Notes under the pieces: model-generated | Database searches by the model: none | Seen by the model: the letters and a program-made list of their open reading frames with translations, nothing else | What the model was told of the DNA's origin: nothing | In this document: positions 1 through 64,000 of the stretch, in pieces | Position numbering within the stretch: the stretch's first letter is position 1 | Layout of the letters: every line of letters begins with the position of its first letter | Position numbers and translations under genes: made by a program | From: Vicingaceae bacterium | Lineage (GTDB): Bacteria; Bacteroidota; Bacteroidia; Flavobacteriales_E; Vicingaceae | DNA: 64,000 bases | Direction of reading: 5' to 3' | NCBI GenBank assembly: GCA_028336925.1 | Contig: JAOKVV010000001.1 | Coordinates: 62,001-126,000 of the forward strand

Positions 1-594
1 ATGGCTGATTGGATTTCTGTTTTTTCCAAAGTAAAAGCACCACATGGAGTTTATTCTGTCTTTGGGAACCATGATTATGGAGATTATGTAGCATGGGATT
101 CTCCACAGCAAAAGGCAAAGAATTTAATTGATTTAGCCGCTATGCAAAAAGCTATGGGTTGGAAGTTGCTAATGAATGAAAATAAGATTATTGAAGTAAA
201 CGGGGAGCAAATTGCGGTAGTTGGTATAGAAAATTGGGGAGCAAAAGCACGCTTTCCAAAGTATGGTAAACTTTCAGAGGCTATAAAAGGAACAGAAAAT
301 ATAGCAATCAAACTACTATTATCTCATGATCCAAGCCATTGGCAAGCTGAGGTGCTTCCGCTATTCCCTGATATATCTGCTATGTTCTCAGGACATACAC
401 ATGGCATGCAGTTTGGTGTAGATATTCCTGGTATAAAATGGAGTCCTGTACAATATGTTTATGATGAATGGGCAGGATTGTATCAACAAAAAGGACAATA
501 TTTGTACGTCAATAGAGGTTTTGGCTATATTGGTTACCCCGGTAGAATTGGAATGCCTCCTGAAATAACGACCATAGAACTAGTAAGTGCTTGA
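1..594 (+). CDS. Metallophosphoesterase, C-terminal part (cut by window edge)
   Basis: This is the last 197 codons of a calcineurin-like metallophosphoesterase. Base 1 happens to be an in-frame Met, but the gene must begin upstream because the N-terminal D-x-H and GD metal-binding motifs are missing. Three later motifs of the family are visible: GNHDYGDY (residues 22-29), SHDP (108-111) and SGHTHG (130-135). The order and spacing fit the YkuE-like membrane-associated branch, whose members hydrolyse phosphoesters with two metal ions. The substrate cannot be told from this part. The DUF2141 gene starts 4 bases after the stop, so the two are probably co-transcribed. Confidence 0.85.
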   Translation: MADWISVFSKVKAPHGVYSVFGNHDYGDYVAWDSPQQKAKNLIDLAAMQKAMGWKLLMNENKIIEVNGEQIAVVGIENWGAKARFPKYGKLSEAIKGTENIAIKLLLSHDPSHWQAEVLPLFPDISAMFSGHTHGMQFGVDIPGIKWSPVQYVYDEWAGLYQQKGQYLYVNRGFGYIGYPGRIGMPPEITTIELVSA

Positions 595-598
595 ATAA

Positions 599-1045
599 AT
601 GAAACAATTTCTTAAAAGTTTATCTATAATTACCTTTCTTGCACTGGTCATGACTTCACTTACCTCAAATAAGGTTAGTAATCTGACTATTCGTATTGAA
701 AATATTCAACAGCAAGACGGAACTATTAGTATTATTATTTTCAAAAGTGATGATGGTTGGCTCAACGAGTACAAAAAAGCTTATTTTGCTAAAGGGACAC
801 CCGCAAACTCCTCCGTTGTAGTTCAGCAAATTAAAGGCATACCCTATGGCACTTATGCTGTAGCTGTTCTCCACGATATAAATGATAATAAAATTGCTGA
901 TAAATCGATAATAGGGATTCCTCAGGAACCATTCGGTTTTTCAAATTATCCAAAAATTACTTTCGGGGTTCCAGATTTTAAGGATGTTTCATTTCAAGTA
1001 AATGCTCCCAATCAAGAAATTGTTATCAAAATGATGGAGATTTAA
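599..1045 (+). CDS. DUF2141 domain secreted protein
   Basis: A 148-residue protein with an N-terminal hydrophobic export segment (about residues 5-23), followed by one beta-rich domain. The blocks DGTISIIIF, IPYGTYAVAVLHDIND-NK and GIPQEPFGFSN are typical of DUF2141, a small periplasmic or surface domain of unknown function common in Bacteroidota. The length matches the family. It follows the phosphoesterase by 4 bases. Its TAA stop overlaps the stop of the convergent PhoD-like gene by 4 bases, so there is no room for a terminator between them. No function is assigned. Confidence 0.85.
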   Translation: MKQFLKSLSIITFLALVMTSLTSNKVSNLTIRIENIQQQDGTISIIIFKSDDGWLNEYKKAYFAKGTPANSSVVVQQIKGIPYGTYAVAVLHDINDNKIADKSIIGIPQEPFGFSNYPKITFGVPDFKDVSFQVNAPNQEIVIKMMEI

Positions 1046-2331
1046 AAACGCGCTATTTTTTTGCTCCATTCTAATTTACCTTCATGGTTATAAATTAGAA
1101 CTTCCATTACTCTTTTCTCCAAACTTCCTGAAAACTCTAATATCGCAAAGTTATTAGCAGCAGTGTGTGTGCCTTCTACTCTTAATGTATTCGGTTCATC
1201 TATGGTGTTATAATACTTAGCCGTAAGTGGTGAAACGGTTAAATCATAAACAGCTGTTGAATCTGTCATTTTTAAATAGCTCAGTTCCGTTTTATGCCGA
1301 TCACCTGTGACAAAAACTACTCCTTTGATTCCTTCTTCTTGAATTCGTTTTAGCAAAAAATCACGTTCTTCTGGGAATGTAGCATAGTTTTCATATACTG
1401 CTGCAGTATTGAGTATTTGACCACCTACTGCAACTAATTTAAAAGGTGCACTGCTGTATTTTAGCGCATCAATTAACCACTCTATTTGTGGGTTGCCCAA
1501 CATTTCTTTTGTGCCTGTAGCTCTATTGTTCGCATTTCTGTGGTATCGATTGTCCAATAGGAAAAAGTCAACATCGTTATATTCAAAAGCTGATGTAATG
1601 CCTGGTTGACCATTCACACCAAAAAATTGGTTTCCCCAGTACGATTTGAATACTTCTAAGCTATTGGCTTTTCCTACATAACTTCCATCCGCATCATTAG
1701 GCCCAAAATCATGATCATCCCAAATGGCGTAATGGTGCGCAGCTGCCAATAGTGGCTGTAATTCTTTGGTAGCTCTATCTGCAGAGAACCGATAGTAGGT
1801 CGCTGCTTTAGAATACAAATCTGCATCTCTTAAATAGAAATTATCACCCAGCCACAGCATCATTTCAGGTTTTTTTTCTACAATTTGATTAAAAATGCCA
1901 TAATTTCTGCCGTATGGCTCGCCTGGCCTATCATATTGTTTTTCATTTAAATAGGCGCAACTTCCTAAGGCCATTTTAAACATAGGTGGATCTGTTCGGT
2001 GCTGCCAGTTAGACTGGGTTGTGAATTGACAAGTTGCTGAGGTATAGTTTTCCCGTGGAATAATTATTTGGTAGTTATAAGTAGTTCCTGGTTCTAATAA
2101 GTCGGTTATAAACTTTATGGTGTTGCTTGATTCCTTAATTGCTGAAGCGTTAATTTTTATAGTATCAGAATTGTTCCAATAGGCTAACTCTGCTTCTCCG
2201 GAGTTTTCCAATTCTACCCAAACCAATACTTCCCGTATGTTATTATAGCCGAGCATTGGGCCAGATTTTATCTGAGCAGTTGCTGAAAGTGAGATAAATA
2301 AAGAAGCGTAAAGAAGTGCTTTTCGAATCAT
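1042..2331 (-). CDS. PhoD-like alkaline phosphatase D family protein
   Basis: A 429-residue exported phosphoesterase. Residues 1-19 are a signal peptide ending in ATAQ. An N-terminal beta domain of about 95 residues follows, as in PhoD proteins, and then the metallophosphatase domain. Metal and active-site motifs are visible: ALGSCAY, WLGDNFYLRD, IWDDHDFGPND and VFVTGDRHKTEL. PhoD enzymes use Fe/Ca to cleave phosphomono- or diesters in the periplasm, but the substrate here is unknown. There is no tight partner: it converges with the DUF2141 gene and is separated by 256 bases from the antiporter upstream. The start is the ATG directly before the signal peptide. Confidence 0.87.
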   Translation of the reverse strand: MIRKALLYASLFISLSATAQIKSGPMLGYNNIREVLVWVELENSGEAELAYWNNSDTIKINASAIKESSNTIKFITDLLEPGTTYNYQIIIPRENYTSATCQFTTQSNWQHRTDPPMFKMALGSCAYLNEKQYDRPGEPYGRNYGIFNQIVEKKPEMMLWLGDNFYLRDADLYSKAATYYRFSADRATKELQPLLAAAHHYAIWDDHDFGPNDADGSYVGKANSLEVFKSYWGNQFFGVNGQPGITSAFEYNDVDFFLLDNRYHRNANNRATGTKEMLGNPQIEWLIDALKYSSAPFKLVAVGGQILNTAAVYENYATFPEERDFLLKRIQEEGIKGVVFVTGDRHKTELSYLKMTDSTAVYDLTVSPLTAKYYNTIDEPNTLRVEGTHTAANNFAILEFSGSLEKRVMEVLIYNHEGKLEWSKKIARF

Positions 2332-2435
2332 TGTTTTTTTACAAGAATACGCCTGAATTCTAATTGTTGCAAAGGATAGATGTTAGTATTTTGTTAAGAG
2401 AGGTGTTGTTGGTAATAGATGAGCAAATTTTTTAG

Positions 2436-2485
2436 ATCTAACAGATTTTTACTTGTCTGCCATTTCGGAAGAAATCCTGTTAGAT
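2436..2485. repeat. Imperfect inverted repeat in the gap between antiporter and PhoD-like genes
   Basis: ATCTAACAGATTT (2436-2448) and AAATCCTGTTAGAT (2472-2485) are complementary except for one extra C in the right arm, with 23 bases between them. It could be a transcript hairpin downstream of the antiporter gene or a copy of a dispersed element. There is no T-run on the antiporter's strand that would make it a classical terminator. Nothing else is recognisable in the 256-base gap. Confidence 0.35.
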
Positions 2486-2587
2486 TTAATTCCGTTTAAA
2501 ACATCACTAGATAGATTTAAAATTGAAATGCGAACTTTCCGATGGTCAGTATAGGTCAGATTACTAACCCTCTGAGAGTTGATCAGA

Positions 2588-3901
2588 TTATGTCTCATCA
2601 ATTAGATCATCTTTCTTTTCAGGGTTTTGCTCTACCACAGGCATAGATTCTACTTCATTCTCCACCTTTGGGCCATAAATAAATGACATATCTTCTACCG
2701 GTTCTATGCGCTTTCCACTAGCTACTAAAGAAACTGCCATGATAATACAGCTGATAATAATGGTGTATAATAAAATTCCTGAATCGAAATTATCAACTTG
2801 GTATTCAGCAGGAATGGCAAAGAATAATAAAATAGTGATCAATCCTCTAGGAGCTAAGAACAGCTGAGGTAAAATATCTCGCTGAACGAATAGCTTTAGC
2901 ATTATAAATCGAATAATATAGAGGCCTAACAATATAAGCACACTGATAAGCGCTACTTTCTGATTGAATAATGATTGAAGGGTAATGGTAATTCCAAATA
3001 GCACAAAAAAGAACGTACGAACCACAAATGCACTTTCTACTGTAACTATGTGAAACTCATGAGAGACTTTTTTTAATGAGTCCTTATTGATCCATTTCTT
3101 CATAAATCCTCTAAAGAAGATTTTGTAATTATTGAGCACTAAACCAAATACAAGAATAATAATCAAAGAAGATAAGTGGAAGAGCTTGCCAACAGAGTAG
3201 AGCATTAGCAATACAGCAATTAGCAAAAATAGCTTCACGCTAGAATTGAGTTTTTGGAAAATTAACACTAATGCATAGCTGATTATCAGCGATAATACGA
3301 CTGTAATACCAATATTTGAAATAACATCTAATACAATTAGTTTCGTGCTTTCTGTTTCGGCATTTCCAGTAAGAAAATAGAAAAGCATAATTCCCAAAAT
3401 ATCAGAGAACGTACCTTCGTATACCATAAACTCTTTTTTCTCGGTGCTCAATCCGCCTACACTTGGGATAATAATAGCACTACTCATAACGGAAAGCGGC
3501 ACGGCATAAAGAATAGAAGTAAATACACTATCAATTAAAAAGAAGTTAATAATATATGCCAGAACAGCCACTGAGCCCAACAGTGAAAGGAGAGCTACAG
3601 TAAATGACTTCCATATAGTTGCCCATTTTTCTTTGGTTAACTCTAGGTCTAATGCAGCTTCTAAAACAATCATTATTAAACCAATAATTCCTAGGAGTTC
3701 TAAAGCATTAAAAAGTTGCCCCTCAGGAACTTTTAGCTCTATCACATTCATGCCTTGCTTGGCTAAAATCCCCAACACGATAAGCAATAACACGCTTGGA
3801 ATATTGGTTTTCTGAGAAATGATATTAAAAAAATAGGAAAGTATAATTACTAGGCTTATTCCGATTATAGCAGTATAAGGCCCAATGATTTGCATGATCA
3901 T
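2588..3901 (-). CDS. Cation:proton antiporter (Na+/H+ exchanger family)
   Basis: A 437-residue inner-membrane protein with about 11-12 hydrophobic segments up to residue 400, then a hydrophilic acidic tail. The overall pattern fits the CPA1/CPA2 Na+/H+ exchanger fold. The region corresponding to the ion site reads MSSAIIIPSVGG, then EGTFSDILG, so the familiar TDP and ND motifs are altered: no Asp in the first, and Ser-Asp instead of Asn-Asp in the second. The transported ion is therefore uncertain. The unknown secreted protein upstream stops 3 bases before this start, so they are co-transcribed. The start is the ATG at 3901; a second ATG follows two codons later. Confidence 0.8.
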   Translation of the reverse strand: MIMQIIGPYTAIIGISLVIILSYFFNIISQKTNIPSVLLLIVLGILAKQGMNVIELKVPEGQLFNALELLGIIGLIMIVLEAALDLELTKEKWATIWKSFTVALLSLLGSVAVLAYIINFFLIDSVFTSILYAVPLSVMSSAIIIPSVGGLSTEKKEFMVYEGTFSDILGIMLFYFLTGNAETESTKLIVLDVISNIGITVVLSLIISYALVLIFQKLNSSVKLFLLIAVLLMLYSVGKLFHLSSLIIILVFGLVLNNYKIFFRGFMKKWINKDSLKKVSHEFHIVTVESAFVVRTFFFVLFGITITLQSLFNQKVALISVLILLGLYIIRFIMLKLFVQRDILPQLFLAPRGLITILLFFAIPAEYQVDNFDSGILLYTIIISCIIMAVSLVASGKRIEPVEDMSFIYGPKVENEVESMPVVEQNPEKKDDLIDET

Positions 3902-3904
3902 AGA

Positions 3905-4708
3905 TTAATTATTAGGAGTTGTGATGGTGTTTATTTGTTCATAAATACCTGTTGCTAAAATAGGGAAATATTTGGTCGTAATGTCATCGATTTTATTTTC
4001 GCGGGAAGGAAACTTGGATTTAGAGATGCCTTTGGCTATTATTATTCCCTCTTTTGTAAATAAGGTATAATGTACTTTCGCCTCTCGGTCATATTCCCCT
4101 GTTTGCATCGTTGTAAAATCGCCATAAATATTTCTAAACTCTAGTTGATTAATGAACAAATATAGTTTTGCTTGATGCTTGTTATATAGGCTGTCTAATA
4201 GGGTTTTGTTGGTTATTTCAGCATTCATAAAGCGCTCTTCAGCAACTCTATTAGTTACTATTTGGCCGCCAAAATCTGCTTCTTCTTTTTTGAACGATTT
4301 TTTTAATTTTCCTTTGAAAGCAGCTGACTTTTCTTCCAAATTACTTTTTTCTTCAGCAGGTAAAACTTCATAGTTTAGCTTACGCGATCTGAATATATGC
4401 GTTAAATCTTGTTCTATTTCATCATCAAAAAAGTAGAAGGAAAGTACATTGTACCGTTCATTAAAAGCTTGATAAAGATGAAAGTCTAATGCTTTCGCAA
4501 ATTCATTTTTCATCTCTTTTGCACTCAGCTTACTTTCCTTTATTAGTTGTTTATCTATTTCAGAGATGTACATAAAGGGTTCAAATGGAATCAATAAAAC
4601 AGCTGCTTTATCAGCAGAAGCTCCTCCATTAAATTGCATGGTTCCACTTTGAGAAAATATAGATAGGTTAAAAATAACCATACCAAAGAGTAAACTAATC
4701 GCTTTCAT
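3905..4708 (-). CDS. Unknown secreted protein
   Basis: A 267-residue protein that I do not recognise. The frame can be read from a TTG at 4750, but the ATG at 4708 begins a clean signal peptide (MKAISLLFGM... ending FSQ) and is preferred. The mature part is mixed alpha/beta and rich in charged residues, with a Lys/Glu-rich stretch near the middle and no Cys or clear catalytic motif. The C-terminal half has beta patterns such as LYLFINQLEF and VHYTLFTKEG. It lies 3 bases upstream of the antiporter and about 90 bases downstream of rseP, so an envelope or ion-stress role is possible but only inferred from neighbours. Confidence 0.7.
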   Translation of the reverse strand: MKAISLLFGMVIFNLSIFSQSGTMQFNGGASADKAAVLLIPFEPFMYISEIDKQLIKESKLSAKEMKNEFAKALDFHLYQAFNERYNVLSFYFFDDEIEQDLTHIFRSRKLNYEVLPAEEKSNLEEKSAAFKGKLKKSFKKEEADFGGQIVTNRVAEERFMNAEITNKTLLDSLYNKHQAKLYLFINQLEFRNIYGDFTTMQTGEYDREAKVHYTLFTKEGIIIAKGISKSKFPSRENKIDDITTKYFPILATGIYEQINTITTPNN

Positions 4709-4801
4709 TATACCAATTGTTTGATTCAAAATTAACTTTATAATCTCCAATTGAGGTGAAATAATAAGGTACTTTAAAACAAGAAAATGTTAATAAGCTT
4801 G

Positions 4802-6121
4802 TTATTGAAACAAACGCAGAATATCGTTTCCATTAGCAAAAACCATTAGTGATAGTAAAATCACAAACCCAACAACCTGAGCATTTTCTAAAAACTTATC
4901 AGATGGTTTTTTACCACTTACGATTTCGTACAACAAAAATAATACATGACCACCATCTAAAGCAGGAATAGGTAGAATATTCATAATGGCTAAAATGATA
5001 GAAAGGAATGCAGTGAAATTCCAAAATCGTTGCCAGTCCCAAGTAGGGGAGAACGCTTTACCTATGCTTATAAATCCACCTAATGATTTGTACGCTTCTG
5101 TCTCTGGTTCAAAAACTAACTTCATTTGCTTAATGTAGTTGTCAAAAGAGTCATAGGCTTTGTTTACACCTGCAGGTATTGATTCTAACGCGCTAAATTC
5201 TTCTGTAGAAAAGGTGATTTGCTCATCCATTGGAGTTATTGCAAAACCCAATGTTCCATTTGATCGAACCGTTGCAGGCAATTCAATCATAGCGTTATTT
5301 CTGTTGACTTTTAAGATTACTGACTCGTTTGGACGCTCTTTTAGGTAACTAACTACATCTTGAAAAAATGGCGTAGAGCTATTATCAATTCCTAGTATAA
5401 TATCTTTTGGTAATAATCCTGCACTATCAGCCGGAGTATTTGGCGTAACTTCTTTTACCTCTGCTATTATAGCGGGCTCCAAGAAGCTTTTTTGATTTTT
5501 TATTAAACCTGAAATCGTTCCATCGGGAAGCGTGATATCTTCCTGTTTTTGATTTCGCTCTATGGTAACTTGCTTTGCATTGTTGATTAGAATATTCATC
5601 TGAATATCACTAAATTTTTCTATTTTTTCACCGTCAACTGCTAAAATCTTGTCCCCACTTTTTAGCCCCATGTTTACTGCCACACTGTCTGCGTAAACAC
5701 CGTACTTTAAGCCTTCTGTAGCAATGTACTCATTACCCCAAGTAAATAAAATACCTGCGTAGATTACAATTCCGAGGATTACATTCACGATTACACCACC
5801 TAGCATAATAATTAGTCGCTGCCAAGCTGGTTTGGACCTAAATTCCCAAGGCTTTGGCTCTTCCTTCATTTGCTCCTTATCCATCGATTCATCGATCATT
5901 CCGGCAATTTTCACGTAGCCACCAAGCGGCAACCAACCAATTCCGTATTCTGTTTCACCCTTTTTGAATTTGAAGAGTGAGAACCATGGATCAAAGAAAA
6001 GATAAAACTTTTCTACTTTGGTTTTGAATAATTTAGCAGGTATAAAGTGACCAAGCTCATGTAAGATTACGAGAATTGATAAACTCAAAATGAGCTGTGC
6101 GGCTTGAATAAGTACTTCCAT
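4802..6121 (-). CDS. rseP: RIP metalloprotease RseP (site-2 protease family)
   Basis: An intramembrane zinc protease of 439 residues counted from the ATG at 6121. The open frame continues upstream only to a TTG at 6145, without a better start. The HELGH zinc site lies at residues 21-25 in the first membrane helix. The second conserved motif, PALDGGH, lies in a C-terminal helix. Two PDZ regions sit between the membrane segments (motifs GLKSGDKILAVDG and GLLPKDIILGID). In other bacteria RseP cleaves anti-sigma factors and leftover signal peptides. The antiporter group lies downstream and dxr upstream; dxr-rseP adjacency is common in bacteria. Confidence 0.92.
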   Translation of the reverse strand: MEVLIQAAQLILSLSILVILHELGHFIPAKLFKTKVEKFYLFFDPWFSLFKFKKGETEYGIGWLPLGGYVKIAGMIDESMDKEQMKEEPKPWEFRSKPAWQRLIIMLGGVIVNVILGIVIYAGILFTWGNEYIATEGLKYGVYADSVAVNMGLKSGDKILAVDGEKIEKFSDIQMNILINNAKQVTIERNQKQEDITLPDGTISGLIKNQKSFLEPAIIAEVKEVTPNTPADSAGLLPKDIILGIDNSSTPFFQDVVSYLKERPNESVILKVNRNNAMIELPATVRSNGTLGFAITPMDEQITFSTEEFSALESIPAGVNKAYDSFDNYIKQMKLVFEPETEAYKSLGGFISIGKAFSPTWDWQRFWNFTAFLSIILAIMNILPIPALDGGHVLFLLYEIVSGKKPSDKFLENAQVVGFVILLSLMVFANGNDILRLFQ

Positions 6122-6198
6122 TATAATATAAAAATCAGAGGGCAAAATTAAGTATTCTACTTGCTAATCATGGCAGTAAAATAACAATCAATGTTAAA

Positions 6199-7374
6199 TT
6201 AAGGGTTTATCAATTCTTCAGCAATTCTTCTTGCCTCTGTATTGCTTTGAATATAATCATCTAAGGTTGGTTTTTTTACAAATGTCGCTTTCGCCATACA
6301 ATCAGCATTGATGCGTGCAATGTCCAAAAAACCAATTTTTTCATCCAAGAATGCTTTGTTGGTAATTTCATTAGCAGCGTTTAGGATACACGCTGCATTT
6401 CCTCCTCTATTCATGGCTTCGTAGGCCAAGTTGAGGTTTTGGAATGTCTCTGTATCTGCTTTTTCAAACGTTAGTTGTGGATAATCTAAAAAGTTAAATC
6501 GAGGAAAATCCGCATAAATCCGCTGTGGATAAGCCATGGCGTATTGAATCGGTAATTTCATGTCTGGCAATCCCATCTGGGCTTTCATGCTGCCATCCGT
6601 AAACTGCACGATGCTGTGTATAATAGATTGTGGATGCACGATCACGTCGATTTGCTCTGGTTTTAATTGGAACAACCATTTTGCTTCAATTACCTCTAAA
6701 CCTTTATTCATTAAAGTGGCGGAGTCGATGGTTATTTTAGCGCCCATTTCCCAGTTCGGATGTTTAAGAGCTTGAGCTCTTGTTACCGATTCTAATTGGG
6801 TTTTATCCCAACCTCTAAAAGGTCCACCAGAAGCAGTCAAGTAGATTTTTTCTATTGGATTATGAAATTCTCCTGCTAAGCATTGAAAAATTGCTGAATG
6901 TTCAGAATCTACAGGTAATAAAGGAACCCTATTTTTTGCAGCCAATTCTGTTACCAGATCTCCCGCTACTACCAATGTTTCTTTATTGGCTAAAGCAATG
7001 GCTTTTTTCGCAGCTATTGCGTTAAGCGTAGGTTTTAATCCTGCGTAACCAACAAGAGCGGTAAGTACCATGTCAATTTCTTCCATTTCCACCACTTGTT
7101 CTAAAGCGGCAGCGCCGGCATAGGTTTTTATATCATGCTCCCATAATGCATCAGAAATCTTTTTATATAAACTTTCATCACCTATTACTACTGCATTAGG
7201 TTTATATCGTATTGCTTGTTCGATTAGGAGGTCTGCTTGTGTATTGCTTGTAAGAACTTCAACCACAAATTTATCGGGATTTGCAGCGATAACATCTAAT
7301 GCTTGGGTACCTATGGAGCCTGTTGCGCCTAATATGGCAATGTGTTTTTTTTGTTTCTCTTCTTCTTTTTGCAT
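6199..7374 (-). CDS. dxr: 1-deoxy-D-xylulose 5-phosphate reductoisomerase
   Basis: A 391-residue cytosolic enzyme of the MEP isoprenoid pathway that converts DXP to 2-C-methyl-D-erythritol 4-phosphate with NADPH and a divalent metal. Visible motifs are the NADPH-binding LGATGSIGTQALDVI near the N-terminus, LANKETLV, PVDSEHSAIFQ, the flexible-loop region TASGGPFR, and KITIDSATLMNKGLEVIEA with metal and substrate residues. The length is normal and the domains are complete. The start is ATG at 7374, with a short lysine-rich lead. It is the first gene of the leftward group leading into rseP. The 270-base gap upstream is shared with the divergent peptidase gene. Confidence 0.96.
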   Translation of the reverse strand: MQKEEEKQKKHIAILGATGSIGTQALDVIAANPDKFVVEVLTSNTQADLLIEQAIRYKPNAVVIGDESLYKKISDALWEHDIKTYAGAAALEQVVEMEEIDMVLTALVGYAGLKPTLNAIAAKKAIALANKETLVVAGDLVTELAAKNRVPLLPVDSEHSAIFQCLAGEFHNPIEKIYLTASGGPFRGWDKTQLESVTRAQALKHPNWEMGAKITIDSATLMNKGLEVIEAKWLFQLKPEQIDVIVHPQSIIHSIVQFTDGSMKAQMGLPDMKLPIQYAMAYPQRIYADFPRFNFLDYPQLTFEKADTETFQNLNLAYEAMNRGGNAACILNAANEITNKAFLDEKIGFLDIARINADCMAKATFVKKPTLDDYIQSNTEARRIAEELINP

Positions 7375-7579
7375 AATCTACAAATTTGATAAAAATGATT
7401 TAACTATTATGTCTCTCACTGTGCTTTAATTCTTAACGAATCGTAATCGAGATAAAAACAAATAAAAAGTAGTTGATGTTTTGCTAGCTACTTTGTATTG
7501 ATATTAGCTGTAAACATCTCAATTGCATCAATAATTTACTATTTTATAGATATTTAAGGGCAAGAAGAAATGTTAAATA

Positions 7580-7610
7580 TTGGGCACTTTGTAATAATTA
7601 ATTAACTTTG
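7580..7610 (+). promoter_or_regulatory. Bacteroidota-type promoter for the M49-like peptidase gene
   Basis: TTG at 7580-7582, a 20-base spacer and TAACTTTG at 7603-7610 match the Bacteroidota housekeeping promoter pattern (-33 TTG, -7 TAnnTTTG). It predicts a transcript start near 7617 and a leader of about 28 bases before the ATG at 7645. Confidence 0.65.
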
Positions 7611-7644
7611 CGCTCAAATTTAACATATTACAAATAGCCTAAAA

Positions 7645-9312
7645 ATGAATAGATTAGTTATATTATCAATTTTCACTTTAATTGTGGTTGCACAAACTGC
7701 CTGTAATCAGTCTGAGGAAACCTCTGAACAAGATGTAAAAATGCTTGACACGACTGTAAGAGCTGATTTAGTAGAAGCAAGACCTGAGATATATGCCAAA
7801 GTAAAGTTGACGACTGACATTTCTGTTTTGTCAGAAAACGAGCAATTGGTTCTGCCTTATTTAATAAAAGCTGCCAAGTTAATGGATGAAATCTTTTGGG
7901 AAGAATCTATTCCGGAAAGTGTGCAAGTAGATATGGCTTCATTGACAGAAGAGCAAAACTTATTTTATGATTTAAATTATGGACCATGGGATCGACTTGA
8001 TAATTTTAACTCTTTTGTAAATGGAGTAGGGGAGAAACCACTTGGCGCAAACTTTTACCCTGCTTATATGACCAAGGAAGAGTTTGAATCTATGACTGAT
8101 GTCAATAAGAAAAGCCTGTATGCGGTGGTTAGAAGAAATGAAGAAGGAAAACTAATAACCATTCCATTTCATCAGTTTTTTGATCAACAATTAAAAGCGG
8201 CTGATTTATTAGATAGTGCTGCCGCAATTGCTACTGATGAAGAGTTGAAAAAGTACTTATCATTAAGAGCTAAGGCACTTAGAACAGATGAGTACGATGA
8301 ATCTGACATCGCATGGTTAAACATGCAGAACAATACCTTGGACTTAATAGTAGGACCAATTGAAAATTATGAAGATCGACTATTTGGCTATAAAGCAGCA
8401 CATGAAGCCTATGTTTTAGTTAAAGACAAGGTGTGGAGTGCAAAATTGGCGAAGTATGTTACATATTTAGAGGAATTGCAAGAAAACTTGCCCGTTGACC
8501 CAACTTACAAAGCAGAGAAGCCAGGAACTGATGCACAGTTGAATGCGTATGATGTAGTTTATTACGCAGGAGATTGTAATGGAGGAAGTAAAACAATAGC
8601 GGTGAATTTACCAAATGACGAAACCATTCAAAAAACGGTAGGGACTAGACGCTCACAGCTGAAAAATGCTATGCGTGCCAAGTTTGATCAGATTTTATTG
8701 CCTATTTCAGAAGTATTAATTGACTCAGCGCAGCGAAAACACATAACATTTGATGCGTTTTTTGCCAATACAATGTTCCATGAAGTAGCACACGGATTAG
8801 GGGTAAAAAATACCATTGACGGAAAGCAGACAGTGAGAGAAGCTCTAAAAGAAAAATACTCAGCATTAGAAGAAGGTAAAGCTGATATTTTAGGATTGTA
8901 TATGATTCATCAGTTACATGGTAAAAAAGTATATACCGATGGAGAATTGATTGACAACTATGTCACTTTTATGGCAAGTATTTTTAGATCAGTTCGTTTT
9001 GGAGCCGCTTCAGCACATGGGCAGGCAAACATGGTTCGATTTAATTTCTTTAAAGAAAAGGGAGCTTTTGTTTTAAATGAAAACGGTACTTACGCTGTAG
9101 CTTTTGATAAAATGACAGAAGCAATGAATGAATTATCAGCTATTATTTTGAAGTTGCAAGGCGATGGCGATTATGATGGTGTTGTAAAGTTATTACAAAC
9201 CCAAGGCGGCATCGACGATCAATTAAAAGCGGATTTGGAAAAATTAAACCAAGCAGGAATCCCTGTGGATATTTATTTTGAGCAAGGAGTAGAAGCTTTG
9301 GGATTGAATTAA
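7645..9312 (+). CDS. M49-like (dipeptidyl peptidase III-like) zinc peptidase lipoprotein
   Basis: A 555-residue lipoprotein with a hydrophobic signal ending in AQTAC-N. The zinc site reads HEVAHG (H379, E380, H383), followed about 30 residues later by EEGKAD (E409-D414). This spacing and the EE-x-K/R-A-D/E second motif match DPP III-like (M49) peptidases. The first motif, however, is the short HExxH rather than the HExxxH of classical DPP III, as in the Nudix-associated branch. Its probable role is hydrolysis of peptides at the cell surface or in the periplasm; substrate specificity is unknown. It is monocistronic, with a good promoter upstream and a hairpin downstream. Confidence 0.82.
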   Translation: MNRLVILSIFTLIVVAQTACNQSEETSEQDVKMLDTTVRADLVEARPEIYAKVKLTTDISVLSENEQLVLPYLIKAAKLMDEIFWEESIPESVQVDMASLTEEQNLFYDLNYGPWDRLDNFNSFVNGVGEKPLGANFYPAYMTKEEFESMTDVNKKSLYAVVRRNEEGKLITIPFHQFFDQQLKAADLLDSAAAIATDEELKKYLSLRAKALRTDEYDESDIAWLNMQNNTLDLIVGPIENYEDRLFGYKAAHEAYVLVKDKVWSAKLAKYVTYLEELQENLPVDPTYKAEKPGTDAQLNAYDVVYYAGDCNGGSKTIAVNLPNDETIQKTVGTRRSQLKNAMRAKFDQILLPISEVLIDSAQRKHITFDAFFANTMFHEVAHGLGVKNTIDGKQTVREALKEKYSALEEGKADILGLYMIHQLHGKKVYTDGELIDNYVTFMASIFRSVRFGAASAHGQANMVRFNFFKEKGAFVLNENGTYAVAFDKMTEAMNELSAIILKLQGDGDYDGVVKLLQTQGGIDDQLKADLEKLNQAGIPVDIYFEQGVEALGLN

Positions 9313-9338
9313 ATAACATAGAGAGAATAAAAAAACTA

Positions 9339-9366
9339 AAGAAGAGCGGTAGTTTTGCCGCTTCTT
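9339..9366 (+). terminator. Possible terminator after the M49-like gene
   Basis: AAGAA(GA)GCGG at 9339-9349 pairs with CCGCTTCTT at 9358-9366 across a TAGTTTTG loop, with a 2-base bulge. The downstream run is only weakly T-rich, so termination is tentative. Confidence 0.4.
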
Positions 9367-9391
9367 AATAAATTGGAACTGAATTAAAATA

Positions 9392-11911
9392 ATGATTATG
9401 AAGAAAATTTTACTGTCCGCACTGCTTGTTGCAGGTGCGCTTTTTACAAATCAGTTAAATGCACAATGCACCGACTTATTTTTCTCTGAATATATAGAGG
9501 GAAGCAGCAGCAATAAAGCAATTGAAATCTATAATCCTACCAATTCTAAGATTGGATTGGATAATTACGAAGTAAGACTTTATAGTAATGGGTCCTCATC
9601 TGCAGGAACTACATTAGCATTTGCTTCTACAGATTCTATTGGGGCATATGATGTTTATGTAATTACTAATGGGAGCGCATCGCTTACAGGAATTACTAGC
9701 AATTAGGACGTTACATCGGGTGTTATCAACTATAACGGTGATGATGCAATCGAGTTATATAAAATATCAACTACAAGAAGTATTGATATTATAGGAGTTA
9801 TTGGAACTGATCCAGGTTCTAGTTGGTCGGTAACAGGTACCAATTCAACTTCGGGTTCTACCAAAGATAATACGATTGTAAGAGACCCATCAATTCAGCA
9901 AGGGCAAACTAACTGGGCGATAGGTGCTACAGAATGGATGGTATTTGCTCAAGACATGGATGATTCCTTAGGTACTCATATTGCAGCTTGCCCTGTGGTT
10001 GTATCTCCAGCTACTTCTTTTTCGGTAACCAACACCACTTGTAATGCAGGTGCTGATGGAGCAATAGATTTAACAGTAACTGGCGGAACAGCTCCATATA
10101 CTTATTCATGGAATAATGCAGCAACTACTGCTGCTATCACAGGTTTAGCAGCAGGTACTTATTCAGTTACTATTACTGATATAAACAATTGTACAAGCAT
10201 ATCTTCTGCAACAGTAATTGAGCCTTCTGTATTGGTTGCTAGTGTTGTAGTAGATACGAATGTAACTTGTAATGGTTTATCTAACGGAGGATTAATGGCA
10301 TCTGCAACAGGTGGAACAAGCCCTTACACATATGTTTGGTCAAATGCGGCAACTACTGCTGCAATTACAGGAATATCAGCAGGAACTTATTCAGTTACGA
10401 TTACTGATTTCAATAATTGCACTGCAACTAGTTCGGGAGCAATTACAGAGCCCTCAACTTTATCTTTATCAAATGTAGCAACCAATGTAACTACAAACGG
10501 AGGTGCAGATGGAGCAATTGATTTGACTGTTTCAGGTGGAACTAATCCATATACTTTTAATTGGAGTAATGCTGCTACGACAGAAGACATTACAAATTTA
10601 ACTGCTGGAACTTATTCAGTAACTGTTACAGATATTAATTTATGTTCAGCTACTGCTAGTGTCGTTATCACTCAACCTGCAGGACCTTTAGCTAGTCTTA
10701 CTATAACAGAAATTAATTATAACGGTCCTGAAGCAGGAGTAGATTCTACTGAGTTTATTGAATTTGTAAACACAGGATCTTCACCTGTAGATTTAACAGG
10801 TTATAGCTTTGTGGAAGGTGTTACACACTCGTTTACGAGTGGTTCTATTGCTGCTGGTCAGTACATGGTTATTGCTTTTGATTCATCAGGGTTTAGAAAC
10901 ACGTTCGGATTTAATGCTGACTTTATCTGGAATTCAGGTGGACTAAGTAATGGTGGTGAAGATATTACACTAGTAGATAACTTTAATAGAACAGTAGATT
11001 CAGTTAATTTTGATGATGCTGCACCGTGGCCTTTAGGTTTTGGAGCAGGTCAGCCAGATGGTGGGGGTGCTTCTTTGGTATTATGTGATTCTACTGCTGA
11101 TAATAATGTAGGTTCAAATTGGTTTGCTGCTACATCTCCAGTTGCAGGTCAGATTATAAATGGATTACAAGTTTTTGCTAACCCAGGGATTGGTGCTCCA
11201 TGCATCGTTTCTTTAGCTGCTGCAATTACAGTAGACTCTAATGTAACATGTAGCGGATTATCTGACGGAGGATTAACTGTAAATGTAACAAGTGGATCAA
11301 CTCCAATTTCATACGTATGGAGTAATGCAGCTGCTACTGCATCTATTACAGGATTGGTCGCAGGAACTTATACCGTGACAATTACAGATGGTAATTCAGC
11401 TACATTAGTTGATAGCGCTGTTATTACTGAACCTGCTCCTATATCATTCACAACTGTTATCGTGGATCAGACTTCATTAGGAAATGATGGTTCAATTGAT
11501 TTAACTGTTTCAGGTGGAACTCCTGGTTATACTTTCTTATGGGCTACAGCAGACACTACAGAAGATATTTCAGGATTGAATGCAGGAGTTTATACAGTTA
11601 TTATTACAGATACCAACAACTGTGTATTCACAGACTCTGTAACAGTAGGATTAAGCATCGGTATTCAAGAAGCAACGCTTCAGAATAACTTATTAATCTA
11701 TCCAAACCCTTCAAACGGTGTATTTACAATTGAAACAATTGCTCAATATGACGAAATTAGAATCTTAGATATTACTGGGAAAGTGGTATTTATGACAGAA
11801 GAATACACATTGAGAAATGAGATTGATTTAACTAGCCAACAAAGAGGAATCTACTTTATCTCTATCCAAGGTGAAAGCGGAAGAGTAGTGAAGAAAGTTA
11901 TCGTTAACTAG
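9392..11911 (+). pseudogene. T9SS-exported lamin-tail/SprB-repeat surface protein, interrupted by an in-frame TAG
   Basis: One continuous reading frame of 839 codons plus stop has a single amber codon at 9704-9706 (codon 105). The sequence after it (VTSGVINYNGDDAIELYK) carries on the same extracellular domain that begins at residue 25, with no frame change. Order: signal peptide (best start the second ATG at 9398), lamin-tail-like domain with the stop inside it, three SprB-type repeats, a second lamin-tail domain (TEINYNGPEAGVDSTEFIEF), two more SprB repeats, and a T9SS type-A C-terminal domain (LLIYPNPSNG ... GKVVF ... RGIYFISI ... KVIVN). Intact, it would be a large secreted adhesin-like protein. 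As written only a 104-residue stub is made, unless the TAG is a sequence error or is read through. Confidence 0.85.
10016..10680 (+). repeat. Three tandem SprB-type repeats within the surface-protein gene
   Basis: Three copies of about 74 codons share the pattern V(T/D)CNG-(G/S)-DG-I-L-V-GGT-PYTY-WSNAATT--I--L-AGTYSVTITD-N-C. This is the SprB repeat known from Flavobacterium gliding adhesins. Two further, more diverged copies lie at about 11218-11649 of the same gene, after the second lamin-tail domain. Confidence 0.8.
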
Positions 11912-11930
11912 ATTCAACTTCTATAAAATA

Positions 11931-11965
11931 AAAAAGCCCTTTGCTCAACGAGCAAAGGGCTTTTT
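11931..11965 (+). terminator. Strong intrinsic terminator after the surface-protein gene
   Basis: AAAAAGCCCTTTGCT (11931-11945) and AGCAAAGGGCTTTTT (11951-11965) form a perfect 15-base-pair stem around a CAACG loop and end in a T-run. The A-run on the other side makes it potentially bidirectional. It sits 20 bases past the stop of the rightward gene and also faces the end of the leftward VWA gene. Confidence 0.9.
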
Positions 11966-12120
11966 GTGGGTTAAACATTCCTTTATAATAGTTATTTAGG
12001 AATCGGTTCGCACGGTCGCATTCGTCCATGTCTATTTTTTATGAGGACTTGCAGTACTTGATGAAAGTCCCTGAAAAGAAATTAAGAGATTGACTCATTA
12101 AACCAATAACAATTCAACTC

Positions 12121-13365
12121 CTACTCACCCAAAGTCGATTGCTCTTTCACTCTATTCAGCAATGCACCAATATCAGAAAAGGAATCCAACTTTAAATAGC
12201 TTCCATTACCACTTTTGGCAATTTCTTTTAGGTTTTTCTCTGTCCATCGTTCATTTTTAATGCCTACAGTGGTAATGTAAATGCCCTTATCAGCTCCTTC
12301 TTGGATCATTCTTGGTGTACGTTCGTTCTTTTCCCCGATAATAAAAGCACCATCCGTCACCAAATAAATCTGATTATTTCCGCCTTCTATAAATGATTCA
12401 TTCGCCACTTCATAGGCTTTAATAAGCCCTTTATTACCCGCCGTAAATCCACTTGCCAATACACTGTCTATATTGTCTCTAATTAGCTGTTTATTATCTG
12501 CCGTGGTAGAGGGTAATACTATTTTTGCTTCATTTTTATAGGTAACTATCGCTATTTTATCAATATCTCTAAGGGGTGTAAGTAATTCTATAATAGCACT
12601 TTTTAGTAATTCTAACTTATCATTTTTCCCCATCGACATAGAGGCATCTATCAGGAAAATAATGTTGTTGGGTTTAAACTCATTTCTAGAAAGCTCATTT
12701 GGTTTAGTAGAAGTCGGGATGACCAATGGTTCAGGGTCAATTGCTTCTACTTCAGCAATAATAACTTTTGGCTCTCCTTTGACTTCTATTGCTAAAGGCG
12801 GAATTATTTCTTTTGGCATTTTTACAGGAGTTACTTCAGCTAGTATTTCTTCTTTTACAACTTCAGTTTCTACGGTATTGTTTGGCAATAAATTAACAAA
12901 TTGTCTTTTTATCTCCGCTTTATCTTGTCGTAAATCAGTAACTGTTGGTCTGGCGTAAGTTTCTCTGTTATTAAAATCAGGGCACGCTTGAAGCAGGTTT
13001 TTTGGAACCGTCAGAATTTCTCCTTTTATGGTAATGGAAATTGGCTCTGTGTTGGAGCTAAAATAAAGGTTCACTTCTTCAGAAAATTTACCTTTTTTCT
13101 TAGGCCGATATTTTAATCGAACTATTTGTGCTTCATTTTCTTGAAAGGTTTTGGAAGTATATTTTACCTCAAAACTATTCGTATGCTCTATTCGGAGTAA
13201 AAATACTTTTTGTCCACTATTATTGGTAATGTTGAGGTCTAGTACTTCTTCATTGAGTTGATCTATCTCTCCCAAATCAAATTCTGTGGGGGTTATCATT
13301 GTTTGTGCAGGCAAAAACAATGAAATCGAGATAAGTAAAAAGATAAATATATATTTCATGAACAT
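12121..13365 (-). CDS. Secreted protein with DUF1573/ASH-like domain and von Willebrand A domain
   Basis: A 414-residue protein. A signal peptide ends at LPAQ; ATG codons two apart at 13365 and 13359 are both possible starts. Residues about 25-120 form an Ig-like DUF1573/ASH-type domain (TPTEFDLGEIDQLNEEVLDL ... ITIKGEI). A low-complexity linker rich in Glu, Pro and Val follows. The C-terminal 180 residues are a VWA domain with the MIDAS metal motif DASMSMG and LVTDGAF. VWA domains bind proteins through a metal ion. No C-terminal sorting domain is evident, so it may act in the periplasm. Function is unknown. It lies just downstream of the M43 protease gene's terminator and probably has its own promoter. 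Confidence 0.8.
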   Translation of the reverse strand: MFMKYIFIFLLISISLFLPAQTMITPTEFDLGEIDQLNEEVLDLNITNNSGQKVFLLRIEHTNSFEVKYTSKTFQENEAQIVRLKYRPKKKGKFSEEVNLYFSSNTEPISITIKGEILTVPKNLLQACPDFNNRETYARPTVTDLRQDKAEIKRQFVNLLPNNTVETEVVKEEILAEVTPVKMPKEIIPPLAIEVKGEPKVIIAEVEAIDPEPLVIPTSTKPNELSRNEFKPNNIIFLIDASMSMGKNDKLELLKSAIIELLTPLRDIDKIAIVTYKNEAKIVLPSTTADNKQLIRDNIDSVLASGFTAGNKGLIKAYEVANESFIEGGNNQIYLVTDGAFIIGEKNERTPRMIQEGADKGIYITTVGIKNERWTEKNLKEIAKSGNGSYLKLDSFSDIGALLNRVKEQSTLGE

Positions 13366-13387
13366 GCGTAGTCAAAATTTAGGCCAA

Positions 13388-13413
13388 AAAAAGGGAGTTG
13401 CAACTCCCTTTTT
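13388..13413 (-). terminator. Intrinsic terminator of the M43 metalloprotease gene
   Basis: AAAAAGGGAGTTG (13388-13400) followed immediately by its exact reverse complement (13401-13413) makes a perfect 26-base palindrome. It lies 3 bases past the leftward stop codon at 13417 and ends in a T-run on either strand. It separates the M43 gene from the VWA gene. Confidence 0.85.
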
Positions 13414-13416
13414 AAG

Positions 13417-16353
13417 TTATTGAATAATCAGCTTTTCTGTAATCGAACTCTCGGAGTTAGTAACTCTAATGAAATAGATTCCATCATTTAATAAATTATC
13501 GTCATTAAAGAAAGTGTATAATCGCCCATCAATGATATTTACTTTTTTAGTAAAAACCAATCTACCATTTACATCAAAAATATCTACTTGTCCTTGCTCG
13601 TTCAATTCTTTATTTATAGAATTAAATTGTATAAAAGTTCGTTGATTACTATTCGGATTAGGATAAATTGTTAATTGTGCACCATTTAGCGTTGTATTGT
13701 CAATAAATGAATTAACAATTTGATTATCAGGTCTGATGGTTATGGTGCAAGCATTTCCATATCCAACCCATTGACCATCTGTAAAAACATCTACATCAAC
13801 AACGTAAGTCGCTCCTTTTTGAATACCAGGAATACCTGCTAAATATATTCGTTGATTTGTTGTTTCTCTAACGAAGCTATTCACTCCAGGTCCATCAAAA
13901 CGAATTCTATAATTTGTAGCCCCGCTTTTCTGATAATATTGAATAAATGAATACCTTTCATGCATATTAGTTGCTCCGCAATACTGCGGATGCAAAGTAG
14001 ATTGAGATGCAGATAAATTCATCGTTGTAAATGAGCAGCTCGTTCCGTATCCAATCCAAGCACCATCAATAAATGCATCCACATCTACAGTGTAGCTTGA
14101 TCCGTATAGCATTCCTGAAACGCCATTAAGATATACTCTCTTATTAATTGTTGTTATTTCAACATTGGTTACACCTGGTCCGTTGAAACGAACTCTATAG
14201 TTTGTCGCTGCTCTATTTTGGTAATATTGAACAAATCCGAGTTTGTGATTAATATTTGATGTTCCGCAATATTGAGGATGTAATTTTACATCTACGCTCG
14301 ACAATGGTTTCGTAGCGATGTTACAAATGGAACCATAACTTCTCCATGCGCCTCTGACAAAAGCGGCAACTTCAACGCTGTAAGTTTCACCATACCTCAT
14401 TCCATTTACTTGAGATAAATAAAGTCGATTATTTGGAGTTGTTACTTCAATATTAGAAACTCCAACTCCATTAAACCTTAATCGGTAGTTTGATGCATCG
14501 TTTCTGGTGTAGAATTTGATAAAACCCATCTTGTGATCTATTTGAGTAATACCACAAAATTTAGGATGAAGCGTTAAATCAAGTCCTGATAAGTCTTCAG
14601 TTGTAATTGAACAAGCTAGGTCATAATTTGTCCATGTGCCATTGATTAAAGCAGCAACATCAACTTGATAGGTTTGGTTAGAGGCTAAATTGCTTAGGCT
14701 ACCAAGGTACAATCTATTAGAAGTTCTTATTACCTCTTCATTTGTTAAAGAGCCGCCATTAAACCTAAATCTATAACTAGTTGCCCCTGCTAATGGTTTT
14801 GCCTGAATCATTCCCATACTAAGGTCTAGATCTGTTTCTCCGCATGAACTAGGGTGAAGGTTTGTAGTAACAACATTCCCATTTGAAGAAGAGCTAATAA
14901 CAATTTCGTAATCCTCTGCTTGTCCTGTATTTGGATTATAGCATGGGCCTGATATATTTTCTACAAAAAAGTCACTAATAACTCTTAATCTTAAAGGAGT
15001 TCCTGTGATAACGCCCGAAGAAGGAATTGAGATATTACCTGTATGGGTTCTTGCTTGATTTGATGAAAACACTTCCTCTCCTAAATCTGATAAATCTCCG
15101 TTGTTATTGTAATCAATGTAAACTTTAACATCTTCATCGTTTGAATTACCAGTAATAACGTTTATGGGGTAACTGTCACCCGAGGTAACGGAAATAGATT
15201 GTAGTTTTGAATTATCCACAAAGCCTCCATCATTTACTGCACCGCTAGAAACTACAGTTATATTATTCAGAGAAAAGGAGGTGATCCCGATTCCAAAATT
15301 GTTCGATAAGTTGGTGGTTATAGGAGTACATACTGCATTTTTTGCATAAGATGCAGGTACAGTAGCCCCTTTAGAAGAAAGCAAGGCAGGTCTGCTGACG
15401 CTTAATGCAGCCCTCATTCTGTCTTTCTGTCCTGTTGTAAAATTTAAGGCACAAGATTGGTTGGAGTAGTTCATGAAGTTAGAGGTAACCCCATCAATGC
15501 TATTACCTGTGCAAGAATTTACTCCAGTTGGGCAATTACTTGATGCTCTAATATGAGGATCTGTATCACTTACCTCGTCTCCATTGCCTGTTGGACAAGT
15601 CGTACCGTTTACATCTCCTTGGAAGGTGTGATATAAATTTAAGCCATGACCTAACTCATGAACAAAAGTTCTACTTTGGTTATTCCATGAGTTAACTGTT
15701 CCTATACTCCCGAAACAAGTATTCATAATTATAGTGCCATCAATGCTTGGACTCGCTCCAGGAAAATAAGCATAACCTTGGATTCCAAATCCTCCATTAT
15801 TATCATCAATCTCTGAGATTACCCAAACATTATAATAATGAGTATTTGGCCAAACACTTAAAGCTTTAATATCTGCTTCTGGTGCACCATCTGAATTATT
15901 TGCGTTTATTCCTTTTGTAGCGTAATTAGGAACAACGCTTCCATTAATTCTATTAATTCCTGTTGACGGGTTTCCATTTGGATCTCTCTTGGCTAAAACA
16001 AATTCAATTTCAGTATCTACACTAGTCCCATGAAGATTAGAGTACCGAGCATTCAAGGTGTCCATTGCTGAGAATACTTGAGCATCTGAAATATTATTAC
16101 CCACCCCAATAGCTTCGCCTATGTGAATAATATGAACTACGATAGGAATTGTAATTTTTGATCCTGATTTGTTTTGATTGGAATTTAGATAGTTTTTTAT
16201 CGCTGACTTGTTTGCATTAAATTTTATTGCATAGTTGGGGTTACTAATTAATAATTTTTCATGCATTTGATCTGTAGCGCAAAGTTCAGTTGTTTGAGCT
16301 TTGATAGATAGTAGGAAAATAAAAAGGAGCGAGAAAAGTAGGGTTTTTTTCAT
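13417..16353 (-). CDS. Secreted M43 (pappalysin-type) metalloprotease with GEVED domain, four-fold repeat and T9SS C-terminal domain
   Basis: A 978-residue secreted protease. Residues 1-19 are a signal peptide. The catalytic domain carries HELGHGLNLYH (H232, E233, H236, H242) and the Met-turn region SNFMNYSNQSC, which define the M43 metzincins. Residue 239 is Asn rather than the usual metzincin Gly, a change I believe is common in Bacteroidota M43 enzymes. A GEVED-type domain follows (VYIDYNNNGDLSDLGEEVF ... QAEDYEIVI, about 395-490). Then come four copies of a ~93-residue unit (about 499-872), and a T9SS C-terminal domain (LTIYPNPNSN ... GRLVFTKK ... GIYFIRV). It has its own -7 box and a terminator, so it is monocistronic. 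It probably degrades extracellular protein. Confidence 0.9.
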   Translation of the reverse strand: MKKTLLFSLLFIFLLSIKAQTTELCATDQMHEKLLISNPNYAIKFNANKSAIKNYLNSNQNKSGSKITIPIVVHIIHIGEAIGVGNNISDAQVFSAMDTLNARYSNLHGTSVDTEIEFVLAKRDPNGNPSTGINRINGSVVPNYATKGINANNSDGAPEADIKALSVWPNTHYYNVWVISEIDDNNGGFGIQGYAYFPGASPSIDGTIIMNTCFGSIGTVNSWNNQSRTFVHELGHGLNLYHTFQGDVNGTTCPTGNGDEVSDTDPHIRASSNCPTGVNSCTGNSIDGVTSNFMNYSNQSCALNFTTGQKDRMRAALSVSRPALLSSKGATVPASYAKNAVCTPITTNLSNNFGIGITSFSLNNITVVSSGAVNDGGFVDNSKLQSISVTSGDSYPINVITGNSNDEDVKVYIDYNNNGDLSDLGEEVFSSNQARTHTGNISIPSSGVITGTPLRLRVISDFFVENISGPCYNPNTGQAEDYEIVISSSSNGNVVTTNLHPSSCGETDLDLSMGMIQAKPLAGATSYRFRFNGGSLTNEEVIRTSNRLYLGSLSNLASNQTYQVDVAALINGTWTNYDLACSITTEDLSGLDLTLHPKFCGITQIDHKMGFIKFYTRNDASNYRLRFNGVGVSNIEVTTPNNRLYLSQVNGMRYGETYSVEVAAFVRGAWRSYGSICNIATKPLSSVDVKLHPQYCGTSNINHKLGFVQYYQNRAATNYRVRFNGPGVTNVEITTINKRVYLNGVSGMLYGSSYTVDVDAFIDGAWIGYGTSCSFTTMNLSASQSTLHPQYCGATNMHERYSFIQYYQKSGATNYRIRFDGPGVNSFVRETTNQRIYLAGIPGIQKGATYVVDVDVFTDGQWVGYGNACTITIRPDNQIVNSFIDNTTLNGAQLTIYPNPNSNQRTFIQFNSINKELNEQGQVDIFDVNGRLVFTKKVNIIDGRLYTFFNDDNLLNDGIYFIRVTNSESSITEKLIIQ
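13733..14862 (-). repeat. Four tandem ~93-residue repeats in the M43 protease gene
   Basis: Each unit begins LHPxxCG and contains the blocks NYR-RF-G-GV, NRLYL, Y-V-V-AF--G-W and YG--C-I. Two invariant Cys (start and end) suggest one disulfide per unit. The last three copies are closest to each other; the first is most diverged. I do not know a named family for the unit, but the pattern looks like a small beta-sandwich. Confidence 0.7.
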
Positions 16354-16381
16354 CGTACTATTTTTAAGGGTTTAGTTTCTT

Positions 16382-16389
16382 CAAAGTTA
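16382..16389 (-). promoter_or_regulatory. -7 box for the M43 protease gene
   Basis: On the minus strand the sequence reads TAACTTTG, an exact TAnnTTTG. It predicts a start near 16375 and a leader of about 22 bases to the ATG at 16353. No convincing TTG is seen at the -33 position, which overlaps the end of the GH3 gene. Confidence 0.45.
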
Positions 16390-16403
16390 AAGATAAAAAA
16401 AAA

Positions 16404-17891
16404 TTAAAGTAATTGATCAGCTATTTTCCGATCATTAGCTAAACGGGGTAATTTGTTTTGTCCGCCTAGTTTCCCAATAGATTTCATGTAATCCTGAAAA
16501 GCGCTTTTTTTCACTGCATTAATTTTAAGTGGCTGTAATATGTTTCCGCTAATCAAATCTTTGTAATAACTATTTCTTTTTTGTAATTCTTTATCGAGCT
16601 GTTGGCTAAAGCCTTTCAAATCTGTAGGCTTATCTTGAAATTCTATAAACCATTCGTGAAAGGGCAATTCTCCTTCTGGCGGATTTACTTGTGGAGCTAA
16701 ATGAAAATCATTGATGGTAGCCTGCTGATCGGTACATGTTACTTGCATCGCCGATTCTGCTTCCTCAGCAATTACATGCTCCCCAAATGCAGAGGTAAAA
16801 TGCTTAATTCGACCTGAAACAATTAAGCGATAAGGGCTTAGGCTAGTAAATTTTACGGTGTCGCCAATAGAATAACCCCAGAGGCCTGCATTAGAACTTA
16901 ATATCAATGCATAATTTACATGGAGCTTCACATCTTCTAAGGCAATTCGAGTTGGGTTTTCATCAAAGAATTCATCAGCAGGAATAAACTCATAAAAAAT
17001 ACCTGCATTAACATTGAGAAGCATTCCTTCTGCTACTTGGCTGTCTTGATAGGCAATAAACCCTTCTGAAGCCGGATATAATTCTATGGTATCTACTTTT
17101 TTACCAATTAACTTTTCAAATATAGGCGCATAAGGGCCGTAATTAACGCCACCATAAATAAAGAGGGAAAAGTCAGGGAAAACATCTTTGATGTATTGCT
17201 TGCCTGTTTGCTTCAGTAATCGTTCAAAATACATTTGCACCCAAGGAGGAATTCCACTAATCAGCGACATTCGTTCTTTAGAGGTTTCCTTCACTATAGC
17301 TGCTACTTTTTTTTCCCAATCATCGATGCAATTGGGTTTAAAAGAAGGCATTCTGTTTTTTTGTAAATAATTAGGAACGTGGTGCGCCACTATTCCTGAA
17401 AGCCGACCAGTAGGAATAGCACCAGTTGTATCTAATTCAGGACTTCCTTGTAAAAAAATCATTTTATGATCTACAAATTGCGCTTTACCAGTTTCTGCAA
17501 TGTAGCAGAGAATGGCATTTCGAGCAGCATCGATGTGATTAGAAATTGATTCTTTGGTTATCGGAATATATTTAGTGCCGGAGGTAGTTCCTGAAGTTTT
17601 GCATAAATAGATAGGTTTCCCTTTCCAAAGAACATCGGCAACTCCATCTTTAACTTGGTCTACATAACTTTTTAGTCCTTCATAATCAGTTACAGGAACA
17701 TGCTTTTTAAAGGCTTCATACGTCGTTATTTCACTAAACTGATGATCTTTTCCAAACTGGGTATTTTTTGCTCCACCTATTAACTCTTCTAAGACATTCT
17801 TTTGCGCAACAATAGGGGCATTACTCCACTTTTTTACTTTATTGGCTTCTAATTTTGCAAATGGAATACTTAACCACGACTTTAATCCCAT
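16404..17891 (-). CDS. GH3-family acyl-adenylate-forming enzyme
   Basis: A 495-residue cytosolic protein of the GH3 family, known in plants as amido synthetases that join acyl acids to amino acids through an acyl-adenylate. The ATP-binding motif KTSGTTSGTKYIPIT lies near residue 110. Family blocks YPASEGFI and GYSIGDTVKF and the C-terminal GEHVIAEEAE region are present, so the enzyme looks intact. The bacterial substrate is unknown. The M23 peptidase gene ends 2 bases upstream of this start, so the two are translated from one transcript. The pairing suggests an envelope- or amino-acid-linked role, but that is inference. Confidence 0.85.
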   Translation of the reverse strand: MGLKSWLSIPFAKLEANKVKKWSNAPIVAQKNVLEELIGGAKNTQFGKDHQFSEITTYEAFKKHVPVTDYEGLKSYVDQVKDGVADVLWKGKPIYLCKTSGTTSGTKYIPITKESISNHIDAARNAILCYIAETGKAQFVDHKMIFLQGSPELDTTGAIPTGRLSGIVAHHVPNYLQKNRMPSFKPNCIDDWEKKVAAIVKETSKERMSLISGIPPWVQMYFERLLKQTGKQYIKDVFPDFSLFIYGGVNYGPYAPIFEKLIGKKVDTIELYPASEGFIAYQDSQVAEGMLLNVNAGIFYEFIPADEFFDENPTRIALEDVKLHVNYALILSSNAGLWGYSIGDTVKFTSLSPYRLIVSGRIKHFTSAFGEHVIAEEAESAMQVTCTDQQATINDFHLAPQVNPPEGELPFHEWFIEFQDKPTDLKGFSQQLDKELQKRNSYYKDLISGNILQPLKINAVKKSAFQDYMKSIGKLGGQNKLPRLANDRKIADQLL

Positions 17892-17893
17892 TT

Positions 17894-18766
17894 TTATTTT
17901 AAGTTTAAATACGTTTCAGGGTTTAAGGCAGTTCCTTCATGCCATAATTCGAAATGTAAATGCGGACCATTGGTTAGTTCTCCAGAATTTCCGATAATTG
18001 CTATTGCATCCCCTGCATTAACTCGATCACCAATTTCTTTCATCAACACAGAGTTATGTTTGTAGATAGAGATTAGGTTACTTTCATGCTGCAGACTAAT
18101 AACATGACCGGTTTCTGCTGTCCAACCTGTGAAAATAACAACACCTTTTAGCGTAGCTTTTATAGCTTCGTTTTCAGGTGCTACTATGTCTATACCAAAG
18201 TGGTCTTTTTTGGGTTCAAAGCTCCCTGTTACAACGCCATTCAAGGGAGTAAAAAAATAGGTGCTGCTTAACAGGGCATTGCCCTTATTGGCTTTTTCTG
18301 TGTTGATATTGTATGCATCCTCTTTTTCAACAAAATCTCTAAACAATGAGTCTTCCTTAGAGATTTTTCTCGCATCAGAATCATATTGAGGAGATAGGGT
18401 TATTTCAGAAGTTGAAGTGTCGTTTGGCAATTTACCTTGTATGATTAAAGTTATATTATCCAAATAATGCTGCTTTACACGCAGGTCATTTTCTAGTGAA
18501 TCGACTTTTAAAACCATATTCGTTAGGTTTTGACGTAAGGTAACATCAGTGTAGCCGGGGATAAACTCTCTTAAAGGAGTAAAGGCAATTATTATTGTAA
18601 CTAGGGTAATTAATAATACAGAGCCTGAAATTAATAGTAAAAATACGTTAAGAGGAGATAAACGAAAAGATAGTTTCTCCTCAAAAGTTGTGTCGTTCAA
18701 TATAACAAGCCTAAACTTGTTTTTCAAACGCTTTAAAAGTCGTTTTTTCTTCTTTTCTTCTATCAT
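17894..18766 (-). CDS. Membrane-anchored M23 peptidoglycan endopeptidase
   Basis: A 290-residue protein with a basic cytosolic N-terminus (MIEEKKKKRLLKRLKNK), one membrane helix at about residues 36-58, a coiled-coil linker and a C-terminal LytM domain. The zinc site is complete: HFGID supplies the first His and Asp, and GPHLHFELWH the HxH pair. It should therefore be an active zinc endopeptidase cutting peptidoglycan cross-links in the periplasm. It starts at ATG and is followed 2 bases later by the GH3 gene. It diverges from porW over a 217-base gap in which GATATTTG on the minus strand is a near match to a -7 box. Confidence 0.9.
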   Translation of the reverse strand: MIEEKKKKRLLKRLKNKFRLVILNDTTFEEKLSFRLSPLNVFLLLISGSVLLITLVTIIIAFTPLREFIPGYTDVTLRQNLTNMVLKVDSLENDLRVKQHYLDNITLIIQGKLPNDTSTSEITLSPQYDSDARKISKEDSLFRDFVEKEDAYNINTEKANKGNALLSSTYFFTPLNGVVTGSFEPKKDHFGIDIVAPENEAIKATLKGVVIFTGWTAETGHVISLQHESNLISIYKHNSVLMKEIGDRVNAGDAIAIIGNSGELTNGPHLHFELWHEGTALNPETYLNLK

Positions 18767-18983
18767 TTCATAAATTATTGATACAAATATCTGAATAATT
18801 ACGAGTAATAGAATTGAGGTATATCTTTAAATTAATTAATGCCTAACTATGGATAGGGATATTACCACTTCCAAGCATATAAATAGAACGATTATAATTA
18901 ATTTAGCCAACTTTTGTTGAAAAAGTAATAAAATCGCAGCTGACGAGTTATTATCAACCTAAATGCATTTGGAATTTCTATAA

Positions 18984-21584
18984 GTGAAAAATACATCTAA
19001 TCCTTTATTTAAATTATCTTCTAGCCTGCTTATTGTATTGGTTGTTTCCCTGTTTACCTCTTGTTCTACTAAGAAGAATACGTTTATGAGCAGAAGCTAT
19101 CACAATTTAGTGGCTCACTATAATGGGTTTTTCAACGCTAGAGAAATTCTAAGGGAAGAGGATTCAAAACGCATGAATCTCCATAAAGACGACTTTTCAC
19201 AATTATTGCCAATTTTTATATACCCAACAGAGGATGAGTCGAAAGCAATGATTCCGAAAATGGATGTTGTTATTGAAAAGTCATCAACAGTTATCGAACG
19301 CCATTCCATTTATAAAAGAAAAAAAGAGCATGTAAAGTGGATTGACGATAGTTATTTATTGATTGGACTAGCCCAATTTAACAAAGGAAATCTCGTTTCA
19401 GCTGAAGAAACCTTTCTTTACACCTATCAAGGGTTTAAGAAAGAACCTATTCGATATGATGCAATGATGTGGCTCATTAGAACTCACATAGAAAAAGAAG
19501 AGTGGGATAAAGTAGGAACGTACTTCGAAGTAATTGAAAAGGATGTTTCTTTTCCAGATGATAAGAAAAGCCTATTCAATGCTATATTCGCCGACTATCA
19601 TTTGAAGAAGGATAAGGATTATGAAAATGCAATGCTTCGATTAGAAGAGGCTGTTAGGATTAGTGAGGAACGGGAAGAAAAGCAGCGGTATACCTATATT
19701 CTGGCTCAGATTTACCAAAAGAGAGGTTATCTAAAAAGGGCTAACGAGCTTTACGGGGATGTTTTGACGTTGCGCCCTGATTACATTATGGCGTTTAATT
19801 GTAAGATAAATCGAGCTATTGCTTATGATGCGGAATCTAATAACTCTGAGGATATCAAAAAGGAGTTAAATAAAATGCTTCGAGATAGCAAAAATGAGGA
19901 ATTCTATGATCAAATATATTTTGCATTGGCTGAATTGGCCCTTACGGAAGAGAAGGAAGGACTAGCCATTGAATATTTAAAAAAATCCACCCAAGCTAGT
20001 ACTGTAAATATAAAACAGAAGGCGCTTTCTTTTTATAAATTAGCTGATGTATACTTTTCTCAACCTGACTATATTAATGCACAAGCATACTATGACAGTA
20101 CTACTATTTATTTACCCAAAGACCATAATGAGTATTATATAGCTGATGAAAAGAATACGAGCTTAAAAGACCTAGTAAAAAATTTAAAAATAGTGCAGTT
20201 GCAGGACAGTTTGCTTAAAATAAGCAATCTAAGTGATAAGGAACAGAAGCGATTGGTCAATAATTTGATAAACGAATACCAAAAAGAGAAAGAGAGAGAA
20301 CGCATTTTAAAAGAAGCTGCAGCCATAGCAAAAGCTGAACAAGGAAAAAGTGAGCTAGCTGCTCTGCCGGGCAACTCAAGAGGTTGGTACTTTTACAATT
20401 CAACCTCTATGGCCTTCGGCCTTTCAGAATTTAAACGGCTTTGGGGGAATAGGCCTTTAGAAGACAATTGGAGAAGAAGCAATAAGCAATCTGTTATAGC
20501 GGAATTACCAAATACAGGTGATGGATCAACCGATACTAATGACACCTCAATAGGAAATGGAAAAGTTGTAGAAGATCCAAATTTAATAGAAGAAACCTAT
20601 ATTAAAAACATTCCCAAAACATTTAGTGATAAATTAGTTGCTAACGGAAAAATAGCTGAAGCTCTTTATTCTATTGGGTTTATATTCAAAGAATCATTTG
20701 AGGATTATGTAAGTGCAATTAAGGCTTTTGAGCGAATTACAAAAGAGTTTGATACGAGTTCCAAAGCATTGCCTGCGCATTATCAACTTTATCGAATTTA
20801 CCTTTACCAGAACGACAAAGAATATGCTAAAATTCACAAAGAATGGGTGTTAGAAAACCATCCATTTAGTGAATATGCTTACATCATTAAAGATCCCAAT
20901 TACAATAAGCAAACAAGAGCCACAAAAGAAAAAGTGGAATCATTTTATGCTGCAACCTATCGATTATATGAGTATGGTCTTTATGGAGATGTTATATCAA
21001 GTTGTCTTAAGGCCGACTCTGTATTTAACTCGGATCATTTACAAGAAAAATTTGATTTCTTAAAAGCTAAAGCAATAGGACATGTAAGACCTCTCGAAGA
21101 GTTTAAAACGGCTCTTCTTGATGTAATTAAGGAATACCCTGAAGATCCGGTGAAAGAGCAAGCTCAGCAGATTTTAGATTATATCAATAAAAATTCTGCC
21201 GCACCACCAAAAGTATTAAAAACAAATAGTTATGTTTTTGAAGAAAGTGAGAAGCACATTGTTTTGATTAAGGTAGATCAGCAGAATAATCAAAATGATA
21301 AAGTAAAAAACAGTATTAATAATTTTAATACTGCTTATTTTAAAGGCGTTCAGTTTGATGTGTCTAAGATTTTAGTTGGCACAAATCAAAATATGTTGAT
21401 GATTAGAACCTTTGACGACAAGGAAGGTGCAATGAATTATTATGAGATGCTTCAAAAGCAATCCAAGTTAGAGGCAGCAATAAAGGCTGGTGTATACCTA
21501 ATTACCAATAGGAATCTAAGGACGCTGTTTAAAGAAAAAGATATAGAGGCTTACGCAGCATTCTTTAATGCAAACTACTTTTAA
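18984..21584 (+). CDS. porW: T9SS periplasmic lipoprotein PorW/SprE (TPR protein)
   Basis: An 866-residue lipoprotein with a GTG start, chosen because it begins the signal peptide whose lipobox is FTSC-STKK. The first mature residues (STKKNTFMSRSYHNLVAHYNG) are the characteristic start of PorW/SprE proteins, required for type IX secretion and, in gliding species, for motility. Tetratricopeptide repeats cover much of residues 120-400 and 540-740, with a charged coiled-coil segment near 410-455. It probably sits at the inner face of the outer membrane and links the T9SS to partner proteins. This agrees with the T9SS cargo found elsewhere in the window. It is not followed closely by another T9SS gene. 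Confidence 0.85.
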   Translation: MKNTSNPLFKLSSSLLIVLVVSLFTSCSTKKNTFMSRSYHNLVAHYNGFFNAREILREEDSKRMNLHKDDFSQLLPIFIYPTEDESKAMIPKMDVVIEKSSTVIERHSIYKRKKEHVKWIDDSYLLIGLAQFNKGNLVSAEETFLYTYQGFKKEPIRYDAMMWLIRTHIEKEEWDKVGTYFEVIEKDVSFPDDKKSLFNAIFADYHLKKDKDYENAMLRLEEAVRISEEREEKQRYTYILAQIYQKRGYLKRANELYGDVLTLRPDYIMAFNCKINRAIAYDAESNNSEDIKKELNKMLRDSKNEEFYDQIYFALAELALTEEKEGLAIEYLKKSTQASTVNIKQKALSFYKLADVYFSQPDYINAQAYYDSTTIYLPKDHNEYYIADEKNTSLKDLVKNLKIVQLQDSLLKISNLSDKEQKRLVNNLINEYQKEKERERILKEAAAIAKAEQGKSELAALPGNSRGWYFYNSTSMAFGLSEFKRLWGNRPLEDNWRRSNKQSVIAELPNTGDGSTDTNDTSIGNGKVVEDPNLIEETYIKNIPKTFSDKLVANGKIAEALYSIGFIFKESFEDYVSAIKAFERITKEFDTSSKALPAHYQLYRIYLYQNDKEYAKIHKEWVLENHPFSEYAYIIKDPNYNKQTRATKEKVESFYAATYRLYEYGLYGDVISSCLKADSVFNSDHLQEKFDFLKAKAIGHVRPLEEFKTALLDVIKEYPEDPVKEQAQQILDYINKNSAAPPKVLKTNSYVFEESEKHIVLIKVDQQNNQNDKVKNSINNFNTAYFKGVQFDVSKILVGTNQNMLMIRTFDDKEGAMNYYEMLQKQSKLEAAIKAGVYLITNRNLRTLFKEKDIEAYAAFFNANYF

Positions 21585-21617
21585 GAAATGAATAAAAGAT
21601 ATAGATTTTCAAAATCA

Positions 21618-21625
21618 TATATTTG
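21618..21625 (+). promoter_or_regulatory. -7 box upstream of bactofilin/atp genes
   Basis: TATATTTG matches TAnnTTTG exactly and lies 18 bases before the bactofilin ATG. No clear TTG is seen at the -33 position. Confidence 0.4.
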
Positions 21626-21642
21626 CAATAATCCGATCAGAA

Positions 21643-22062
21643 ATGTTTAAAAAATCAGTTGAAAAAATGGCAAGAAATAACGACGTAGATACTTCTGCGA
21701 TTAATATCATAAGACAAGGAACCGATATTATTGGAGATATTACATGTAAAGGAGATATTCGAATAGACGGAAAGCTAAAAGGCACTTTAAATTGCGATGG
21801 AAAGGTTGTTGTTGGTCAAGGTGGCTTAATAGAAGGAACAATTAATTGCAATAATGCAGATATTTCAGGCTCTCTAAAAGTGAGTATTACGGTTAAAGAC
21901 CTTTTAACGTTAAAAAGCAGCTCAAATTTAGTTGGCGATATAAATACAGGTAAATTACAAATAGAGCCAGGTGCTAATTTTTCTGGAAATTGTAAAATGG
22001 GTGCTGTTGTAAAGGGTATAGAATCATCAAGTGATCGAAAACAACAAGAAAAATCGGCCTAA
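21643..22062 (+). CDS. Bactofilin (polymer-forming cytoskeletal protein)
   Basis: A 139-residue protein. After about 25 polar residues comes the bactofilin core, a right-handed beta-helix with repeating short strands: DITCKGDIRIDGKLKG, GTINCNNADISGSLKV and similar. Bactofilins polymerise without nucleotides and help place cell-wall enzymes or shape the cell. The length is normal. Its 3' end overlaps the atpZ frame by 32 bases, so bactofilin appears to be the first gene of the ATP synthase transcript. No neighbouring M23 gene is co-transcribed, although two M23-type genes occur elsewhere in the window. Confidence 0.9.
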   Translation: MFKKSVEKMARNNDVDTSAINIIRQGTDIIGDITCKGDIRIDGKLKGTLNCDGKVVVGQGGLIEGTINCNNADISGSLKVSITVKDLLTLKSSSNLVGDINTGKLQIEPGANFSGNCKMGAVVKGIESSSDRKQQEKSA

Positions 22063-22243
22063 CGATCTCTTAAAATACACCGGAATGGCTACTCAAATGG
22101 CTATTACTATTCTAGCAGGTGTGTTTGGCGGAAGAAAGTTAGACAGTTATCTCGCTTTAGAAACACCTATTCTTACGCTAGTGGGTTCTATTTTAGGTGT
22201 GGGTATAGCACTTTATTTTTTAATTAAAGATTTTATTCGATAA
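22031..22243 (+). CDS. atpZ: AtpZ/AtpI-type small membrane protein
   Basis: A 70-residue protein with two hydrophobic helices (about residues 18-36 and 45-65) separated by a short loop. The pattern TGMATQMAITILAGVFGGRKLD ... LVGSILGVGIALYFLIKD is typical of AtpZ/AtpI proteins, which sit upstream of F0 genes and are thought to help ion supply or c-ring assembly. The GTG start at 22031 lies inside the bactofilin gene; an internal ATG at 22085 would remove the polar lead. Its stop overlaps the next start in TAATG, which indicates coupled translation. Confidence 0.8.
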   Translation: MIENNKKNRPNDLLKYTGMATQMAITILAGVFGGRKLDSYLALETPILTLVGSILGVGIALYFLIKDFIR

Positions 22244-22629
22244 TGAATAAGTTCATCCTAAAGTTAGTAGTGCTTAGTGCATTGCTTTTTTCATTGCAAT
22301 ATGCTGTTTTCCAAAAACTACAAATAGAATTAACTTCTATTTATTCTATTTTCTACATTTTTCTGATTTTTATTACACTGATCTCTCATAGAATGATTAT
22401 GAAACAGATTGGTAAGCGACCTCAGTTATTCGTCACCTATTTTATGGGATTAATGACTGTTAAGTTGTTTATTTCATTAGGGATTATGTTGATTTCTATA
22501 TGGTTTAATAGAGCCGATAAATTTCCATTAGCTATAACATTTATGGGGCTATACTTCTCCTATACTTTTTTGAGTATTTCTGCTATTCTACCACACCTTA
22601 AAAGCGGCACGAAATCAGATAATACATAA
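22243..22629 (+). CDS. Small membrane protein of the atp operon (AtpI-like position)
   Basis: A 128-residue protein with four predicted membrane helices and basic loops (SHRMIMKQIGKR). I recognise no motif that assigns a function. The position between atpZ and atpB, with a one-base overlap to atpZ, is where many Bacteroidota carry an AtpI-like accessory protein. It probably acts in assembly of the F0 sector, but that is an inference from position only. An 84-base gap with its own strong promoter separates it from atpB. Confidence 0.7.
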   Translation: MNKFILKLVVLSALLFSLQYAVFQKLQIELTSIYSIFYIFLIFITLISHRMIMKQIGKRPQLFVTYFMGLMTVKLFISLGIMLISIWFNRADKFPLAITFMGLYFSYTFLSISAILPHLKSGTKSDNT

Positions 22630-22668
22630 AATCTACATTATTATTTTTAAAAATCTTTTTTTATTCAC

Positions 22669-22676
22669 TACTTTTG
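22669..22676 (+). promoter_or_regulatory. -7 box of the atpB-E-F-H-A-G promoter
   Basis: TACTTTTG, followed by CAGTC, is an exact TAnnTTTG and resembles strong Bacteroidota promoters. A T-rich stretch occupies the -33 region. It predicts a start near 22683 and a leader of about 31 bases before the atpB ATG. Confidence 0.6.
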
Positions 22677-22713
22677 CAGTCGAAAAATCAAGACCTTCAA
22701 ACGATTATAAATA

Positions 22714-23832
22714 ATGGAATTTAAGTCGAACAAAATCAAGCTATTAACACAAGTAAGCAGCCTAGTTTTAATTGGTTTACTATTTTTGAATTCTGCAAAG
22801 GCAAGTTCTTCAGAAAGCGAAGAAGGCGGTTTTAAAGCCGGAGAAATGATCATGCATCACATTTCTGATGCGCATGAAATTCATTTCATAGGAGATGTTG
22901 CACTTTATTTACCGGTAATTCTAAGTACGGATGATGGATTTAAAGTTTTCTCATCGTCACATTTTTATCATAATGAGCAACATGTGGAGAACGTTGCAAA
23001 AAATAAATCAGAGCATTTTTATTCATATGATGGTTTTGTGATGCATCACGAACACATTTACTATGCTGATGAGAATGGGTCATTATCATTTAATGAGAAA
23101 GGAGAAGTTGCAAACAGAGTAGTTACTTTAGATTTATCAATTACTAAAAATGTTTTTGGTTTATTCTTTACGATTTTTCTAATGTTCTTAATCTTTTTTA
23201 CAGTCGCTAAAGGATACAAGAAAAGAGGAGTTGGAGCACCTAAAGGAATACAGTCTTTTATAGAGCCATTAATTTTATTTATTAGAGACGAAGTAGCTCG
23301 CCCTTCTATTGGAAAGCAAGCTGACCGTTTTATGCCATTTTTATTAACTGTTTTCTTCTTTATCTGGATAAGTAATCTTTTAGGATTGATACCATTTTTA
23401 GGTGGGTTGAATATAACTGGTACGCTAAGCATCACAATGGTTCTAGCGGTATTTGTATTCATTCTGATTTCTTTTAAGGCAAACAAGCATTATTGGATGC
23501 ACATTTTATGGCCTCCCGGAGTGCCTGCATTTGTAAAGGTAATTCTTGTTCCGATTGAAATTGCAGGAATGTTTATTAAACCAATCGTTTTGATGGTTCG
23601 TTTAACGGCCAACATTACGGCAGGGCATATTATTATTTTGTCGTTTGTATCTTTGATTTTTATATTTGGTCAGCAAAGTGTTGGCTTAGGATATGGAGTT
23701 GGAGTTGGAGCTACTTTGTTTATGATTTTCATGAATTTTATAGAATTGCTTGTGGCATTTTTACAGGCATATGTGTTTACTTTATTGTCGGCCATTTATT
23801 TTGGTTCGGCGGTAGAAGAGCCACATCATTAA
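22714..23832 (+). CDS. atpB: ATP synthase F0 subunit a
   Basis: A 372-residue inner-membrane subunit that forms the proton half-channels. It has a long N-terminal extension: an export-like hydrophobic segment (about residues 15-31) and a His-rich hydrophilic stretch of about 110 residues, as in other Bacteroidota. The membrane helices of subunit a follow from about residue 145. The essential Arg is in MVRLTANITAGH, within the penultimate-helix region, and the C-terminal helices carry NFIELLVAFLQAYVF. Residues needed for proton transfer are therefore present. It is followed 37 bases later by atpE. Confidence 0.93.
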   Translation: MEFKSNKIKLLTQVSSLVLIGLLFLNSAKASSSESEEGGFKAGEMIMHHISDAHEIHFIGDVALYLPVILSTDDGFKVFSSSHFYHNEQHVENVAKNKSEHFYSYDGFVMHHEHIYYADENGSLSFNEKGEVANRVVTLDLSITKNVFGLFFTIFLMFLIFFTVAKGYKKRGVGAPKGIQSFIEPLILFIRDEVARPSIGKQADRFMPFLLTVFFFIWISNLLGLIPFLGGLNITGTLSITMVLAVFVFILISFKANKHYWMHILWPPGVPAFVKVILVPIEIAGMFIKPIVLMVRLTANITAGHIIILSFVSLIFIFGQQSVGLGYGVGVGATLFMIFMNFIELLVAFLQAYVFTLLSAIYFGSAVEEPHH

Positions 23833-23869
23833 ATTGTATTTTTTTTATTAATTATATAAATCCTACAAA

Positions 23870-24115
23870 ATGGAATTATTATCAATCTTATTAGAAGCGA
23901 TGTCAGCTGCAGGTTTAGCTGGATTAGGCGCGGGTGTAGCTGCAATTGGTGCAGGAATGGGTATCGGTAAAATCGGTGCTTCTGCACTTGAGTCTATGGC
24001 TCGTCAGCCGGAATCTACAGGTGATATTAGAGCGGGAATGATTGTAGCTGCTGCACTTGTTGAAGGTGTTGCATTATTTGCAGTTATTGTTTGCCTATTA
24101 GTAGTTTTGGGTTAA
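23870..24115 (+). CDS. atpE: ATP synthase F0 subunit c
   Basis: An 81-residue hairpin of two membrane helices that builds the rotor ring. Helix 1 has the glycine-rich packing motif GAGVAAIGAGMGIGKIG, the loop is ARQPE, and helix 2 carries the ion-binding Glu65 in AALVEGVALF. The Gln of helix 1 and the Ser/Thr after Glu that mark Na+-binding rings are absent, so H+ coupling is expected. The length is normal. Confidence 0.96.
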   Translation: MELLSILLEAMSAAGLAGLGAGVAAIGAGMGIGKIGASALESMARQPESTGDIRAGMIVAAALVEGVALFAVIVCLLVVLG

Positions 24116-24192
24116 GAAGAATTTAAGTGAGTACTTAGCGGTTGGCTAAGTCTCACTTTTATTAGTAAAAAAACAATTTTTAAATACACGAT

Positions 24193-24681
24193 ATGTTATC
24201 AGTAAGTTTTGGAACTGTAATTTGGACAACTATCGCCTTTTTGGTAGTCGTTTTTGTGCTTGGTAAATTTGCTTGGCCTTCTATTTTAAAGTCAATCAAA
24301 GAAAGAGAAGAGTCGATTGAGGATGCACTTCAAGCTGCAGAAAAAGCAAAAGAGCAATTAGAAGAATTAAAAGAAGGAAACGAGAAATTAATTGCAGAGG
24401 CACGTCAAGAAAGGGACACAATGCTTAAAGAAGCTCGTGAGGTGAAGGAAAGTATTATTGCTGAAGCAAAAGAGAAGGCAGTAGTTGAAGCTGATAAAGT
24501 AATTGCAGCATCTAGAGAAAGCATCCGAAATGAAAAAGCGGCTGCTATTGCTGAGATTAAAACTCAAGTTGCAGAGTTGTCAGTTCTTGTTGCTGAAAAA
24601 ATCTTAAAAGCTGAATTGGCCTCTAAAGATCAGCAAAATGCATTTGTTGAGGAAGCAATGAAAAATGCAAAATTAAACTAA
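24193..24681 (+). CDS. atpF: ATP synthase F0 subunit b
   Basis: A 162-residue peripheral-stalk subunit. One N-terminal membrane helix (about residues 5-27, ending FAWPSI) is followed by a long charged, Ala/Glu/Lys-rich coiled coil to the C-terminus. The length and layout are typical. A 77-base gap with an AT-rich stretch precedes it. The delta gene begins 8 bases after its stop. Confidence 0.95.
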   Translation: MLSVSFGTVIWTTIAFLVVVFVLGKFAWPSILKSIKEREESIEDALQAAEKAKEQLEELKEGNEKLIAEARQERDTMLKEAREVKESIIAEAKEKAVVEADKVIAASRESIRNEKAAAIAEIKTQVAELSVLVAEKILKAELASKDQQNAFVEEAMKNAKLN

Positions 24682-24688
24682 CCTGAAG

Positions 24689-25231
24689 ATGAAAGAGCCA
24701 AGAGTAGCTGCGAGATATGCCAAATCAATTATGCTTTCTGCTAAAGAAAATTCTTCTTTGGATAATGTATATGCCGATATGGATATGTTGCACCGACTAA
24801 TCGGTGAGAGCAAAGACCTTTCACTTTTACTTAAAAGTCCTATTTTAAAAGAGGATAAAAAGCAGGAAGCTGTAAACGCGGTGTTTAATGGAAAGGTGGA
24901 AACTTTAACCTTAAACTTTATGCAACTGGTAATTCGCCAAAACAGAGCTGCGGCTTTAGGTGAAATAGCAGAGGCTTTTGTAGCTATGTATAAGGCTGAA
25001 AAAGGTATCGCAACTGTTCATATTACAACAGCTGAGTTATTGTCATCTGAAATGAAAGCTAAAATTTCTGAGCAAATTAAAGTTGCAAATAACTTAAAAG
25101 TTGTGGACGTAATTGAGCATGTAGATGCGTCAATAATTGGAGGAGCAGTTATCAGAATGGGCGATCTTCAATTAGACGAAAGTGTAAAAGCAAAAATTAA
25201 TAGTATAGAACGAGAATTTCTAAACGCATAA
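24689..25231 (+). CDS. atpH: ATP synthase F1 subunit delta
   Basis: A 180-residue OSCP/delta protein that joins the peripheral stalk to the F1 head. Family blocks are the N-terminal RVAARYAKSIM, the central LLKSPILKEDKK, and the C-terminal IIGGAVIRMGD, which carries the conserved Gly-Gly. The length is normal. The gene lies between b and alpha as in most bacteria. Confidence 0.94.
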   Translation: MKEPRVAARYAKSIMLSAKENSSLDNVYADMDMLHRLIGESKDLSLLLKSPILKEDKKQEAVNAVFNGKVETLTLNFMQLVIRQNRAAALGEIAEAFVAMYKAEKGIATVHITTAELLSSEMKAKISEQIKVANNLKVVDVIEHVDASIIGGAVIRMGDLQLDESVKAKINSIEREFLNA

Positions 25232-25258
25232 CTAAGAATATTATAAATATAGTATAAA

Positions 25259-26839
25259 ATGGCTGAAGTTAAACCAGCAGAAGTTTCTGCAATCTTAAAG
25301 CAACAATTAGCCGGATTTAAATCCGAAGCTGATCTTCAAGAAGTAGGTACTGTTCTTCAAGTAGGAGATGGTATTGCTAGAATTTACGGCATGTCTCAAG
25401 TTCAATCGGGAGAGCTAATTGAATTCGATAATGGATTAATGGGTATTGTATTGAACTTGGAAGAGGACAATATTGGTGCTGTACTCTTAGGGTCTTCTAC
25501 ATTGGTAAAAGAAGGTGATACGGTAAAAAGAACCGGTAGAATTGCTTCTATTAAAACTGGAGAAGGAATTTTAGGTAGAGTAGTAGATACATTAGGTGCT
25601 CCTATCGATGGCCGTGGACCAATTGAAGGTGAAACTTTTGAAATGCCAATTGAGCGAAAAGCTCCTGGTGTTATTTATCGTCAGCCTGTAAGTGAACCAT
25701 TACAAACTGGTATCAAAGCGATTGACTCGATGATTCCTGTTGGTAGAGGTCAGCGTGAGTTAATTATTGGTGACCGTCAAACAGGTAAAACTTCTGTTGC
25801 GATTGATACCATTATCAACCAAAAAGAATTTTATGATAGAGGTGAGCCTGTTTACTGTGTTTACGTAGCTATCGGACAAAAAGGGTCAACTGTTGCAGGT
25901 ATTGTAAAAACATTACAAGATGCTGGTGCAATGGCTTATACAACTATTGTAGCTGCAAATGCTTCTGATCCTGCTCCAATGCAGTTTTATGCTCCATTTA
26001 CAGGTGCTGCTATCGCAGAATACTTTAGAGATACTGGACGTCCTGCATTAATTGTATTTGATGATTTATCAAAGCAAGCAGTAGCTTACCGTGAGGTTTC
26101 TCTTTTATTGAGACGTCCTCCGGGTCGTGAGGCTTATCCTGGTGATGTATTTTACCTTCACTCAAGATTATTAGAGCGTGCTGCAAAATTGAACTCATCT
26201 GATGAGATTGCTTCTCAAATGAACGATTTACCTCCTTCATTGAAAGGCAAAGTAAAGGGTGGTGGTTCTATAACTGCATTACCAATTATTGAAACGCAAG
26301 CGGGTGACGTTTCTGCATATATTCCTACCAACGTAATTTCGATTACAGATGGTCAGATTTTCTTAGAGTCTAACTTATTCCTTTCAGGTGTTCGTCCTGC
26401 AATTAACGTGGGTATTTCGGTATCACGTGTAGGAGGTGCTGCTCAGATTAAATCAATGAAGAAAGTAGCAGGTACATTAAAACTAGATCAAGCGGCTTAC
26501 CGTGAATTAGAGGCTTTCTCTAAATTTGGATCTGATCTTGATGCGACTACTAAATCAGTTATTGAAAAAGGAGCTAGAAACGTTGAAATCTTAAAGCAAG
26601 GTTTGAACTCTCCAATGACAGTAGAGAAACAAGTAGCTATTATCCACCTAGGTACTAAAGGATTATTGAAAGAAGTTCCTTTGGATAAGGTAAAAGAATT
26701 TGAAGCAGAATTTTTAGATTTCTTAGATGCAAAGCACAGACCTACTTTAGACGCACTAAAGGCAGGAAAATATTCGCCAGAAGAAATTACTGTATTAGAA
26801 ACGGTAGCTAAAGATTTAAGCGCAAAATATAAAAAGTAA
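25259..26839 (+). CDS. atpA: ATP synthase F1 subunit alpha
   Basis: A 526-residue, non-catalytic nucleotide-binding subunit. The N-terminal beta-barrel region is followed by the P-loop GDRQTGKTS (around residue 172), the Walker B-type stretch [12 protein letters not shown], and the alpha signature [14 protein letters not shown]. All domains are complete and the length is slightly above the usual ~505. Codon use is biased (frequent GGT, CGT), as expected for a highly expressed gene. Subunit gamma follows after 63 bases; beta is not in this cluster. Confidence 0.97.
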
Positions 26840-26902
26840 GAGCATATTATTTTACTTGTCTTGATTCGTCAAGGCAAGTGAAATTGAATTCTAATAAGAA
26901 TT

Positions 26903-27793
26903 ATGGCCAATTTAAAGGAAATACGAAGTAGAATCACCTCAGTATCATCAACACGTCAGATTACATCTGCTATGAAGATGGTTTCGGCTGCAAAGTTGAA
27001 AAGAGCTCAAGATGCTATTACTCAAATGAAGCCTTACGCTGAAAAGCTAAAGGAATTGTTACAAGATCTTTCTACAAGTTCTGATAATGATGATACCAAT
27101 AGCCCATATAGCGTTGAGCGCGAAGTAAAGAATGTATTAGTAGTTGCTATTACTTCTAATAGAGGTCTTGCAGGTGCGTTCAATGCCAACATTATCAAAG
27201 GGACCAATAATTTAATTAACACTAAATTAGAAGGAAAGAATGTAACCGTAATGGCAATTGGTAAAAAGGCGGATGACTTCTACAAAAAGACGGAATACAA
27301 CATTAAAGGAACAACGCTTCCTAATAATTTGAATGAGTTGTATGATGATCTTTCTTTTGAGAATGTAAGTAGAGTGTCGGAAGCAATTATGTCGTCATTT
27401 ACTTACAAGCAGTTTGATCAAGTTTTGTTAGTTTATAACGAGTTTGTTAATGCTGCTGTTCAAAATGTAAATGTGGAACAATTTTTACCGATTGTTGCAA
27501 CTACAGAAGATCCATCGGCTAAGACTAAGAATACAGACTATATTTTCGAACCAAATAAGGAAATGATTGTAACGGAATTAATTCCAAAATCATTGAAAAT
27601 ACAGTTTTACAAAGCTATGCTAGATAGTTTCGCTTCAGAGCATGGTGCACGTATGACCGCAATGCATAAAGCGACTGATAATGCCGGTACGTTGATTCAC
27701 GACTTGAAGTTGGTTTACAATAAAGCACGTCAGGCAGCTATTACCAACGAAATTTTAGAAATCGTAGGTGGAGCAGCAGCATTAGATAATTAA
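26903..27793 (+). CDS. atpG: ATP synthase F1 subunit gamma
   Basis: A 296-residue rotor shaft subunit. The N-terminal helix (MANLKEIRSRITSVSSTRQI ... AMKMVSAAKLKRAQ) and the C-terminal helix (MHKATDNAGTLIHDL ... AAITNEILEIVGGA) form the coiled coil expected in gamma. The central Rossmann-like domain has ITSNRGLAGAFN. It is the last atp gene here and is followed by a hairpin terminator. The genes for beta and epsilon must be elsewhere, as is usual in Bacteroidota. Confidence 0.96.
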   Translation: MANLKEIRSRITSVSSTRQITSAMKMVSAAKLKRAQDAITQMKPYAEKLKELLQDLSTSSDNDDTNSPYSVEREVKNVLVVAITSNRGLAGAFNANIIKGTNNLINTKLEGKNVTVMAIGKKADDFYKKTEYNIKGTTLPNNLNELYDDLSFENVSRVSEAIMSSFTYKQFDQVLLVYNEFVNAAVQNVNVEQFLPIVATTEDPSAKTKNTDYIFEPNKEMIVTELIPKSLKIQFYKAMLDSFASEHGARMTAMHKATDNAGTLIHDLKLVYNKARQAAITNEILEIVGGAAALDN

Positions 27794-27814
27794 GAAAATA
27801 CAATAAATTATATC

Positions 27815-27849
27815 AAAGCTCTAAGGTTTAAAACTTTAGAGCTTTTTTT
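27815..27849 (+). terminator. Intrinsic terminator of the atp operon
   Basis: AAAGCTCTAAGGTTT and AAACTTTAGAGCTTT pair along their length with one G-T pair and are followed by a T-run. The hairpin begins 22 bases past the atpG stop. Confidence 0.85.
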
Positions 27850-27912
27850 ATGTTGTTATATTTTCAACGTCAACTTTAGAGAGTTTTTTATTGACTAATT
27901 AAATCAAAACCA

Positions 27913-28644
27913 ATGAACTTAAAGTACATAGCCTTATTTACCTGTATACTCGTTTTCGCTTCATGCGGATCAAAGAATGATTCCAATCAGAATGACAATT
28001 CTGAAGTGAAAGTAGCTGGAGCCATGAAAAATGTAATGTGGAAAGGCGAATTAGGCAGCGTAATATCTCTAGATACCATCACCAATCGAAAAGGGCTATT
28101 TGGTATTGGACCATTAGCGTATCTAAAAGGAGAGATATTACTTTTAAATGGTCGTGCATATGTTTCAAGAATCCAGGATGATGGAACGCCTACAGTCAAT
28201 ATTGAGGAAAATGTAAATGCTCCTTTCTTTGTGTATGCGAATCAGAATGATTGGAAAGAGATTATCTTACCGGAGAATGTTGTTGGGATCTCTGCTATTG
28301 AAGACTTTGTGGCACGGCAAACAAAAGATGTTACTGAGCCATTTGTATTTAAAATTCATGGAACTGCATTAAAAGCAACATATCATATACAGAATTTAGC
28401 TGATGGCAGTGTGGTTACAAATCCTGATGAGGCCCATGCAGGTCAACAATCCTTTAAAATCTTTAATAAAAAAGTGGTTATCATCGGCTTTTACTCAAAA
28501 AATCATCAAGGAATTTTTACACATCATGATTCCAATATGCATCTACATGTAATTACATCCGATTGGAAGCATATGGGGCATTTAGATGAACTTACTTTAG
28601 ATGTTCAGTCAGGAACACTGCTTTTGCCATCAGAACTGCCTTAA
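27913..28644 (+). CDS. budA: Acetolactate decarboxylase, lipoprotein form
   Basis: A 243-residue protein of the alpha-acetolactate decarboxylase family, which makes acetoin from 2-acetolactate. The zinc ligands are visible as H210 and H212 (MHLHV) and H223 (GHLDEL). This 2/11 spacing is the same as in the Brevibacillus enzyme as I recall it. The family block GFYSKNHQGIFTHHD is also intact. Unusually, the protein starts with a lipoprotein signal (LVFASC-GSKN), so it should be anchored in the envelope rather than cytosolic. No acetolactate synthase or acetoin gene is nearby. It stands alone after the atp terminator. Confidence 0.88.
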   Translation: MNLKYIALFTCILVFASCGSKNDSNQNDNSEVKVAGAMKNVMWKGELGSVISLDTITNRKGLFGIGPLAYLKGEILLLNGRAYVSRIQDDGTPTVNIEENVNAPFFVYANQNDWKEIILPENVVGISAIEDFVARQTKDVTEPFVFKIHGTALKATYHIQNLADGSVVTNPDEAHAGQQSFKIFNKKVVIIGFYSKNHQGIFTHHDSNMHLHVITSDWKHMGHLDELTLDVQSGTLLLPSELP

Positions 28645-28724
28645 TGAAGCAGAAAAACTACAACTTTATATATTTAATGCTGTTAACTTTAACAAATGCG
28701 AACCACACAATTAATCTGTAGTAT

Positions 28725-29045
28725 ATGCTAAAGTACTTGCGTTATTTTCTATCTATTGTATTAATTCTTGCTCTTTTATTAGCATTTACAAAACCAAATG
28801 AACAGGATTTTTTAGATCAGGTTGTTAATGATTATGGTCAAATTCATGGGAACGATGATCTAACCCGCTCTGATTTGGAAAGATTGGGCACAACCCACTA
28901 TTCTTCACACCTTTTTGCAAGTTCATACACCTACCAATTTGGTGCAATTAATGTGCAATACATTGGTTTATTAGGTCGTATTTATTACCAAGGGTTTGAA
29001 GATAAAGCGGAAGAAAAGGTTAGTTCTGAAAGTATAGATGTTTAA
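28725..29045 (+). CDS. Small membrane-anchored protein, DUF4359-like
   Basis: A 106-residue protein with one N-terminal hydrophobic segment (residues 5-21, LRYFLSIVLILALLLAF) followed by a short polar domain containing TKPNEQDFLDQV and IGLLGRIYYQG. The arrangement recalls small DUF4359-type proteins, but I am not certain of the family. It has no Cys or catalytic motif. It is followed 13 bases later by the DUF2237 gene and may be co-transcribed with it. Function is unknown. Confidence 0.65.
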   Translation: MLKYLRYFLSIVLILALLLAFTKPNEQDFLDQVVNDYGQIHGNDDLTRSDLERLGTTHYSSHLFASSYTYQFGAINVQYIGLLGRIYYQGFEDKAEEKVSSESIDV

Positions 29046-29058
29046 TTAGTTATAGATT

Positions 29059-29433
29059 ATGGATAAAGCTTTGAATGTTTTGGGGAGCAATTTGATAGAT
29101 TGCAGTGTATCTCCTATGACTGGCTTTTACAGAGATGGGTGCTGTAAAACAGGAGCAGAGGATTTTGGTACCCATACAGTTTGTGCCCAAATGACAGAGG
29201 AGTTTTTAACGTACACCAAGTCAAAGGGGAATGATCTTTCTACACCTATTCCTGTATATAATTTTCCAGGACTAAAGGTGGGCGACTTTTGGTGTTTATG
29301 TGCTTTTAGATGGAAAGAAGCTTTTGAAGCAGGAAAAGCACCTAATGTAAATCTGAATGCTACGCACGAAAAAACATTACAATTTATTAAGCTAGAGGAC
29401 CTAAAAAAGCATACCATTGAGAACGTTGATTGA
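29059..29433 (+). CDS. DUF2237 family protein
   Basis: A 124-residue soluble protein matching DUF2237 over its full length. The block NVLGSNLIDCSVSPMTGFYRDG-CC opens the domain, GTHTVCAQMTEEFL follows, and GDFWCLCAFRW-EA-EAG-AP closes it. The many conserved Cys (about residues 15, 29, 30, 42, 79 and 81) suggest metal binding or redox chemistry, but no function is established to my knowledge. Its 3' end overlaps the next gene by 17 bases or fewer, depending on which TTG start is used there. Confidence 0.88.
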   Translation: MDKALNVLGSNLIDCSVSPMTGFYRDGCCKTGAEDFGTHTVCAQMTEEFLTYTKSKGNDLSTPIPVYNFPGLKVGDFWCLCAFRWKEAFEAGKAPNVNLNATHEKTLQFIKLEDLKKHTIENVD

Positions 29434-29995
29434 ATCTGATTTTTGCTTGGAGAAAATTTGGGAGGTTGTACAATTAGAATTTCAAAAAGCAACCACTGTA
29501 AAACGCCACTCATTTAGGTATGTCGTGTTATCATCTGCAAATAATGAGTCAGTTAATAGTAGGTGGGTGGTACTTAGAAGGTATACCGAAGGCGGTAGTT
29601 TCTTAATTTACACGGATGCTAGAAGTGAGAAAGTAAATAATTTTAAGGCGAATAGTTTAGTAAGTCTACTTTTTTTTAATGATCGAAAAGGTTTACAAGT
29701 TCGAGTAAATGGTAAAGTGATCACACATCACAAAAATGAACTGACTAAAAAGTATTGGCCTGGAGTAAAAGGGTTTAATGATCAATCGTATACCTCTGAA
29801 TTAGCTCCAGGAACACCAATTAAAAGTAAGGATGAAGCTTATAAATGGTCCTCTATTATGGATGACGAGAATTTTATGGTGTTAGAAATAGTTCCTAATA
29901 CTATTGAAGTATTACAATTAAATGGTTCAGAACACATTCGAGCTCAGTTTTCAGCAGATGGACAAAGTTTTGAAGGTACTTTTTTAGTGCCATAA
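29417..29995 (+). CDS. Pyridoxamine 5'-phosphate oxidase-family flavin protein
   Basis: A 192-residue protein of the PPOX split-barrel fold that binds FMN (blocks SRWVVLRRY, FLIYTDARSEKV, LQVRVNGKV). It resembles the Alr4036-type branch more than true PdxH because the PdxH C-terminal substrate motif is missing. There is no ATG before the domain: TTG codons at 29417 and 29426 are the candidate starts, both inside the end of the DUF2237 gene. That overlap implies translational coupling. The redox substrate is unknown. Confidence 0.8.
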   Translation: MRTLIESDFCLEKIWEVVQLEFQKATTVKRHSFRYVVLSSANNESVNSRWVVLRRYTEGGSFLIYTDARSEKVNNFKANSLVSLLFFNDRKGLQVRVNGKVITHHKNELTKKYWPGVKGFNDQSYTSELAPGTPIKSKDEAYKWSSIMDDENFMVLEIVPNTIEVLQLNGSEHIRAQFSADGQSFEGTFLVP

Positions 29996-30035
29996 GTTGG
30001 GTAAAAAGTATTTATTTGTTAATTGTGTAGTTTTT

Positions 30036-30050
30036 AACCTCTAGAGGGTT
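30036..30050 (+). terminator. Possible terminator after the PPOX gene
   Basis: AACCTCTAGAGGGTT forms a short hairpin centred on the palindrome CCTCTAGAGG and is followed by TTAC. The stem is short and the T-run weak, so this is tentative. Confidence 0.3.
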
Positions 30051-30106
30051 TTACAATCGGTGATTTTAATCTTCATTACCCCAACTAAAATCATAAATTT
30101 GAATTA

Positions 30107-33100
30107 ATGAGCAATGGGTTTACTTTATATCGTTGGGGAGTTCTGATAGCAGTGGTATTGACTGTTTTATTGGTTATTCCAAGCAGTTGGTATAATGTTC
30201 AATATGCTGACAAGCAGTTTGAAGTTGCGCAAAACTCATTCTATCAATTAGAGGAAGAGACGAATTCAAATCTTAATGTTATTCTTTCATCTGCTGATTT
30301 TACTCAATTATTTCAAACGAACGAGCTAACGAAGAAAGGCATTACATACTTATTGTATGAAAATAAAAAACTGGTTTATTGGTCGGATGATAAAGTAAGT
30401 GCGGATTATGAAAAATTAGCAAATCATAAAGGCCGTGTAATAGAGACCGGAACTGGTTTCTATTATTTGATATCCAAATCTGTGGATAATCGAATGGCCA
30501 TAGGAGCTATCCTAGTACAACAGAAATTTCATCATGAAAATAATTATTTAAGAGAAGGCTTTGTACTCAGTGGTGGGCTAGATGAAGGATTTAATTTTAC
30601 ACCTAGTTTAGATGGAGATAGAATAATAAAAAATACGGCAGATGAAACAATCTTTTCTCTGCAAGTCGATCCCTTTTTTAGAGGGTATAGTGGGACCTAT
30701 AATGTTAAAGCCATTTTATTCTTTTTAACAGTTCTGCTAGTTTCCATCCTATTAATCATTCATTTTAAAAGGGAACCACTTTATTCAGCTTCCATTTTTT
30801 TACTCTTATTGCTGGCTCGCGTATTTTTTATTCAAGCGCATGCACCGTTTTTTTTATATCAAACTACTCTTTTTAGTCCTACAATTTTAGCCATCAATAA
30901 TTGGTTTCCTAACTTGGGTGATAGTTTGATTAATATGATGTTACTGCTTTTCTTCAGTATTACTTTAACATCATTTTTAAAAAATATTCGACTAACGAGC
31001 CTTATTTATTCCATTGCAATTGGTATTATATTTTACGCAGCTTTTGGAACCACCTCACTTTTTAGAGGCTTAGTAATTGATTCAACTGTAAGCTTTGATC
31101 TCACCAACCTGTTTCAATTGACTATTTTCAGTTATATAGGGTTACTTGTGATTGCAATCGGGTTTTATGGGATTTTCTATGCCCTTAATCAATTGATTTC
31201 ATTTTCCAAACTATCAACTAAACAGCTTGTAATAGTTGCCATAATCTTATCAATTCTCAATTATGCCGTTCAATATAGTATGGGTGAACGTAATATTTTG
31301 TTTATCAATTGGCCACTTATTTTATACCTATTTATATCGCTTGTAAGCCGCAAATATTTAGGGCGTTATAATTTAACACGAGCATTATTTCTTATATTAA
31401 TCTTAGGCAGTATAGGGTCATATATTTTAGTTCATCAAACTGCGCTTAAAGATCGACGTGCTATGGTGGTTCTAGCTCAAAAATTAGCCGAAGAAAAAGA
31501 CCCAATAGCAGAGTATCTTTTTGAAAGAGAAATAGATAAAATAAAGTCAGACACTACCTTTTTAAGAAAGATTAAAACTTATTGGTTGCAACCAGAAGAG
31601 ATTGATGAATATATACTAAATGAATATTTCAATGGTTATTGGGAAGGTTTTGAATTCCAATTTACGTTTTGTACTGCCACCGATGAATTATTGATTCAAC
31701 CTGATAATCAACGTATGCCCTGCGAAGATTTTTTTGATCAGCGTATAGCTACAGAAGGAAATCCTACTGGAGCTTTTTCATTGTTTCAGATGCAAAGTGA
31801 GACAGGTAGAATATCTTATCTGAGTAAAATTAAATTTCAATTAGACACCTCCGAGATATTATTATTTGCTGAATTTAATAACAAGCGATTCAATCAAAAT
31901 GAAGGGTATCCTGAATTGCTGTTAGCACAAAAAGAAATTAGTCGCTCAATTGATCTAAAGTACTTTTCTTTTGCTAAGTATGAAGATGGGAAGCTAACTT
32001 CTAGTGTTGGAGAATTTGAATTTAATGCATTATTAGCCCAACTTAATATTGCAGAGGGAGCATTTAGCAAAAGCAAATTAAATTACCGCGATGTATTGCA
32101 TTATAGAGTAAATGAATCGACTGTTATTCAATTAGTTTCTCCCGCTAATAATTTGTTAGATCGGTTTACTGCTTTTGCTTATCTATTTACTTTTCTCGCA
32201 ATTGTTTTATTTATAATCGCATTAGTTCTTCCGGGTTTTCCAATTCATATTTCATGGCGGATCAATGATTTTACCACTAAAATTCAGTTATTTATCGTCG
32301 GAATTTTATTGGTGTCAATAGGTTCGTTCAGTGTTGCTTCTACCTATTACATTAAACAGCAATATAGAATTAAGAATGAAAAAAATATAGCAGAAAAGCT
32401 GCGGTCGGTTCTAATTGAGGTGAACCAAAAGCTGGGTTCAGAGACTGTTTTAGACGAGGCCTTATCTGATTACATGACGAATACGTTGATTAAATTTTCG
32501 AACGTATTTTATACCGACATCAATTTATATGGCTCAGATGGTGAGTTAATTGCCACCTCAAGGTCAGAGATATTTGATATTGGGTTAAAAGCGAGCATTA
32601 TGGACGATGCTGCATTTAATGCAATGGCCATTGAAAAGAAGCAACTTTACATTAATAATGAGCGAATTGGGGGATTGAATTATTTATCGGCCTACGTGCC
32701 ATTTTATAATTTAGAAGGTAACTTCTTAGCTTATTTGAATCTGCCTTACTTTGCTAAACAGAATGAGTTAGAAGCAGAAATAGCTAGTTTTTTAGTGAGT
32801 AGTGTCAATATTTACGTGCTTATTTTCGCTTTTTCTATTATACTTTCGGTCTTGTTTGGTAATTACATCTCTCAGCCATTAAGGTTATTAAGAGAAAAAA
32901 TTGCGATGCTAAATATTGGTGCATCCAATGAATTAATTAAGTGGGAAGGCACCGATGAGATTGGTAGTTTAGTAAAGGAATACAATCGGATGGTGGTAAA
33001 ATTAGCCGATAGTGTGGATGTATTAGCTAGATCAGAGCGGGCCGGCGCATGGAAGGAAATGGCGAAACAAGTGGCTCATGAGATTAAGAATCCGCTTACG

Positions 33101-33712
33101 CCGATGAAATTGAGTATTCAATACCTAAAGCGGGCCTCTGATGATCAACGGCAAGATTTGCCCGAGCGGATAGATAAAACCACAGAAACATTGATCCAGC
33201 AAATTGATGCATTGGCTCAAATAGCCGATGAATTTTCAGATTTTGCTAAAATGCCCGAGCCTAAGAAGCAAGCGATAGACTTCTTACCCATTTTATCGAA
33301 TGCTGTTAATTTATATGATGAGTTAGAAAGCATCACCTTATCGACTGAGTTAAAATCAACCAAAGTTTTAGCGGATAAAGATCAATTACTGCGTGTGTTT
33401 AACAATATTATAAAGAATGGATTTCAATCGGTTCCTGAGGGCAGAAAACCGCAAATAAAAATTACAGTGACACTAGATAGTTCTAGCAATCAATTTATAA
33501 TTAAAATACAAGATAATGGGCAAGGGATAGTAAAAGAAGATTACGACCGTATTTTCGTTCCCAACTTTACATCTAAATCAAGTGGAATGGGATTAGGATT
33601 AGCGATTGTAAAAAATGTAGTGGAGCAGTCGAATGGGCAAGTTTATTTTGAAACTGAACTCGGAGTTGGCACTACTTTTATCATTTCATTGCCCCGATTA
33701 GCTGAAGAATAA
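30107..33712 (+). CDS. Large multi-pass sensor histidine kinase (NtrY-like)
   Basis: A 1201-residue kinase. One membrane helix at residues 11-29 precedes a ~170-residue extracytoplasmic domain. About eight helices span 200-450, a second soluble region runs to about 690, two helices follow (about 692-752), then a third soluble region and a last helix near 905-925. Next come HAMP (925-978), the dimerisation domain with H991 in VAHEIKNPLTPMKLS, and the ATPase domain with N1100/N1104 (NNIIKNGFQSV) and glycine boxes DNGQGI and GMGLGLAIVKN. The core resembles NtrY-type nitrogen/redox kinases. No response regulator is adjacent. TAAATTTG at 30094-30101 would give an almost leaderless mRNA. Confidence 0.88.
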   Translation: MSNGFTLYRWGVLIAVVLTVLLVIPSSWYNVQYADKQFEVAQNSFYQLEEETNSNLNVILSSADFTQLFQTNELTKKGITYLLYENKKLVYWSDDKVSADYEKLANHKGRVIETGTGFYYLISKSVDNRMAIGAILVQQKFHHENNYLREGFVLSGGLDEGFNFTPSLDGDRIIKNTADETIFSLQVDPFFRGYSGTYNVKAILFFLTVLLVSILLIIHFKREPLYSASIFLLLLLARVFFIQAHAPFFLYQTTLFSPTILAINNWFPNLGDSLINMMLLLFFSITLTSFLKNIRLTSLIYSIAIGIIFYAAFGTTSLFRGLVIDSTVSFDLTNLFQLTIFSYIGLLVIAIGFYGIFYALNQLISFSKLSTKQLVIVAIILSILNYAVQYSMGERNILFINWPLILYLFISLVSRKYLGRYNLTRALFLILILGSIGSYILVHQTALKDRRAMVVLAQKLAEEKDPIAEYLFEREIDKIKSDTTFLRKIKTYWLQPEEIDEYILNEYFNGYWEGFEFQFTFCTATDELLIQPDNQRMPCEDFFDQRIATEGNPTGAFSLFQMQSETGRISYLSKIKFQLDTSEILLFAEFNNKRFNQNEGYPELLLAQKEISRSIDLKYFSFAKYEDGKLTSSVGEFEFNALLAQLNIAEGAFSKSKLNYRDVLHYRVNESTVIQLVSPANNLLDRFTAFAYLFTFLAIVLFIIALVLPGFPIHISWRINDFTTKIQLFIVGILLVSIGSFSVASTYYIKQQYRIKNEKNIAEKLRSVLIEVNQKLGSETVLDEALSDYMTNTLIKFSNVFYTDINLYGSDGELIATSRSEIFDIGLKASIMDDAAFNAMAIEKKQLYINNERIGGLNYLSAYVPFYNLEGNFLAYLNLPYFAKQNELEAEIASFLVSSVNIYVLIFAFSIILSVLFGNYISQPLRLLREKIAMLNIGASNELIKWEGTDEIGSLVKEYNRMVVKLADSVDVLARSERAGAWKEMAKQVAHEIKNPLTPMKLSIQYLKRASDDQRQDLPERIDKTTETLIQQIDALAQIADEFSDFAKMPEPKKQAIDFLPILSNAVNLYDELESITLSTELKSTKVLADKDQLLRVFNNIIKNGFQSVPEGRKPQIKITVTLDSSSNQFIIKIQDNGQGIVKEDYDRIFVPNFTSKSSGMGLGLAIVKNVVEQSNGQVYFETELGVGTTFIISLPRLAEE

Positions 33713-33716
33713 ATAA

Positions 33717-33724
33717 TACTTTTG
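33717..33724 (+). promoter_or_regulatory. -7 box for the crotonase gene
   Basis: TACTTTTG matches TAnnTTTG and sits 16 bases before the ATG at 33741, right after the kinase stop. The nearest upstream TTG gives a 25-base spacer, longer than ideal. Confidence 0.4.
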
Positions 33725-33740
33725 AAAAAAATAACATAAA

Positions 33741-34520
33741 ATGGCCGAAAATATTTTAGTAGAGAATGATGGCTCTGTTCAACTAATCACCATCAACCGT
33801 CCGGACAAATTAAATGCGCTGAATAAGCAAACCATTCAAGAGATCGGCGATGCTGTAAGGACGGCAGACGCTAGCAAGGAAGTAACCGCAATTATTATCA
33901 CAGGTTCTGGCGAAAAAGCATTTGTAGCAGGAGCTGATATTTCTGAATTTGCTAATTTTAGCGGAGTTGAAGGCGGCGTGCTAAGTCAGCAAGGACAAAA
34001 TACTTTATTTAACGTAGTAGAAAAATGTCAAACTCCTGTAATTGCTGCTGTAAATGGATTTGCTTTAGGTGGTGGGTTGGAATTGGCCATGAGTTGTCAC
34101 ATTCGTATTGCATCAGATAACGCAAAAATGGGATTGCCAGAAGTTACACTAGGAGTAATTCCTGGATATGGAGGTACACAGCGTTTGGCGCAATTAGCAG
34201 GCAAAGGTAAAGCAATGGAATTAATCATGACAGCAGCTATGATTGATGCCAACGAGGCGCACCGAATTGGTTTGGTAAATCAAGTTACTACGCAAGAAGA
34301 ACTGTTGGAAACAGCCAAAAAAATGGCGCACAAAATTTCAAGAAATTCATCGGTGGCTATTAGTAAGGCAATACAAGCGATAAATGATGGTTATAGAGAT
34401 GGCGTAGATGGATTTGAATCGGAAATTAAGCATTTCGGTGATTGTTTTGAAACAGCAGACTTTAAAGAAGGAACGACCGCTTTTCTAGAAAAAAGAAAGC
34501 CTAACTTTCCAGGCAATTAA
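33741..34520 (+). CDS. Enoyl-CoA hydratase/isomerase (crotonase) family protein
   Basis: A 259-residue cytosolic enzyme that hydrates enoyl-CoA esters, probably crotonyl-CoA-type short chains. The oxyanion-hole segments are AFVAGADISEF and NGFALGGGLELAM. The two catalytic Glu residues of true hydratases are in GGGLELAM and LPEVTLGVIPG. The signature GYGGTQRL follows. The length is normal. The context is not a beta-oxidation cluster; it stands between the kinase and the envelope block and may have its own promoter. A role in fatty-acid or amino-acid breakdown is likely. Confidence 0.92.
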   Translation: MAENILVENDGSVQLITINRPDKLNALNKQTIQEIGDAVRTADASKEVTAIIITGSGEKAFVAGADISEFANFSGVEGGVLSQQGQNTLFNVVEKCQTPVIAAVNGFALGGGLELAMSCHIRIASDNAKMGLPEVTLGVIPGYGGTQRLAQLAGKGKAMELIMTAAMIDANEAHRIGLVNQVTTQEELLETAKKMAHKISRNSSVAISKAIQAINDGYRDGVDGFESEIKHFGDCFETADFKEGTTAFLEKRKPNFPGN

Positions 34521-34556
34521 TTGAGATTTTTATGAGCTTATTCCCACATAATTAAG

Positions 34557-36041
34557 ATGAATCCATTAAAAAAACTAGCAGGTCAAACCGCTATTTATGG
34601 ATTGCCAAGTATCGTTGGTCGTTTATTAAATTATGTGTTGGTGCCCATACATACCGCTGTTTTTCTCCCTGATAAATTTGGGGTAATTATAGAAATGTAC
34701 GCCTATGTATCATTTTTGGTAATACTGTTAACTTACGGAATGGAAACAGCCTTTTTTAGATTCAATTCTAAAGAAGAAATTAATAAAGATGAAGTTTTTA
34801 CGACCACTGTTTTAGCATTAATAGCTACCACGGTGATTTTTATTACCACAGCCTATATATTTGCACAAAAAATAGCCAATTTTATTAGCTATCCAGATAA
34901 CGCAGAATATGTTATATGGTTTGCATTCATTGTAGGATTAGATGCTATTTCTTCTATTCCATTAGCCAAATTACGCGATCAAAATAGGGCGTCGTATTTC
35001 GCTATGGTCAATTTGGTGTCTATTTTCTTAAATGTAGGATTAAATATTTTCTGGATTGGTTACTGTATTCCTGCTTACCATGAAGGAGTTTCTAACATTT
35101 TTACCGAGTACTTTTTCACACCTACTATTGGTGTAGGATATGTTTTTATAGCCAATCTTTTTGCTTCTGCGCTTAAGTTTCTATTGCTTTCACCAATTAT
35201 ATTGAAAGTAAAATGGAAAGTTGATTTTGGGCTACTCAAAAGAATGTTGAGTTATGGGTGGCCCATTTTAGTAGGAAGCTTGGCGATAATTGTCAATGAA
35301 AATGCAGATAAAATATTAGTAAAATGGTTGTTAAAGGATGAAATTGGAGTAGATGCTGCCACTGCAGAAGCCGGAATTTACGGAGCATGTTATAAAATAT
35401 CTATCATCATCACCATTTTTATACAGGCATTCAAATATGCAGCTGAGCCCTTTTTCTTTAATCAATCTAAAGAGCAAGATGCTACTAAATCCTACGCTTT
35501 GGTGATGAAATACTTTGTAATTGTCTGCTCGTTTATTTTTCTTGGAGTTATGCTTTACATGGATATTATCAAGCACTTTGTCCGAAATGAAGAATATTGG
35601 GTAGGCTTAGGTGTAGTTCCTTTTTTATTGTTGGCCAATATCTTTTTAGGAATTTTTTATAACCTTTCTATTTGGTATAAATTAAGCGGAAAAACGCGCT
35701 ACGGAGCTGCTATTTCATTAATTGGAGCAACCATTACCATTGTATTAAACCTTATTTTAATTCCACGAGTTGGCTATTTGGGTTCTGCTGTTACTACGTT
35801 GATTTGTTATGCTACCATGGTCGTGATTTCATATTACTTAGGCCAGAAGTATTTCCCTGTAAACTATCCTGTTAAACGAATCCTTATTTATCTTACAGCA
35901 GCCTTATTGCTTTATTTCGGCTCTACTTTTATGTCGATTGATTCTCAGTTCGTTTTATATGGCATTAATCTTCTTTTTTTAGCCGCCTATATTGGGTTAG
36001 TAATCATTTTAGAAAAACCTAAAAAAGTTCTAATTTCGTAG
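34557..36041 (+). CDS. Oligosaccharide flippase family membrane protein (MOP superfamily)
   Basis: A 494-residue protein with about 14 membrane helices, as in Wzx-type flippases of the MATE/MOP superfamily that move lipid-linked sugars across the inner membrane. The first residues (NPLKKLAGQTAIYGLPSIVGRLLNYVLVP) are typical of the Bacteroidota branch, and a charged loop lies near the middle (KDEIGVDAATAEAG). It is the first gene of a rightward block with dut, a sugar nucleotidyltransferase, TPR and DUF4292 lipoproteins and an EnvC-like protein. The substrate is not known. Confidence 0.87.
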   Translation: MNPLKKLAGQTAIYGLPSIVGRLLNYVLVPIHTAVFLPDKFGVIIEMYAYVSFLVILLTYGMETAFFRFNSKEEINKDEVFTTTVLALIATTVIFITTAYIFAQKIANFISYPDNAEYVIWFAFIVGLDAISSIPLAKLRDQNRASYFAMVNLVSIFLNVGLNIFWIGYCIPAYHEGVSNIFTEYFFTPTIGVGYVFIANLFASALKFLLLSPIILKVKWKVDFGLLKRMLSYGWPILVGSLAIIVNENADKILVKWLLKDEIGVDAATAEAGIYGACYKISIIITIFIQAFKYAAEPFFFNQSKEQDATKSYALVMKYFVIVCSFIFLGVMLYMDIIKHFVRNEEYWVGLGVVPFLLLANIFLGIFYNLSIWYKLSGKTRYGAAISLIGATITIVLNLILIPRVGYLGSAVTTLICYATMVVISYYLGQKYFPVNYPVKRILIYLTAALLLYFGSTFMSIDSQFVLYGINLLFLAAYIGLVIILEKPKKVLIS

Positions 36042-36093
36042 AGTATTACTTCGTTTCATACATGAGAAAAATTCTCACAATCCTTCTAACTGA

Positions 36094-36528
36094 ATGAAGA
36101 TAAAAATTGTAAATCAATCAAAACACGCTTTGCCGGATTATGGGACTGCTGGAGCAGCAGGCGTAGATTTAAGGGCTAACATCGATACTCCTATTACATT
36201 AAACCCTTTAGAAAGAACACTCGTTCCCACAGGGCTTTTTATGGAAATACCCGTTGGATATGAAGCACAAGTGAGACCAAGAAGTGGTTTAGCTCTAAAA
36301 AAAGGAATCACTGTTCTAAACTCTCCTGGCACTATAGATGCCGATTATAGAGGAGAAATTCGAATAATTTTAGTCAACCTATCTAACGAACCTTTTGTAA
36401 TAGAAGACGGAGAACGAATAGCTCAAATGGTCATCGCTGCCCATGAACAGGCAGAATGGATTTCGGTAGAAAGCCTAGAAGATACTGAAAGAGGAACAGG
36501 CGGATTCGGAAGTACAGGTGTAAAATAA
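36094..36528 (+). CDS. dut: Deoxyuridine 5'-triphosphate nucleotidohydrolase
   Basis: A 144-residue trimeric dUTPase that converts dUTP to dUMP and so keeps uracil out of DNA. All five motifs are present: GAAGVDLRA, the [11 protein letters not shown] block, [11 protein letters not shown] with the catalytic Asp, ERIAQMVI, and the C-terminal P-loop-like [10 protein letters not shown]. The length is standard. It sits 52 bases after the flippase and 20 bases before the nucleotidyltransferase. Confidence 0.97.
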
Positions 36529-36548
36529 GAAACTCTAAAAGACATTAT

Positions 36549-37547
36549 ATGAAGATTATAGTACCAATGGCAGGTATTGGAAAGCGCATGCGACCACATA
36601 CCTTAACCATACCAAAACCATTATTACCAATAGCAGGAAAACCAATTGTACAACGATTAGTAGAAGACATTGCGAAAGTATGTTCTGAGCCGATTGAAGA
36701 AATTGGATTTATTATTGGAGATTTCGGAGCAGAAGTAGAAAAGCATTTAATTTCTGTAGCGGAAAGTTTAGGGGCAAAGGGCCGAATTTTTCATCAAGAG
36801 GAAGCATTAGGTACAGCTCATGCTATTTTGTGTGCTAAGGATTTATTAGATGGGAAAGTAGTTGTTGCATTTGCGGATACCTTATTTCGTGCTGACTTTA
36901 CACTTGAAGACTCTAAAGATGGAATTATTTGGGTGCAAAGTGTAGAAGACCCTAAAGCGTTTGGTGTAGTGAAAGTAGACGATAATAATGTGATTACAGA
37001 TTTTATCGAAAAGCCACAAGAGTTTGTTTCTGATATGGCCATTATTGGTATTTACTACTTTAAAGATGGTGCTAATCTTAATAAAGAACTTCAATACTTA
37101 ATTGATAACGATGTCAGAGAAAAAGGTGAGTATCAATTGACTAATGCACTTGAAAGTATGAAGCAAAAAGGCATTCGTTTTTCTCCAGGTAAAGTTGATG
37201 AATGGTTAGATTGTGGAAATAAAAATGCGACGGTTTATACCAATCAGCGGTTATTAGAATTTATTAAAGATCAGCACATTGTTTCCCAATCTGCTACGAT
37301 AAAAAATTCTGTTATCATTGAACCGAGTTACATAGGGGAAAACGCTGTAATTACCAACTCGGTAATAGGGCCTCATGTATCTGTGGGGGATAACACTGTT
37401 ATTGAAAACTCAATTATTGAAAACTCAATTATTCAAACCAATAGCGATTTAAAAGGGGTAACTTATACTAATTCTATGATCGGTAATTTTACCAGTATCA
37501 AGAATGAATTAAACGAGTGTAGCATAGGAGACTATAATGACTTATAA
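36549..37547 (+). CDS. Sugar-phosphate nucleotidyltransferase with left-handed beta-helix
   Basis: A 332-residue enzyme that activates sugar 1-phosphates as NDP-sugars. The N-terminal Rossmann domain starts MKIIVPMAGIGKRMRPHT with the nucleotide-binding G-x-G-x-R-x-RP motif and has IPKPLLPIAGKP and the metal/substrate stretch VAFADTLF. The C-terminal part (about 240-330) is a left-handed beta-helix. It resembles glucose-1-phosphate thymidylyltransferases, but the exact sugar cannot be told. Within the helix, codons 285-294 hold an exact 15-base tandem duplication. Its end overlaps the TPR gene by 11 bases. Confidence 0.88.
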   Translation: MKIIVPMAGIGKRMRPHTLTIPKPLLPIAGKPIVQRLVEDIAKVCSEPIEEIGFIIGDFGAEVEKHLISVAESLGAKGRIFHQEEALGTAHAILCAKDLLDGKVVVAFADTLFRADFTLEDSKDGIIWVQSVEDPKAFGVVKVDDNNVITDFIEKPQEFVSDMAIIGIYYFKDGANLNKELQYLIDNDVREKGEYQLTNALESMKQKGIRFSPGKVDEWLDCGNKNATVYTNQRLLEFIKDQHIVSQSATIKNSVIIEPSYIGENAVITNSVIGPHVSVGDNTVIENSIIENSIIQTNSDLKGVTYTNSMIGNFTSIKNELNECSIGDYNDL

Positions 37548-39276
37548 CCTTCGATTAATTATTTCTATCATTACTTTATCTATTGTAATGGTGGGATGTA
37601 TGTCTAATAAGCAGACTTCTAAAGAACCTATTCAAATATCTGTGCTAACAGAAAAGCAACGAATAGCTTTTGAGGAAGAGCTAATAGATGCAAACAAAGA
37701 AAAAATGTTGGGTAGTTTAGATGCTGCTCAAAAGGGGTTTCTAAAATGTATCTCTATTGATCCAAATCAAGCAGCTCCTTACTATGAGTTAGCTCAAATT
37801 AATGCGGATCAAGGTAATATTAGTTCGGCTTATGAGTATGTTTCGAAGGCTGTTGAGATAAACGCAGATAATTATTGGTACGCTTATTTAAAGGCTAAAT
37901 TAGCTATAGAGCTTCAGAAAATTGATGAGGCAATCAAGATTTATGAAAGCTTAGCGAAACAGAAGCCAGGAGATATTGAAATGCGTTACGAATTAGCAGG
38001 AATGTATCTATTTAAAGGTAATATTAAGGCTGGGTTTGCTGAATTAGATAGAATTGAGGATGAAATGGGTGTTTCTGATCAAATATCAATGCTCAAGCAT
38101 CAAATTTATTTGAAAGGAGGAGAAGTAGTTAAAGCTGCGGCTGAGGTTAGAAAACTCATTGAGGCTTATCCCGGAAGTATGGAGTATTATAAGACCTTAG
38201 CAGATACTTACATGGTAAATGGCAAAGAGCAGGAAGCTATAGCTGTTTATAATGAGATGGAGAGATTAGCTCCAAACGATCCGCAATTGAATTTTGCATT
38301 AGCCAATTTCTATCGTCAAAAAGGAGACGAAGCAAAAGCAAAAACATACATCTACCGTGTTTTTGAAAATCCAGAAGCTAATATAGATCAAAAGATAAAA
38401 ATTTTATTGGACTATTTTGATGCTTCTGATAACAATAAGGTTGCTGAACAAGAGGCTTTTGAGTTATGTGAGCGATTGGTAGATGCTCATCCAGATCAAG
38501 CAAAAGCTCATGCGATGTATGCTGATTTTCTTTACAGAGATAAGCAGCTAAATGCAGCAGCAAGACAGTATAGAAAAACACTTGAGTTAGATAGCTCAAG
38601 GTACGCTATTTGGAATCAATTAATAGTAGTAGAATCAGAATTAGAGCAATATGAATCTTTAATTAAAACGGCTGATCGAGCATTGGAATTATTTCCTAAT
38701 CAGCCATTTCCTTATTTTTTTGCCGGCATTGCAAGTATGCAATTGAAGAACAATAGCAAAGCAATTGATTACTTAGAAACAGGAAAGGACTTTGCGTTAG
38801 AGAATAAAGTGTTAAAGGCTCAATTTTTTGCAAGTTTGGGTGATGCTTATCATGCTAATAATCTAAAGGATAAATCTTATGAGGCATATGACAAAAGCTT
38901 AAAGATAGAACCATCCAATGTTTATGTTTTAAATAATTACAGTTACTACTTGTCTTTGGATAAAGAAAATTTAGATAAGGCAGCAGAAATGGCCTCTTTG
39001 ACGAATAAAATTGCTCCGAATGAGTCTTCGTTTGAAGATACGTATGGTTGGGTATTATTTCAGCAGGGTAAATACGAAGAAGCAAAGTTGTGGATAGAAA
39101 AGGCCTATAACAATGGTGGAAAAACGAGCGGTGTAATTGTAGAGCATTTAGGTGATGTAGCCTCTAAACTCGGTAATAGGGAAGAAGCTGTAACACTTTG
39201 GACTAAGGCAAAAGAATTAGGCGTAGAATCTAAAATGATAGATAAAAAGATTAAAGATGGGGTTTATTATGAATAA
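37537..39276 (+). CDS. TPR-repeat lipoprotein
   Basis: A 579-residue lipoprotein (lipobox MVGC-MSNK) made almost entirely of tetratricopeptide repeats from about residue 50 to the C-terminus, at least ten degenerate copies of about 34 residues (for example AYYELAQINADQGNISSAYE). TPRs are protein-protein scaffolds. It overlaps the nucleotidyltransferase by 11 bases and the DUF4292 gene by 8 bases (counting from its ATG at 39269), so the three are translated together. It probably works in the envelope, perhaps as an assembly platform for the two lipoprotein/EnvC neighbours. Confidence 0.85.
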   Translation: MTYNLRLIISIITLSIVMVGCMSNKQTSKEPIQISVLTEKQRIAFEEELIDANKEKMLGSLDAAQKGFLKCISIDPNQAAPYYELAQINADQGNISSAYEYVSKAVEINADNYWYAYLKAKLAIELQKIDEAIKIYESLAKQKPGDIEMRYELAGMYLFKGNIKAGFAELDRIEDEMGVSDQISMLKHQIYLKGGEVVKAAAEVRKLIEAYPGSMEYYKTLADTYMVNGKEQEAIAVYNEMERLAPNDPQLNFALANFYRQKGDEAKAKTYIYRVFENPEANIDQKIKILLDYFDASDNNKVAEQEAFELCERLVDAHPDQAKAHAMYADFLYRDKQLNAAARQYRKTLELDSSRYAIWNQLIVVESELEQYESLIKTADRALELFPNQPFPYFFAGIASMQLKNNSKAIDYLETGKDFALENKVLKAQFFASLGDAYHANNLKDKSYEAYDKSLKIEPSNVYVLNNYSYYLSLDKENLDKAAEMASLTNKIAPNESSFEDTYGWVLFQQGKYEEAKLWIEKAYNNGGKTSGVIVEHLGDVASKLGNREEAVTLWTKAKELGVESKMIDKKIKDGVYYE

Positions 39277-40078
39277 GAACGTTGCTGCTATATTGACGGG
39301 ACTGATTATTCTATTAGTTTCATGTAAGGATACGAAGATTACTAGAAAACCACTTGAAGGGAAGAACAAGGAGTTTCTGATGAGTGAATTAAAAAAGAAC
39401 GAGGTTAACTTTACTACTTTTTCTGCCAAATCTGCTATCTCTGTAGAGAATAATGGGTCTAATAATGCTTTTAAAAGTACAATCAGAATACAAAAGGATA
39501 GCGCTATTTGGGTATCTATAACTCCACTTTTTGGTATTGAGTTAGCTAGAGTTTTACTCACTAAAGACTCATTAAAGGTAATTAACCGCATTAATGCTGA
39601 GTACTTTATTGGAGACTATGATTATTTTTATAAAAAATACGACGTTGCGTTGGAGTTTGAAACTATTCAAGCACTGTTAATTGGTAATAAAGTCGATTTT
39701 GAGGAAGACGAGAAATTAAAGTTTAGTATTGATAATGAGAAGTATTATCTTGGCAATATTAAAAAGCGTAAAGTGGAACGCAAGGATAAAAACATACGGG
39801 TTAAAGAATCCGAAGAAGTAGTAAGTTTATGGCTAAATGCTAGTACCTATAAAATTGAAGAGATGTTGATTAGCGATTTAACTGCTTCTCGTTTTGTAAG
39901 AGCAAAGTTCTTAGAGCATCAAAAATTTGCTGAAGAATTGATTCCTACTCAATTGACTTACTTTTTAAACGAAACTAAAGACAATAAGGTAACTATAGAG
40001 TACTCTAAAATTACCTTAAACCAACCAATATCATTTTCATTTAATATCCCCTCAAAGTATGAGCAGGTTTATTATTAA
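39269..40078 (+). CDS. DUF4292 lipoprotein
   Basis: A 269-residue lipoprotein (lipobox LLVSC-KDTK) of the DUF4292 family, which resembles LolA/LolB-like half-barrels that carry lipids or lipoproteins. Recognisable blocks are FTTFSAKSAISVE, DSAIWVSITPLFGIELARVLLTKDS and ITLNQPISFSFNIPSKYE. The ATG at 39269 overlaps the preceding stop as ATGAATAA and begins the signal peptide; an earlier in-frame ATG at 39257 gives an unlikely N-terminus. It overlaps the EnvC-like gene by 20 bases. A role in lipoprotein or LPS handling is an inference from the fold. Confidence 0.85.
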   Translation: MNKNVAAILTGLIILLVSCKDTKITRKPLEGKNKEFLMSELKKNEVNFTTFSAKSAISVENNGSNNAFKSTIRIQKDSAIWVSITPLFGIELARVLLTKDSLKVINRINAEYFIGDYDYFYKKYDVALEFETIQALLIGNKVDFEEDEKLKFSIDNEKYYLGNIKKRKVERKDKNIRVKESEEVVSLWLNASTYKIEEMLISDLTASRFVRAKFLEHQKFAEELIPTQLTYFLNETKDNKVTIEYSKITLNQPISFSFNIPSKYEQVYY

Positions 40079-41276
40079 TACTTGTATTTTGATTCTTTGC
40101 ATTTTTGTGGTAACAACTGCAAAGGGGCAGGGGAAACAGGAGCTTCAGCAAAAAAAGAAAGAGCTGCAGAAGGAAATTGTTTACACCAATAAGTTACTGA
40201 ATGAAACGGCAGAAAATAAGAAGGCATCTATTAATCAGCTTGTTCAGCTAAATAAAAAGATTGGCGCTCGTGAAGAGCTTATTCAAACTATGAATCAGGA
40301 GATTGCTTTAATTGACCAATCAATTGATAGCAATCAGACTGTTTTGGACTCGTTGAGTAAAACGCTGAAAACGCTAAAGGATGAATACGCCAAAATTTTA
40401 AGAAGTGCCTACAAAAATAGAAGTGCTTACGATCAGCTAATGTTTGTATTTTCTTCAGAAGATTTCAATCAAGCATTCAAGCGGTTAAAGTATTTACAGC
40501 AGTTTACACGATATAGAAAAAGTCAAGTTATTAAAATTGAGTTTACGCAAAGTGAGTTGAACAAACAGTTGGTGGAACTTGAGGCTGTAAAACAAAGTAA
40601 AAAGAATTTACTCAGCTCTATTGAAAATGAGTTTCAAAAGCTAGGAAGTGAGAAGTCACAGAAACAGACTGTTGTCAATCAACTGCAAGGAAGAGAAAAA
40701 GAATTGAAGAAGGCATTACAAGAGAAAAAGAAGGCTAGTCAGCAATTGGAGAAAGCCATAGAACGTATAATAGCCGAAGAAATTAGAAAAGCTAGAGAAG
40801 CGGCAAAGAAAGCTGGTAAAGATTCAAAAGGCTATCCGCTTACGCCTGAAGCTAAAGAGTTGTCGAATTCATTTACAGCAAATCAAGGAAAACTTCCATG
40901 GCCTGTATTAGAGGGCTTAATTACCGAAAAGTTTGGAGAACACCCTCACCCTGCTTTGCCTGGAGTAAAGGTGCAAAATAATGGTATTGATATCTCAACG
41001 ACCAAAGGCTCAGTTATCCGAAGTATTTTTGAAGGAGAAGTCACAGCTGTAATCATTATACCAGGTGGTGGTAAAGGGGTGATGGTCAGACATGGAGAGT
41101 ACCTATCAGTTTATACTTACTTTCAAGAACTATTTGTGAAAAAAGGGGATAAAGTAAGCACCAAGCAAGATCTCGGAATCGTGGTTACTGATGACGACAA
41201 GAAGACCAATTTACATCTAGAAATTTGGAAAAATACAACCAAATTGAACCCTGAATTATGGCTTTTTAGGAAGTAA
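40059..41276 (+). CDS. EnvC-like murein hydrolase activator (degenerate LytM domain)
   Basis: A 405-residue periplasmic protein with a signal peptide (about residues 1-22), a long coiled coil (about 25-260) and a C-terminal LytM domain (about 295-403). The zinc residues are broken: the His of HxxxD is Asn (N307 in QNNGID) and the first His of HxH is Asn (N384 in TNLHLEIW), although D311 and H386 remain. Loss of the metal site plus a coiled coil is the mark of EnvC/NlpD-type proteins, which switch on amidases at the division site instead of cutting peptidoglycan. It ends the tightly overlapping envelope block. Confidence 0.88.
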   Translation: MSRFIINTCILILCIFVVTTAKGQGKQELQQKKKELQKEIVYTNKLLNETAENKKASINQLVQLNKKIGAREELIQTMNQEIALIDQSIDSNQTVLDSLSKTLKTLKDEYAKILRSAYKNRSAYDQLMFVFSSEDFNQAFKRLKYLQQFTRYRKSQVIKIEFTQSELNKQLVELEAVKQSKKNLLSSIENEFQKLGSEKSQKQTVVNQLQGREKELKKALQEKKKASQQLEKAIERIIAEEIRKAREAAKKAGKDSKGYPLTPEAKELSNSFTANQGKLPWPVLEGLITEKFGEHPHPALPGVKVQNNGIDISTTKGSVIRSIFEGEVTAVIIIPGGGKGVMVRHGEYLSVYTYFQELFVKKGDKVSTKQDLGIVVTDDDKKTNLHLEIWKNTTKLNPELWLFRK

Positions 41277-41753
41277 TATATTTAATAAGGGTGAGATTCA
41301 TGTGTTCAAAAAATTAGAGATTTAATTTACTTTTTTCAGCCTGATGAATAGCTGATGCTGATTAATTATAAGATGTCGTTCCCTTCATTTCGGCTTCACT
41401 CAAATAAACTTGGTGTTCACTGTAAATTATCTTCGCGAACTTGTTTTCTAGTCGCTCGGCATTCTCTAATTATAGTTTTTAAAATGATTGCATTTGTTTT
41501 AGGCAGCAATTAAAAACCAAATTGGGATTAAACAAATTCTTTTATTTTTTCATGAAGTTGAGTTTTTAAATCAATTTGTGATTCATTGTAATTTTTATAG
41601 ATTTACAAAAGACAACCAAAAATTAGACAAAAGCCGACTAAAAGGATAAGCAAAGTTAAAATCAAATTGCTGTTTATTATTAACCGATTGGTTACCTGAT
41701 AGCAGAATAAGCAAAAGGACTGATTAAAAATAGGTATCAAATAAGAGTTACTC
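41277..41753. other. Gene-free gap upstream of the cyclase sensor
   Basis: This 477-base stretch is the longest gene-free interval in the window. I see no open frame with family features, no tRNA fold and no long inverted repeat. A possible promoter is TTG at 41576-41578, 19 bases, then TAGATTTA (one base from TAnnTTTG), which would leave a leader of about 140 bases before the sensor gene. The part from about 41375 to 41465 is less AT-rich than the rest and could be the remnant of something older. Confidence 0.5.
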
Positions 41754-44700
41754 ATGTTAGTTAGATTTACTTTTTTATGTGTGTCTTTAGTTTTATGGAG
41801 TCACTTGGACGCCAGTAATATAAAGTTTCAAAGTTTATCCACGTCAGATGGTCTATCACAAAGCTCTATCAATACTATTTGGCAAGATAATTCCGGGTTT
41901 ATGTGGTTCGGAACACAAAATGGCTTAAATAAATATGATGGTTATAGATTCGAAAACTTTAGAGTTAATTTACTTGATTCGAATGCAATTGGAGGAAACA
42001 ATATTGCTGATGTTATCCAATGCACAGATGGATTAATTTGGATAGCAACCGAGTCAGGTATTTCTTCGTATTCACCTAAGAAACGTAAATTTTTAAATTT
42101 TTCTTTTGAACATTTAGGCATCAACACAAATGGTATTCGAAAAATTGTTCAGTTAGATAGTAATCATATACTCCTAGTTGATAATCATTATCTTATTAAG
42201 TTTAATTTGCAAGATTTTAGCTCAAGTATATTTTGGACTCCTAATGGGCAGAATATAAAAATTCACAATTTAGTAGCATGGAAGGGAACTATATTTGTTG
42301 CTGCAGAAAGTGGGTTGTATCGTCTTGAAGAAAAACTAAATACGGTAAATGCCAATTTACTATTGAATAATTACTCCGGCGGGTTTATTGGGTTTGTAAG
42401 TAATGATTCTAATTTATATACTTATTCGACTAAGCAGTTATTTAGATTAAATGAAAGCAATGGCTTTACTTATGAATTAGACCTCTTTGCTAAAGAGTAT
42501 TCATCAACTGCTTTAGCAACTATTTTATATTTCGATAAACGAAATTTTCTATGGATTGGAACGTCTTCCTCAGGTCTATATAAGTATGACCTTAAAAGGA
42601 AGGAAAGTATTCGCTATGTCCATTCTTCCAACCTAACTAATTCAATAAACTCTAATACTATACTAAGTATCACCTCAGATGATACCGGAATTCTTTGGGT
42701 AGGGACTCGTTTTGGAATTAATAAATTTGATAGTGAGAGACAAAATTTCAACCACTATCAAGTAGTTTCTGGGAATGAAAAGGTAGATAATAGCAATGTT
42801 TGGGCGATATATTCAGGCCAATCATCTATTGTTTGGATAGGAGGAAATAATGGTTTAACGCGTTTTAATAGAGTAACTAATAGCATGACTACTTTCGAGC
42901 CTAAACTGATAGGATTTCATGAAAGTAACGGGATTTACGCTATTCAGCCTTCCGATAATGGCTTTTTAGTGGGTACCGAAGAAGGGTTCAAGCATTTTGA
43001 TACGACGACTCATAAGTTTACTTCATATGCACATCCTAAGAATACAGGCCGAACCTACAGTATAGTTAAGATGGATAATGGGGAGTACTTTATTGGTAGT
43101 CGTCATGGGTTGTTAAGGCTTGACAATAATAAGAATTTAAGTCATTTTGTAGATATTTCCTTTGATCTAGAGTCAAGTGAAAAGGCCAATATTATTCGAT
43201 GCATTCAAATAAAAAGCAAAAATGAACTGTGGTTAGGAACGGAGGAGGGTATTGTTTGTTTTCAAACAGAGCGAGTGAATCCATTCAGAAATAGAATTTC
43301 ATACCCAGCTATACCTGATAATTTCATAACTACTTTATGTGTTGTTGGCAATAATCTTTGGTTTGGAACTACTACATCAGGATTCTATCAGTTGAATTTG
43401 TCAAACTTTAATTTATTCGGCATTTCAGAAAACGATGGGTTAGCGAATAATGCGATAAATTGTATTTTAAGTGATAATCAAAATAATTTATGGATTTCAA
43501 CTAATAAGGGTCTTAGCCGGTATAATATTAATAGTAATTTGATTACTAATTTTAATGAAACTGATGGTCTTCAGAATAATGAGTTTAATTCGAATGCCGG
43601 CTTCAAATCTGCACAATCCGAATTGTTTTTTGGAGGTATCGAGGGGTTTAATTTGTTTATTCCAAATGATATAGCAATTAATAGGAATCCCCCTAAGATA
43701 ACCTTAACGGGCTTTAAATTGTTTAATTCTGCTGTTCCAATTACACCTACCGGTGTACTTCAACAGAGTATTTCATCAACTCAAAAGATTGATTTAACTT
43801 ATAATCAAAAGGTTATATCTTTTGAGTTTGCTGCTTTACATTATTCTAACCCGAAGAAGAATAAACATGCTTATATGTTAGAAGGGTTCGATGAAGACTG
43901 GGTTTATATCGAAAATTCAAGAATTGCAACATACACCAATCTAAATGCTGGGGATTATGTTTTTAAAGTAAAAGGGAGCAACAGTGATGAAATTTGGAGT
44001 CAACCTCTTGAAGTTAAACTTACCATTCACCCCCCATTTTGGGAAACTTGGTTGTTTAGGTTGTTTGTTGTAGCAACTATCTTAGGATTAATATTTTGGT
44101 ATTACAGAAGTAGATTAAAACGTGTTCGACAACAGAAGAAATTGTTAGAATCTCAAGTAAAACTTAGAACAATAGAAATAATTAAGCAAAAAGAAGAAGT
44201 TGAGGTTCAAAAGCGATTGGTTGAAGAAGAGAAAGAGAAAACAGAGAAGCTATTATTAAACGTTCTTCCGAGAGAAACTGCAGAAGAATTAAAAAGTCGA
44301 GGAAGATCAAAGGCAAGGAGTTATAAAAAAGCAACTGTGATGTTTACCGATTTTAAAGGGTTTACTCAAATCGCTGAAAATTATAAACCCCAAGAATTAG
44401 TCGCCAAATTGGACAGCTTTTTTATCAAATTTGATGAGATTACCGAGAAATATGACATTGAGAAAATTAAAACCGTAGGAGACGCATATCTATGCGCAGG
44501 AGGTGTTCCTATCAGGAATAAAAGTAATCCTATTGACACCGTTTTAGCAGCCTTACAAATTCAAAAAGTAATGCAGGCAGCAGGCCAGGAGATGAAAGAA
44601 AACAATGAGGACCCTTGGGAACTTAGAATAGGGATTCATACCGGGGACTTGATTGCTGGAGTGGTAGGCATTAAACGATTTGCTTATGATATATGGGGGG

Positions 44701-45548
44701 ATACTGTAAACATAGCAAGCAGGTTAGAAACAGCTTGTGAATCTGGGATGATTAATATATCGGGCACAACTTATGATGCTGTAGCAGAGTTCTTTGAATG
44801 TGAATACAGAGGGAAAATTCCAGCAAAAAACAAAGGTGAAATAGATATGTACTATGTACATAGAATTAAGCCTGAATTATCTGATAATGAGGATGGGTTA
44901 ACACCAAATGAAGCGTTTGAGCATTATGTAAATTTAAAACTCTACAGCAACATAAATTACAAGAATGCTGAGAGGTATATCATTAAGCGATTAAATGATG
45001 AATTACCCCAAGGGTTGTTTTATCACGGAATCCACCACACGAAGGATGTTTGTGAAAGCGTAGAACGTCTTGCTATTTGGGAGGGTATAAGAGGGGAAGA
45101 ATTGTACTTGTTAAAAACAGCTGCATTATTTCACGATGCTGGATTCATAGAATCATATGAGAGTAATGAACCAATTGGTGCTCAGATGGCTAAGGTGATG
45201 CTACCAAATTTTGGCTATACAGAAGACCAGATAAATATGGTCATTAGACTAATAGAGGCTACAAAGATGCCGCATAATCCCAAAAATCATCTAGAGGAAT
45301 TGATGTGTGATGCAGATTTAGATTATTTAGGGAGAAGTGATTTTTATCCAAAAGCAGAAACCTTAAAAAAAGAGTTATTTAAATTTGGTAAGCTGAAGTC
45401 GGATAAAGATTGGGACTTCTTGCAGGTTAAGTTTTTAACAATGCATCAGTTTTTCACAAAGTCAGCGCAACAAAAAAGAGATCCTGAAAAGCAGAATAGA
45501 ATTACAGAGTTGAAAGAAGTGTTAAAAAAATATGATGTAGAGGATTAA
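41754..45548 (+). CDS. Periplasmic-propeller sensor fused to class III adenylate cyclase and HD domain
   Basis: A 1264-residue single-protein signalling system. After a signal peptide come two-component-regulator propeller repeats (about 20-640; motif GFMWFGTQNGLNKYDG), a Y_Y_Y domain (about 690-757), one membrane helix (about 767-785) and a signalling coiled coil. The class III cyclase domain follows with metal Asp D866 (MFTDFKGF) and D910 (VGDAY), purine-selecting K906 and D979, and N986 and R990 (TVNIASRLE). All are present, and the K/D pair favours ATP, hence cAMP. The C-terminus is an HD domain with H1091-H1095, H1127-D1128 (FHDAGF) and D1186, the layout of metal phosphohydrolases. Periplasmic ligand binding probably controls nucleotide making and possibly breaking. 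Confidence 0.9.
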   Translation: MLVRFTFLCVSLVLWSHLDASNIKFQSLSTSDGLSQSSINTIWQDNSGFMWFGTQNGLNKYDGYRFENFRVNLLDSNAIGGNNIADVIQCTDGLIWIATESGISSYSPKKRKFLNFSFEHLGINTNGIRKIVQLDSNHILLVDNHYLIKFNLQDFSSSIFWTPNGQNIKIHNLVAWKGTIFVAAESGLYRLEEKLNTVNANLLLNNYSGGFIGFVSNDSNLYTYSTKQLFRLNESNGFTYELDLFAKEYSSTALATILYFDKRNFLWIGTSSSGLYKYDLKRKESIRYVHSSNLTNSINSNTILSITSDDTGILWVGTRFGINKFDSERQNFNHYQVVSGNEKVDNSNVWAIYSGQSSIVWIGGNNGLTRFNRVTNSMTTFEPKLIGFHESNGIYAIQPSDNGFLVGTEEGFKHFDTTTHKFTSYAHPKNTGRTYSIVKMDNGEYFIGSRHGLLRLDNNKNLSHFVDISFDLESSEKANIIRCIQIKSKNELWLGTEEGIVCFQTERVNPFRNRISYPAIPDNFITTLCVVGNNLWFGTTTSGFYQLNLSNFNLFGISENDGLANNAINCILSDNQNNLWISTNKGLSRYNINSNLITNFNETDGLQNNEFNSNAGFKSAQSELFFGGIEGFNLFIPNDIAINRNPPKITLTGFKLFNSAVPITPTGVLQQSISSTQKIDLTYNQKVISFEFAALHYSNPKKNKHAYMLEGFDEDWVYIENSRIATYTNLNAGDYVFKVKGSNSDEIWSQPLEVKLTIHPPFWETWLFRLFVVATILGLIFWYYRSRLKRVRQQKKLLESQVKLRTIEIIKQKEEVEVQKRLVEEEKEKTEKLLLNVLPRETAEELKSRGRSKARSYKKATVMFTDFKGFTQIAENYKPQELVAKLDSFFIKFDEITEKYDIEKIKTVGDAYLCAGGVPIRNKSNPIDTVLAALQIQKVMQAAGQEMKENNEDPWELRIGIHTGDLIAGVVGIKRFAYDIWGDTVNIASRLETACESGMINISGTTYDAVAEFFECEYRGKIPAKNKGEIDMYYVHRIKPELSDNEDGLTPNEAFEHYVNLKLYSNINYKNAERYIIKRLNDELPQGLFYHGIHHTKDVCESVERLAIWEGIRGEELYLLKTAALFHDAGFIESYESNEPIGAQMAKVMLPNFGYTEDQINMVIRLIEATKMPHNPKNHLEELMCDADLDYLGRSDFYPKAETLKKELFKFGKLKSDKDWDFLQVKFLTMHQFFTKSAQQKRDPEKQNRITELKEVLKKYDVED

Positions 45549-45575
45549 TTTTTTGTTTGAATTAGATTAGTAAAG

Positions 45576-45599
45576 TTATTCCATCTTAAATTGGAATAA
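45576..45599 (+). terminator. Hairpin after the cyclase sensor gene
   Basis: TTATTCCA and TGGAATAA pair perfectly across an 8-base loop, 27 bases past the stop. No long T-run follows, so terminator function is uncertain. Confidence 0.3.
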
Positions 45600-45680
45600 T
45601 TAACAAAGAAATGTTTCATAATTGAACTGATTTTTATATTATTGTATTCTTAAATCCCGTCTCATCGTAAAAGGTGTATT

Positions 45681-46484
45681 ATGAAAAAAATTCTTGTCAT
45701 TGCTGCATTTCTTTTACTTGTTTTTAGTTCAGCATTTGCTGATAACTCAGGTAATATTATAGTAGAAGGACATTATCAAGCTAAAAATATTTTTATCAAA
45801 AATTCTTTTGGTGGATCCGGAGTAGGATTCTGTGTTTATGAAATTACTGTAAATGGGGAACTTTCTACTGACGAAATAAACTCAAGTGCTTTTGAAATTA
45901 ATTTTAATAACTTTAATTTCAAAATAGGAGACCCTATTTTAGTTAAAATTAAATATAAAAGTGATTGTGAAATTCAAGTATTAAATCCTGATGTATTAAA
46001 ACCAAAATCAACATTTATTACCGGAGATATTACGTTTACAAAACAAGGTGTTCTTAATTGGACTGCTTCAAATGAAACTGGGGCATTAGATTACATTGTT
46101 GAACAATTTAGATGGAATAAGTGGGTTAAAGTAGGAGAAGTTAGAGGGGATGGATTGCCTGGTCAACATGTATATTCTTTCAAGGTTACCCCTCATTCAG
46201 GAACAAATAAAGCTCGAGTTAAGCAAGTAGACTATACAGGTAAACCAAGATTTTCTTCTACCGTCGAGTATAATTCTGATATTGAAGCAATAACTTTAGA
46301 GAAAAAAACTAAATTTAAAGATGAAATCTTATTTACAAATGGAGAAACACTTTACGAAGTATATGATAAATATGGGAGTATTGTAAAAAGAGGTTTTGGG
46401 GGAAAAGCGAATATTCAAACTTTAGAGAAAGGAACATATTACCTGAGTTACGATAATAAAACAGAAACAATTGCTATTAAGTAA
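45681..46484 (+). CDS. Unknown secreted protein with C-terminal sorting-like tail
   Basis: A 267-residue protein I do not recognise. Residues 1-20 are a clear signal peptide (ending AFA). The mature part is beta-rich: an N-terminal domain with two Cys (about residues 51 and 90), then a segment like a fibronectin-type strand set (FTKQGVLNWTASNETGALDYIVEQFR). It ends with a short motif (YEVYDKYGSIVKRGFGGKANIQTLEKGTYYLSYDN) that recalls a compact T9SS C-terminal domain. It stands alone between the cyclase gene and a terminator. Function is unknown; export to the surface by T9SS is possible. Confidence 0.75.
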   Translation: MKKILVIAAFLLLVFSSAFADNSGNIIVEGHYQAKNIFIKNSFGGSGVGFCVYEITVNGELSTDEINSSAFEINFNNFNFKIGDPILVKIKYKSDCEIQVLNPDVLKPKSTFITGDITFTKQGVLNWTASNETGALDYIVEQFRWNKWVKVGEVRGDGLPGQHVYSFKVTPHSGTNKARVKQVDYTGKPRFSSTVEYNSDIEAITLEKKTKFKDEILFTNGETLYEVYDKYGSIVKRGFGGKANIQTLEKGTYYLSYDNKTETIAIK

Positions 46485-46503
46485 TCTAATCAAAATATAA
46501 GTC

Positions 46504-46537
46504 AAAGGCCTTCTTCAGAAATGTAGAGGGCTTTTTT
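46504..46537 (+). terminator. Terminator between the secreted unknown and mce
   Basis: AAAGGCCTTCT (46504-46514) pairs with AGAGGGCTTTT (46525-46535) through 11 pairs including two G-T pairs, across a 10-base loop, followed by a T-run. Confidence 0.65.
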
Positions 46538-46549
46538 ATGAAATTCAAT

Positions 46550-46951
46550 ATGAGAAAAATCGAGCACATTGGTATTGCAGTAAAAAATATAGAAGCTTCG
46601 GCAAAAGTATATGAGTCATTACTTAATACAGAAATTTATAAAACAGAATCCGTAGAAAGTGAGGGAGTAAAAACTGCTTTTATGCGAATTGGACAGAGTA
46701 AAATAGAACTTCTAGAAGCTACTAGTCCTGATAGCCCAATAGCTAAATTTATTGAAAAAAGAGGAGAAGGTACACACCATATAGCCTTTGATGTGGATGA
46801 TATCGAATTAGAAATAGCTCGTTTGACCAATGAAGGGTTTCAATTGATTCATCAAACGCCTAAAGAAGGTGCCGATAATAAATTAATCGCTTTCTTGCAT
46901 CCAAAATCTACAGGTGGCCTATTGGTAGAGTTGTGCCAAGAAAAGGCTTAA
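46550..46951 (+). CDS. mce: Methylmalonyl-CoA epimerase
   Basis: A 133-residue glyoxalase-fold enzyme that interconverts (R)- and (S)-methylmalonyl-CoA. The N-terminal metal motif is IEHIGIAVKNIE, the middle block is EGTHHIAFDVDDIE with a metal His, and the C-terminal block LHPKSTGGLLVELCQ carries His and the metal Glu. An ATG at 46538 is also in frame but lies in the terminator tail, so the ATG at 46550 directly before the domain is chosen. It is not next to the mutase. It ends one base before the stop of the convergent aldolase gene. Confidence 0.92.
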   Translation: MRKIEHIGIAVKNIEASAKVYESLLNTEIYKTESVESEGVKTAFMRIGQSKIELLEATSPDSPIAKFIEKRGEGTHHIAFDVDDIELEIARLTNEGFQLIHQTPKEGADNKLIAFLHPKSTGGLLVELCQEKA

Positions 46952-46952
46952 A

Positions 46953-47555
46953 TCAATCTTTATAATACTGCATTAATACACTTGCAGCCTCTTCTAAAGT
47001 AGCGCCAAAAGTAATGATGCCTTCGTCGTGTCCTGCCATAGCCATTATGCGTTTTTCTGCTAATTGCTCTTCGTCAAATAATCGCTTAATCTCCATCCCC
47101 ATTTCCGTAGTTCCATAAGGAACGTCAGCTTTGGATGTAGGTACTTTGTTGAGCAATTTTTTCCATAACGCCAGATGGTGAACATGGATTACTGCCTTGA
47201 TCGATTCATCAAATTCATAAATGGCGGCATGCGTCATTGATTCTGATGATGCTTTTAATGGGCCTCTACACCAAACGGAATTACTAGCTAAATCATAATG
47301 AGTAACTGAGGTAAAATGCTCATCTTTGATTGGGTATACGTCTCCTGTTTGCGTTCCTGAGATTACAAATTCGTTTCCTACTTCAAACTTCTGGCTAATA
47401 TTTCCAAACCCAATACCTAATTCAGGATAATTGCCAATCAAGTTTAACTCATGCATTTTATCTCTCCATTGCATTAGATCACTAATGTCGAATTTAAAAT
47501 CATTGGGTTGTTTTTCCCAATGGAGTTCAAATTTTATATACCCTTCATCAATCAT
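46953..47555 (-). CDS. Class II aldolase/adducin family protein (MtnB or 5-deoxyribulose-1-P aldolase type)
   Basis: A 200-residue zinc enzyme of the class II aldolase fold. Zinc ligands are the two His of AVIHVHH and a third in MAGHDEGIITFG. A Glu occupies the FucA-like acid/base position in ASSESMTHAAIYE. The gene follows mtnA with a 3-base gap. It could dehydrate methylthioribulose 1-phosphate (MtnB) in methionine salvage, or act as the aldolase of the DHAP shunt on 5-deoxyribulose or methylthioribulose 1-phosphate. The sequence alone does not decide between them. It is the last gene of the leftward HAD-mtnA-aldolase group. Confidence 0.82.
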   Translation of the reverse strand: MIDEGYIKFELHWEKQPNDFKFDISDLMQWRDKMHELNLIGNYPELGIGFGNISQKFEVGNEFVISGTQTGDVYPIKDEHFTSVTHYDLASNSVWCRGPLKASSESMTHAAIYEFDESIKAVIHVHHLALWKKLLNKVPTSKADVPYGTTEMGMEIKRLFDEEQLAEKRIMAMAGHDEGIITFGATLEEAASVLMQYYKD

Positions 47556-47558
47556 AGC

Positions 47559-48665
47559 CTATCTTTTTTGTTCAGGAAATTGATTGATTAATCCCTCTTC
47601 ACTAGCTTCACAGATTCCTCTTTCGGTGATTAATCCGGTTACCAAACGGGCAGGAGTTACATCAAATCCGTAGTTTGCTGCAGGTGTAGTCTCCGGGCAG
47701 ATAAGTACTGATTCCATTCCATTTTTTCCTTTTCCAAACACGTATTTTACTTCATCTTCTGAGCGCATCTCAATCGGGATTTCTTTCACGCCATCACTAA
47801 TTTCCCAATCTATAGTTGATGAGGGGAGCGCTACATAAAATGGCACATGATTATCATTGGCTGCCAATGCTTTTAAATAGGTTCCAATCTTATTGGCCAC
47901 ATCTCCGCTTCGGGTTGTTCTATCCGTTCCAACAATTACCATGTCTACTAAGTGATGCTGCATTAAATGCCCACCTGTATTATCGGTAATTAAGGTATGC
48001 GGAACACCTTGCTCATTTAATTCAAATGACGTCAAGTTTGCACCTTGGCTACGTGGACGTGTTTCATCTACCCAAACGTGTACTTTTATACCTTTTTTAT
48101 GAGCTTGATAAATCGGTGATGTAGCTGTTCCCCAATCGATACAAGCCAACCACCCGGCATTGCAATGCGTTAAGATATTTACAACCTCTCCTGGTTTGGT
48201 TGCCGCTATTTCTTCAATTATTTGAAGGCCATGCAACCCAATCATTCGACAGGTTTCTACATCATCTTCTACTATTTTATTAGCTCCATCTAACAGTGCC
48301 TTAGTAATAGCATCCTTCTCTACTAACCCGGTAATATTTTTGAATTGCTCATTTAGAGCCCATGCAAGATTTATGGCCGTAGGTCTTGTTTCGTTAAGGT
48401 AATCTTTACGTTCATTTAAATAGTTAATCAAGTTGGGGCCATTATGCTCTACAGCAGCTAAATAAATCCCGTAGGCAGCCATGGCGCCAATAAGTGGAGC
48501 TCCTCTTACAATCATGTCTTTAATAGCGATACCTGCATCAGATGAGGTGGTGATGTCTACAATTTTAACTTCATGTGGAAACAATCGTTGATCAAAGGTT
48601 TGAATCAAATTTTTGTTGTCTTTATCTACCCAAATGGTACGTTTATGTTCGCCTTTAATTATCAT
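47559..48665 (-). CDS. mtnA: S-methyl-5-thioribose-1-phosphate isomerase
   Basis: A 368-residue aldose-ketose isomerase of the eIF2B-like family that turns methylthioribose 1-phosphate (or 5-deoxyribose 1-phosphate) into the ribulose form. Key blocks: VRGAPLIGAMAAYG (phosphate binding), THCNAGWLA with the catalytic Cys, DNTGGHLM, and GTDRTTRSGDVANKIGTY with the catalytic Asp. The domain is complete and the length normal. Its start overlaps the upstream HAD gene by 4 bases, and the aldolase follows 3 bases downstream. No mtnK, mtnN, mtnD or mtnC is seen in the window. Confidence 0.94.
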   Translation of the reverse strand: MIIKGEHKRTIWVDKDNKNLIQTFDQRLFPHEVKIVDITTSSDAGIAIKDMIVRGAPLIGAMAAYGIYLAAVEHNGPNLINYLNERKDYLNETRPTAINLAWALNEQFKNITGLVEKDAITKALLDGANKIVEDDVETCRMIGLHGLQIIEEIAATKPGEVVNILTHCNAGWLACIDWGTATSPIYQAHKKGIKVHVWVDETRPRSQGANLTSFELNEQGVPHTLITDNTGGHLMQHHLVDMVIVGTDRTTRSGDVANKIGTYLKALAANDNHVPFYVALPSSTIDWEISDGVKEIPIEMRSEDEVKYVFGKGKNGMESVLICPETTPAANYGFDVTPARLVTGLITERGICEASEEGLINQFPEQKR

Positions 48666-49291
48666 GTTGTGAAAAGGGTTTCTAATGTTAAGCCACCTGT
48701 GAGGTGTATAGTTTTTATTCCTAATTTATTCGCTGTAGCGATGTGTTCTGCGCTATCATCGATAAATAAAGTGTCTGCAGGAATTAGTTTATTCTCGTCC
48801 AAAATTAATTGAAATATCTCAGGGTTAGGCTTACGAACTCCCAATTTATAAGAAAGATATACTTTATGAAATAGCGGTTCTAATTCATTTATTTGAAATT
48901 CGTCTTTTATATATTTATTGATAACATCGATATGAATTTCATTGGTATTGCTACATAAAAATGTATTCTTAATCTCTTTTTGTTTCTGTAGGATTTCAAT
49001 TCGTTTTTTAGGGATATCCAACAGCATTTTGTTCCAAATGATTTCTATTTCTTCCATGTTTACCTGTCTCTCTAAAGCTTCATAAATTGTTGTTAGAAAT
49101 TCGGTTGAATTGACCTTCTCGATTTCATAGTCTTCAAAAATTCCACTAGCTACTAGGCGCGTATATTTTAATTCGAAGTCACCTTTATAGGCCGATTTAA
49201 AAGCGTTGACAACGGTTTCTGGAGTAATGTTTATGATTACTGCACCTAAGTCAAAAATGATGTTTTTTGCTTCTTGTATTAGTTGGTTCAT
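48662..49291 (-). CDS. HAD-superfamily hydrolase (YihX-like)
   Basis: A 209-residue haloacid-dehalogenase-fold protein. Motif I is IIFDLGAVIINIT, the D-L-G form common in YihX-type sugar phosphatases. The second motif is FLCSNTNEIH, the conserved Lys lies in YKLGVRKPNPEIF, and motif IV is LFIDDSAEHIATA. It is likely a small-molecule phosphatase. It overlaps mtnA by 4 bases and heads the leftward group, so its substrate may be a pathway intermediate such as 5-deoxyribose 1-phosphate or a related sugar phosphate. That is inference. The start is ATG at 49291. Confidence 0.85.
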   Translation of the reverse strand: MNQLIQEAKNIIFDLGAVIINITPETVVNAFKSAYKGDFELKYTRLVASGIFEDYEIEKVNSTEFLTTIYEALERQVNMEEIEIIWNKMLLDIPKKRIEILQKQKEIKNTFLCSNTNEIHIDVINKYIKDEFQINELEPLFHKVYLSYKLGVRKPNPEIFQLILDENKLIPADTLFIDDSAEHIATANKLGIKTIHLTGGLTLETLFTT

Positions 49292-49427
49292 GCTATTTTT
49301 TCAAACTGCTAAATTAGGAAATGAAATGGCATCGATTGGGTCAATAAGAGCATCAATGTCTAACAAAATGTATTATTTTGGGTGAGCATTATAAACAACA
49401 TGATTTCTGAAAGGTTAGAGAGCTAAG

Positions 49428-49646
49428 ATGGAGAAGAAAAACACGGAAGGTAAAGATGAATCAATTCGGTCAGGCACAGAGGACTTTTTTGATGCATGGA
49501 AGAGAAGATCACGCATAGAAGCACAAGACCCTACAGCCACTATTTTAAAAAAAGTGGGGATTAAAATAGGAGGAATTTTACTGTTTATTCTCTTCAGCCC
49601 ATTATTGTTGGTTATTTTTTTATTTGTAGTAGCCGTTTCTTTATGA
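49428..49646 (+). CDS. Small hypothetical protein with one membrane helix
   Basis: A 72-residue protein with a polar, charged N-terminal half (SGTEDFFDAWKRRSRIEAQD) and one strongly hydrophobic C-terminal helix (about residues 47-70). I do not recognise it. Its stop overlaps the start of the next gene by 4 bases, so the two small membrane proteins are translated as a pair. It diverges from the HAD gene across 136 bases. Confidence 0.6.
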   Translation: MEKKNTEGKDESIRSGTEDFFDAWKRRSRIEAQDPTATILKKVGIKIGGILLFILFSPLLLVIFLFVVAVSL

Positions 49647-49987
49647 TTAGGAGATTATTGCATTATAGTTTTATAATTCCTACTGTTTCTTTTCTCTTAC
49701 ATCAAATTATTCAGAAAATAGCGGGAATTTCAGCTCCTTGGTTCGACAACTATCTCGATCCATTTTGCTTTGGCGCAATTGTTCCACCTCTTTTACTAGA
49801 GGAACGAGCTTTCCTATTCAAACGACCTTATTTTACGAAGTTAGAGTTCATTATTTTACTGCTGATCCTTGTACTCTTTTCAGAAATATTGTTGCCGTTT
49901 GTATCTTCAAATTTTGTAGCAGATTCGATTGATGCTATTCTGATTTTGATTGGAGGAAGTTGGTTTTTGTGGTTGAGAGTGCAGTAG
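49643..49987 (+). CDS. Small multi-pass membrane protein
   Basis: A 114-residue protein with three or four hydrophobic segments. The short motifs FDNYLDPFCFGAIVPPLLL and SEILLPFVSSNFVADSIDAI resemble small Bacteroidota membrane proteins often labelled as citrate/VanZ-like, but the resemblance is weak and no transport motif is seen. It is coupled to the preceding 72-residue gene by the overlap. Function is unknown. Confidence 0.6.
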   Translation: MIRRLLHYSFIIPTVSFLLHQIIQKIAGISAPWFDNYLDPFCFGAIVPPLLLEERAFLFKRPYFTKLEFIILLLILVLFSEILLPFVSSNFVADSIDAILILIGGSWFLWLRVQ

Positions 49988-50025
49988 AATTAGTCATGCA
50001 GTTTAAAAAATGGCACCGATTAAAT

Positions 50026-50484
50026 TTATTTAGGAAGCGTTAATTTCTTGATTCGTACAATTGGCCCTGGGCAAAATGCCTGATGACAATTCATACAACT
50101 ACTAATTAGGCTGGTGTAGGCAAACTCAGCATTTTCCGGTGAAGAATTTATAAGCGTTTCAATTCCTTTTAAGTAAGCAGTTCCCCAAGTTTTAAACTCA
50201 GGAGAAGCTGCTTTTGCAGGTTCAGTAGCGTGAGCTGATAGTATCTTTTTATGATCCACCTTTACAGTTACAGCTTCTCCATTTTGAACTTGTTCTTTAA
50301 TTCGTTCAACATCTGCAAACATTTTACGCATTAATAGGGCCAACTCACTATCTCCATTTGGGTTAAGTGGTTTTGTAACCACTTTTTGCTCTGTTACGAC
50401 AACCTGATCAGAAACCTCTTGGCAAGCTTGCAAAACAATAACAGTAAAAATAAGAGAGATGAAAATTGGAAGAACTTTATGCAT
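50026..50484 (-). CDS. Monoheme c-type cytochrome lipoprotein
   Basis: A 152-residue lipoprotein (lipobox VLQAC-QEVS). Its only CxxCH heme motif, CMNCH, is near the C-terminus (about residues 132-136) and is followed by QAFCPGP with a third Cys. A C-terminal heme site after a helical body is the layout of class II (cytochrome c'-like) proteins. The helical part has VERIKEQVQNGEAV and WGTAYLKGIETLI. It probably carries electrons at the outer face of the inner membrane or in the periplasm. It stands alone, with the structured element upstream. Confidence 0.8.
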   Translation of the reverse strand: MHKVLPIFISLIFTVIVLQACQEVSDQVVVTEQKVVTKPLNPNGDSELALLMRKMFADVERIKEQVQNGEAVTVKVDHKKILSAHATEPAKAASPEFKTWGTAYLKGIETLINSSPENAEFAYTSLISSCMNCHQAFCPGPIVRIKKLTLPK

Positions 50485-50568
50485 GTGGAGTTATTTTAAT
50501 TGTAGGGCAGTGAAAAAGGAGTTTATTTTGATAAGCTTGTTTGTTATTAAGGGTTTTACTTCAATTTT

Positions 50569-50652
50569 GCGTTAGGGATTGTAGCGGCATCCTTTTATGG
50601 AGTGCAACGGAATAAAAGATATAGCAAAAAGCCCGACCTTGAGGTAACGCCC
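50569..50652. ncRNA. Structured repeat/RNA element, Flavo-1-like
   Basis: An 84-base element reads GCGTTAGGG at the left end and TAACGCCC at the right. GCGTTA (50569-50574) pairs with TAACGC (50645-50650); inside, GGG (50575-50577) can pair with CCC (50632-50634), and CTTTTAT (50592-50598) with ATAAAAG (50612-50618). From memory, almost the same sequence recurs between genes in many Bacteroidota and resembles the Flavo-1 RNA motif; I could not verify this. It lies 7 bases past the Ig-like lipoprotein gene on that gene's downstream side. The transcribed strand is not settled. Confidence 0.6.
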
Positions 50653-50659
50653 AAAAAAT

Positions 50660-52267
50660 TTATGGGGTAATATTCCAGTCAATTTTTTTATCCCAATTGG
50701 ATCGAATAGTAATTTCACCTTCATAAAGCGCTGCTTTTTCGGGTAACTGCTTCTTACTAAAATCACCTGTATCCCATTTTCCATTTTTATTAGAATCGAA
50801 AATTACTTTTAAAGTATAGGTGCCACTATTTAAATTGTTGAAATCAATTGTTTCATTATTGGTTATGATTGAACTAGCTATAAGTTGTTTTGAGGAGTTA
50901 GAGAGCTGTATGATTAATGGTATGTCTGCACCTTCCATTACACTGTTTAGGGTAACTGATAAATTACCATAGTCCTTATATTCAGTGGTTTTAAAGTTGG
51001 AGTAAATAGTGTCGTTAATTCTTCCAAAAATATCTATAAATGCTCCTGGTAGTGCTACAATTTGATAAGAGCTTGCTTCATTTATCTGCGTACTCAATAT
51101 GGCTTTTTTTGAATATGGCTCTTTTAGGCTAACGGAGAAATCTGTAATTACAGAATCTATTGTTAATGAAATTTTGGTGGTATCAATTCTGGTTAACGGA
51201 GTTGAGAAGACGATTGAGATAGGTTTACTAATCTTGTGATTACCTTGCGGGAATGATTGAATTGATTCAAGTAAGGTGTCTGATTCTGGTAGAGGTAATA
51301 TAGAAGCTTCAATTGTGTCTATGGGTTGATTGCTGACCAATACCTCAACAAGAAATGAACTGCTATCAGAGCGTGTGAAAAAGAAATCTACTGTATCCTT
51401 TACGGGGTATATTTTCTTAAAAAAGTCTGATTTATTTATTTGATTAGTTAGTGGACGAATATCAATGGTGTCGGCAGGTCGATTTAATATAAGTTGTAAG
51501 GTATTATTTTTAATGGCTGATTTTTTAAGGTATTGGGGTTGTTTGTCTTCTAAAAATCCAAAGAGTTTTACTCCTAAGGTGTCGCCCGTAACTTTTACTA
51601 GATCTTTTTTGAATGCAATTAATTCATTAGCCTGATCAAATTTATAGTTTCGGTTTTTATCTTCCAATGCAAATAAAAGATAAGAACCTTCTTTTATATT
51701 CCTAATTAAAAACTCTCCAGAGCTATTTGTTTTAGAAATATATCGAGGTAATTTTAAATAAGGGGTAGAGTCGGCTGGCTCATCATAGAGCATTACTAAT
51801 ACTTCTTTAAGAGGTTCAATGGTGAAAGCGTCTAAGGCAAGGCCGCTTAATTTTAAGGTGTCAATATTTTTTCCAGTTGAAAAAGCATATTGATAATTTG
51901 GCAATTCATTTCCTTCGTGATTGTCTTTTATTGCGCTCCCGAAATTAAAGGAGTAAGTCGTGTTTTCGAGTAGCGTATCATTAAGTTGTATAACAATTGT
52001 TTTGCCCTTTAGTCTAACATTAGGTTGGTAGTCTAAAGGTGGCGAAATGGTTAATTCTTCTGAAATGTTATTTAGCTGAATGTACTCATCGAAGGTAATT
52101 TCTATCTCGTTAGACTTAAATAAAGTGCTTTGATTTTCAGGAAACTCTCTTATTACAACAGGGGGTGTAGTGTCTCTTTCTCCGCCTGTTGGTGATACCA
52201 CTTGTGCACAGCTAAATAAGATGAGACCAATAATAGGGAATAATAAAAATGACCGTTTAAATTGCAT
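50660..52267 (-). CDS. Ig-like domain lipoprotein (Big_5 type)
   Basis: A 535-residue lipoprotein (lipobox LFSC-AQVV). Residues about 25-125 form a bacterial Ig-like domain with the usual start VVSPTGGERDTTPPVVIREFPENQS and TFDEYIQL. A carboxypeptidase-regulatory-like module follows (LDAFTIEPLKEVLVMLYD ... FALEDKNRNYKFDQ). A C-terminal repeat of the same theme has LKVIFDSNKNGKWDTGDF. Such proteins are widespread surface or periplasmic lipoproteins in Bacteroidota with no known enzyme activity. Its ATG overlaps the stop of the methionine sulfoxide reductase gene by one base, so they share a transcript. Confidence 0.85.
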   Translation of the reverse strand: MQFKRSFLLFPIIGLILFSCAQVVSPTGGERDTTPPVVIREFPENQSTLFKSNEIEITFDEYIQLNNISEELTISPPLDYQPNVRLKGKTIVIQLNDTLLENTTYSFNFGSAIKDNHEGNELPNYQYAFSTGKNIDTLKLSGLALDAFTIEPLKEVLVMLYDEPADSTPYLKLPRYISKTNSSGEFLIRNIKEGSYLLFALEDKNRNYKFDQANELIAFKKDLVKVTGDTLGVKLFGFLEDKQPQYLKKSAIKNNTLQLILNRPADTIDIRPLTNQINKSDFFKKIYPVKDTVDFFFTRSDSSSFLVEVLVSNQPIDTIEASILPLPESDTLLESIQSFPQGNHKISKPISIVFSTPLTRIDTTKISLTIDSVITDFSVSLKEPYSKKAILSTQINEASSYQIVALPGAFIDIFGRINDTIYSNFKTTEYKDYGNLSVTLNSVMEGADIPLIIQLSNSSKQLIASSIITNNETIDFNNLNSGTYTLKVIFDSNKNGKWDTGDFSKKQLPEKAALYEGEITIRSNWDKKIDWNITP

Positions 52268-52749
52268 TAAATAACGCTTTCAATTAGTTTAATTACTTCA
52301 TTAAGATAATGATGATCTGTGCCGTCAAAAGTAGCTAATTCCTCACTATCAATATCAAGTACTAAGGCTACTTCTCCGTTTTTAAATGCAGGAAGTACTA
52401 TTTCTGACTTAGAGTCAGAGCTACATGCAATGTGTCCGGGAAATTCTTCTACGTTTTCAACAATAATTGTTTCTTGTTTTTCCCAAGCAGCTCCACACAC
52501 TCCTTTACCTTTTTTAATTCTTGTACAAGCTATTGGCCCTTGGAATGGTCCCAGAACTAATTCATCATCTTTCACAAAATAAACACCGACCCATAAAAAA
52601 TTGAATGCTTGCTTTAGTGCAGCCATCAAGTTGGAGATGTTTGCAATACAATCAGTTTCGCCTGTGATTAAGCCTTTTAATTGCGGGATTAAATCAGCGT
52701 ATTGTGTTGCTTTGTCTGCTTGTTTATTAATGATTAGTACTTCGCTCAT
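52267..52749 (-). CDS. msrC: Free methionine-(R)-sulfoxide reductase (GAF-type fRMsr)
   Basis: A 160-residue GAF-domain enzyme that reduces free methionine-(R)-sulfoxide. The three catalytic Cys of the family are present: ACTRIKKGKGVCG supplies two and HIACSSDSKSEIVLP the third. WVGVYFV and GPFQGP are further family blocks. The length is normal. It lies between comF (24 bases upstream, same strand) and the Ig-like lipoprotein gene. Confidence 0.92.
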   Translation of the reverse strand: MSEVLIINKQADKATQYADLIPQLKGLITGETDCIANISNLMAALKQAFNFLWVGVYFVKDDELVLGPFQGPIACTRIKKGKGVCGAAWEKQETIIVENVEEFPGHIACSSDSKSEIVLPAFKNGEVALVLDIDSEELATFDGTDHHYLNEVIKLIESVI

Positions 52750-52773
52750 GCATAAATTTTAGTACAAAAGTAA

Positions 52774-53472
52774 TCATAAAGCAACAGCTATAGTAGCTAT
52801 CGAAACTTTTGTGCCGGGTACTTTTAGGATGGCTGATGCACATGCTTCTAATGTAGATCCAGTTGTTAAAACATCGTCAATCAGTAAGATGTGTTTGTTT
52901 TTAATTTTATCTGATTGAATTACTTCAAATACGTTTTCTACATTTTTCCAACGATCATATCGAAGTTTCCTTGTTTGACTCTCTGTTTCAACTACTTTTT
53001 TTAAATAGTTACTTTCCCATGGGATCATTAATCTACTTGCCATCCCTTCCGCTATAAAATCAGACTGGTTATACCCCCTTAATTCTTTCTTTTTTGGGTG
53101 AATAGGAACAGGAATAATTAGGTCTATATTTGATATAAATTGACTGTCTACTAAATCGTTAGCATACAATACTCCGAGTACATTTCCAATTTCTTTTTTA
53201 CCTTTATATTTAAAATGGTGCATCATGCTTTGCACTGTGCTACCTTGCTTAAAATAGACATAGGAACAAGCTCTCTCAACGGAAATTTTACCCCAAAAAA
53301 CACGCTCTGTTAAATTATCACGCTCCAAATGACTGTTTGTTAACGGTAAACTTCCGATACAAGAAATACAGATATACGTTTCTTTTTTTAAGAGTGTTTG
53401 GCCACAGCCACTGCAATTTCTTGGAAAGAAAAGGCTATTAAAACCTCTTTTAAAATCACTCAAAATGGTCAA
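52774..53472 (-). CDS. comF: ComF family phosphoribosyltransferase-like protein
   Basis: A 232-residue ComF protein, tied to DNA uptake and processing in competent bacteria. The N-terminal zinc-finger part has CSGCGQTLLKKETYICISC (four Cys). The phosphoribosyltransferase-like domain has DLIIPVPIHPKK, RGYNQSDFIAEG and the PRPP-loop ILLIDDVLTTGSTLEA. No ATG precedes the zinc finger; the frame starts with TTG at 53472, and a second TTG lies at 53463. The -33 TTG of the divergent promoter overlaps this region. Confidence 0.9.
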   Translation of the reverse strand: MTILSDFKRGFNSLFFPRNCSGCGQTLLKKETYICISCIGSLPLTNSHLERDNLTERVFWGKISVERACSYVYFKQGSTVQSMMHHFKYKGKKEIGNVLGVLYANDLVDSQFISNIDLIIPVPIHPKKKELRGYNQSDFIAEGMASRLMIPWESNYLKKVVETESQTRKLRYDRWKNVENVFEVIQSDKIKNKHILLIDDVLTTGSTLEACASAILKVPGTKVSIATIAVAL

Positions 53473-53476
53473 GTTT

Positions 53477-53505
53477 TTGTTTAACTCAAAATAGAATTAC
53501 CTTTG
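53477..53505 (+). promoter_or_regulatory. Bacteroidota-type promoter of the coiled-coil protein gene
   Basis: TTG at 53477-53479, an 18-base spacer and TACCTTTG at 53498-53505 fit the -33/-7 pattern. It predicts a start near 53512, about 20 bases before the ATG, and lies against the comF start. Confidence 0.6.
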
Positions 53506-53532
53506 ATTCTTCGATTAAAATAAATAGTAACT

Positions 53533-54453
53533 ATGGATATTCCATCTAAAGAAAACAATAACAACAAGATAAATAATATTTTAATTCTACTGGTTGTTTT
53601 GTTGGCCATTTTTTGTGGTGTTTTGTTGTGGCAATACTTTGAGTTGAGAAATCAAAATTCAAATAAGGGCTCTGAAATAGAAGTATTGAATGATGAGCGT
53701 ACAGAACTTCAGACAGAATTAGAAGAAATGTTGGTTGATTTTGATTTGATGGAGACGGATAATGATTCTATGAGGGCAGAGCTTACTAACCGTAGGAATG
53801 AGATTGAAGATTTGTTATCTAAGGTAAAGGATAAGGACTTTGCTATTTATAAATTACGCAAGGAAACAACAACGCTTCGCACAATAATGAAGGGTTATGT
53901 AGTTACGATTGATTCTTTAAATACATTAAATGTTGGACTTAAAGTGGAGAATTCAGAAGTGCGTGAAAGACTTTCTAGCGAACGCAGAACCAATAGGTCG
54001 CTTCAAGAAAAAAACGACGGGTTAAGCAGCAAGGTAGCTTTAGCTTCCAGATTGAAGACAACAAATATTACTGCCTTTGGTGTGCGTTTGAAGAGAGATA
54101 TGACTGGAAAAGAAACTGATCGGGCAAATAAGACGGATAAAATTAGGGTGTGTTTCGATATAGATGAAAATAGGATTACAGCTTCAGGAAGTAAAAACTT
54201 ATTTATTCGAATTATAGCTCCTGATGGCCAGATACTTTCTAAAGGATTGTCGGATAATTTTAGGGTTGAGTTTGAGGGACAGAAAGGAGTGTTTTCTGAT
54301 AAGAAAACAATTGACTACACTAATTCTTCAACGAATGTTTGTTTGGATTATGCAAGAGACAGCGAAACAATTGATTTCTTAGCAGGCGTTTACTACATTA
54401 CTATTTATGCAGAAGATTATGAAATTGGTAACGTGGAATTGGACCTAAAGTAG
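53533..54453 (+). CDS. Membrane-anchored coiled-coil protein
   Basis: A 306-residue protein with a short cytosolic start, one membrane helix (about residues 15-37), then a long charged coiled coil (about 40-175, e.g. LNDERTELQTELEEMLVD). The C-terminal ~120 residues form a beta domain with KIRVCFDIDENRITASGSKNLFIRI and VYYITIYAEDY. I recognise the overall type from other Bacteroidota but no named family or function. It probably reaches into the periplasm and may hold or space envelope proteins. It converges with the outer-membrane protein gene with a single base between the stops. Confidence 0.75.
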   Translation: MDIPSKENNNNKINNILILLVVLLAIFCGVLLWQYFELRNQNSNKGSEIEVLNDERTELQTELEEMLVDFDLMETDNDSMRAELTNRRNEIEDLLSKVKDKDFAIYKLRKETTTLRTIMKGYVVTIDSLNTLNVGLKVENSEVRERLSSERRTNRSLQEKNDGLSSKVALASRLKTTNITAFGVRLKRDMTGKETDRANKTDKIRVCFDIDENRITASGSKNLFIRIIAPDGQILSKGLSDNFRVEFEGQKGVFSDKKTIDYTNSSTNVCLDYARDSETIDFLAGVYYITIYAEDYEIGNVELDLK

Positions 54454-54454
54454 T

Positions 54455-57400
54455 TTAGAAAAAAGCTCTCAACTGCATTCCCCCTGTATGAATTGTATTT
54501 ATATTTTCTGATTTACGGCCACTATAATTAACGCTAAGTTGAAGGACCTTGGATAAGTTTCTTTGAAGGTTTAAACTCCAAGTAGTGTTTCCCCCTGCCT
54601 GCAAGCCTTCTAGCATTTCAAACGACAAAGCGCTATTGGAACCGCTGTTGAAGTCAATAGATATGAAACGAATGTCAATGGTAAAGGTTCCTTTTCCAGC
54701 TTTACTGTATTGCATTTCGGTTCCTACAGACCTCGTGAATGCTCGTTCTTCTCCTAATCGGTTATTTTTATCGGTATAGGAACCTAATAGGCTAAGACGA
54801 AATGCAACACCTGGTTGGTAGCTAATTCTCGGTTCTAGTTCAAGACTTTCGATGTTGAAATTTCTTGCAGGAAATAATTCAGATGTATTTGATTTGTTGT
54901 TCCAGGCAACAATACTATTAAAGGTGATGGAATTTGTAGCGTTGTATCGGCTTCTTATTTCTCTATTTTCACTTGACCTACTTTCTACTCCATTCGTTAA
55001 TAGACTTTTACTCTTATTGGTTTGGTAAAATAGGTCAGTGCCAAATTTTGTTCCTAATCGATTAATATAAAATGTATTGGAAATGGTGGACCCAACTGAA
55101 ACTAGCGTTGAATCGTCTATAGGTGTAACGAATGGATTATAAATATCTTCATTTCTGCTTGTTTTGCGTTCTGCTCGATAGGCTGTTTTGTTTGATAATT
55201 TGGAAATAACCCCTAAAAGGCCTTTTTTGTCATTAAAAAACACCTCAGGTCGAATAAAAATAACCTGATTAAATTGATTGCTATACACTTTTACATACTC
55301 GTTTGTAGGGGTAAAAATTCTGATATAATTTGCTTGAAATGAATTGTTTTCTCCTGCTATTTCAAATTCATTAAGTTCTTTTACTCCGTTGTTGTTGTAG
55401 TCGTTCCAAAGATATATTCCTTGCCCATCTGCCACCTTTAAATATGAAAACTCACGCTTATTCTCTAAGCCTGAACTAATTTCATAGAAGGTATTCGAGC
55501 TTATAAATCCTTTTAATGCTTTAAGGTCATATTCTAACCGACCAATCAAAGTGTTTTCAGGTGTTAATTCTGACAAAGTGGAGTCTACAAGTTTTAACCG
55601 TCTGTAGGTTGCTTGCCCTTTTAGTCTGCCTTTTTGGTTTTTTGCTAACAGAAAGAGTAAGCTAAATTCTTCCGCTTTATTAGCTAAATCTAATCGGGTG
55701 TCAGTTGGTAAATAGTCAAATCGCTGTGAATAACTAATTTCATAGCTGTTGGTTGATGTGTCTGCAGTTTTAATAAATGCTTTCCACTCTAGTTTATCAT
55801 TACTAGCCTTGCTAATTCTATTGCTATCGAGTCTAAAATAAGCTTTCTCTTGATCACCGTAAACTCCAATAATAAACTTACTAATCCCTTTAGATATAGT
55901 TGTATAATGCCTCAAAAAATATGAATTGGTAACTCCTTCGGTGGTTAAGAGACTTCCATCAGATTTTATTTCAAATCCATTTTTCTTGTACAAACCCCTG
56001 TAAGCATGCTTGAGTCCTTGATAGCTATTTTCATTTTTAAAGAAGCTAAAGTTATATACTAGTTGGCCATTATTACCAAACTCTAAGCCTGAATAAGCCG
56101 AACCTAATTGCTGACTTCCTTGTAGATTTAGTGAAGAAAGATTCCAGTCACGCTCAAACTCTACATCTCTGTATCGCTCTATTGGGTTAAAGTTTGCTCC
56201 ACGTTGCTCATAGTGCAGCCCGCCTAAAAATGAAGTATTGCTTTTTCTTTTTTTGTTGATGATAGATTTATGGTCTAACTGGATATCAAAACCGTATCCA
56301 TTGTCATCTTGGTCATCTTTATTTGAAAATGTATTGAGATCGCGTCTAGTTAGCGCACCTTCTATGTTAATGGTGGTTGTTTTTCCAATAAGATAGGTTG
56401 CGCCAATAGTAGCCATTTGTGTTCTCTTAGGACTGATAAGTTGTATGAAAGGAATAAAGTTTCCTTGTTTAACTCCTCCTACCGGAGCTACCCACTTAAA
56501 AACACGTCCATTTGCAGCACTTTGAATTCTTACGTAATCTCCCTCTCCTGCAGAAACTTCTGAGAACTGCACTCGAAATTTTGCACTATCAGGATCAATG
56601 GAATACACTAGAATATTAGTAAATCCTAAACTATCAATTTGTTTATAAAGTACTTGGTCGTTTTCAAACTCTTCTATTGTATCAATACCTGAAACTAATG
56701 CAAGCTCTAAGCTATCTCCTATCGAACTTAATAGTTGTTTATTAGAGCTATTTAACTCCTGCAGTAGGGGTTGATTTTTATTGTCTTGTTCAGAATAAAT
56801 ATTAAAGCGTACGCTCAAATTCTTCTTTTCAAAGGTTTGATTACTATAGACTAATGATCGAGCATAGTTCCTTTCTGCGTATTGAAATTCTGCAATAATT
56901 CTTGAATCTTTAGTGATTAATTGATTAGGAGTAAAAGTAACTTCACCTGTATTATAATCAATGATGTAATCGAAGTCTTGGCCTCTTTTCATCAACTGGC
57001 CATTCAAAAATATTTTTTCAGTTCCGGAAAGGATAATTATAAAGGTCTCATTTTCTGCACCTCTGAGTCTAAATGGTCCTTGATTTCCCTCTGTCCCGAT
57101 TCCTCCATTTGGCTGGCCGTTACTGAGTACATTTCTTGCAAATTTACCCCGTGATACAGCTGCACTTATTTCAGATTTTAGCACAGCTCTATCCGTTTCT
57201 TTTTTGTCTGTATTCTTGTCAAGAAAAAATTGAGCTTTAATACTTCCTCCTTGTACCTTTTTATCAAAGTTCATAAAGTAGCTATTCGGTCTCTGCATCC
57301 GAAAGTCTCCTGCTGTTAGCTCAAATTGATCATTATACAGTTGGATGAATACTTGGTCAAACTCTCGTAATTGTTGTGTATTACCTTCTGCTTGTATCGG

Positions 57401-57949
57401 AATATTGTCATCACTAATAACAGCTCTAATACTGATATCTTCAGTTAACTTTCCGGATAATTGTAGGTCTAAATTGGAATTTACAGATAGGTTTTGATTG
57501 TTGCCAAAAGAGATACCTCGAGATATACTACCACTTTTATTAAGTCCACCAAGGTCAAATTCATTTTCCCGATTTTCGTCTGGTCGAATGCTGTAGAAGT
57601 TAGGCAGTCCTGGATCTTCTAATTGTATGTTTTTAATATCTTGATTTTTGTAAACAGCGTTAAAATCAAAATCAATGAAACGATAGGAAATGCTAAGTGT
57701 TTGGTTAAATAAGCTACTGTCAAATATAATTAGCTGAGAGGATATGTAATCGATTTTGAATTGAGTATCATTTAGAGGTAATTCCTTAAAAAGTAGAAGT
57801 TCGCTATTTGCTGCTATGGATAAGCTGTCTAGCTGTATGCTGTCATTGGTCACTTTTATTTCTTTTTCTACATAGGTAGAAAGCTCTTGTCCTTGGCTTT
57901 GTAAACCAACAAATAAGAGAAGTACAGAAATTAGGTGATAAATTTTCAA
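54455..57949 (-). CDS. Large outer-membrane beta-barrel protein (SprA-like segments)
   Basis: An 1164-residue exported protein with a signal peptide ending LQSQGQ. The only codon that can start it is TTG at 57949. The N-terminal third includes SISRGISFGNNQNLSVNSNLDLQLSGKLTEDI and GTEKIFLNGQ ... GQDFDYIIDYNTGEVTFTP, phrases that recall the T9SS translocon SprA. Most of the rest is made of alternating amphipathic strands ending in the aromatic FF expected at a barrel C-terminus. It is about half the size of SprA, so it is probably a related outer-membrane family, not SprA itself. Its role is unknown. Confidence 0.7.
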   Translation of the reverse strand: MKIYHLISVLLLFVGLQSQGQELSTYVEKEIKVTNDSIQLDSLSIAANSELLLFKELPLNDTQFKIDYISSQLIIFDSSLFNQTLSISYRFIDFDFNAVYKNQDIKNIQLEDPGLPNFYSIRPDENRENEFDLGGLNKSGSISRGISFGNNQNLSVNSNLDLQLSGKLTEDISIRAVISDDNIPIQAEGNTQQLREFDQVFIQLYNDQFELTAGDFRMQRPNSYFMNFDKKVQGGSIKAQFFLDKNTDKKETDRAVLKSEISAAVSRGKFARNVLSNGQPNGGIGTEGNQGPFRLRGAENETFIIILSGTEKIFLNGQLMKRGQDFDYIIDYNTGEVTFTPNQLITKDSRIIAEFQYAERNYARSLVYSNQTFEKKNLSVRFNIYSEQDNKNQPLLQELNSSNKQLLSSIGDSLELALVSGIDTIEEFENDQVLYKQIDSLGFTNILVYSIDPDSAKFRVQFSEVSAGEGDYVRIQSAANGRVFKWVAPVGGVKQGNFIPFIQLISPKRTQMATIGATYLIGKTTTINIEGALTRRDLNTFSNKDDQDDNGYGFDIQLDHKSIINKKRKSNTSFLGGLHYEQRGANFNPIERYRDVEFERDWNLSSLNLQGSQQLGSAYSGLEFGNNGQLVYNFSFFKNENSYQGLKHAYRGLYKKNGFEIKSDGSLLTTEGVTNSYFLRHYTTISKGISKFIIGVYGDQEKAYFRLDSNRISKASNDKLEWKAFIKTADTSTNSYEISYSQRFDYLPTDTRLDLANKAEEFSLLFLLAKNQKGRLKGQATYRRLKLVDSTLSELTPENTLIGRLEYDLKALKGFISSNTFYEISSGLENKREFSYLKVADGQGIYLWNDYNNNGVKELNEFEIAGENNSFQANYIRIFTPTNEYVKVYSNQFNQVIFIRPEVFFNDKKGLLGVISKLSNKTAYRAERKTSRNEDIYNPFVTPIDDSTLVSVGSTISNTFYINRLGTKFGTDLFYQTNKSKSLLTNGVESRSSENREIRSRYNATNSITFNSIVAWNNKSNTSELFPARNFNIESLELEPRISYQPGVAFRLSLLGSYTDKNNRLGEERAFTRSVGTEMQYSKAGKGTFTIDIRFISIDFNSGSNSALSFEMLEGLQAGGNTTWSLNLQRNLSKVLQLSVNYSGRKSENINTIHTGGMQLRAFF

Positions 57950-58081
57950 CAGAAGATCCTTTAATGACCGTAAATAAACGGAAAATTAAGCTTTTTAGTG
58001 AGTCTGCTGTGGCATTACTTTCTAGTCCAAAAATTAATGCAGAAATTCACAGCTTAAATTCAAAGTGAAAATATATAAGAG

Positions 58082-58849
58082 ATGAAAAGAATTATATCCT
58101 ATAACGTTAATGGCATTAGAGCAGCAATGAAAAAAGGACTGGTTGATTGGATGGATGCCGCACAGCCCGATGTGATGTGTTTTCAAGAAACAAAGGCAAA
58201 TGCTGATCAGGTAGAATTAGCTGATTTTGAGAAATTAGGATATAAGACATATTGGTATTCAGCACAGAAAAAAGGATATAGTGGTGTGGCGATTTTTTCA
58301 AAAGATGTACCCCTGCATGTAGAATATGGAATGGGAATTGAAAAGTATGATTTTGAAGGGCGTGTAATTCGTGCAGATTATGAAGATTATTCTGTGATCA
58401 GTGTTTATATGCCTTCCGGTAGTTCTGGTGATGAGCGACAAGCATTTAAAATGGAGTGGCTAGCCGACTTTAAAAATTACATTGATGAATTGAAAAAGGC
58501 GATTCCTAATTTGGTAATCTGTGGAGATTATAATATCTGCCATACTGCAATTGATATACACAATCCTACTCGAAATGGCAATACATCAGGGTTCTTGCCT
58601 GAGGAGCGAGAGTGGGTAACGGAATTCATTAACAGCGGATTCATAGATTCTTTTAGAGTTTTTAACCAAGAACCTCATAATTATTCTTGGTGGACTTACC
58701 GTGCAGGGGCAAGAGGTAAAAATCTAGGTTGGCGTATTGATTATCATATGGTAAGTAGCACGTTAGAAGAAAAAATGACGCGTGCGGCTATTTTGCCAGA
58801 GGCAAAGCACTCTGACCATTGCCCTGTTTTGTTGGAGTTGGATTTTTAA
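58082..58849 (+). CDS. xth: Exodeoxyribonuclease III (AP endonuclease)
   Basis: A 255-residue exonuclease III/APE1-family enzyme of base-excision repair. Catalytic blocks are NVNGIRAA, FQETKA with the metal Glu, the VICGDYNICH stretch with Asp and Asn, GWRIDYHMVS, and the C-terminal SDHCPVLLEL with the catalytic Asp-His. All active-site residues are present and the length is normal. It is divergent from the large outer-membrane protein gene across 132 bases and precedes the OmpA lipoprotein. Confidence 0.95.
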   Translation: MKRIISYNVNGIRAAMKKGLVDWMDAAQPDVMCFQETKANADQVELADFEKLGYKTYWYSAQKKGYSGVAIFSKDVPLHVEYGMGIEKYDFEGRVIRADYEDYSVISVYMPSGSSGDERQAFKMEWLADFKNYIDELKKAIPNLVICGDYNICHTAIDIHNPTRNGNTSGFLPEEREWVTEFINSGFIDSFRVFNQEPHNYSWWTYRAGARGKNLGWRIDYHMVSSTLEEKMTRAAILPEAKHSDHCPVLLELDF

Positions 58850-58944
58850 ATAGTATCAAGTTATGGCTGTTTAAAACTATTTTTGGGCATAAAATCTGCT
58901 ATGAATAAAAGGTTAATATTTGTACTGATATAAATTAGTAATTT

Positions 58945-59946
58945 ATGATGAGTAAGAAAATTATTATTCCAATTCTGATGGCTGCCTTTTTTGTAGGGTG
59001 TGTTCCGGCAAAAAAGCATGAAGAATTAATGCAACGTAGAACGGCTTGCGAGGAGCAAAGCACCATATTAAAGGAGCAAGTTCGGGAGTTAGAAGAACAA
59101 ATAACAGAAATTCAATCAAAGTTTGATGACTACGAGCGAAGATTAAAAGGATTGCAAGGAGATACGACTGTTCAAGGGAAATCATTGAGAACGCTAACAA
59201 AAAATTATGATAAGCTCAATGAAACTTATGATCTTTTATTAGAAAAAAATAGAGAATTGTTGGCAGGCAATGCCGCTGATAACAAAAGGTTGTTTGGTAA
59301 CTTACAAGATGCTGAAGGTAAGTTACAGGAGCAAAAGGACGCATTAGACCGATTAAGTTTAAGTTTAAAAGAAAAGGAGAAAAATCTTGAAAAACTAACT
59401 TTTGATTTGGAAGATAGAGAGGCGAAAGTAGCTGAATTGCAAAAAATTCTGTCGGATAAAGATTCTATTGTTAATGCGTTAAGAATGAAAGTGCAAGATG
59501 CATTACTTGGTTTTGAAAATGAAGGCCTAACAATCGAGAAGAGAAATGGGAAGGTGTATGTTTCATTAGATGAAAGTTTGCTTTATAAATCAGGGAGTTA
59601 CAGTATAGACCCGAAAGGCCAAGAAGTGTTGAAAAAATTAGCAGTGGTGTTAGAGCAAAATACAGATATCAATATTTTGGTAGAAGGGCACACAGATAAT
59701 GTTCCTTTAAAGAGTTCAGGCCCTATTTCAGACAACTGGGATTTAAGTGTTAGAAGAGCAACCGCGGTAGTAAAGATTATAACTGAAAACAGCAAAGTAA
59801 ATCCAAGTAGATTGACAGCTGCAGGTAGAGGAGAGCACGTTCCGATTGCTTCAAATAACACGAAGGAGGGTAGAACCCAAAATAGAAGAACTGAAATTAT
59901 TTTAACGCCGAAATTAGACGAGCTTTTTGAGATTTTAGGAGAATAA
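58945..59946 (+). CDS. OmpA-family lipoprotein with coiled coil
   Basis: A 333-residue lipoprotein (lipobox FVGC-VPAK). Residues about 25-190 are a long coiled coil. The C-terminal ~120 residues are an OmpA peptidoglycan-binding domain with SLDESLLYKSGSYSIDPKGQ, ILVEGHTDNVPL, NWDLSVRRATAVVK and the closing NRRTEIILTP, including the Asp and Arg that contact diaminopimelate. It should tie the outer membrane to the wall. ATG codons at 58945 and 58948 are adjacent candidate starts. Confidence 0.9.
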   Translation: MMSKKIIIPILMAAFFVGCVPAKKHEELMQRRTACEEQSTILKEQVRELEEQITEIQSKFDDYERRLKGLQGDTTVQGKSLRTLTKNYDKLNETYDLLLEKNRELLAGNAADNKRLFGNLQDAEGKLQEQKDALDRLSLSLKEKEKNLEKLTFDLEDREAKVAELQKILSDKDSIVNALRMKVQDALLGFENEGLTIEKRNGKVYVSLDESLLYKSGSYSIDPKGQEVLKKLAVVLEQNTDINILVEGHTDNVPLKSSGPISDNWDLSVRRATAVVKIITENSKVNPSRLTAAGRGEHVPIASNNTKEGRTQNRRTEIILTPKLDELFEILGE

Positions 59947-59967
59947 CAAGCACTATTTTTTAGTGTA

Positions 59968-60000
59968 TAAAGGCTGAATCATTTTTGAATTCAGCCTTTA
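59968..60000 (+). terminator. Intrinsic terminator after the OmpA lipoprotein gene
   Basis: TAAAGGCTGAAT (59968-59979) and ATTCAGCCTTTA (59989-60000) form a perfect 12-base-pair stem with a 9-base loop, followed by TTG. Confidence 0.8.
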
Positions 60001-60228
60001 TTGTAGACTGTTCAGTTGGCCATTTGATCGTTAATGATTAGGCCAAATAATAAAGAGGAGCTAATTATCTGATTTCCTTAAAAAGTTATGGTAAATCTGA
60101 TTGATCCATTTGGGACCAATTTTTTCTTCCCGATGGGCAGAGGAATCAGGTAGGGTCGGTGTTAAATTTATTCAGCTCAAAAAAATTTAAACGATAAAAA
60201 AGATCGTCCAATAGTTTTTTATAAATAG

Positions 60229-60843
60229 TTAAAACGAATAGTTGAGTAGTTTGAGATCAGAAGAGTAGGCTCGCTCAACAAGTTTTATCATATTTTTAGA
60301 GTAGTAATCTTTGTAATTTGAATGACTGCTTGCATGAACATGTTTAATCATTTCTAATTCAATCTCGCTATTGGTTACTATGAAGTCAAACAATTGATTC
60401 AATTCTTCATATTTAAACAATCTGTCAATGAGTAAATTGTTTCCTTTGTATAGCCAGTATGTTTGTGGTTTTAAATGAATTTGCTTAAAAGTTCTGCTTG
60501 TTTTTAACCATGAAAAAGACTTTAGAACAAACTCTTCAAAGGTGCTGTATGGATCAATATACTTCTTAGCGTCTGCTTGGTCCGACTCATTGTCACCACC
60601 GGCTTTCAAAAAATGATAGGCACTTACCAAGCGATCAAATGGGTTTCTTGAAGCTCCAATAAAAAAAGCAGATTTTAATGGATGTACTTTTCTAAATGCA
60701 GATAGGTGCATATAATGTGGTGATGTTAAATCATGTCCTAGTATAATCCAATTTGTTTTCATCAATTCATTAACAATTGATCCCCCAGCAGTTCTTGGTA
60801 CATGTAAAAACCCTTTTTGTAGTTCGCTATCTAATTTGTCCAT
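60229..60843 (-). CDS. Sulfotransferase family protein
   Basis: A 204-residue enzyme of the sulfotransferase family that moves sulfate from PAPS to a hydroxyl, usually on a glycan. The 5'-phosphosulfate motif is GFLHVPRTAGGSIV (residues about 10-23) and the 3'-phosphate motif is IGASRNPFDRLVSAYHFL. It is shorter than many relatives but contains both PAPS sites. Downstream lie 225 bases without a gene; upstream, the MBOAT genes diverge. Sulfation of a surface or exported polysaccharide is the likely role, supported only by this context. Confidence 0.8.
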   Translation of the reverse strand: MDKLDSELQKGFLHVPRTAGGSIVNELMKTNWIILGHDLTSPHYMHLSAFRKVHPLKSAFFIGASRNPFDRLVSAYHFLKAGGDNESDQADAKKYIDPYSTFEEFVLKSFSWLKTSRTFKQIHLKPQTYWLYKGNNLLIDRLFKYEELNQLFDFIVTNSEIELEMIKHVHASSHSNYKDYYSKNMIKLVERAYSSDLKLLNYSF

Positions 60844-60906
60844 TCAATTCTAATTTATTTAACATCCAACCTCTTAAAATCTGTTAATTTTATGGATGTA
60901 TATATG

Positions 60907-60914
60907 CAAATATA
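60907..60914 (-). promoter_or_regulatory. -7 box for the sulfotransferase gene
   Basis: On the minus strand this reads TATATTTG, an exact TAnnTTTG, about 64 bases before the start codon. No TTG at the ideal -33 distance is seen. Confidence 0.4.
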
Positions 60915-60935
60915 TAGCTAGTTTTACAAATCTTT

Positions 60936-60962
60936 TATCTTTGAAAGGCATTATTAACTTTG
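60936..60962 (+). promoter_or_regulatory. Two -7 boxes for the MBOAT-SGNH-MBOAT genes
   Basis: TATCTTTG (60936-60943) and TAACTTTG (60955-60962) both match TAnnTTTG, 34 and 15 bases before the first MBOAT ATG. Either or both may be used; neither has a clear -33 TTG. Confidence 0.45.
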
Positions 60963-60977
60963 ATTTAGAAGGTATTT

Positions 60978-62462
60978 ATGTTATTCAACTCCATTGAATT
61001 TCTTTATTTCTTTCCACTAGTTGTTGGGCTATATTTTATTCTGCCCTTTCGATTTAGATGGTTATTCTTGTTATTGGCTAGTTATACCTTTTATGGATTA
61101 GCAAATGGGTTGTTACTTTTGTTAATCGTCGCATCAACGCTAATTGATTATTTAGCAGGTATTAAAATGGACGATATTGATACAAAAAAAGGTCGAAAAC
61201 CGTTTGTAATCTTGAGTCTGATAAGTAATTTAGGGATCCTTTGTTTGTTCAAGTATTATAATTTTTTTAATGATTCATTCGCGAATTTATTTCAATTATT
61301 AAATATACCCTACCTTATTCCATCCTTGAGTATTGCCTTACCTGTTGGTATTTCTTTTTACACTTTTCAAACAATGAGTTATTCCATTGACGTGTATAAG
61401 GGAAAAATCAAAGCAGAGAAACATTTGGGTTATTTCGCTCTCTACGTTACCTATTTTCCTCAATTAGTTGCAGGCCCAATTGAAAAGGCTTCTAATTTAT
61501 TGCCTCAATTTAAAACAAAACAACACTTTGATTACAAGAGAATAACCGATGGGTTAAAACTAATGACTTGGGGGTTTTTTAAGAAAGTAGTTATAGCTGA
61601 TCAAATTTCACCTATGATTAAGTACGTGACCGATTCTCCCGAGCAGTTCAATGGTTTCTCAGTACTATTATGTTCATGTTTATTTGTTTATCAGATTTAT
61701 TGTGATTTTTCTGCATATTCTGATATTGCTATTGGTGGAGCTCAAGTAATGGGTGTAAAACTAATGGAAAACTTTAGGCGACCTTTCTTTGCAAAAAGCT
61801 TGTCTGATCTTTGGAGCAGATGGCATATATCCTTGATTAATTGGTTTCAGGAATATATTTTCTTTCCGTTGGGAGGTAGTAAAAAAGGCAGAAGAAAAGC
61901 CTACAGGAATGTAATGATCGTTTTTTTAGTTTCAGGATTATGGCATGGAGCAAGCTATAATTTTCTAATATGGGGTTTGTTAAACGGGTTAGTAATCGTT
62001 CTAACTTTACGACTAACAAAATTAAAATCAGCAGCCAATAAGAAAGTAGGGAGTTTTATAAATTCAGTTTGGTATAGAAGGTTTTTAAGAGTAAAAACTT
62101 ATATTATTTTTGCGATACTAGGAATTCTTTTTTATACAAACGACCTTAATTCGGCAAACCTACTTGGGGAATCTCTTTTTCAGGGCTGGACTGATGATAT
62201 TCGTGGAATATTAATGAACCTCGAAAATGAACGTAGTCATATTCTTTATTTAGGGAAAAGTGCTATACAGTTTATCGCCTTAGTTTTAGCTATATTTATC
62301 TTGGAATGGGTACATTATTTTCAAGAATATAACGGCAGTATGCGTGAATTCGTGGCAACTAAACCTGCCTTAGTTAGGTGGTTATTATACATTGGTGTTA
62401 CTTTGATAATAATGGCTTTCTCTTTCGATCAAGAGATTCCATTCATTTATTTCCAGTTTTAA
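60978..62462 (+). CDS. MBOAT family O-acyltransferase (AlgI-like)
   Basis: A 494-residue polytopic membrane protein of the MBOAT family, in the AlgI branch that passes acyl groups through the membrane for O-acetylation of exopolysaccharides. It starts MLFNSIEFLYFFPLV as AlgI relatives do. It has ISFYTFQTMSYSIDVYKGK, FPQLVAGPIEKA and the catalytic His H323 in SGLWHGASYN. Its TAA stop overlaps the ATG of the SGNH protein (TAATG), so the two are translated together, as membrane acyl carrier and periplasmic transferase usually are. Confidence 0.93.
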   Translation: MLFNSIEFLYFFPLVVGLYFILPFRFRWLFLLLASYTFYGLANGLLLLLIVASTLIDYLAGIKMDDIDTKKGRKPFVILSLISNLGILCLFKYYNFFNDSFANLFQLLNIPYLIPSLSIALPVGISFYTFQTMSYSIDVYKGKIKAEKHLGYFALYVTYFPQLVAGPIEKASNLLPQFKTKQHFDYKRITDGLKLMTWGFFKKVVIADQISPMIKYVTDSPEQFNGFSVLLCSCLFVYQIYCDFSAYSDIAIGGAQVMGVKLMENFRRPFFAKSLSDLWSRWHISLINWFQEYIFFPLGGSKKGRRKAYRNVMIVFLVSGLWHGASYNFLIWGLLNGLVIVLTLRLTKLKSAANKKVGSFINSVWYRRFLRVKTYIIFAILGILFYTNDLNSANLLGESLFQGWTDDIRGILMNLENERSHILYLGKSAIQFIALVLAIFILEWVHYFQEYNGSMREFVATKPALVRWLLYIGVTLIIMAFSFDQEIPFIYFQF

Positions 62463-63376
62463 TGAAAAAGCTAATCTATAAAATTCTATTATTTATCTTA
62501 ATTATCTTTTTGGTAGAGAAACCATTCGGATATTTAGTTTCGCAAGGTATTTTAGAGCGCCAATATGATCAGCGACTTGAAAAGTTGTTTGCTGGAGAAA
62601 TTCGAAGTGAAGTAATTATATTGGGGTCATCCAGATCATTAAATGGGATCGATGCAGGACAGTTAGGGGAAAAATTGGGGCAAACGATTTATAATTTTGG
62701 CTTTTCTGGCTCCAATTTAAATTTTCATGAGAGTCTCTTTAATATTATTTCGAATGTTTACATCCCCAATAAGGTATTGTTAGTTATCGACGATAAAAAC
62801 GCATTTAAATTAAACGAAAAGGCCATTTATAGAAAAGATAAGTTATATCCATTTATTCAATATGATGCTGTTTTGAAAGAGTTGGCTAACAATTCCAATA
62901 AGAATTATTTAGCATCGAAAGTTAGCTGGCTTTATCGTGAAAATCAAAACATATTTGAGTCGTTCAATTTTTACTTAAAAGGTCAGTTAGAACCTGATGA
63001 AACAACAAATGTTGACGAATTTGGATTTGTTTCATTATCATCTAAAAAAAGCCATTTAATTAACTCTGTTAATCGAAATTTGAGCTTTGAGTATGATATT
63101 TTTGAAGAACAACCAACATATTTAGCATCATTAAAAAAAATTATAAAATCATGTAATCAGTTAGGAGTTAATCTTTACTTAGTTAGATTGCCTTCTATTA
63201 ACGCTAAATTGGTTGGATATAATAAACGACTTACAGACTTAGTTGGGGGGAATATACCTATTTTAGACTTTTCAAATGAGCTTCAAGATGAGAGATATCA
63301 TTTTGACAATGGTCACCTTAATTCTAAAGGAGCTAAAGCCATGGCAAACTTAATTTCGCAATCTATTACAAAATGA
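62462..63376 (+). CDS. SGNH/GDSL-like acyltransferase partner of MBOAT
   Basis: A 304-residue protein with one N-terminal membrane helix (about residues 3-20), then an SGNH-hydrolase-like domain facing the periplasm. The nucleophile block is VIILGSSRSLNGID, a Gly/Asn block is FGFSGSNLNFHES, and the C-terminal DxxH is FDNGHLNSKG. In AlgJ/AlgX-like systems such proteins place the acetyl group on the glycan. The ATG at 62462 overlaps the MBOAT stop; an in-frame ATG at 62378 would lie within the MBOAT gene and is rejected. Its stop overlaps the next start. Confidence 0.82.
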   Translation: MKKLIYKILLFILIIFLVEKPFGYLVSQGILERQYDQRLEKLFAGEIRSEVIILGSSRSLNGIDAGQLGEKLGQTIYNFGFSGSNLNFHESLFNIISNVYIPNKVLLVIDDKNAFKLNEKAIYRKDKLYPFIQYDAVLKELANNSNKNYLASKVSWLYRENQNIFESFNFYLKGQLEPDETTNVDEFGFVSLSSKKSHLINSVNRNLSFEYDIFEEQPTYLASLKKIIKSCNQLGVNLYLVRLPSINAKLVGYNKRLTDLVGGNIPILDFSNELQDERYHFDNGHLNSKGAKAMANLISQSITK

Positions 63377-64000
63377 TTTTTAGTTCCTTACTTTTTCTGT
63401 TCTCTTTTTTGCCATTCGTATTGATTGGTAATTATTTGTGGAGAAATATTAAATGGCAAAACACCTTTCTATTTATTGCTTCGCTTTATTTTTATGCATG
63501 GGGAGAAAGGGAGAAAGTATTTGTAATGCTGGGATCTATTTTGGTTAATTTCTTAGTTGGGAAGTGGATAGAAAAGAAGGAGGGTAGAGGCAGGACAGTG
63601 GCCTTAACAGTTGGAGTTGTTGTCAATTTGGGTGTTCTTGTTTATTTTAAATATTCTCGGTTCTTTATTGAAAATATTAACCAACTCTTAGATGTATTTA
63701 ATATTCCGATAATAGAAGGTTTAAAATATGAACGATTACCTCTAGGCATCTCTTTTTATACTTTCCAGAGCATGTCTTATTTAGTTGATGTGTACCGAAA
63801 AGAGGTGAAAGCTCAGCGCAACTTTCTAAACCTCGGGCTCTACGTTGCTCTTTTCCCGCAATTGGTAGCGGGGCCAATTGTCAGGTATAATGAGATTGCA
63901 GCTCAATTAATCAAAAGAACTCAAAGTTTAAGTAAGTTCAATGAGGGTATTAAAAGGGTTATAATTGGTTTGGGTAAAAAGATGTTATTGGCCAACCCAA
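63373..64000 (+). CDS. Second MBOAT family O-acyltransferase, N-terminal part (cut by window edge)
   Basis: The frame starts at ATG 63373, overlapping the SGNH stop (ATGA), and stays open for 209 codons to the window end. It reads as a second AlgI-like MBOAT: MIFSSLLFLFSFLPFVL at the start, SLYFYAWGEREKV, then ISFYTFQSMSYLVDVYRKE and LFPQLVAGPIVRYNEI, the same blocks as the first MBOAT gene. It is clearly diverged from that gene, so this is not a recent duplication. The catalytic His lies beyond the edge. Confidence 0.9.
   Translation, partial: MIFSSLLFLFSFLPFVLIGNYLWRNIKWQNTFLFIASLYFYAWGEREKVFVMLGSILVNFLVGKWIEKKEGRGRTVALTVGVVVNLGVLVYFKYSRFFIENINQLLDVFNIPIIEGLKYERLPLGISFYTFQSMSYLVDVYRKEVKAQRNFLNLGLYVALFPQLVAGPIVRYNEIAAQLIKRTQSLSKFNEGIKRVIIGLGKKMLLANP

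Follow-up and report, generated by a model that had tools for sequence, protein, structure and literature searches.

The window, the whole 64,000-nucleotide stretch of DNA analysed here, contains a gene whose product was described in a first-pass annotation as an acetolactate decarboxylase (ALDC) that begins with a lipoprotein signal. As that annotation argued, acetolactate is made in the cytosol, so that an envelope-anchored decarboxylase would be puzzling, and the question raised by the locus is which reaction a protein of this kind could catalyze outside the cytosol. The gene is real (Table 1). The reading frame starts with ATG and its 243-residue product matched PF03306 with an E value of 5e-15 (55.9 bits, cut-off 25). 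The genes upstream, named by eye, encode ATP synthase, and the terminator-like stem-loop that separates atpG from the gene was a single find against a mean of 0.7 in shuffled sequence. No acetoin genes were recognised by eye among the open reading frames listed from 21.6 to 36.0 kb, in agreement with the annotation, while the family-model scans near the locus covered the window gene and the next two open reading frames only. The first of these, at 28725-29045, begins 80 bases after the window gene and encodes 106 residues with a hydrophobic N-terminus that had no match in Pfam and NCBIfam scans; the second, at 29059-29433, is a DUF2237 gene (E 1.5e-55).

Table 1. Positions of the features of the locus in the window, and the basis of each assignment
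Feature	Positions	Strand	Basis
Terminator-like stem-loop between atpG and the window gene	27815..27845	+	14 pairs
Gene of the ALDC-fold lipoprotein	27913..28644	+	Open reading frame, PF03306 match, predicted model compared with ALDC structures
Sec/SPII-like signal with lipobox FASC, Cys18	27913..27966	+	Direct reading
E74, metal ligand (ALDC E65)	28132..28134	+	Alignment to 4bt2; 107/107 proteins
H158, at the ALDC Arg145 position	28384..28386	+	Alignment to 4bt2; 107-protein alignment
T203-H204-H205-D206 loop, absent from canonical ALDC	28519..28530	+	Alignment
H210-x-H212, metal ligands	28540..28548	+	Alignment to 4bt2; 107-protein alignment
H223, metal ligand	28579..28581	+	Alignment to 4bt2; 107-protein alignment

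The fold and the metal site are those of an ALDC. The AlphaFold2 model of the window protein (pLDDT 93.1, pTM 0.86) had ALDCs as its best matches in the PDB, with a Foldseek E value of 8e-15 and 20% identity to 4bt3, and the VIA alignment with the same structure placed residues 27-243 of the model on residues 20-224 of the chain (Z 24.2, 203 residues). Human PTD012 (1xcr; VIA Z 15.2, Foldseek E 9e-7) followed the ALDCs in fold similarity, in a VIA-align list that leaves room for other folds. In the phmmer alignment with the Brevibacillus brevis ALDC, 4bt2, residues Glu65, His194, His196 and His207, which we take to be the zinc ligands of ALDC, corresponded to E74, H210, H212 and H223, and the HxH-x10-H spacing was identical in the two proteins, so that the zinc ligands with exact spacing reported in the first-pass annotation were borne out. 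The same E/H/H/H core was kept in all 107 proteins of an alignment that comprised 21 canonical ALDCs, 73 members of the subclade of the window protein and 13 members of a sister subclade. Three pieces shorter than 200 residues (L040, L082 and L080) were left out of this alignment, and L047, which is cut at a contig end, was dropped from a canonical set of 22.

A PF03306 domain was found in 41 of the 392 genomes sampled from the phylum and in 5 of the 46 genomes of the window's family, the window genome included. Apart from one fragment, the scores formed two groups, approximately 190-294 and 25-76 bits, the lower of which reached 81 bits in the survey of the window's family. A quick tree search, in which several rows of the sister subclade were on long branches, separated the canonical proteins from the two other subclades, together called the His clade here, with an SH-aLRT support of 100 on long branches, and grouped the window protein with L002 (Nonlabens) and L077 (support 99). 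The 86 aligned proteins of the His clade would derive from, or be sister to, ALDC. Among 72,556 plasmid records there was one relative, a distant one on an Acinetobacter plasmid (25.7% identity). It has a His at position 158 and an N-terminus that resembles a signal when inspected by eye; the clade therefore seems not to be limited to Bacteroidota. This relative is annotated as acetolactate decarboxylase, an example of how His-clade proteins can be given that label, and genomes may in this way be wrongly credited with acetoin or diacetyl metabolism.

The N-terminus of the window protein, MNLKYIALFTCILVFASC, has the lipobox FASC noted in the first-pass annotation. The lipobox position was Cys in all 41 close sequences (the window protein and 40 of 41 relatives, the truncated L040 being excluded) and in 55 of the 73 proteins of the wider window subclade. 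A cytosolic start at M38 or M42 was considered and rejected as unlikely, because the Cys upstream of both is conserved. By crude in-house rules, not SignalP, 46 of the 73 proteins in the window subclade had SPII-like signals, 18 had SPI-like signals ending before Gln, 7 had other hydrophobic N-termini and 2 had none, and the same rules sorted the 21 ALDCs sampled from the canonical branch in the phylum into 9 with a lipobox or SPII-like signal, 7 whose SPI-like signal stops before a Gln and 5 with neither, one of which (L101) may have been cut short at its start. By a rule reported in PMC5837995, SPI cleavage in Bacteroidetes exposes a Gln. Export-like signals were thus shared among the Bacteroidota homologues, with 16 of the 21 canonical proteins (L097, L098, L100, L103 and L104 among them) and most of the window subclade carrying one. 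As judged from these N-termini, exported ALDC-fold proteins are common in the phylum, and the window gene is not unusual by its location alone: the export signal that gave rise to the puzzle is present, but the puzzle itself is weaker. The window protein is probably lipid-anchored in the membrane.

The residues around the metal have changed. Arg145 and the C-terminal Glu253 are, we assume, active-site residues of ALDC, and Arg145 presumably binds the carboxylate of the substrate. The position of Arg145 was occupied by His in 73 of 73 proteins of the window subclade and 13 of 13 of the sister subclade, that is, 86 of 86, whereas the canonical set had 17 Arg, 3 Gly and 1 Ala. The loop residues T203, H204 and H205 were present in 72, 72 and 70 of the 73 window-subclade proteins, respectively, and each in 12 of the 13 sister proteins; the T203 and H204 columns were gaps in all 21 canonical proteins. 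Two further histidines, H175 (67/73) and H198 (70/73), were conserved in the window subclade. The chain that follows the last metal ligand is also short. The window protein has 20 residues after H223, where 46 would be needed to reach the Glu253 position, and its model ends opposite residue 224 of the 4bt3 chain, with nothing that reaches residue 253. The corresponding tail was 15-30 residues long in 85 of the 86 clade proteins, the exception being L085, which runs into an FmdE domain, and 22-51 residues (median 47) in the canonical proteins. By our own count (H207 + 46), a Glu occupied the Glu253 place in 11 of the 21 canonical proteins. Residue loss, as it appears in the alignment, is not unique to the His clade, with 4 of the 21 canonical-branch Bacteroidota proteins lacking Arg145 and 10 of 21 lacking a Glu253-like tail residue.

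The supply of acetolactate was assessed in the carrier genomes. In the window genome, which is 69.8% complete, the catabolic and biosynthetic acetolactate synthase models had no match, an absence that is weakened by the incompleteness, and the biosynthetic model had no match in two congeners that are 99% complete; it was over its cut-off in 7 of the 46 genomes of the family. The survey for a synthase elsewhere in the genome, which the first-pass annotation had proposed, gave no match in the incomplete window genome and a divided picture for the clade: TIGR00118 (acetolactate synthase) was over its cut-off in 13 of 24 His-clade genomes, a count that includes G304, which carries both types of protein. 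Among the His-clade genomes that are at least 90% complete, 9 of 22 had no TIGR00118 match over the cut-off, although in one of them, G266, a match of 349 bits falls short of it; of the 21 canonical-only genomes found, 14 were tested and all 14 had the synthase (9/22 vs 0/14 without it, Fisher p 0.006). The occurrence of His-clade carriers without the synthase speaks against endogenous acetolactate as the common substrate, although acetolactate from outside could serve. Acetolactate is an unlikely substrate of the window protein, and most likely the acetolactate of the cell itself is not converted to acetoin by it.

Compared with AlsD/BudA (PF03306, TIGR01252, 4bt2), the window protein shares the fold, the domain, the four metal ligands and their spacing, but differs in that 1) it has His in place of Arg145, 2) it has the THH(D) loop, 3) the Glu253 region is missing, 4) its score against the TIGR01252 equivalog model, 41.1 bits, is far below the cut-off of 180.65 and 5) its clade is not tied to acetolactate synthase. 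The name acetolactate decarboxylase, given in the first-pass annotation, is hard to maintain in view of these differences and of the missing synthase in the window genome and its two congeners; of the options that the annotation had offered, the use of another substrate is the best supported. The best reading is that the gene probably encodes an exported ALDC-fold metalloprotein re-tooled for a reaction on something other than acetolactate, with the caveat that a His might in principle do the work of Arg145. The metalloprotein would be held in the envelope by a lipid anchor, on the periplasmic side or at the cell surface, and E74, H210, H212 and H223 would hold a metal ion, zinc or copper, that may polarise a carbonyl or hydroxyl group on a small substrate in the envelope. 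The Arg that contacts the carboxylate of the substrate in ALDC would be replaced by H158, and H204 and H205, with H175 and H198, could supply acid/base groups or a second site for a metal above the pocket; loss of the C-terminal tail may leave this pocket more open. The His clade is a case, open to testing, in which a metal-enzyme fold was placed in the envelope and acquired a new set of residues near the metal.

An alternative is that these are His-rich copper-binding or copper-dependent ALDC-fold proteins that act alongside copper efflux and oxidases in the envelope. No conserved partner gene recurred widely around the window subclade, and the largest neighbour cluster besides the ALDC genes, short-chain dehydrogenase-like by eye, was found at 8 of 79 loci with three groups pooled. 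Copper/heavy-metal markers (a CusA-type pump, a heavy-metal P-type ATPase, a multicopper oxidase, or an HMBD or HMA protein) were counted within 4.5 kb, with one marker set applied alike to all loci, controls included; L165, in which the target gene was not caught by the ORF caller, was dropped, and G450 and G733 were absent from the locus sample. A marker was beside the gene at 8 of 24 loci of the sister subclade, 2 of 75 of the window subclade, 0 of the 14 canonical loci (of 21) with wide flanks and 1 of 57 arbitrary controls. The Fisher p for the sister subclade against the control, 1.7e-4, is generous, because the seeds were chosen once the loci had been seen and those for the oxidase came from L226 and L229, two of the eight positive loci. 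The window subclade was not enriched (p 1.0) and the window gene itself had no marker within 4.5 kb. The final markers were positive at 3 sister loci in the first batch of 13 and at 5 in the later batch of 11; with markers fixed beforehand, the later loci gave 3 of 11 (L225, L226 and L229) compared with 1 of 17 new controls (p 0.27), or p 0.012 against all 57 controls. An earlier count that used a generic RND pump seed (sister subclade 5/13, window subclade 5/75, canonical 0/14, control 0/40) was discarded. In the recount, L080, L081 and L042 fell out because NCBIfam puts the RND pump (L081) below its heavy-metal cut-off, the CDF seed was dropped, which removed L024 and L085, and the marker set was extended, for the controls as well, by seeds for multicopper oxidases and a broader HMA motif.

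CusA-type pumps were near the gene in L079, L083, L225 and L226, with a heavy-metal ATPase also present in L083 and L226, and family models confirmed the CusA type in L226, L083 and L079. The order CusA, a gene of 405-432 residues that we take from its place and size to be an outer-membrane factor, and the ALDC-like gene recurred in L083, L225 and L226, but these three loci are from one taxonomic family; the other cases are from five (f9, f78, f132, f136 and f57). A multicopper oxidase gene, confirmed by family models, lay 0-331 bases from the ALDC-like gene in L144, L226, L229 and L233, the copy in L233 being broken, while the marker of L234 was an HMA motif match only. An HxHxKH motif was found in 11 of the 13 aligned sister proteins and in 10 of 10 later members, but in none of the 73 proteins of the window subclade, nor in L079, which is one of the CusA-type cases. 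Within the window subclade, the protein of L152 is fused to a heavy-metal binding domain and the gene of L092 is 14 bases from a heavy-metal ATPase gene. A role in envelope copper handling is on balance unlikely, and we would not expect the whole His clade to be a family of envelope copper proteins or copper-dependent enzymes in which an added copper site is built from H158 and the THH loop, joined in the sister subclade by HxHxKH. That sister-subclade genes repeatedly lie next to Cus genes and genes for multicopper oxidases hints at a component of copper handling that may so far have gone undescribed. The multicopper-oxidase-like genes at L229:5639-10599, L233:3793-4968 and L144:3095-3571 are upstream of the ALDC-like gene, several carry T9SS sorting tails, and in L229 the oxidase domains are split over three separate genes.

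That the window protein is a true ALDC outside the cytosol, which would turn acetolactate that leaks from the cell or comes from neighbours into acetoin, is quite improbable. The retained fold and metal site, the frequent export signals of the canonical branch and the lipobox protein L098, a canonical-branch member with both Arg145 and a Glu253-like residue, argue for this possibility; the His at the Arg145 position throughout the His clade, the loss of the Glu253 region in 85 of 86 proteins, the equivalog score and the near-complete carriers without a synthase over the cut-off argue against it and for the re-tooled metalloprotein. Secretion of an ALDC has a precedent in B. brevis, whose enzyme is said, in work of Diderichsen et al. 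from 1990, to be secreted; it is likewise an ALDC-fold protein outside the cytosol, but a true ALDC with Arg145. The matched passages of PMC5489476 contain no text on this secretion, and no exported or copper-linked ALDC-like proteins of Bacteroidota were recognised in the openly licensed literature, a weak test of their absence from print.

A metal-dependent hydrolase of acylated or esterified envelope or glycan substrates, like human PTD012 (C11orf54), which is zinc-containing according to the title of its PDB entry and presumably has esterase activity, is quite unlikely: the related fold of PTD012 and the fusion of one clade protein, L093, to a sialic-acid-specific acetylesterase domain are consistent with it, but there is only the one fusion, the identity to PTD012 is 10-12%, its length is different and neighbour families do not recur widely around the gene.

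Several ALDC-like domains are parts of larger proteins. The acetylesterase (SASA) domain and the ALDC-like domain are joined in L093:4675-6195, and in L152:5093-5917 the heavy-metal binding domain (HMBD) is N-terminal. Long N-terminal regions without a Pfam match are found before the ALDC domain in L056:372-1952, where the domain is of the canonical type, and in L158:4666-5856. The fusion to FmdE is encoded at L085:5221-6534 and is adjoined by a second ALDC-like gene at 4487-5248.

Follow-up and report, generated by a model that had tools for sequence, protein, structure and literature searches.

A predicted Bacteroidota receptor adenylate cyclase with a putative HD-type cyclic-nucleotide phosphodiesterase on the same chain

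Described counterparts and scaffold relatives

The closest described system comes from plants. The COMBINED AC with PDE protein of Marchantia, MpCAPE, which is also present in other streptophytes, carries a phosphodiesterase (PDE) and an adenylyl cyclase (AC) on a single chain; both activities have been shown in vitro, and PDE-domain histidine mutants H199Q and H203Q, which have the spacing of the two histidines of the HX3H signature, have been made (PMC5159850, PMC8115329). The PDE of MpCAPE belongs to class I, a class that is described as eukaryotic (PMC8115329, PMC4222275) and is defined by the signature H(X)3H(X)25-35D/E (PMC4222275). A different scaffold with related activity is provided by the plant HD proteins AtCN-PDE1 and BDPDE1, which are built on the YpgQ scaffold and hydrolyse cGMP/cAMP (PMC6692503, PMC8431786); they are described as orthologues of YpgQ/YedJ, and no cyclase fusion has been reported for them. 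YpgQ and YedJ themselves are characterised as (d)NTP pyrophosphohydrolases, and the part of the published account available to us mentions no link to a cyclase. A fourth case, SpdA, is a PDE-like gene product encoded at a cyclase locus that is inactive on 3',5'-cAMP (PMC4222275); since it shows that neighbourhood can mislead, a PDE reading of the protein described here needs caution.

The protein analysed here is encoded in a stretch of DNA of 64,000 nucleotides, termed 'the window'. It resembles MpCAPE in that one chain bears a class III adenylyl cyclase together with a predicted class I-type HD phosphodiesterase, but it differs from MpCAPE, a eukaryotic protein with an N-terminal PDE and a C-terminal AC, in having the AC before the HD domain, in having an HD domain that forms a separate family below the cut-off of the PDEase_I model, and in having a periplasmic sensor attached. 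We conclude, from sequence comparison and structure modelling, that the protein is probably a receptor adenylate cyclase that also carries an HD-type cyclic-mononucleotide PDE, a bacterial counterpart of plant CAPE; this judgement applies jointly to the cyclic-mononucleotide PDE role of the HD domain and to the cyclase role. The fusion of an AC with a PDE is, per se, already known from plants (CAPE, in reverse order; PMC5159850), and it is the bacterial cyclase-HD version that may be new. Searches of the open-access literature found no description of a bacterial cyclase-HD fusion, which is weak evidence of novelty, as subscription papers and preprints lie outside it, and we found in it no description of cAMP removal in Bacteroidota.

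Domain organisation and cyclase residues

The earlier note on this DNA had described a one-protein sensor, and the gene is indeed a single uninterrupted open reading frame (ORF) of 1264 aa, with zero internal stops, in which Reg_prop, Y_Y_Y, cyclase and HD domains follow one another on one chain:

41754..45548, + strand: whole gene, propeller / Y_Y_Y / transmembrane / class III cyclase / HD sensor, 1264 aa (ORF and Pfam)
41754..41813, + strand: predicted N-terminal signal peptide, residues 1-20 (by eye from sequence; MLVRFTFLCVSLVLWSHLDAS)
41826..43823, + strand: periplasmic beta-propeller of the two-component-regulator type, residues ~25-690 (Reg_prop, E 5e-21, four stretches)
43842..44027, + strand: Y_Y_Y domain, residues 697-758 (Pfam, E 2e-17)
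44037..44108, + strand: single membrane helix, residues ~762-785 (hydropathy; sole segment >1.6)
44121..44303, + strand: coiled-coil / dimerisation linker, residues ~790-850 (by eye; weak HNOBA-like match at 800-846)
44313..44861, + strand: class III cyclase catalytic domain, residues 854-1036 (PF00211, E 2e-48; D866, D910, K906, D979, N986, R990; nearest solved structures are adenylyl cyclases)
44862..44957, + strand: cyclase-HD linker, residues 1037-1068 (alignment; kept in its own fusion clade, missing or different elsewhere)
44958..45545, + strand: HD domain, residues 1069-1264, predicted cyclic-nucleotide phosphodiesterase (H1091, H1095, H1127, D1128, D1186, D1188)

The input half, propeller plus Y_Y_Y (Pfam), is that of the Bacteroidota Reg_prop + Y_Y_Y hybrid two-component sensors, but whereas those sensors have a histidine kinase or DNA-binding output, the output here is cyclase plus HD, and a Pfam scan of the protein found neither HisKA nor HATPase. 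In being a membrane-linked class III cyclase with a cytosolic catalytic domain, the protein resembles S. meliloti CyaD1 and M. tuberculosis Rv1625c; to our knowledge, no attached HD domain is known for bacterial receptor class III adenylate cyclases of this kind. Upstream of the gene, the consensus Bacteroidota promoter pattern has zero sites, no excess over chance.

The cyclase domain scores 164.7 bits against PF00211 (Guanylate_cyc), for which the curated cut-off is 21.9, and it contains the two metal aspartates (D866 and D910), the purine-specifying K906/D979 pair and the transition-state residues N986 and R990, so that the earlier description of a complete class III cyclase stands. The K906/D979 pair is, as had also been proposed, of the ATP type, from which we infer that the cyclase makes cAMP.

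Relation of the HD domain to YpgQ-type enzymes and class I phosphodiesterases

The HD domain is matched by the Pfam HD model below cut-off (E 0.019 for the full-length protein and 0.001 for the HD domain cut out), and the same model matches 59/59 members of the HD family alignment, the best at 2e-10; since the match of the window protein is weak, we regard the HD family as divergent. The class I PDE signature is present in the window protein as H1091-X3-H1095-X32-D1128, and HX3H-X25-35-D/E is present in 134 of 142 aligned rows, with a spacing of 32 in 129. A candidate purine-binding glutamine, Q1224, lies in a Q-x-x-F motif (Q in 115, N in 20 and E in 7 of the 142 rows; F1227 in 138/142). The PDEase_I model (PF00233) has no match at all in the window protein and none over cut-off among the 59 HD family members, where the best score is 18.5 bits against 24.8 (E 0.0017) and ten members have sub-threshold matches. 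Two other HD-related assignments were rejected: Pfam and NCBIfam scans gave no HD-GYP family, and the HD sequence contains no GYP, which sets aside c-di-GMP; the same scans gave no RelA/SpoT family match for the window protein.

A single-sequence search of PDB sequences with the window HD domain gave nothing useful. The corresponding profile search places 2pq7, YedJ, BH2835 and YpgQ first (E 7e-10 to 4e-4) and class I PDEs next (E 0.004), the latter via a shared segment, YHxxxHTxDV...HD. YpgQ/YedJ, the nearest solved sequence relatives, share the fold and the metal ligands of the window HD domain: the ligands of the mononuclear YpgQ metal site, H29/H58/D59/D124, align one-to-one with H1095/H1127/D1128/D1188 (PMC8177086). 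A predicted structure of the HD domain (205 residues; pLDDT 95.8) contains the all-helical PDE catalytic fold, class I domains being longer, at ~310 residues. Foldseek with this model gives YpgQ with ADP at rank 1 (E 6e-4), and PDE5 (E 0.02, TM 0.68) and PDE4 at lower ranks. In VIA superposition, the best 50 matches listed are all class I PDEs, with Z of 16.9-18.0 and rmsd of 2.5-3.6 A over 188-200 of the 205 residues (top Z: PDE10A 18.0, PDE7A 17.4, PDE9A 17.2, RhoPDE 17.0), values above the tool's stated level for unrelated helical bundles. Class I cAMP/cGMP PDEs are the best superposition of the model, although a common fold is no proof of function and YpgQ, absent among the matches listed, is still compatible. 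Together, the profile ranking, metal ligands, fold and class I signature indicate that the HD family lies between YpgQ-type enzymes and class I PDEs. The earlier note had held that a grouping with dNTP hydrolases would count against a role in cyclic-nucleotide turnover: the grouping is found in part, in that the nearest solved sequences are YpgQ/YedJ, but the scaffold that they share also includes plant cyclic-nucleotide phosphodiesterases. As to the family itself, a classification with class I holds for signature and fold and does not hold for the PDEase_I cut-off or for the nearest sequences.

The main alternative is that the HD domain is a YpgQ-like (pyro)phosphohydrolase acting on NTP, dNTP or another nucleotide, which would either cut back the supply of cyclase substrate or have a housekeeping role. 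The sequence ranking, the first Foldseek rank and the one-to-one metal ligands speak for this alternative, as does the joining of distant HD members to polyphosphate kinase and to HemK. The superposition results, though compatible with it, yield class I PDEs alone among the best 50, and the alternative leaves unexplained the selective pairing with cyclases and cyclic-nucleotide-binding effectors documented below. We consider it unlikely, though the strongest competitor of a cyclic-mononucleotide PDE.

Conservation bears on a further alternative, in which the HD domain would bind or regulate with little or no catalysis, acting as a nucleotide sensor that holds a metal and exerts feedback on the cyclase. 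The earlier note had seen all metal residues in the HD domain, and 139/142 rows retain H1091, H1095, H1127, D1128 and D1188 together. Of the three other rows, one is a fragment at a contig edge and two are second copies, from the tandem pairs L159 and L161, in which a degenerate HD accompanies a complete cyclase; these two pairs show that an HD-like fold can persist without catalysis, and they favour a regulatory module. Cyclase residues vary more: all six are complete in 71/98 sequences by an automatic alignment count in which some rows are truncated or gapped, and in 35/39 propeller forms, so that HD activity would be at least as strongly kept as cyclase activity. The existence of standalone HD genes likewise argues against a purely regulatory module, which we regard as improbable, more so than a YpgQ-like hydrolase. 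Among the 13 short forms in the window's family that have no sensor, the transition-state arginine is gone in nine and the HD is intact, and some short members may for this reason be mainly phosphodiesterases.

Association of the HD family with cyclases and cyclic-nucleotide-binding proteins

The cyclase-HD fusion is present in 36/37 genomes of the window's family, the lone exception (G035) being 87% complete and having no cyclase match, and the HD domain is present in 52/60 relatives. The family's propeller forms have 1260-1320 aa, and its short forms, of 510-534 aa, keep just the membrane helix and coiled coil; other inputs before cyclase-HD, assigned by eye from sequence, are TPR-like (L028), GAF-like (L032, L033) and receiver-like (L040). 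Among 80 named public-genome loci, almost all labelled Bacteroidota (the few titles with other taxa are probably mislabelled bins), 61 are fused, 17 have separate genes and two are contig-edge fragments. A chance or artefactual fusion is ruled out by the 36/37 family genomes and by its presence in named records from other groups. For 136 HD domains, the tree requires six changes of fused state, at least two of them forced by well-supported branches, and cyclase-HD linkers differ among fusion types in the alignment; the pairing has therefore probably been joined or split more than once. We conclude that cyclase and HD, fused or adjacent, recur as a pair across Bacteroidota.

The association extends to genomes in which the two are separate. 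The HD family is present in 49/49 relatives with a class III cyclase, some of which have just a divergent member (30-31% identical); the relatives without the HD family are also without cyclase (8/8), and three cyclase-less relatives carry divergent HD members alone. With one genome per family, co-occurrence gives a Fisher p of 9e-5, and of 0.007 for the non-fused cases. In a 148-genome sample of the phylum, a cyclase is present in 14/15 genomes whose HD is close (>=35% identity) vs 71/133 others (p 0.002); a strict rule that cyclase implies HD fails at this level, many cyclase genomes outside the class being without the HD family. Split operons with cyclase then HD are found at L031, L054, L057, L138 (Dyadobacter bucti), L151 and L160 (Chryseobacterium formosus), the last with three cyclases in a row before a separate HD gene, and cyclase and separate HD are adjacent by coordinates in genomes G075 and G174.

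Genes for proteins with a cyclic-nucleotide-binding (CNB) domain adjoin the HD or cyclase-HD gene at eight loci: they encode SulP-STAS-CNB (L069, L137), Na/H exchanger-CNB (L140) and CNB-histidine kinase-receiver proteins (L146, L152), as well as large CNB proteins (L138, L144, L151), of which two contain HEAT repeats. Separate HD genes have a CNB neighbour at 5/19 loci vs ~0.5% expected for each (p ~5e-8, with gene density assumed and loci taken as independent). Other PDEs are scarce: PDEase_I is over cut-off in 0/296 Bacteroidota, and PDEase_II is present in 1/60 relatives and 0/37 genomes of the window's family; this survey covered classes I and II, and another cAMP terminator, such as a class III (metallophosphoesterase) PDE, may exist. 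Fusions, operons, CNB neighbours and the predicted class I PDE-like fold and signature support the view that the HD domain would work in cyclic-mononucleotide signalling.

A last alternative, in which the pair turns over cGMP or cCMP/cUMP in Pycsar-type signalling and not cAMP, draws on matches of PADLOC PycC models to the cyclase (best 1.4e-14, for the cyclase scanned alone) and on distant HD relatives fused to PycTM effectors, but is very improbable given the canonical ATP-type K906/D979 pair, the receptor-type architecture and the nature of the PycC models, which are class III cyclase models that would match many cyclases; Pycsar was set aside, the match being probably a generic class III one.

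For a receptor adenylate cyclase that carries a PDE, we propose that the periplasmic propeller would sense a ligand or envelope state and that the signal would travel along the lone membrane helix and the coiled coil to control how active a homodimeric class III cyclase is in making cAMP from ATP; the C-terminal HD would hydrolyse the same 3',5'-cyclic nucleotide, presumably cAMP, and coupling of the two would keep the cAMP level local or short-lived. The cAMP would be read by Crp-type or other cyclic-nucleotide-binding proteins elsewhere in the genome. The host genome (Bacteroidota; 1.75 Mb, 70% complete) has the window gene as the sole class III cyclase found. No CRP-like receptor is present in the window, as had been noted earlier; a search of this 70%-complete genome for cyclic-nucleotide-binding regulators found one protein, of Crp/Fnr type, on contig C23, outside the window.

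Gene neighbourhood offers a lead on the input. Directly upstream of the family's gene, 12 of the 15 loci having upstream sequence carry an OmpA-type TPR/PD40 protein, preceded in 11 loci by PorP/SprF and usually also accompanied by a CHU_C-type protein, which together are a type IX secretion-related set. The set is absent at the window locus and in relative G002, where the gene follows an EnvC-like gene (by eye). It is possible that the family senses the secretion or gliding machinery.

The broader proposal, that the HD domain founds a bacterial class of cyclic-mononucleotide PDEs with class I (animal PDE) structure, joined to cyclases by repeated fusion and chiefly responsible for ending class III cyclase signals in much of Bacteroidota, we hold to be evenly balanced. 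If true, the HD family would be the missing off-switch of cAMP for much of a phylum, the fusion would be a bacterial parallel to plant CAPE, and the protein would be a small, naturally occurring unit whose one periplasmic sensor may control both the making and the breakdown of a single messenger.

Genes flanking the cyclase-HD gene

In most genomes of the family Vicingaceae, a T9SS-related set of CHU_C, PorP-SprF and TPR-PD40-OmpA genes lies immediately 5' of the gene for the cyclase-HD protein (class III cyclase and C-terminal HD domain in one chain). The set is upstream of cyclase-HD at loci L071, L073-L075 and L077-L084, and is absent upstream of cyclase-HD at the window locus. The group of the following window protein is present in 8 of 21 loci, mostly immediately 3' of cyclase-HD:

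45681-46484, +, apparently secreted protein, 267 aa, no Pfam match

Cyclase and HD domains altered separately

Loci L005, L007-L009, L011, L012, L014, L015 and L017, of the window's family, encode short cyclase-HD proteins that lack the propeller; these short forms have H, A or T at the position of the transition-state Arg (R990 in the window cyclase), and their HD domain is intact. In the cyclase-HD proteins of L036, L042, L148 and L156, the first metal Asp (D866 in the window cyclase) is changed to E, N or S, which points to pseudo-cyclases beside an intact HD domain.

The second copies in two tandem pairs combine a complete cyclase with a degenerate HD domain, and each is, as predicted from its domains, a natural maker-only version of cyclase-HD:

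L159:9419-11188, tandem cyclase-HD genes, Bacteroidales
L161:9550-11436, tandem cyclase-HD genes, Bacteroidales

HD domains in other contexts

The HD family also occurs as a separate gene and, in distant members, in frame with other enzymes:

L160:103-6594, Chryseobacterium formosus, three tandem class III cyclase genes, then a separate HD gene
L052:3296-5995, polyphosphate kinase with N-terminal distant HD
L051:1325-2830, HemK/PrmC-like methyltransferase with C-terminal distant HD

Further distant members, ~30% identical and in ~400-aa ORFs, occur at L043, L045, L046, L047, L048, L050 and L060. Their HD domain is joined to a membrane domain of the Pycsar effector PycTM; this fusion was tested for L048 and is assigned to the other six through sequence likeness. 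No cyclase was found in the fetched flanks of these seven loci. In the PycTM fusions, the HD part might turn the effector off or act as a sensor of the effector's ligand.
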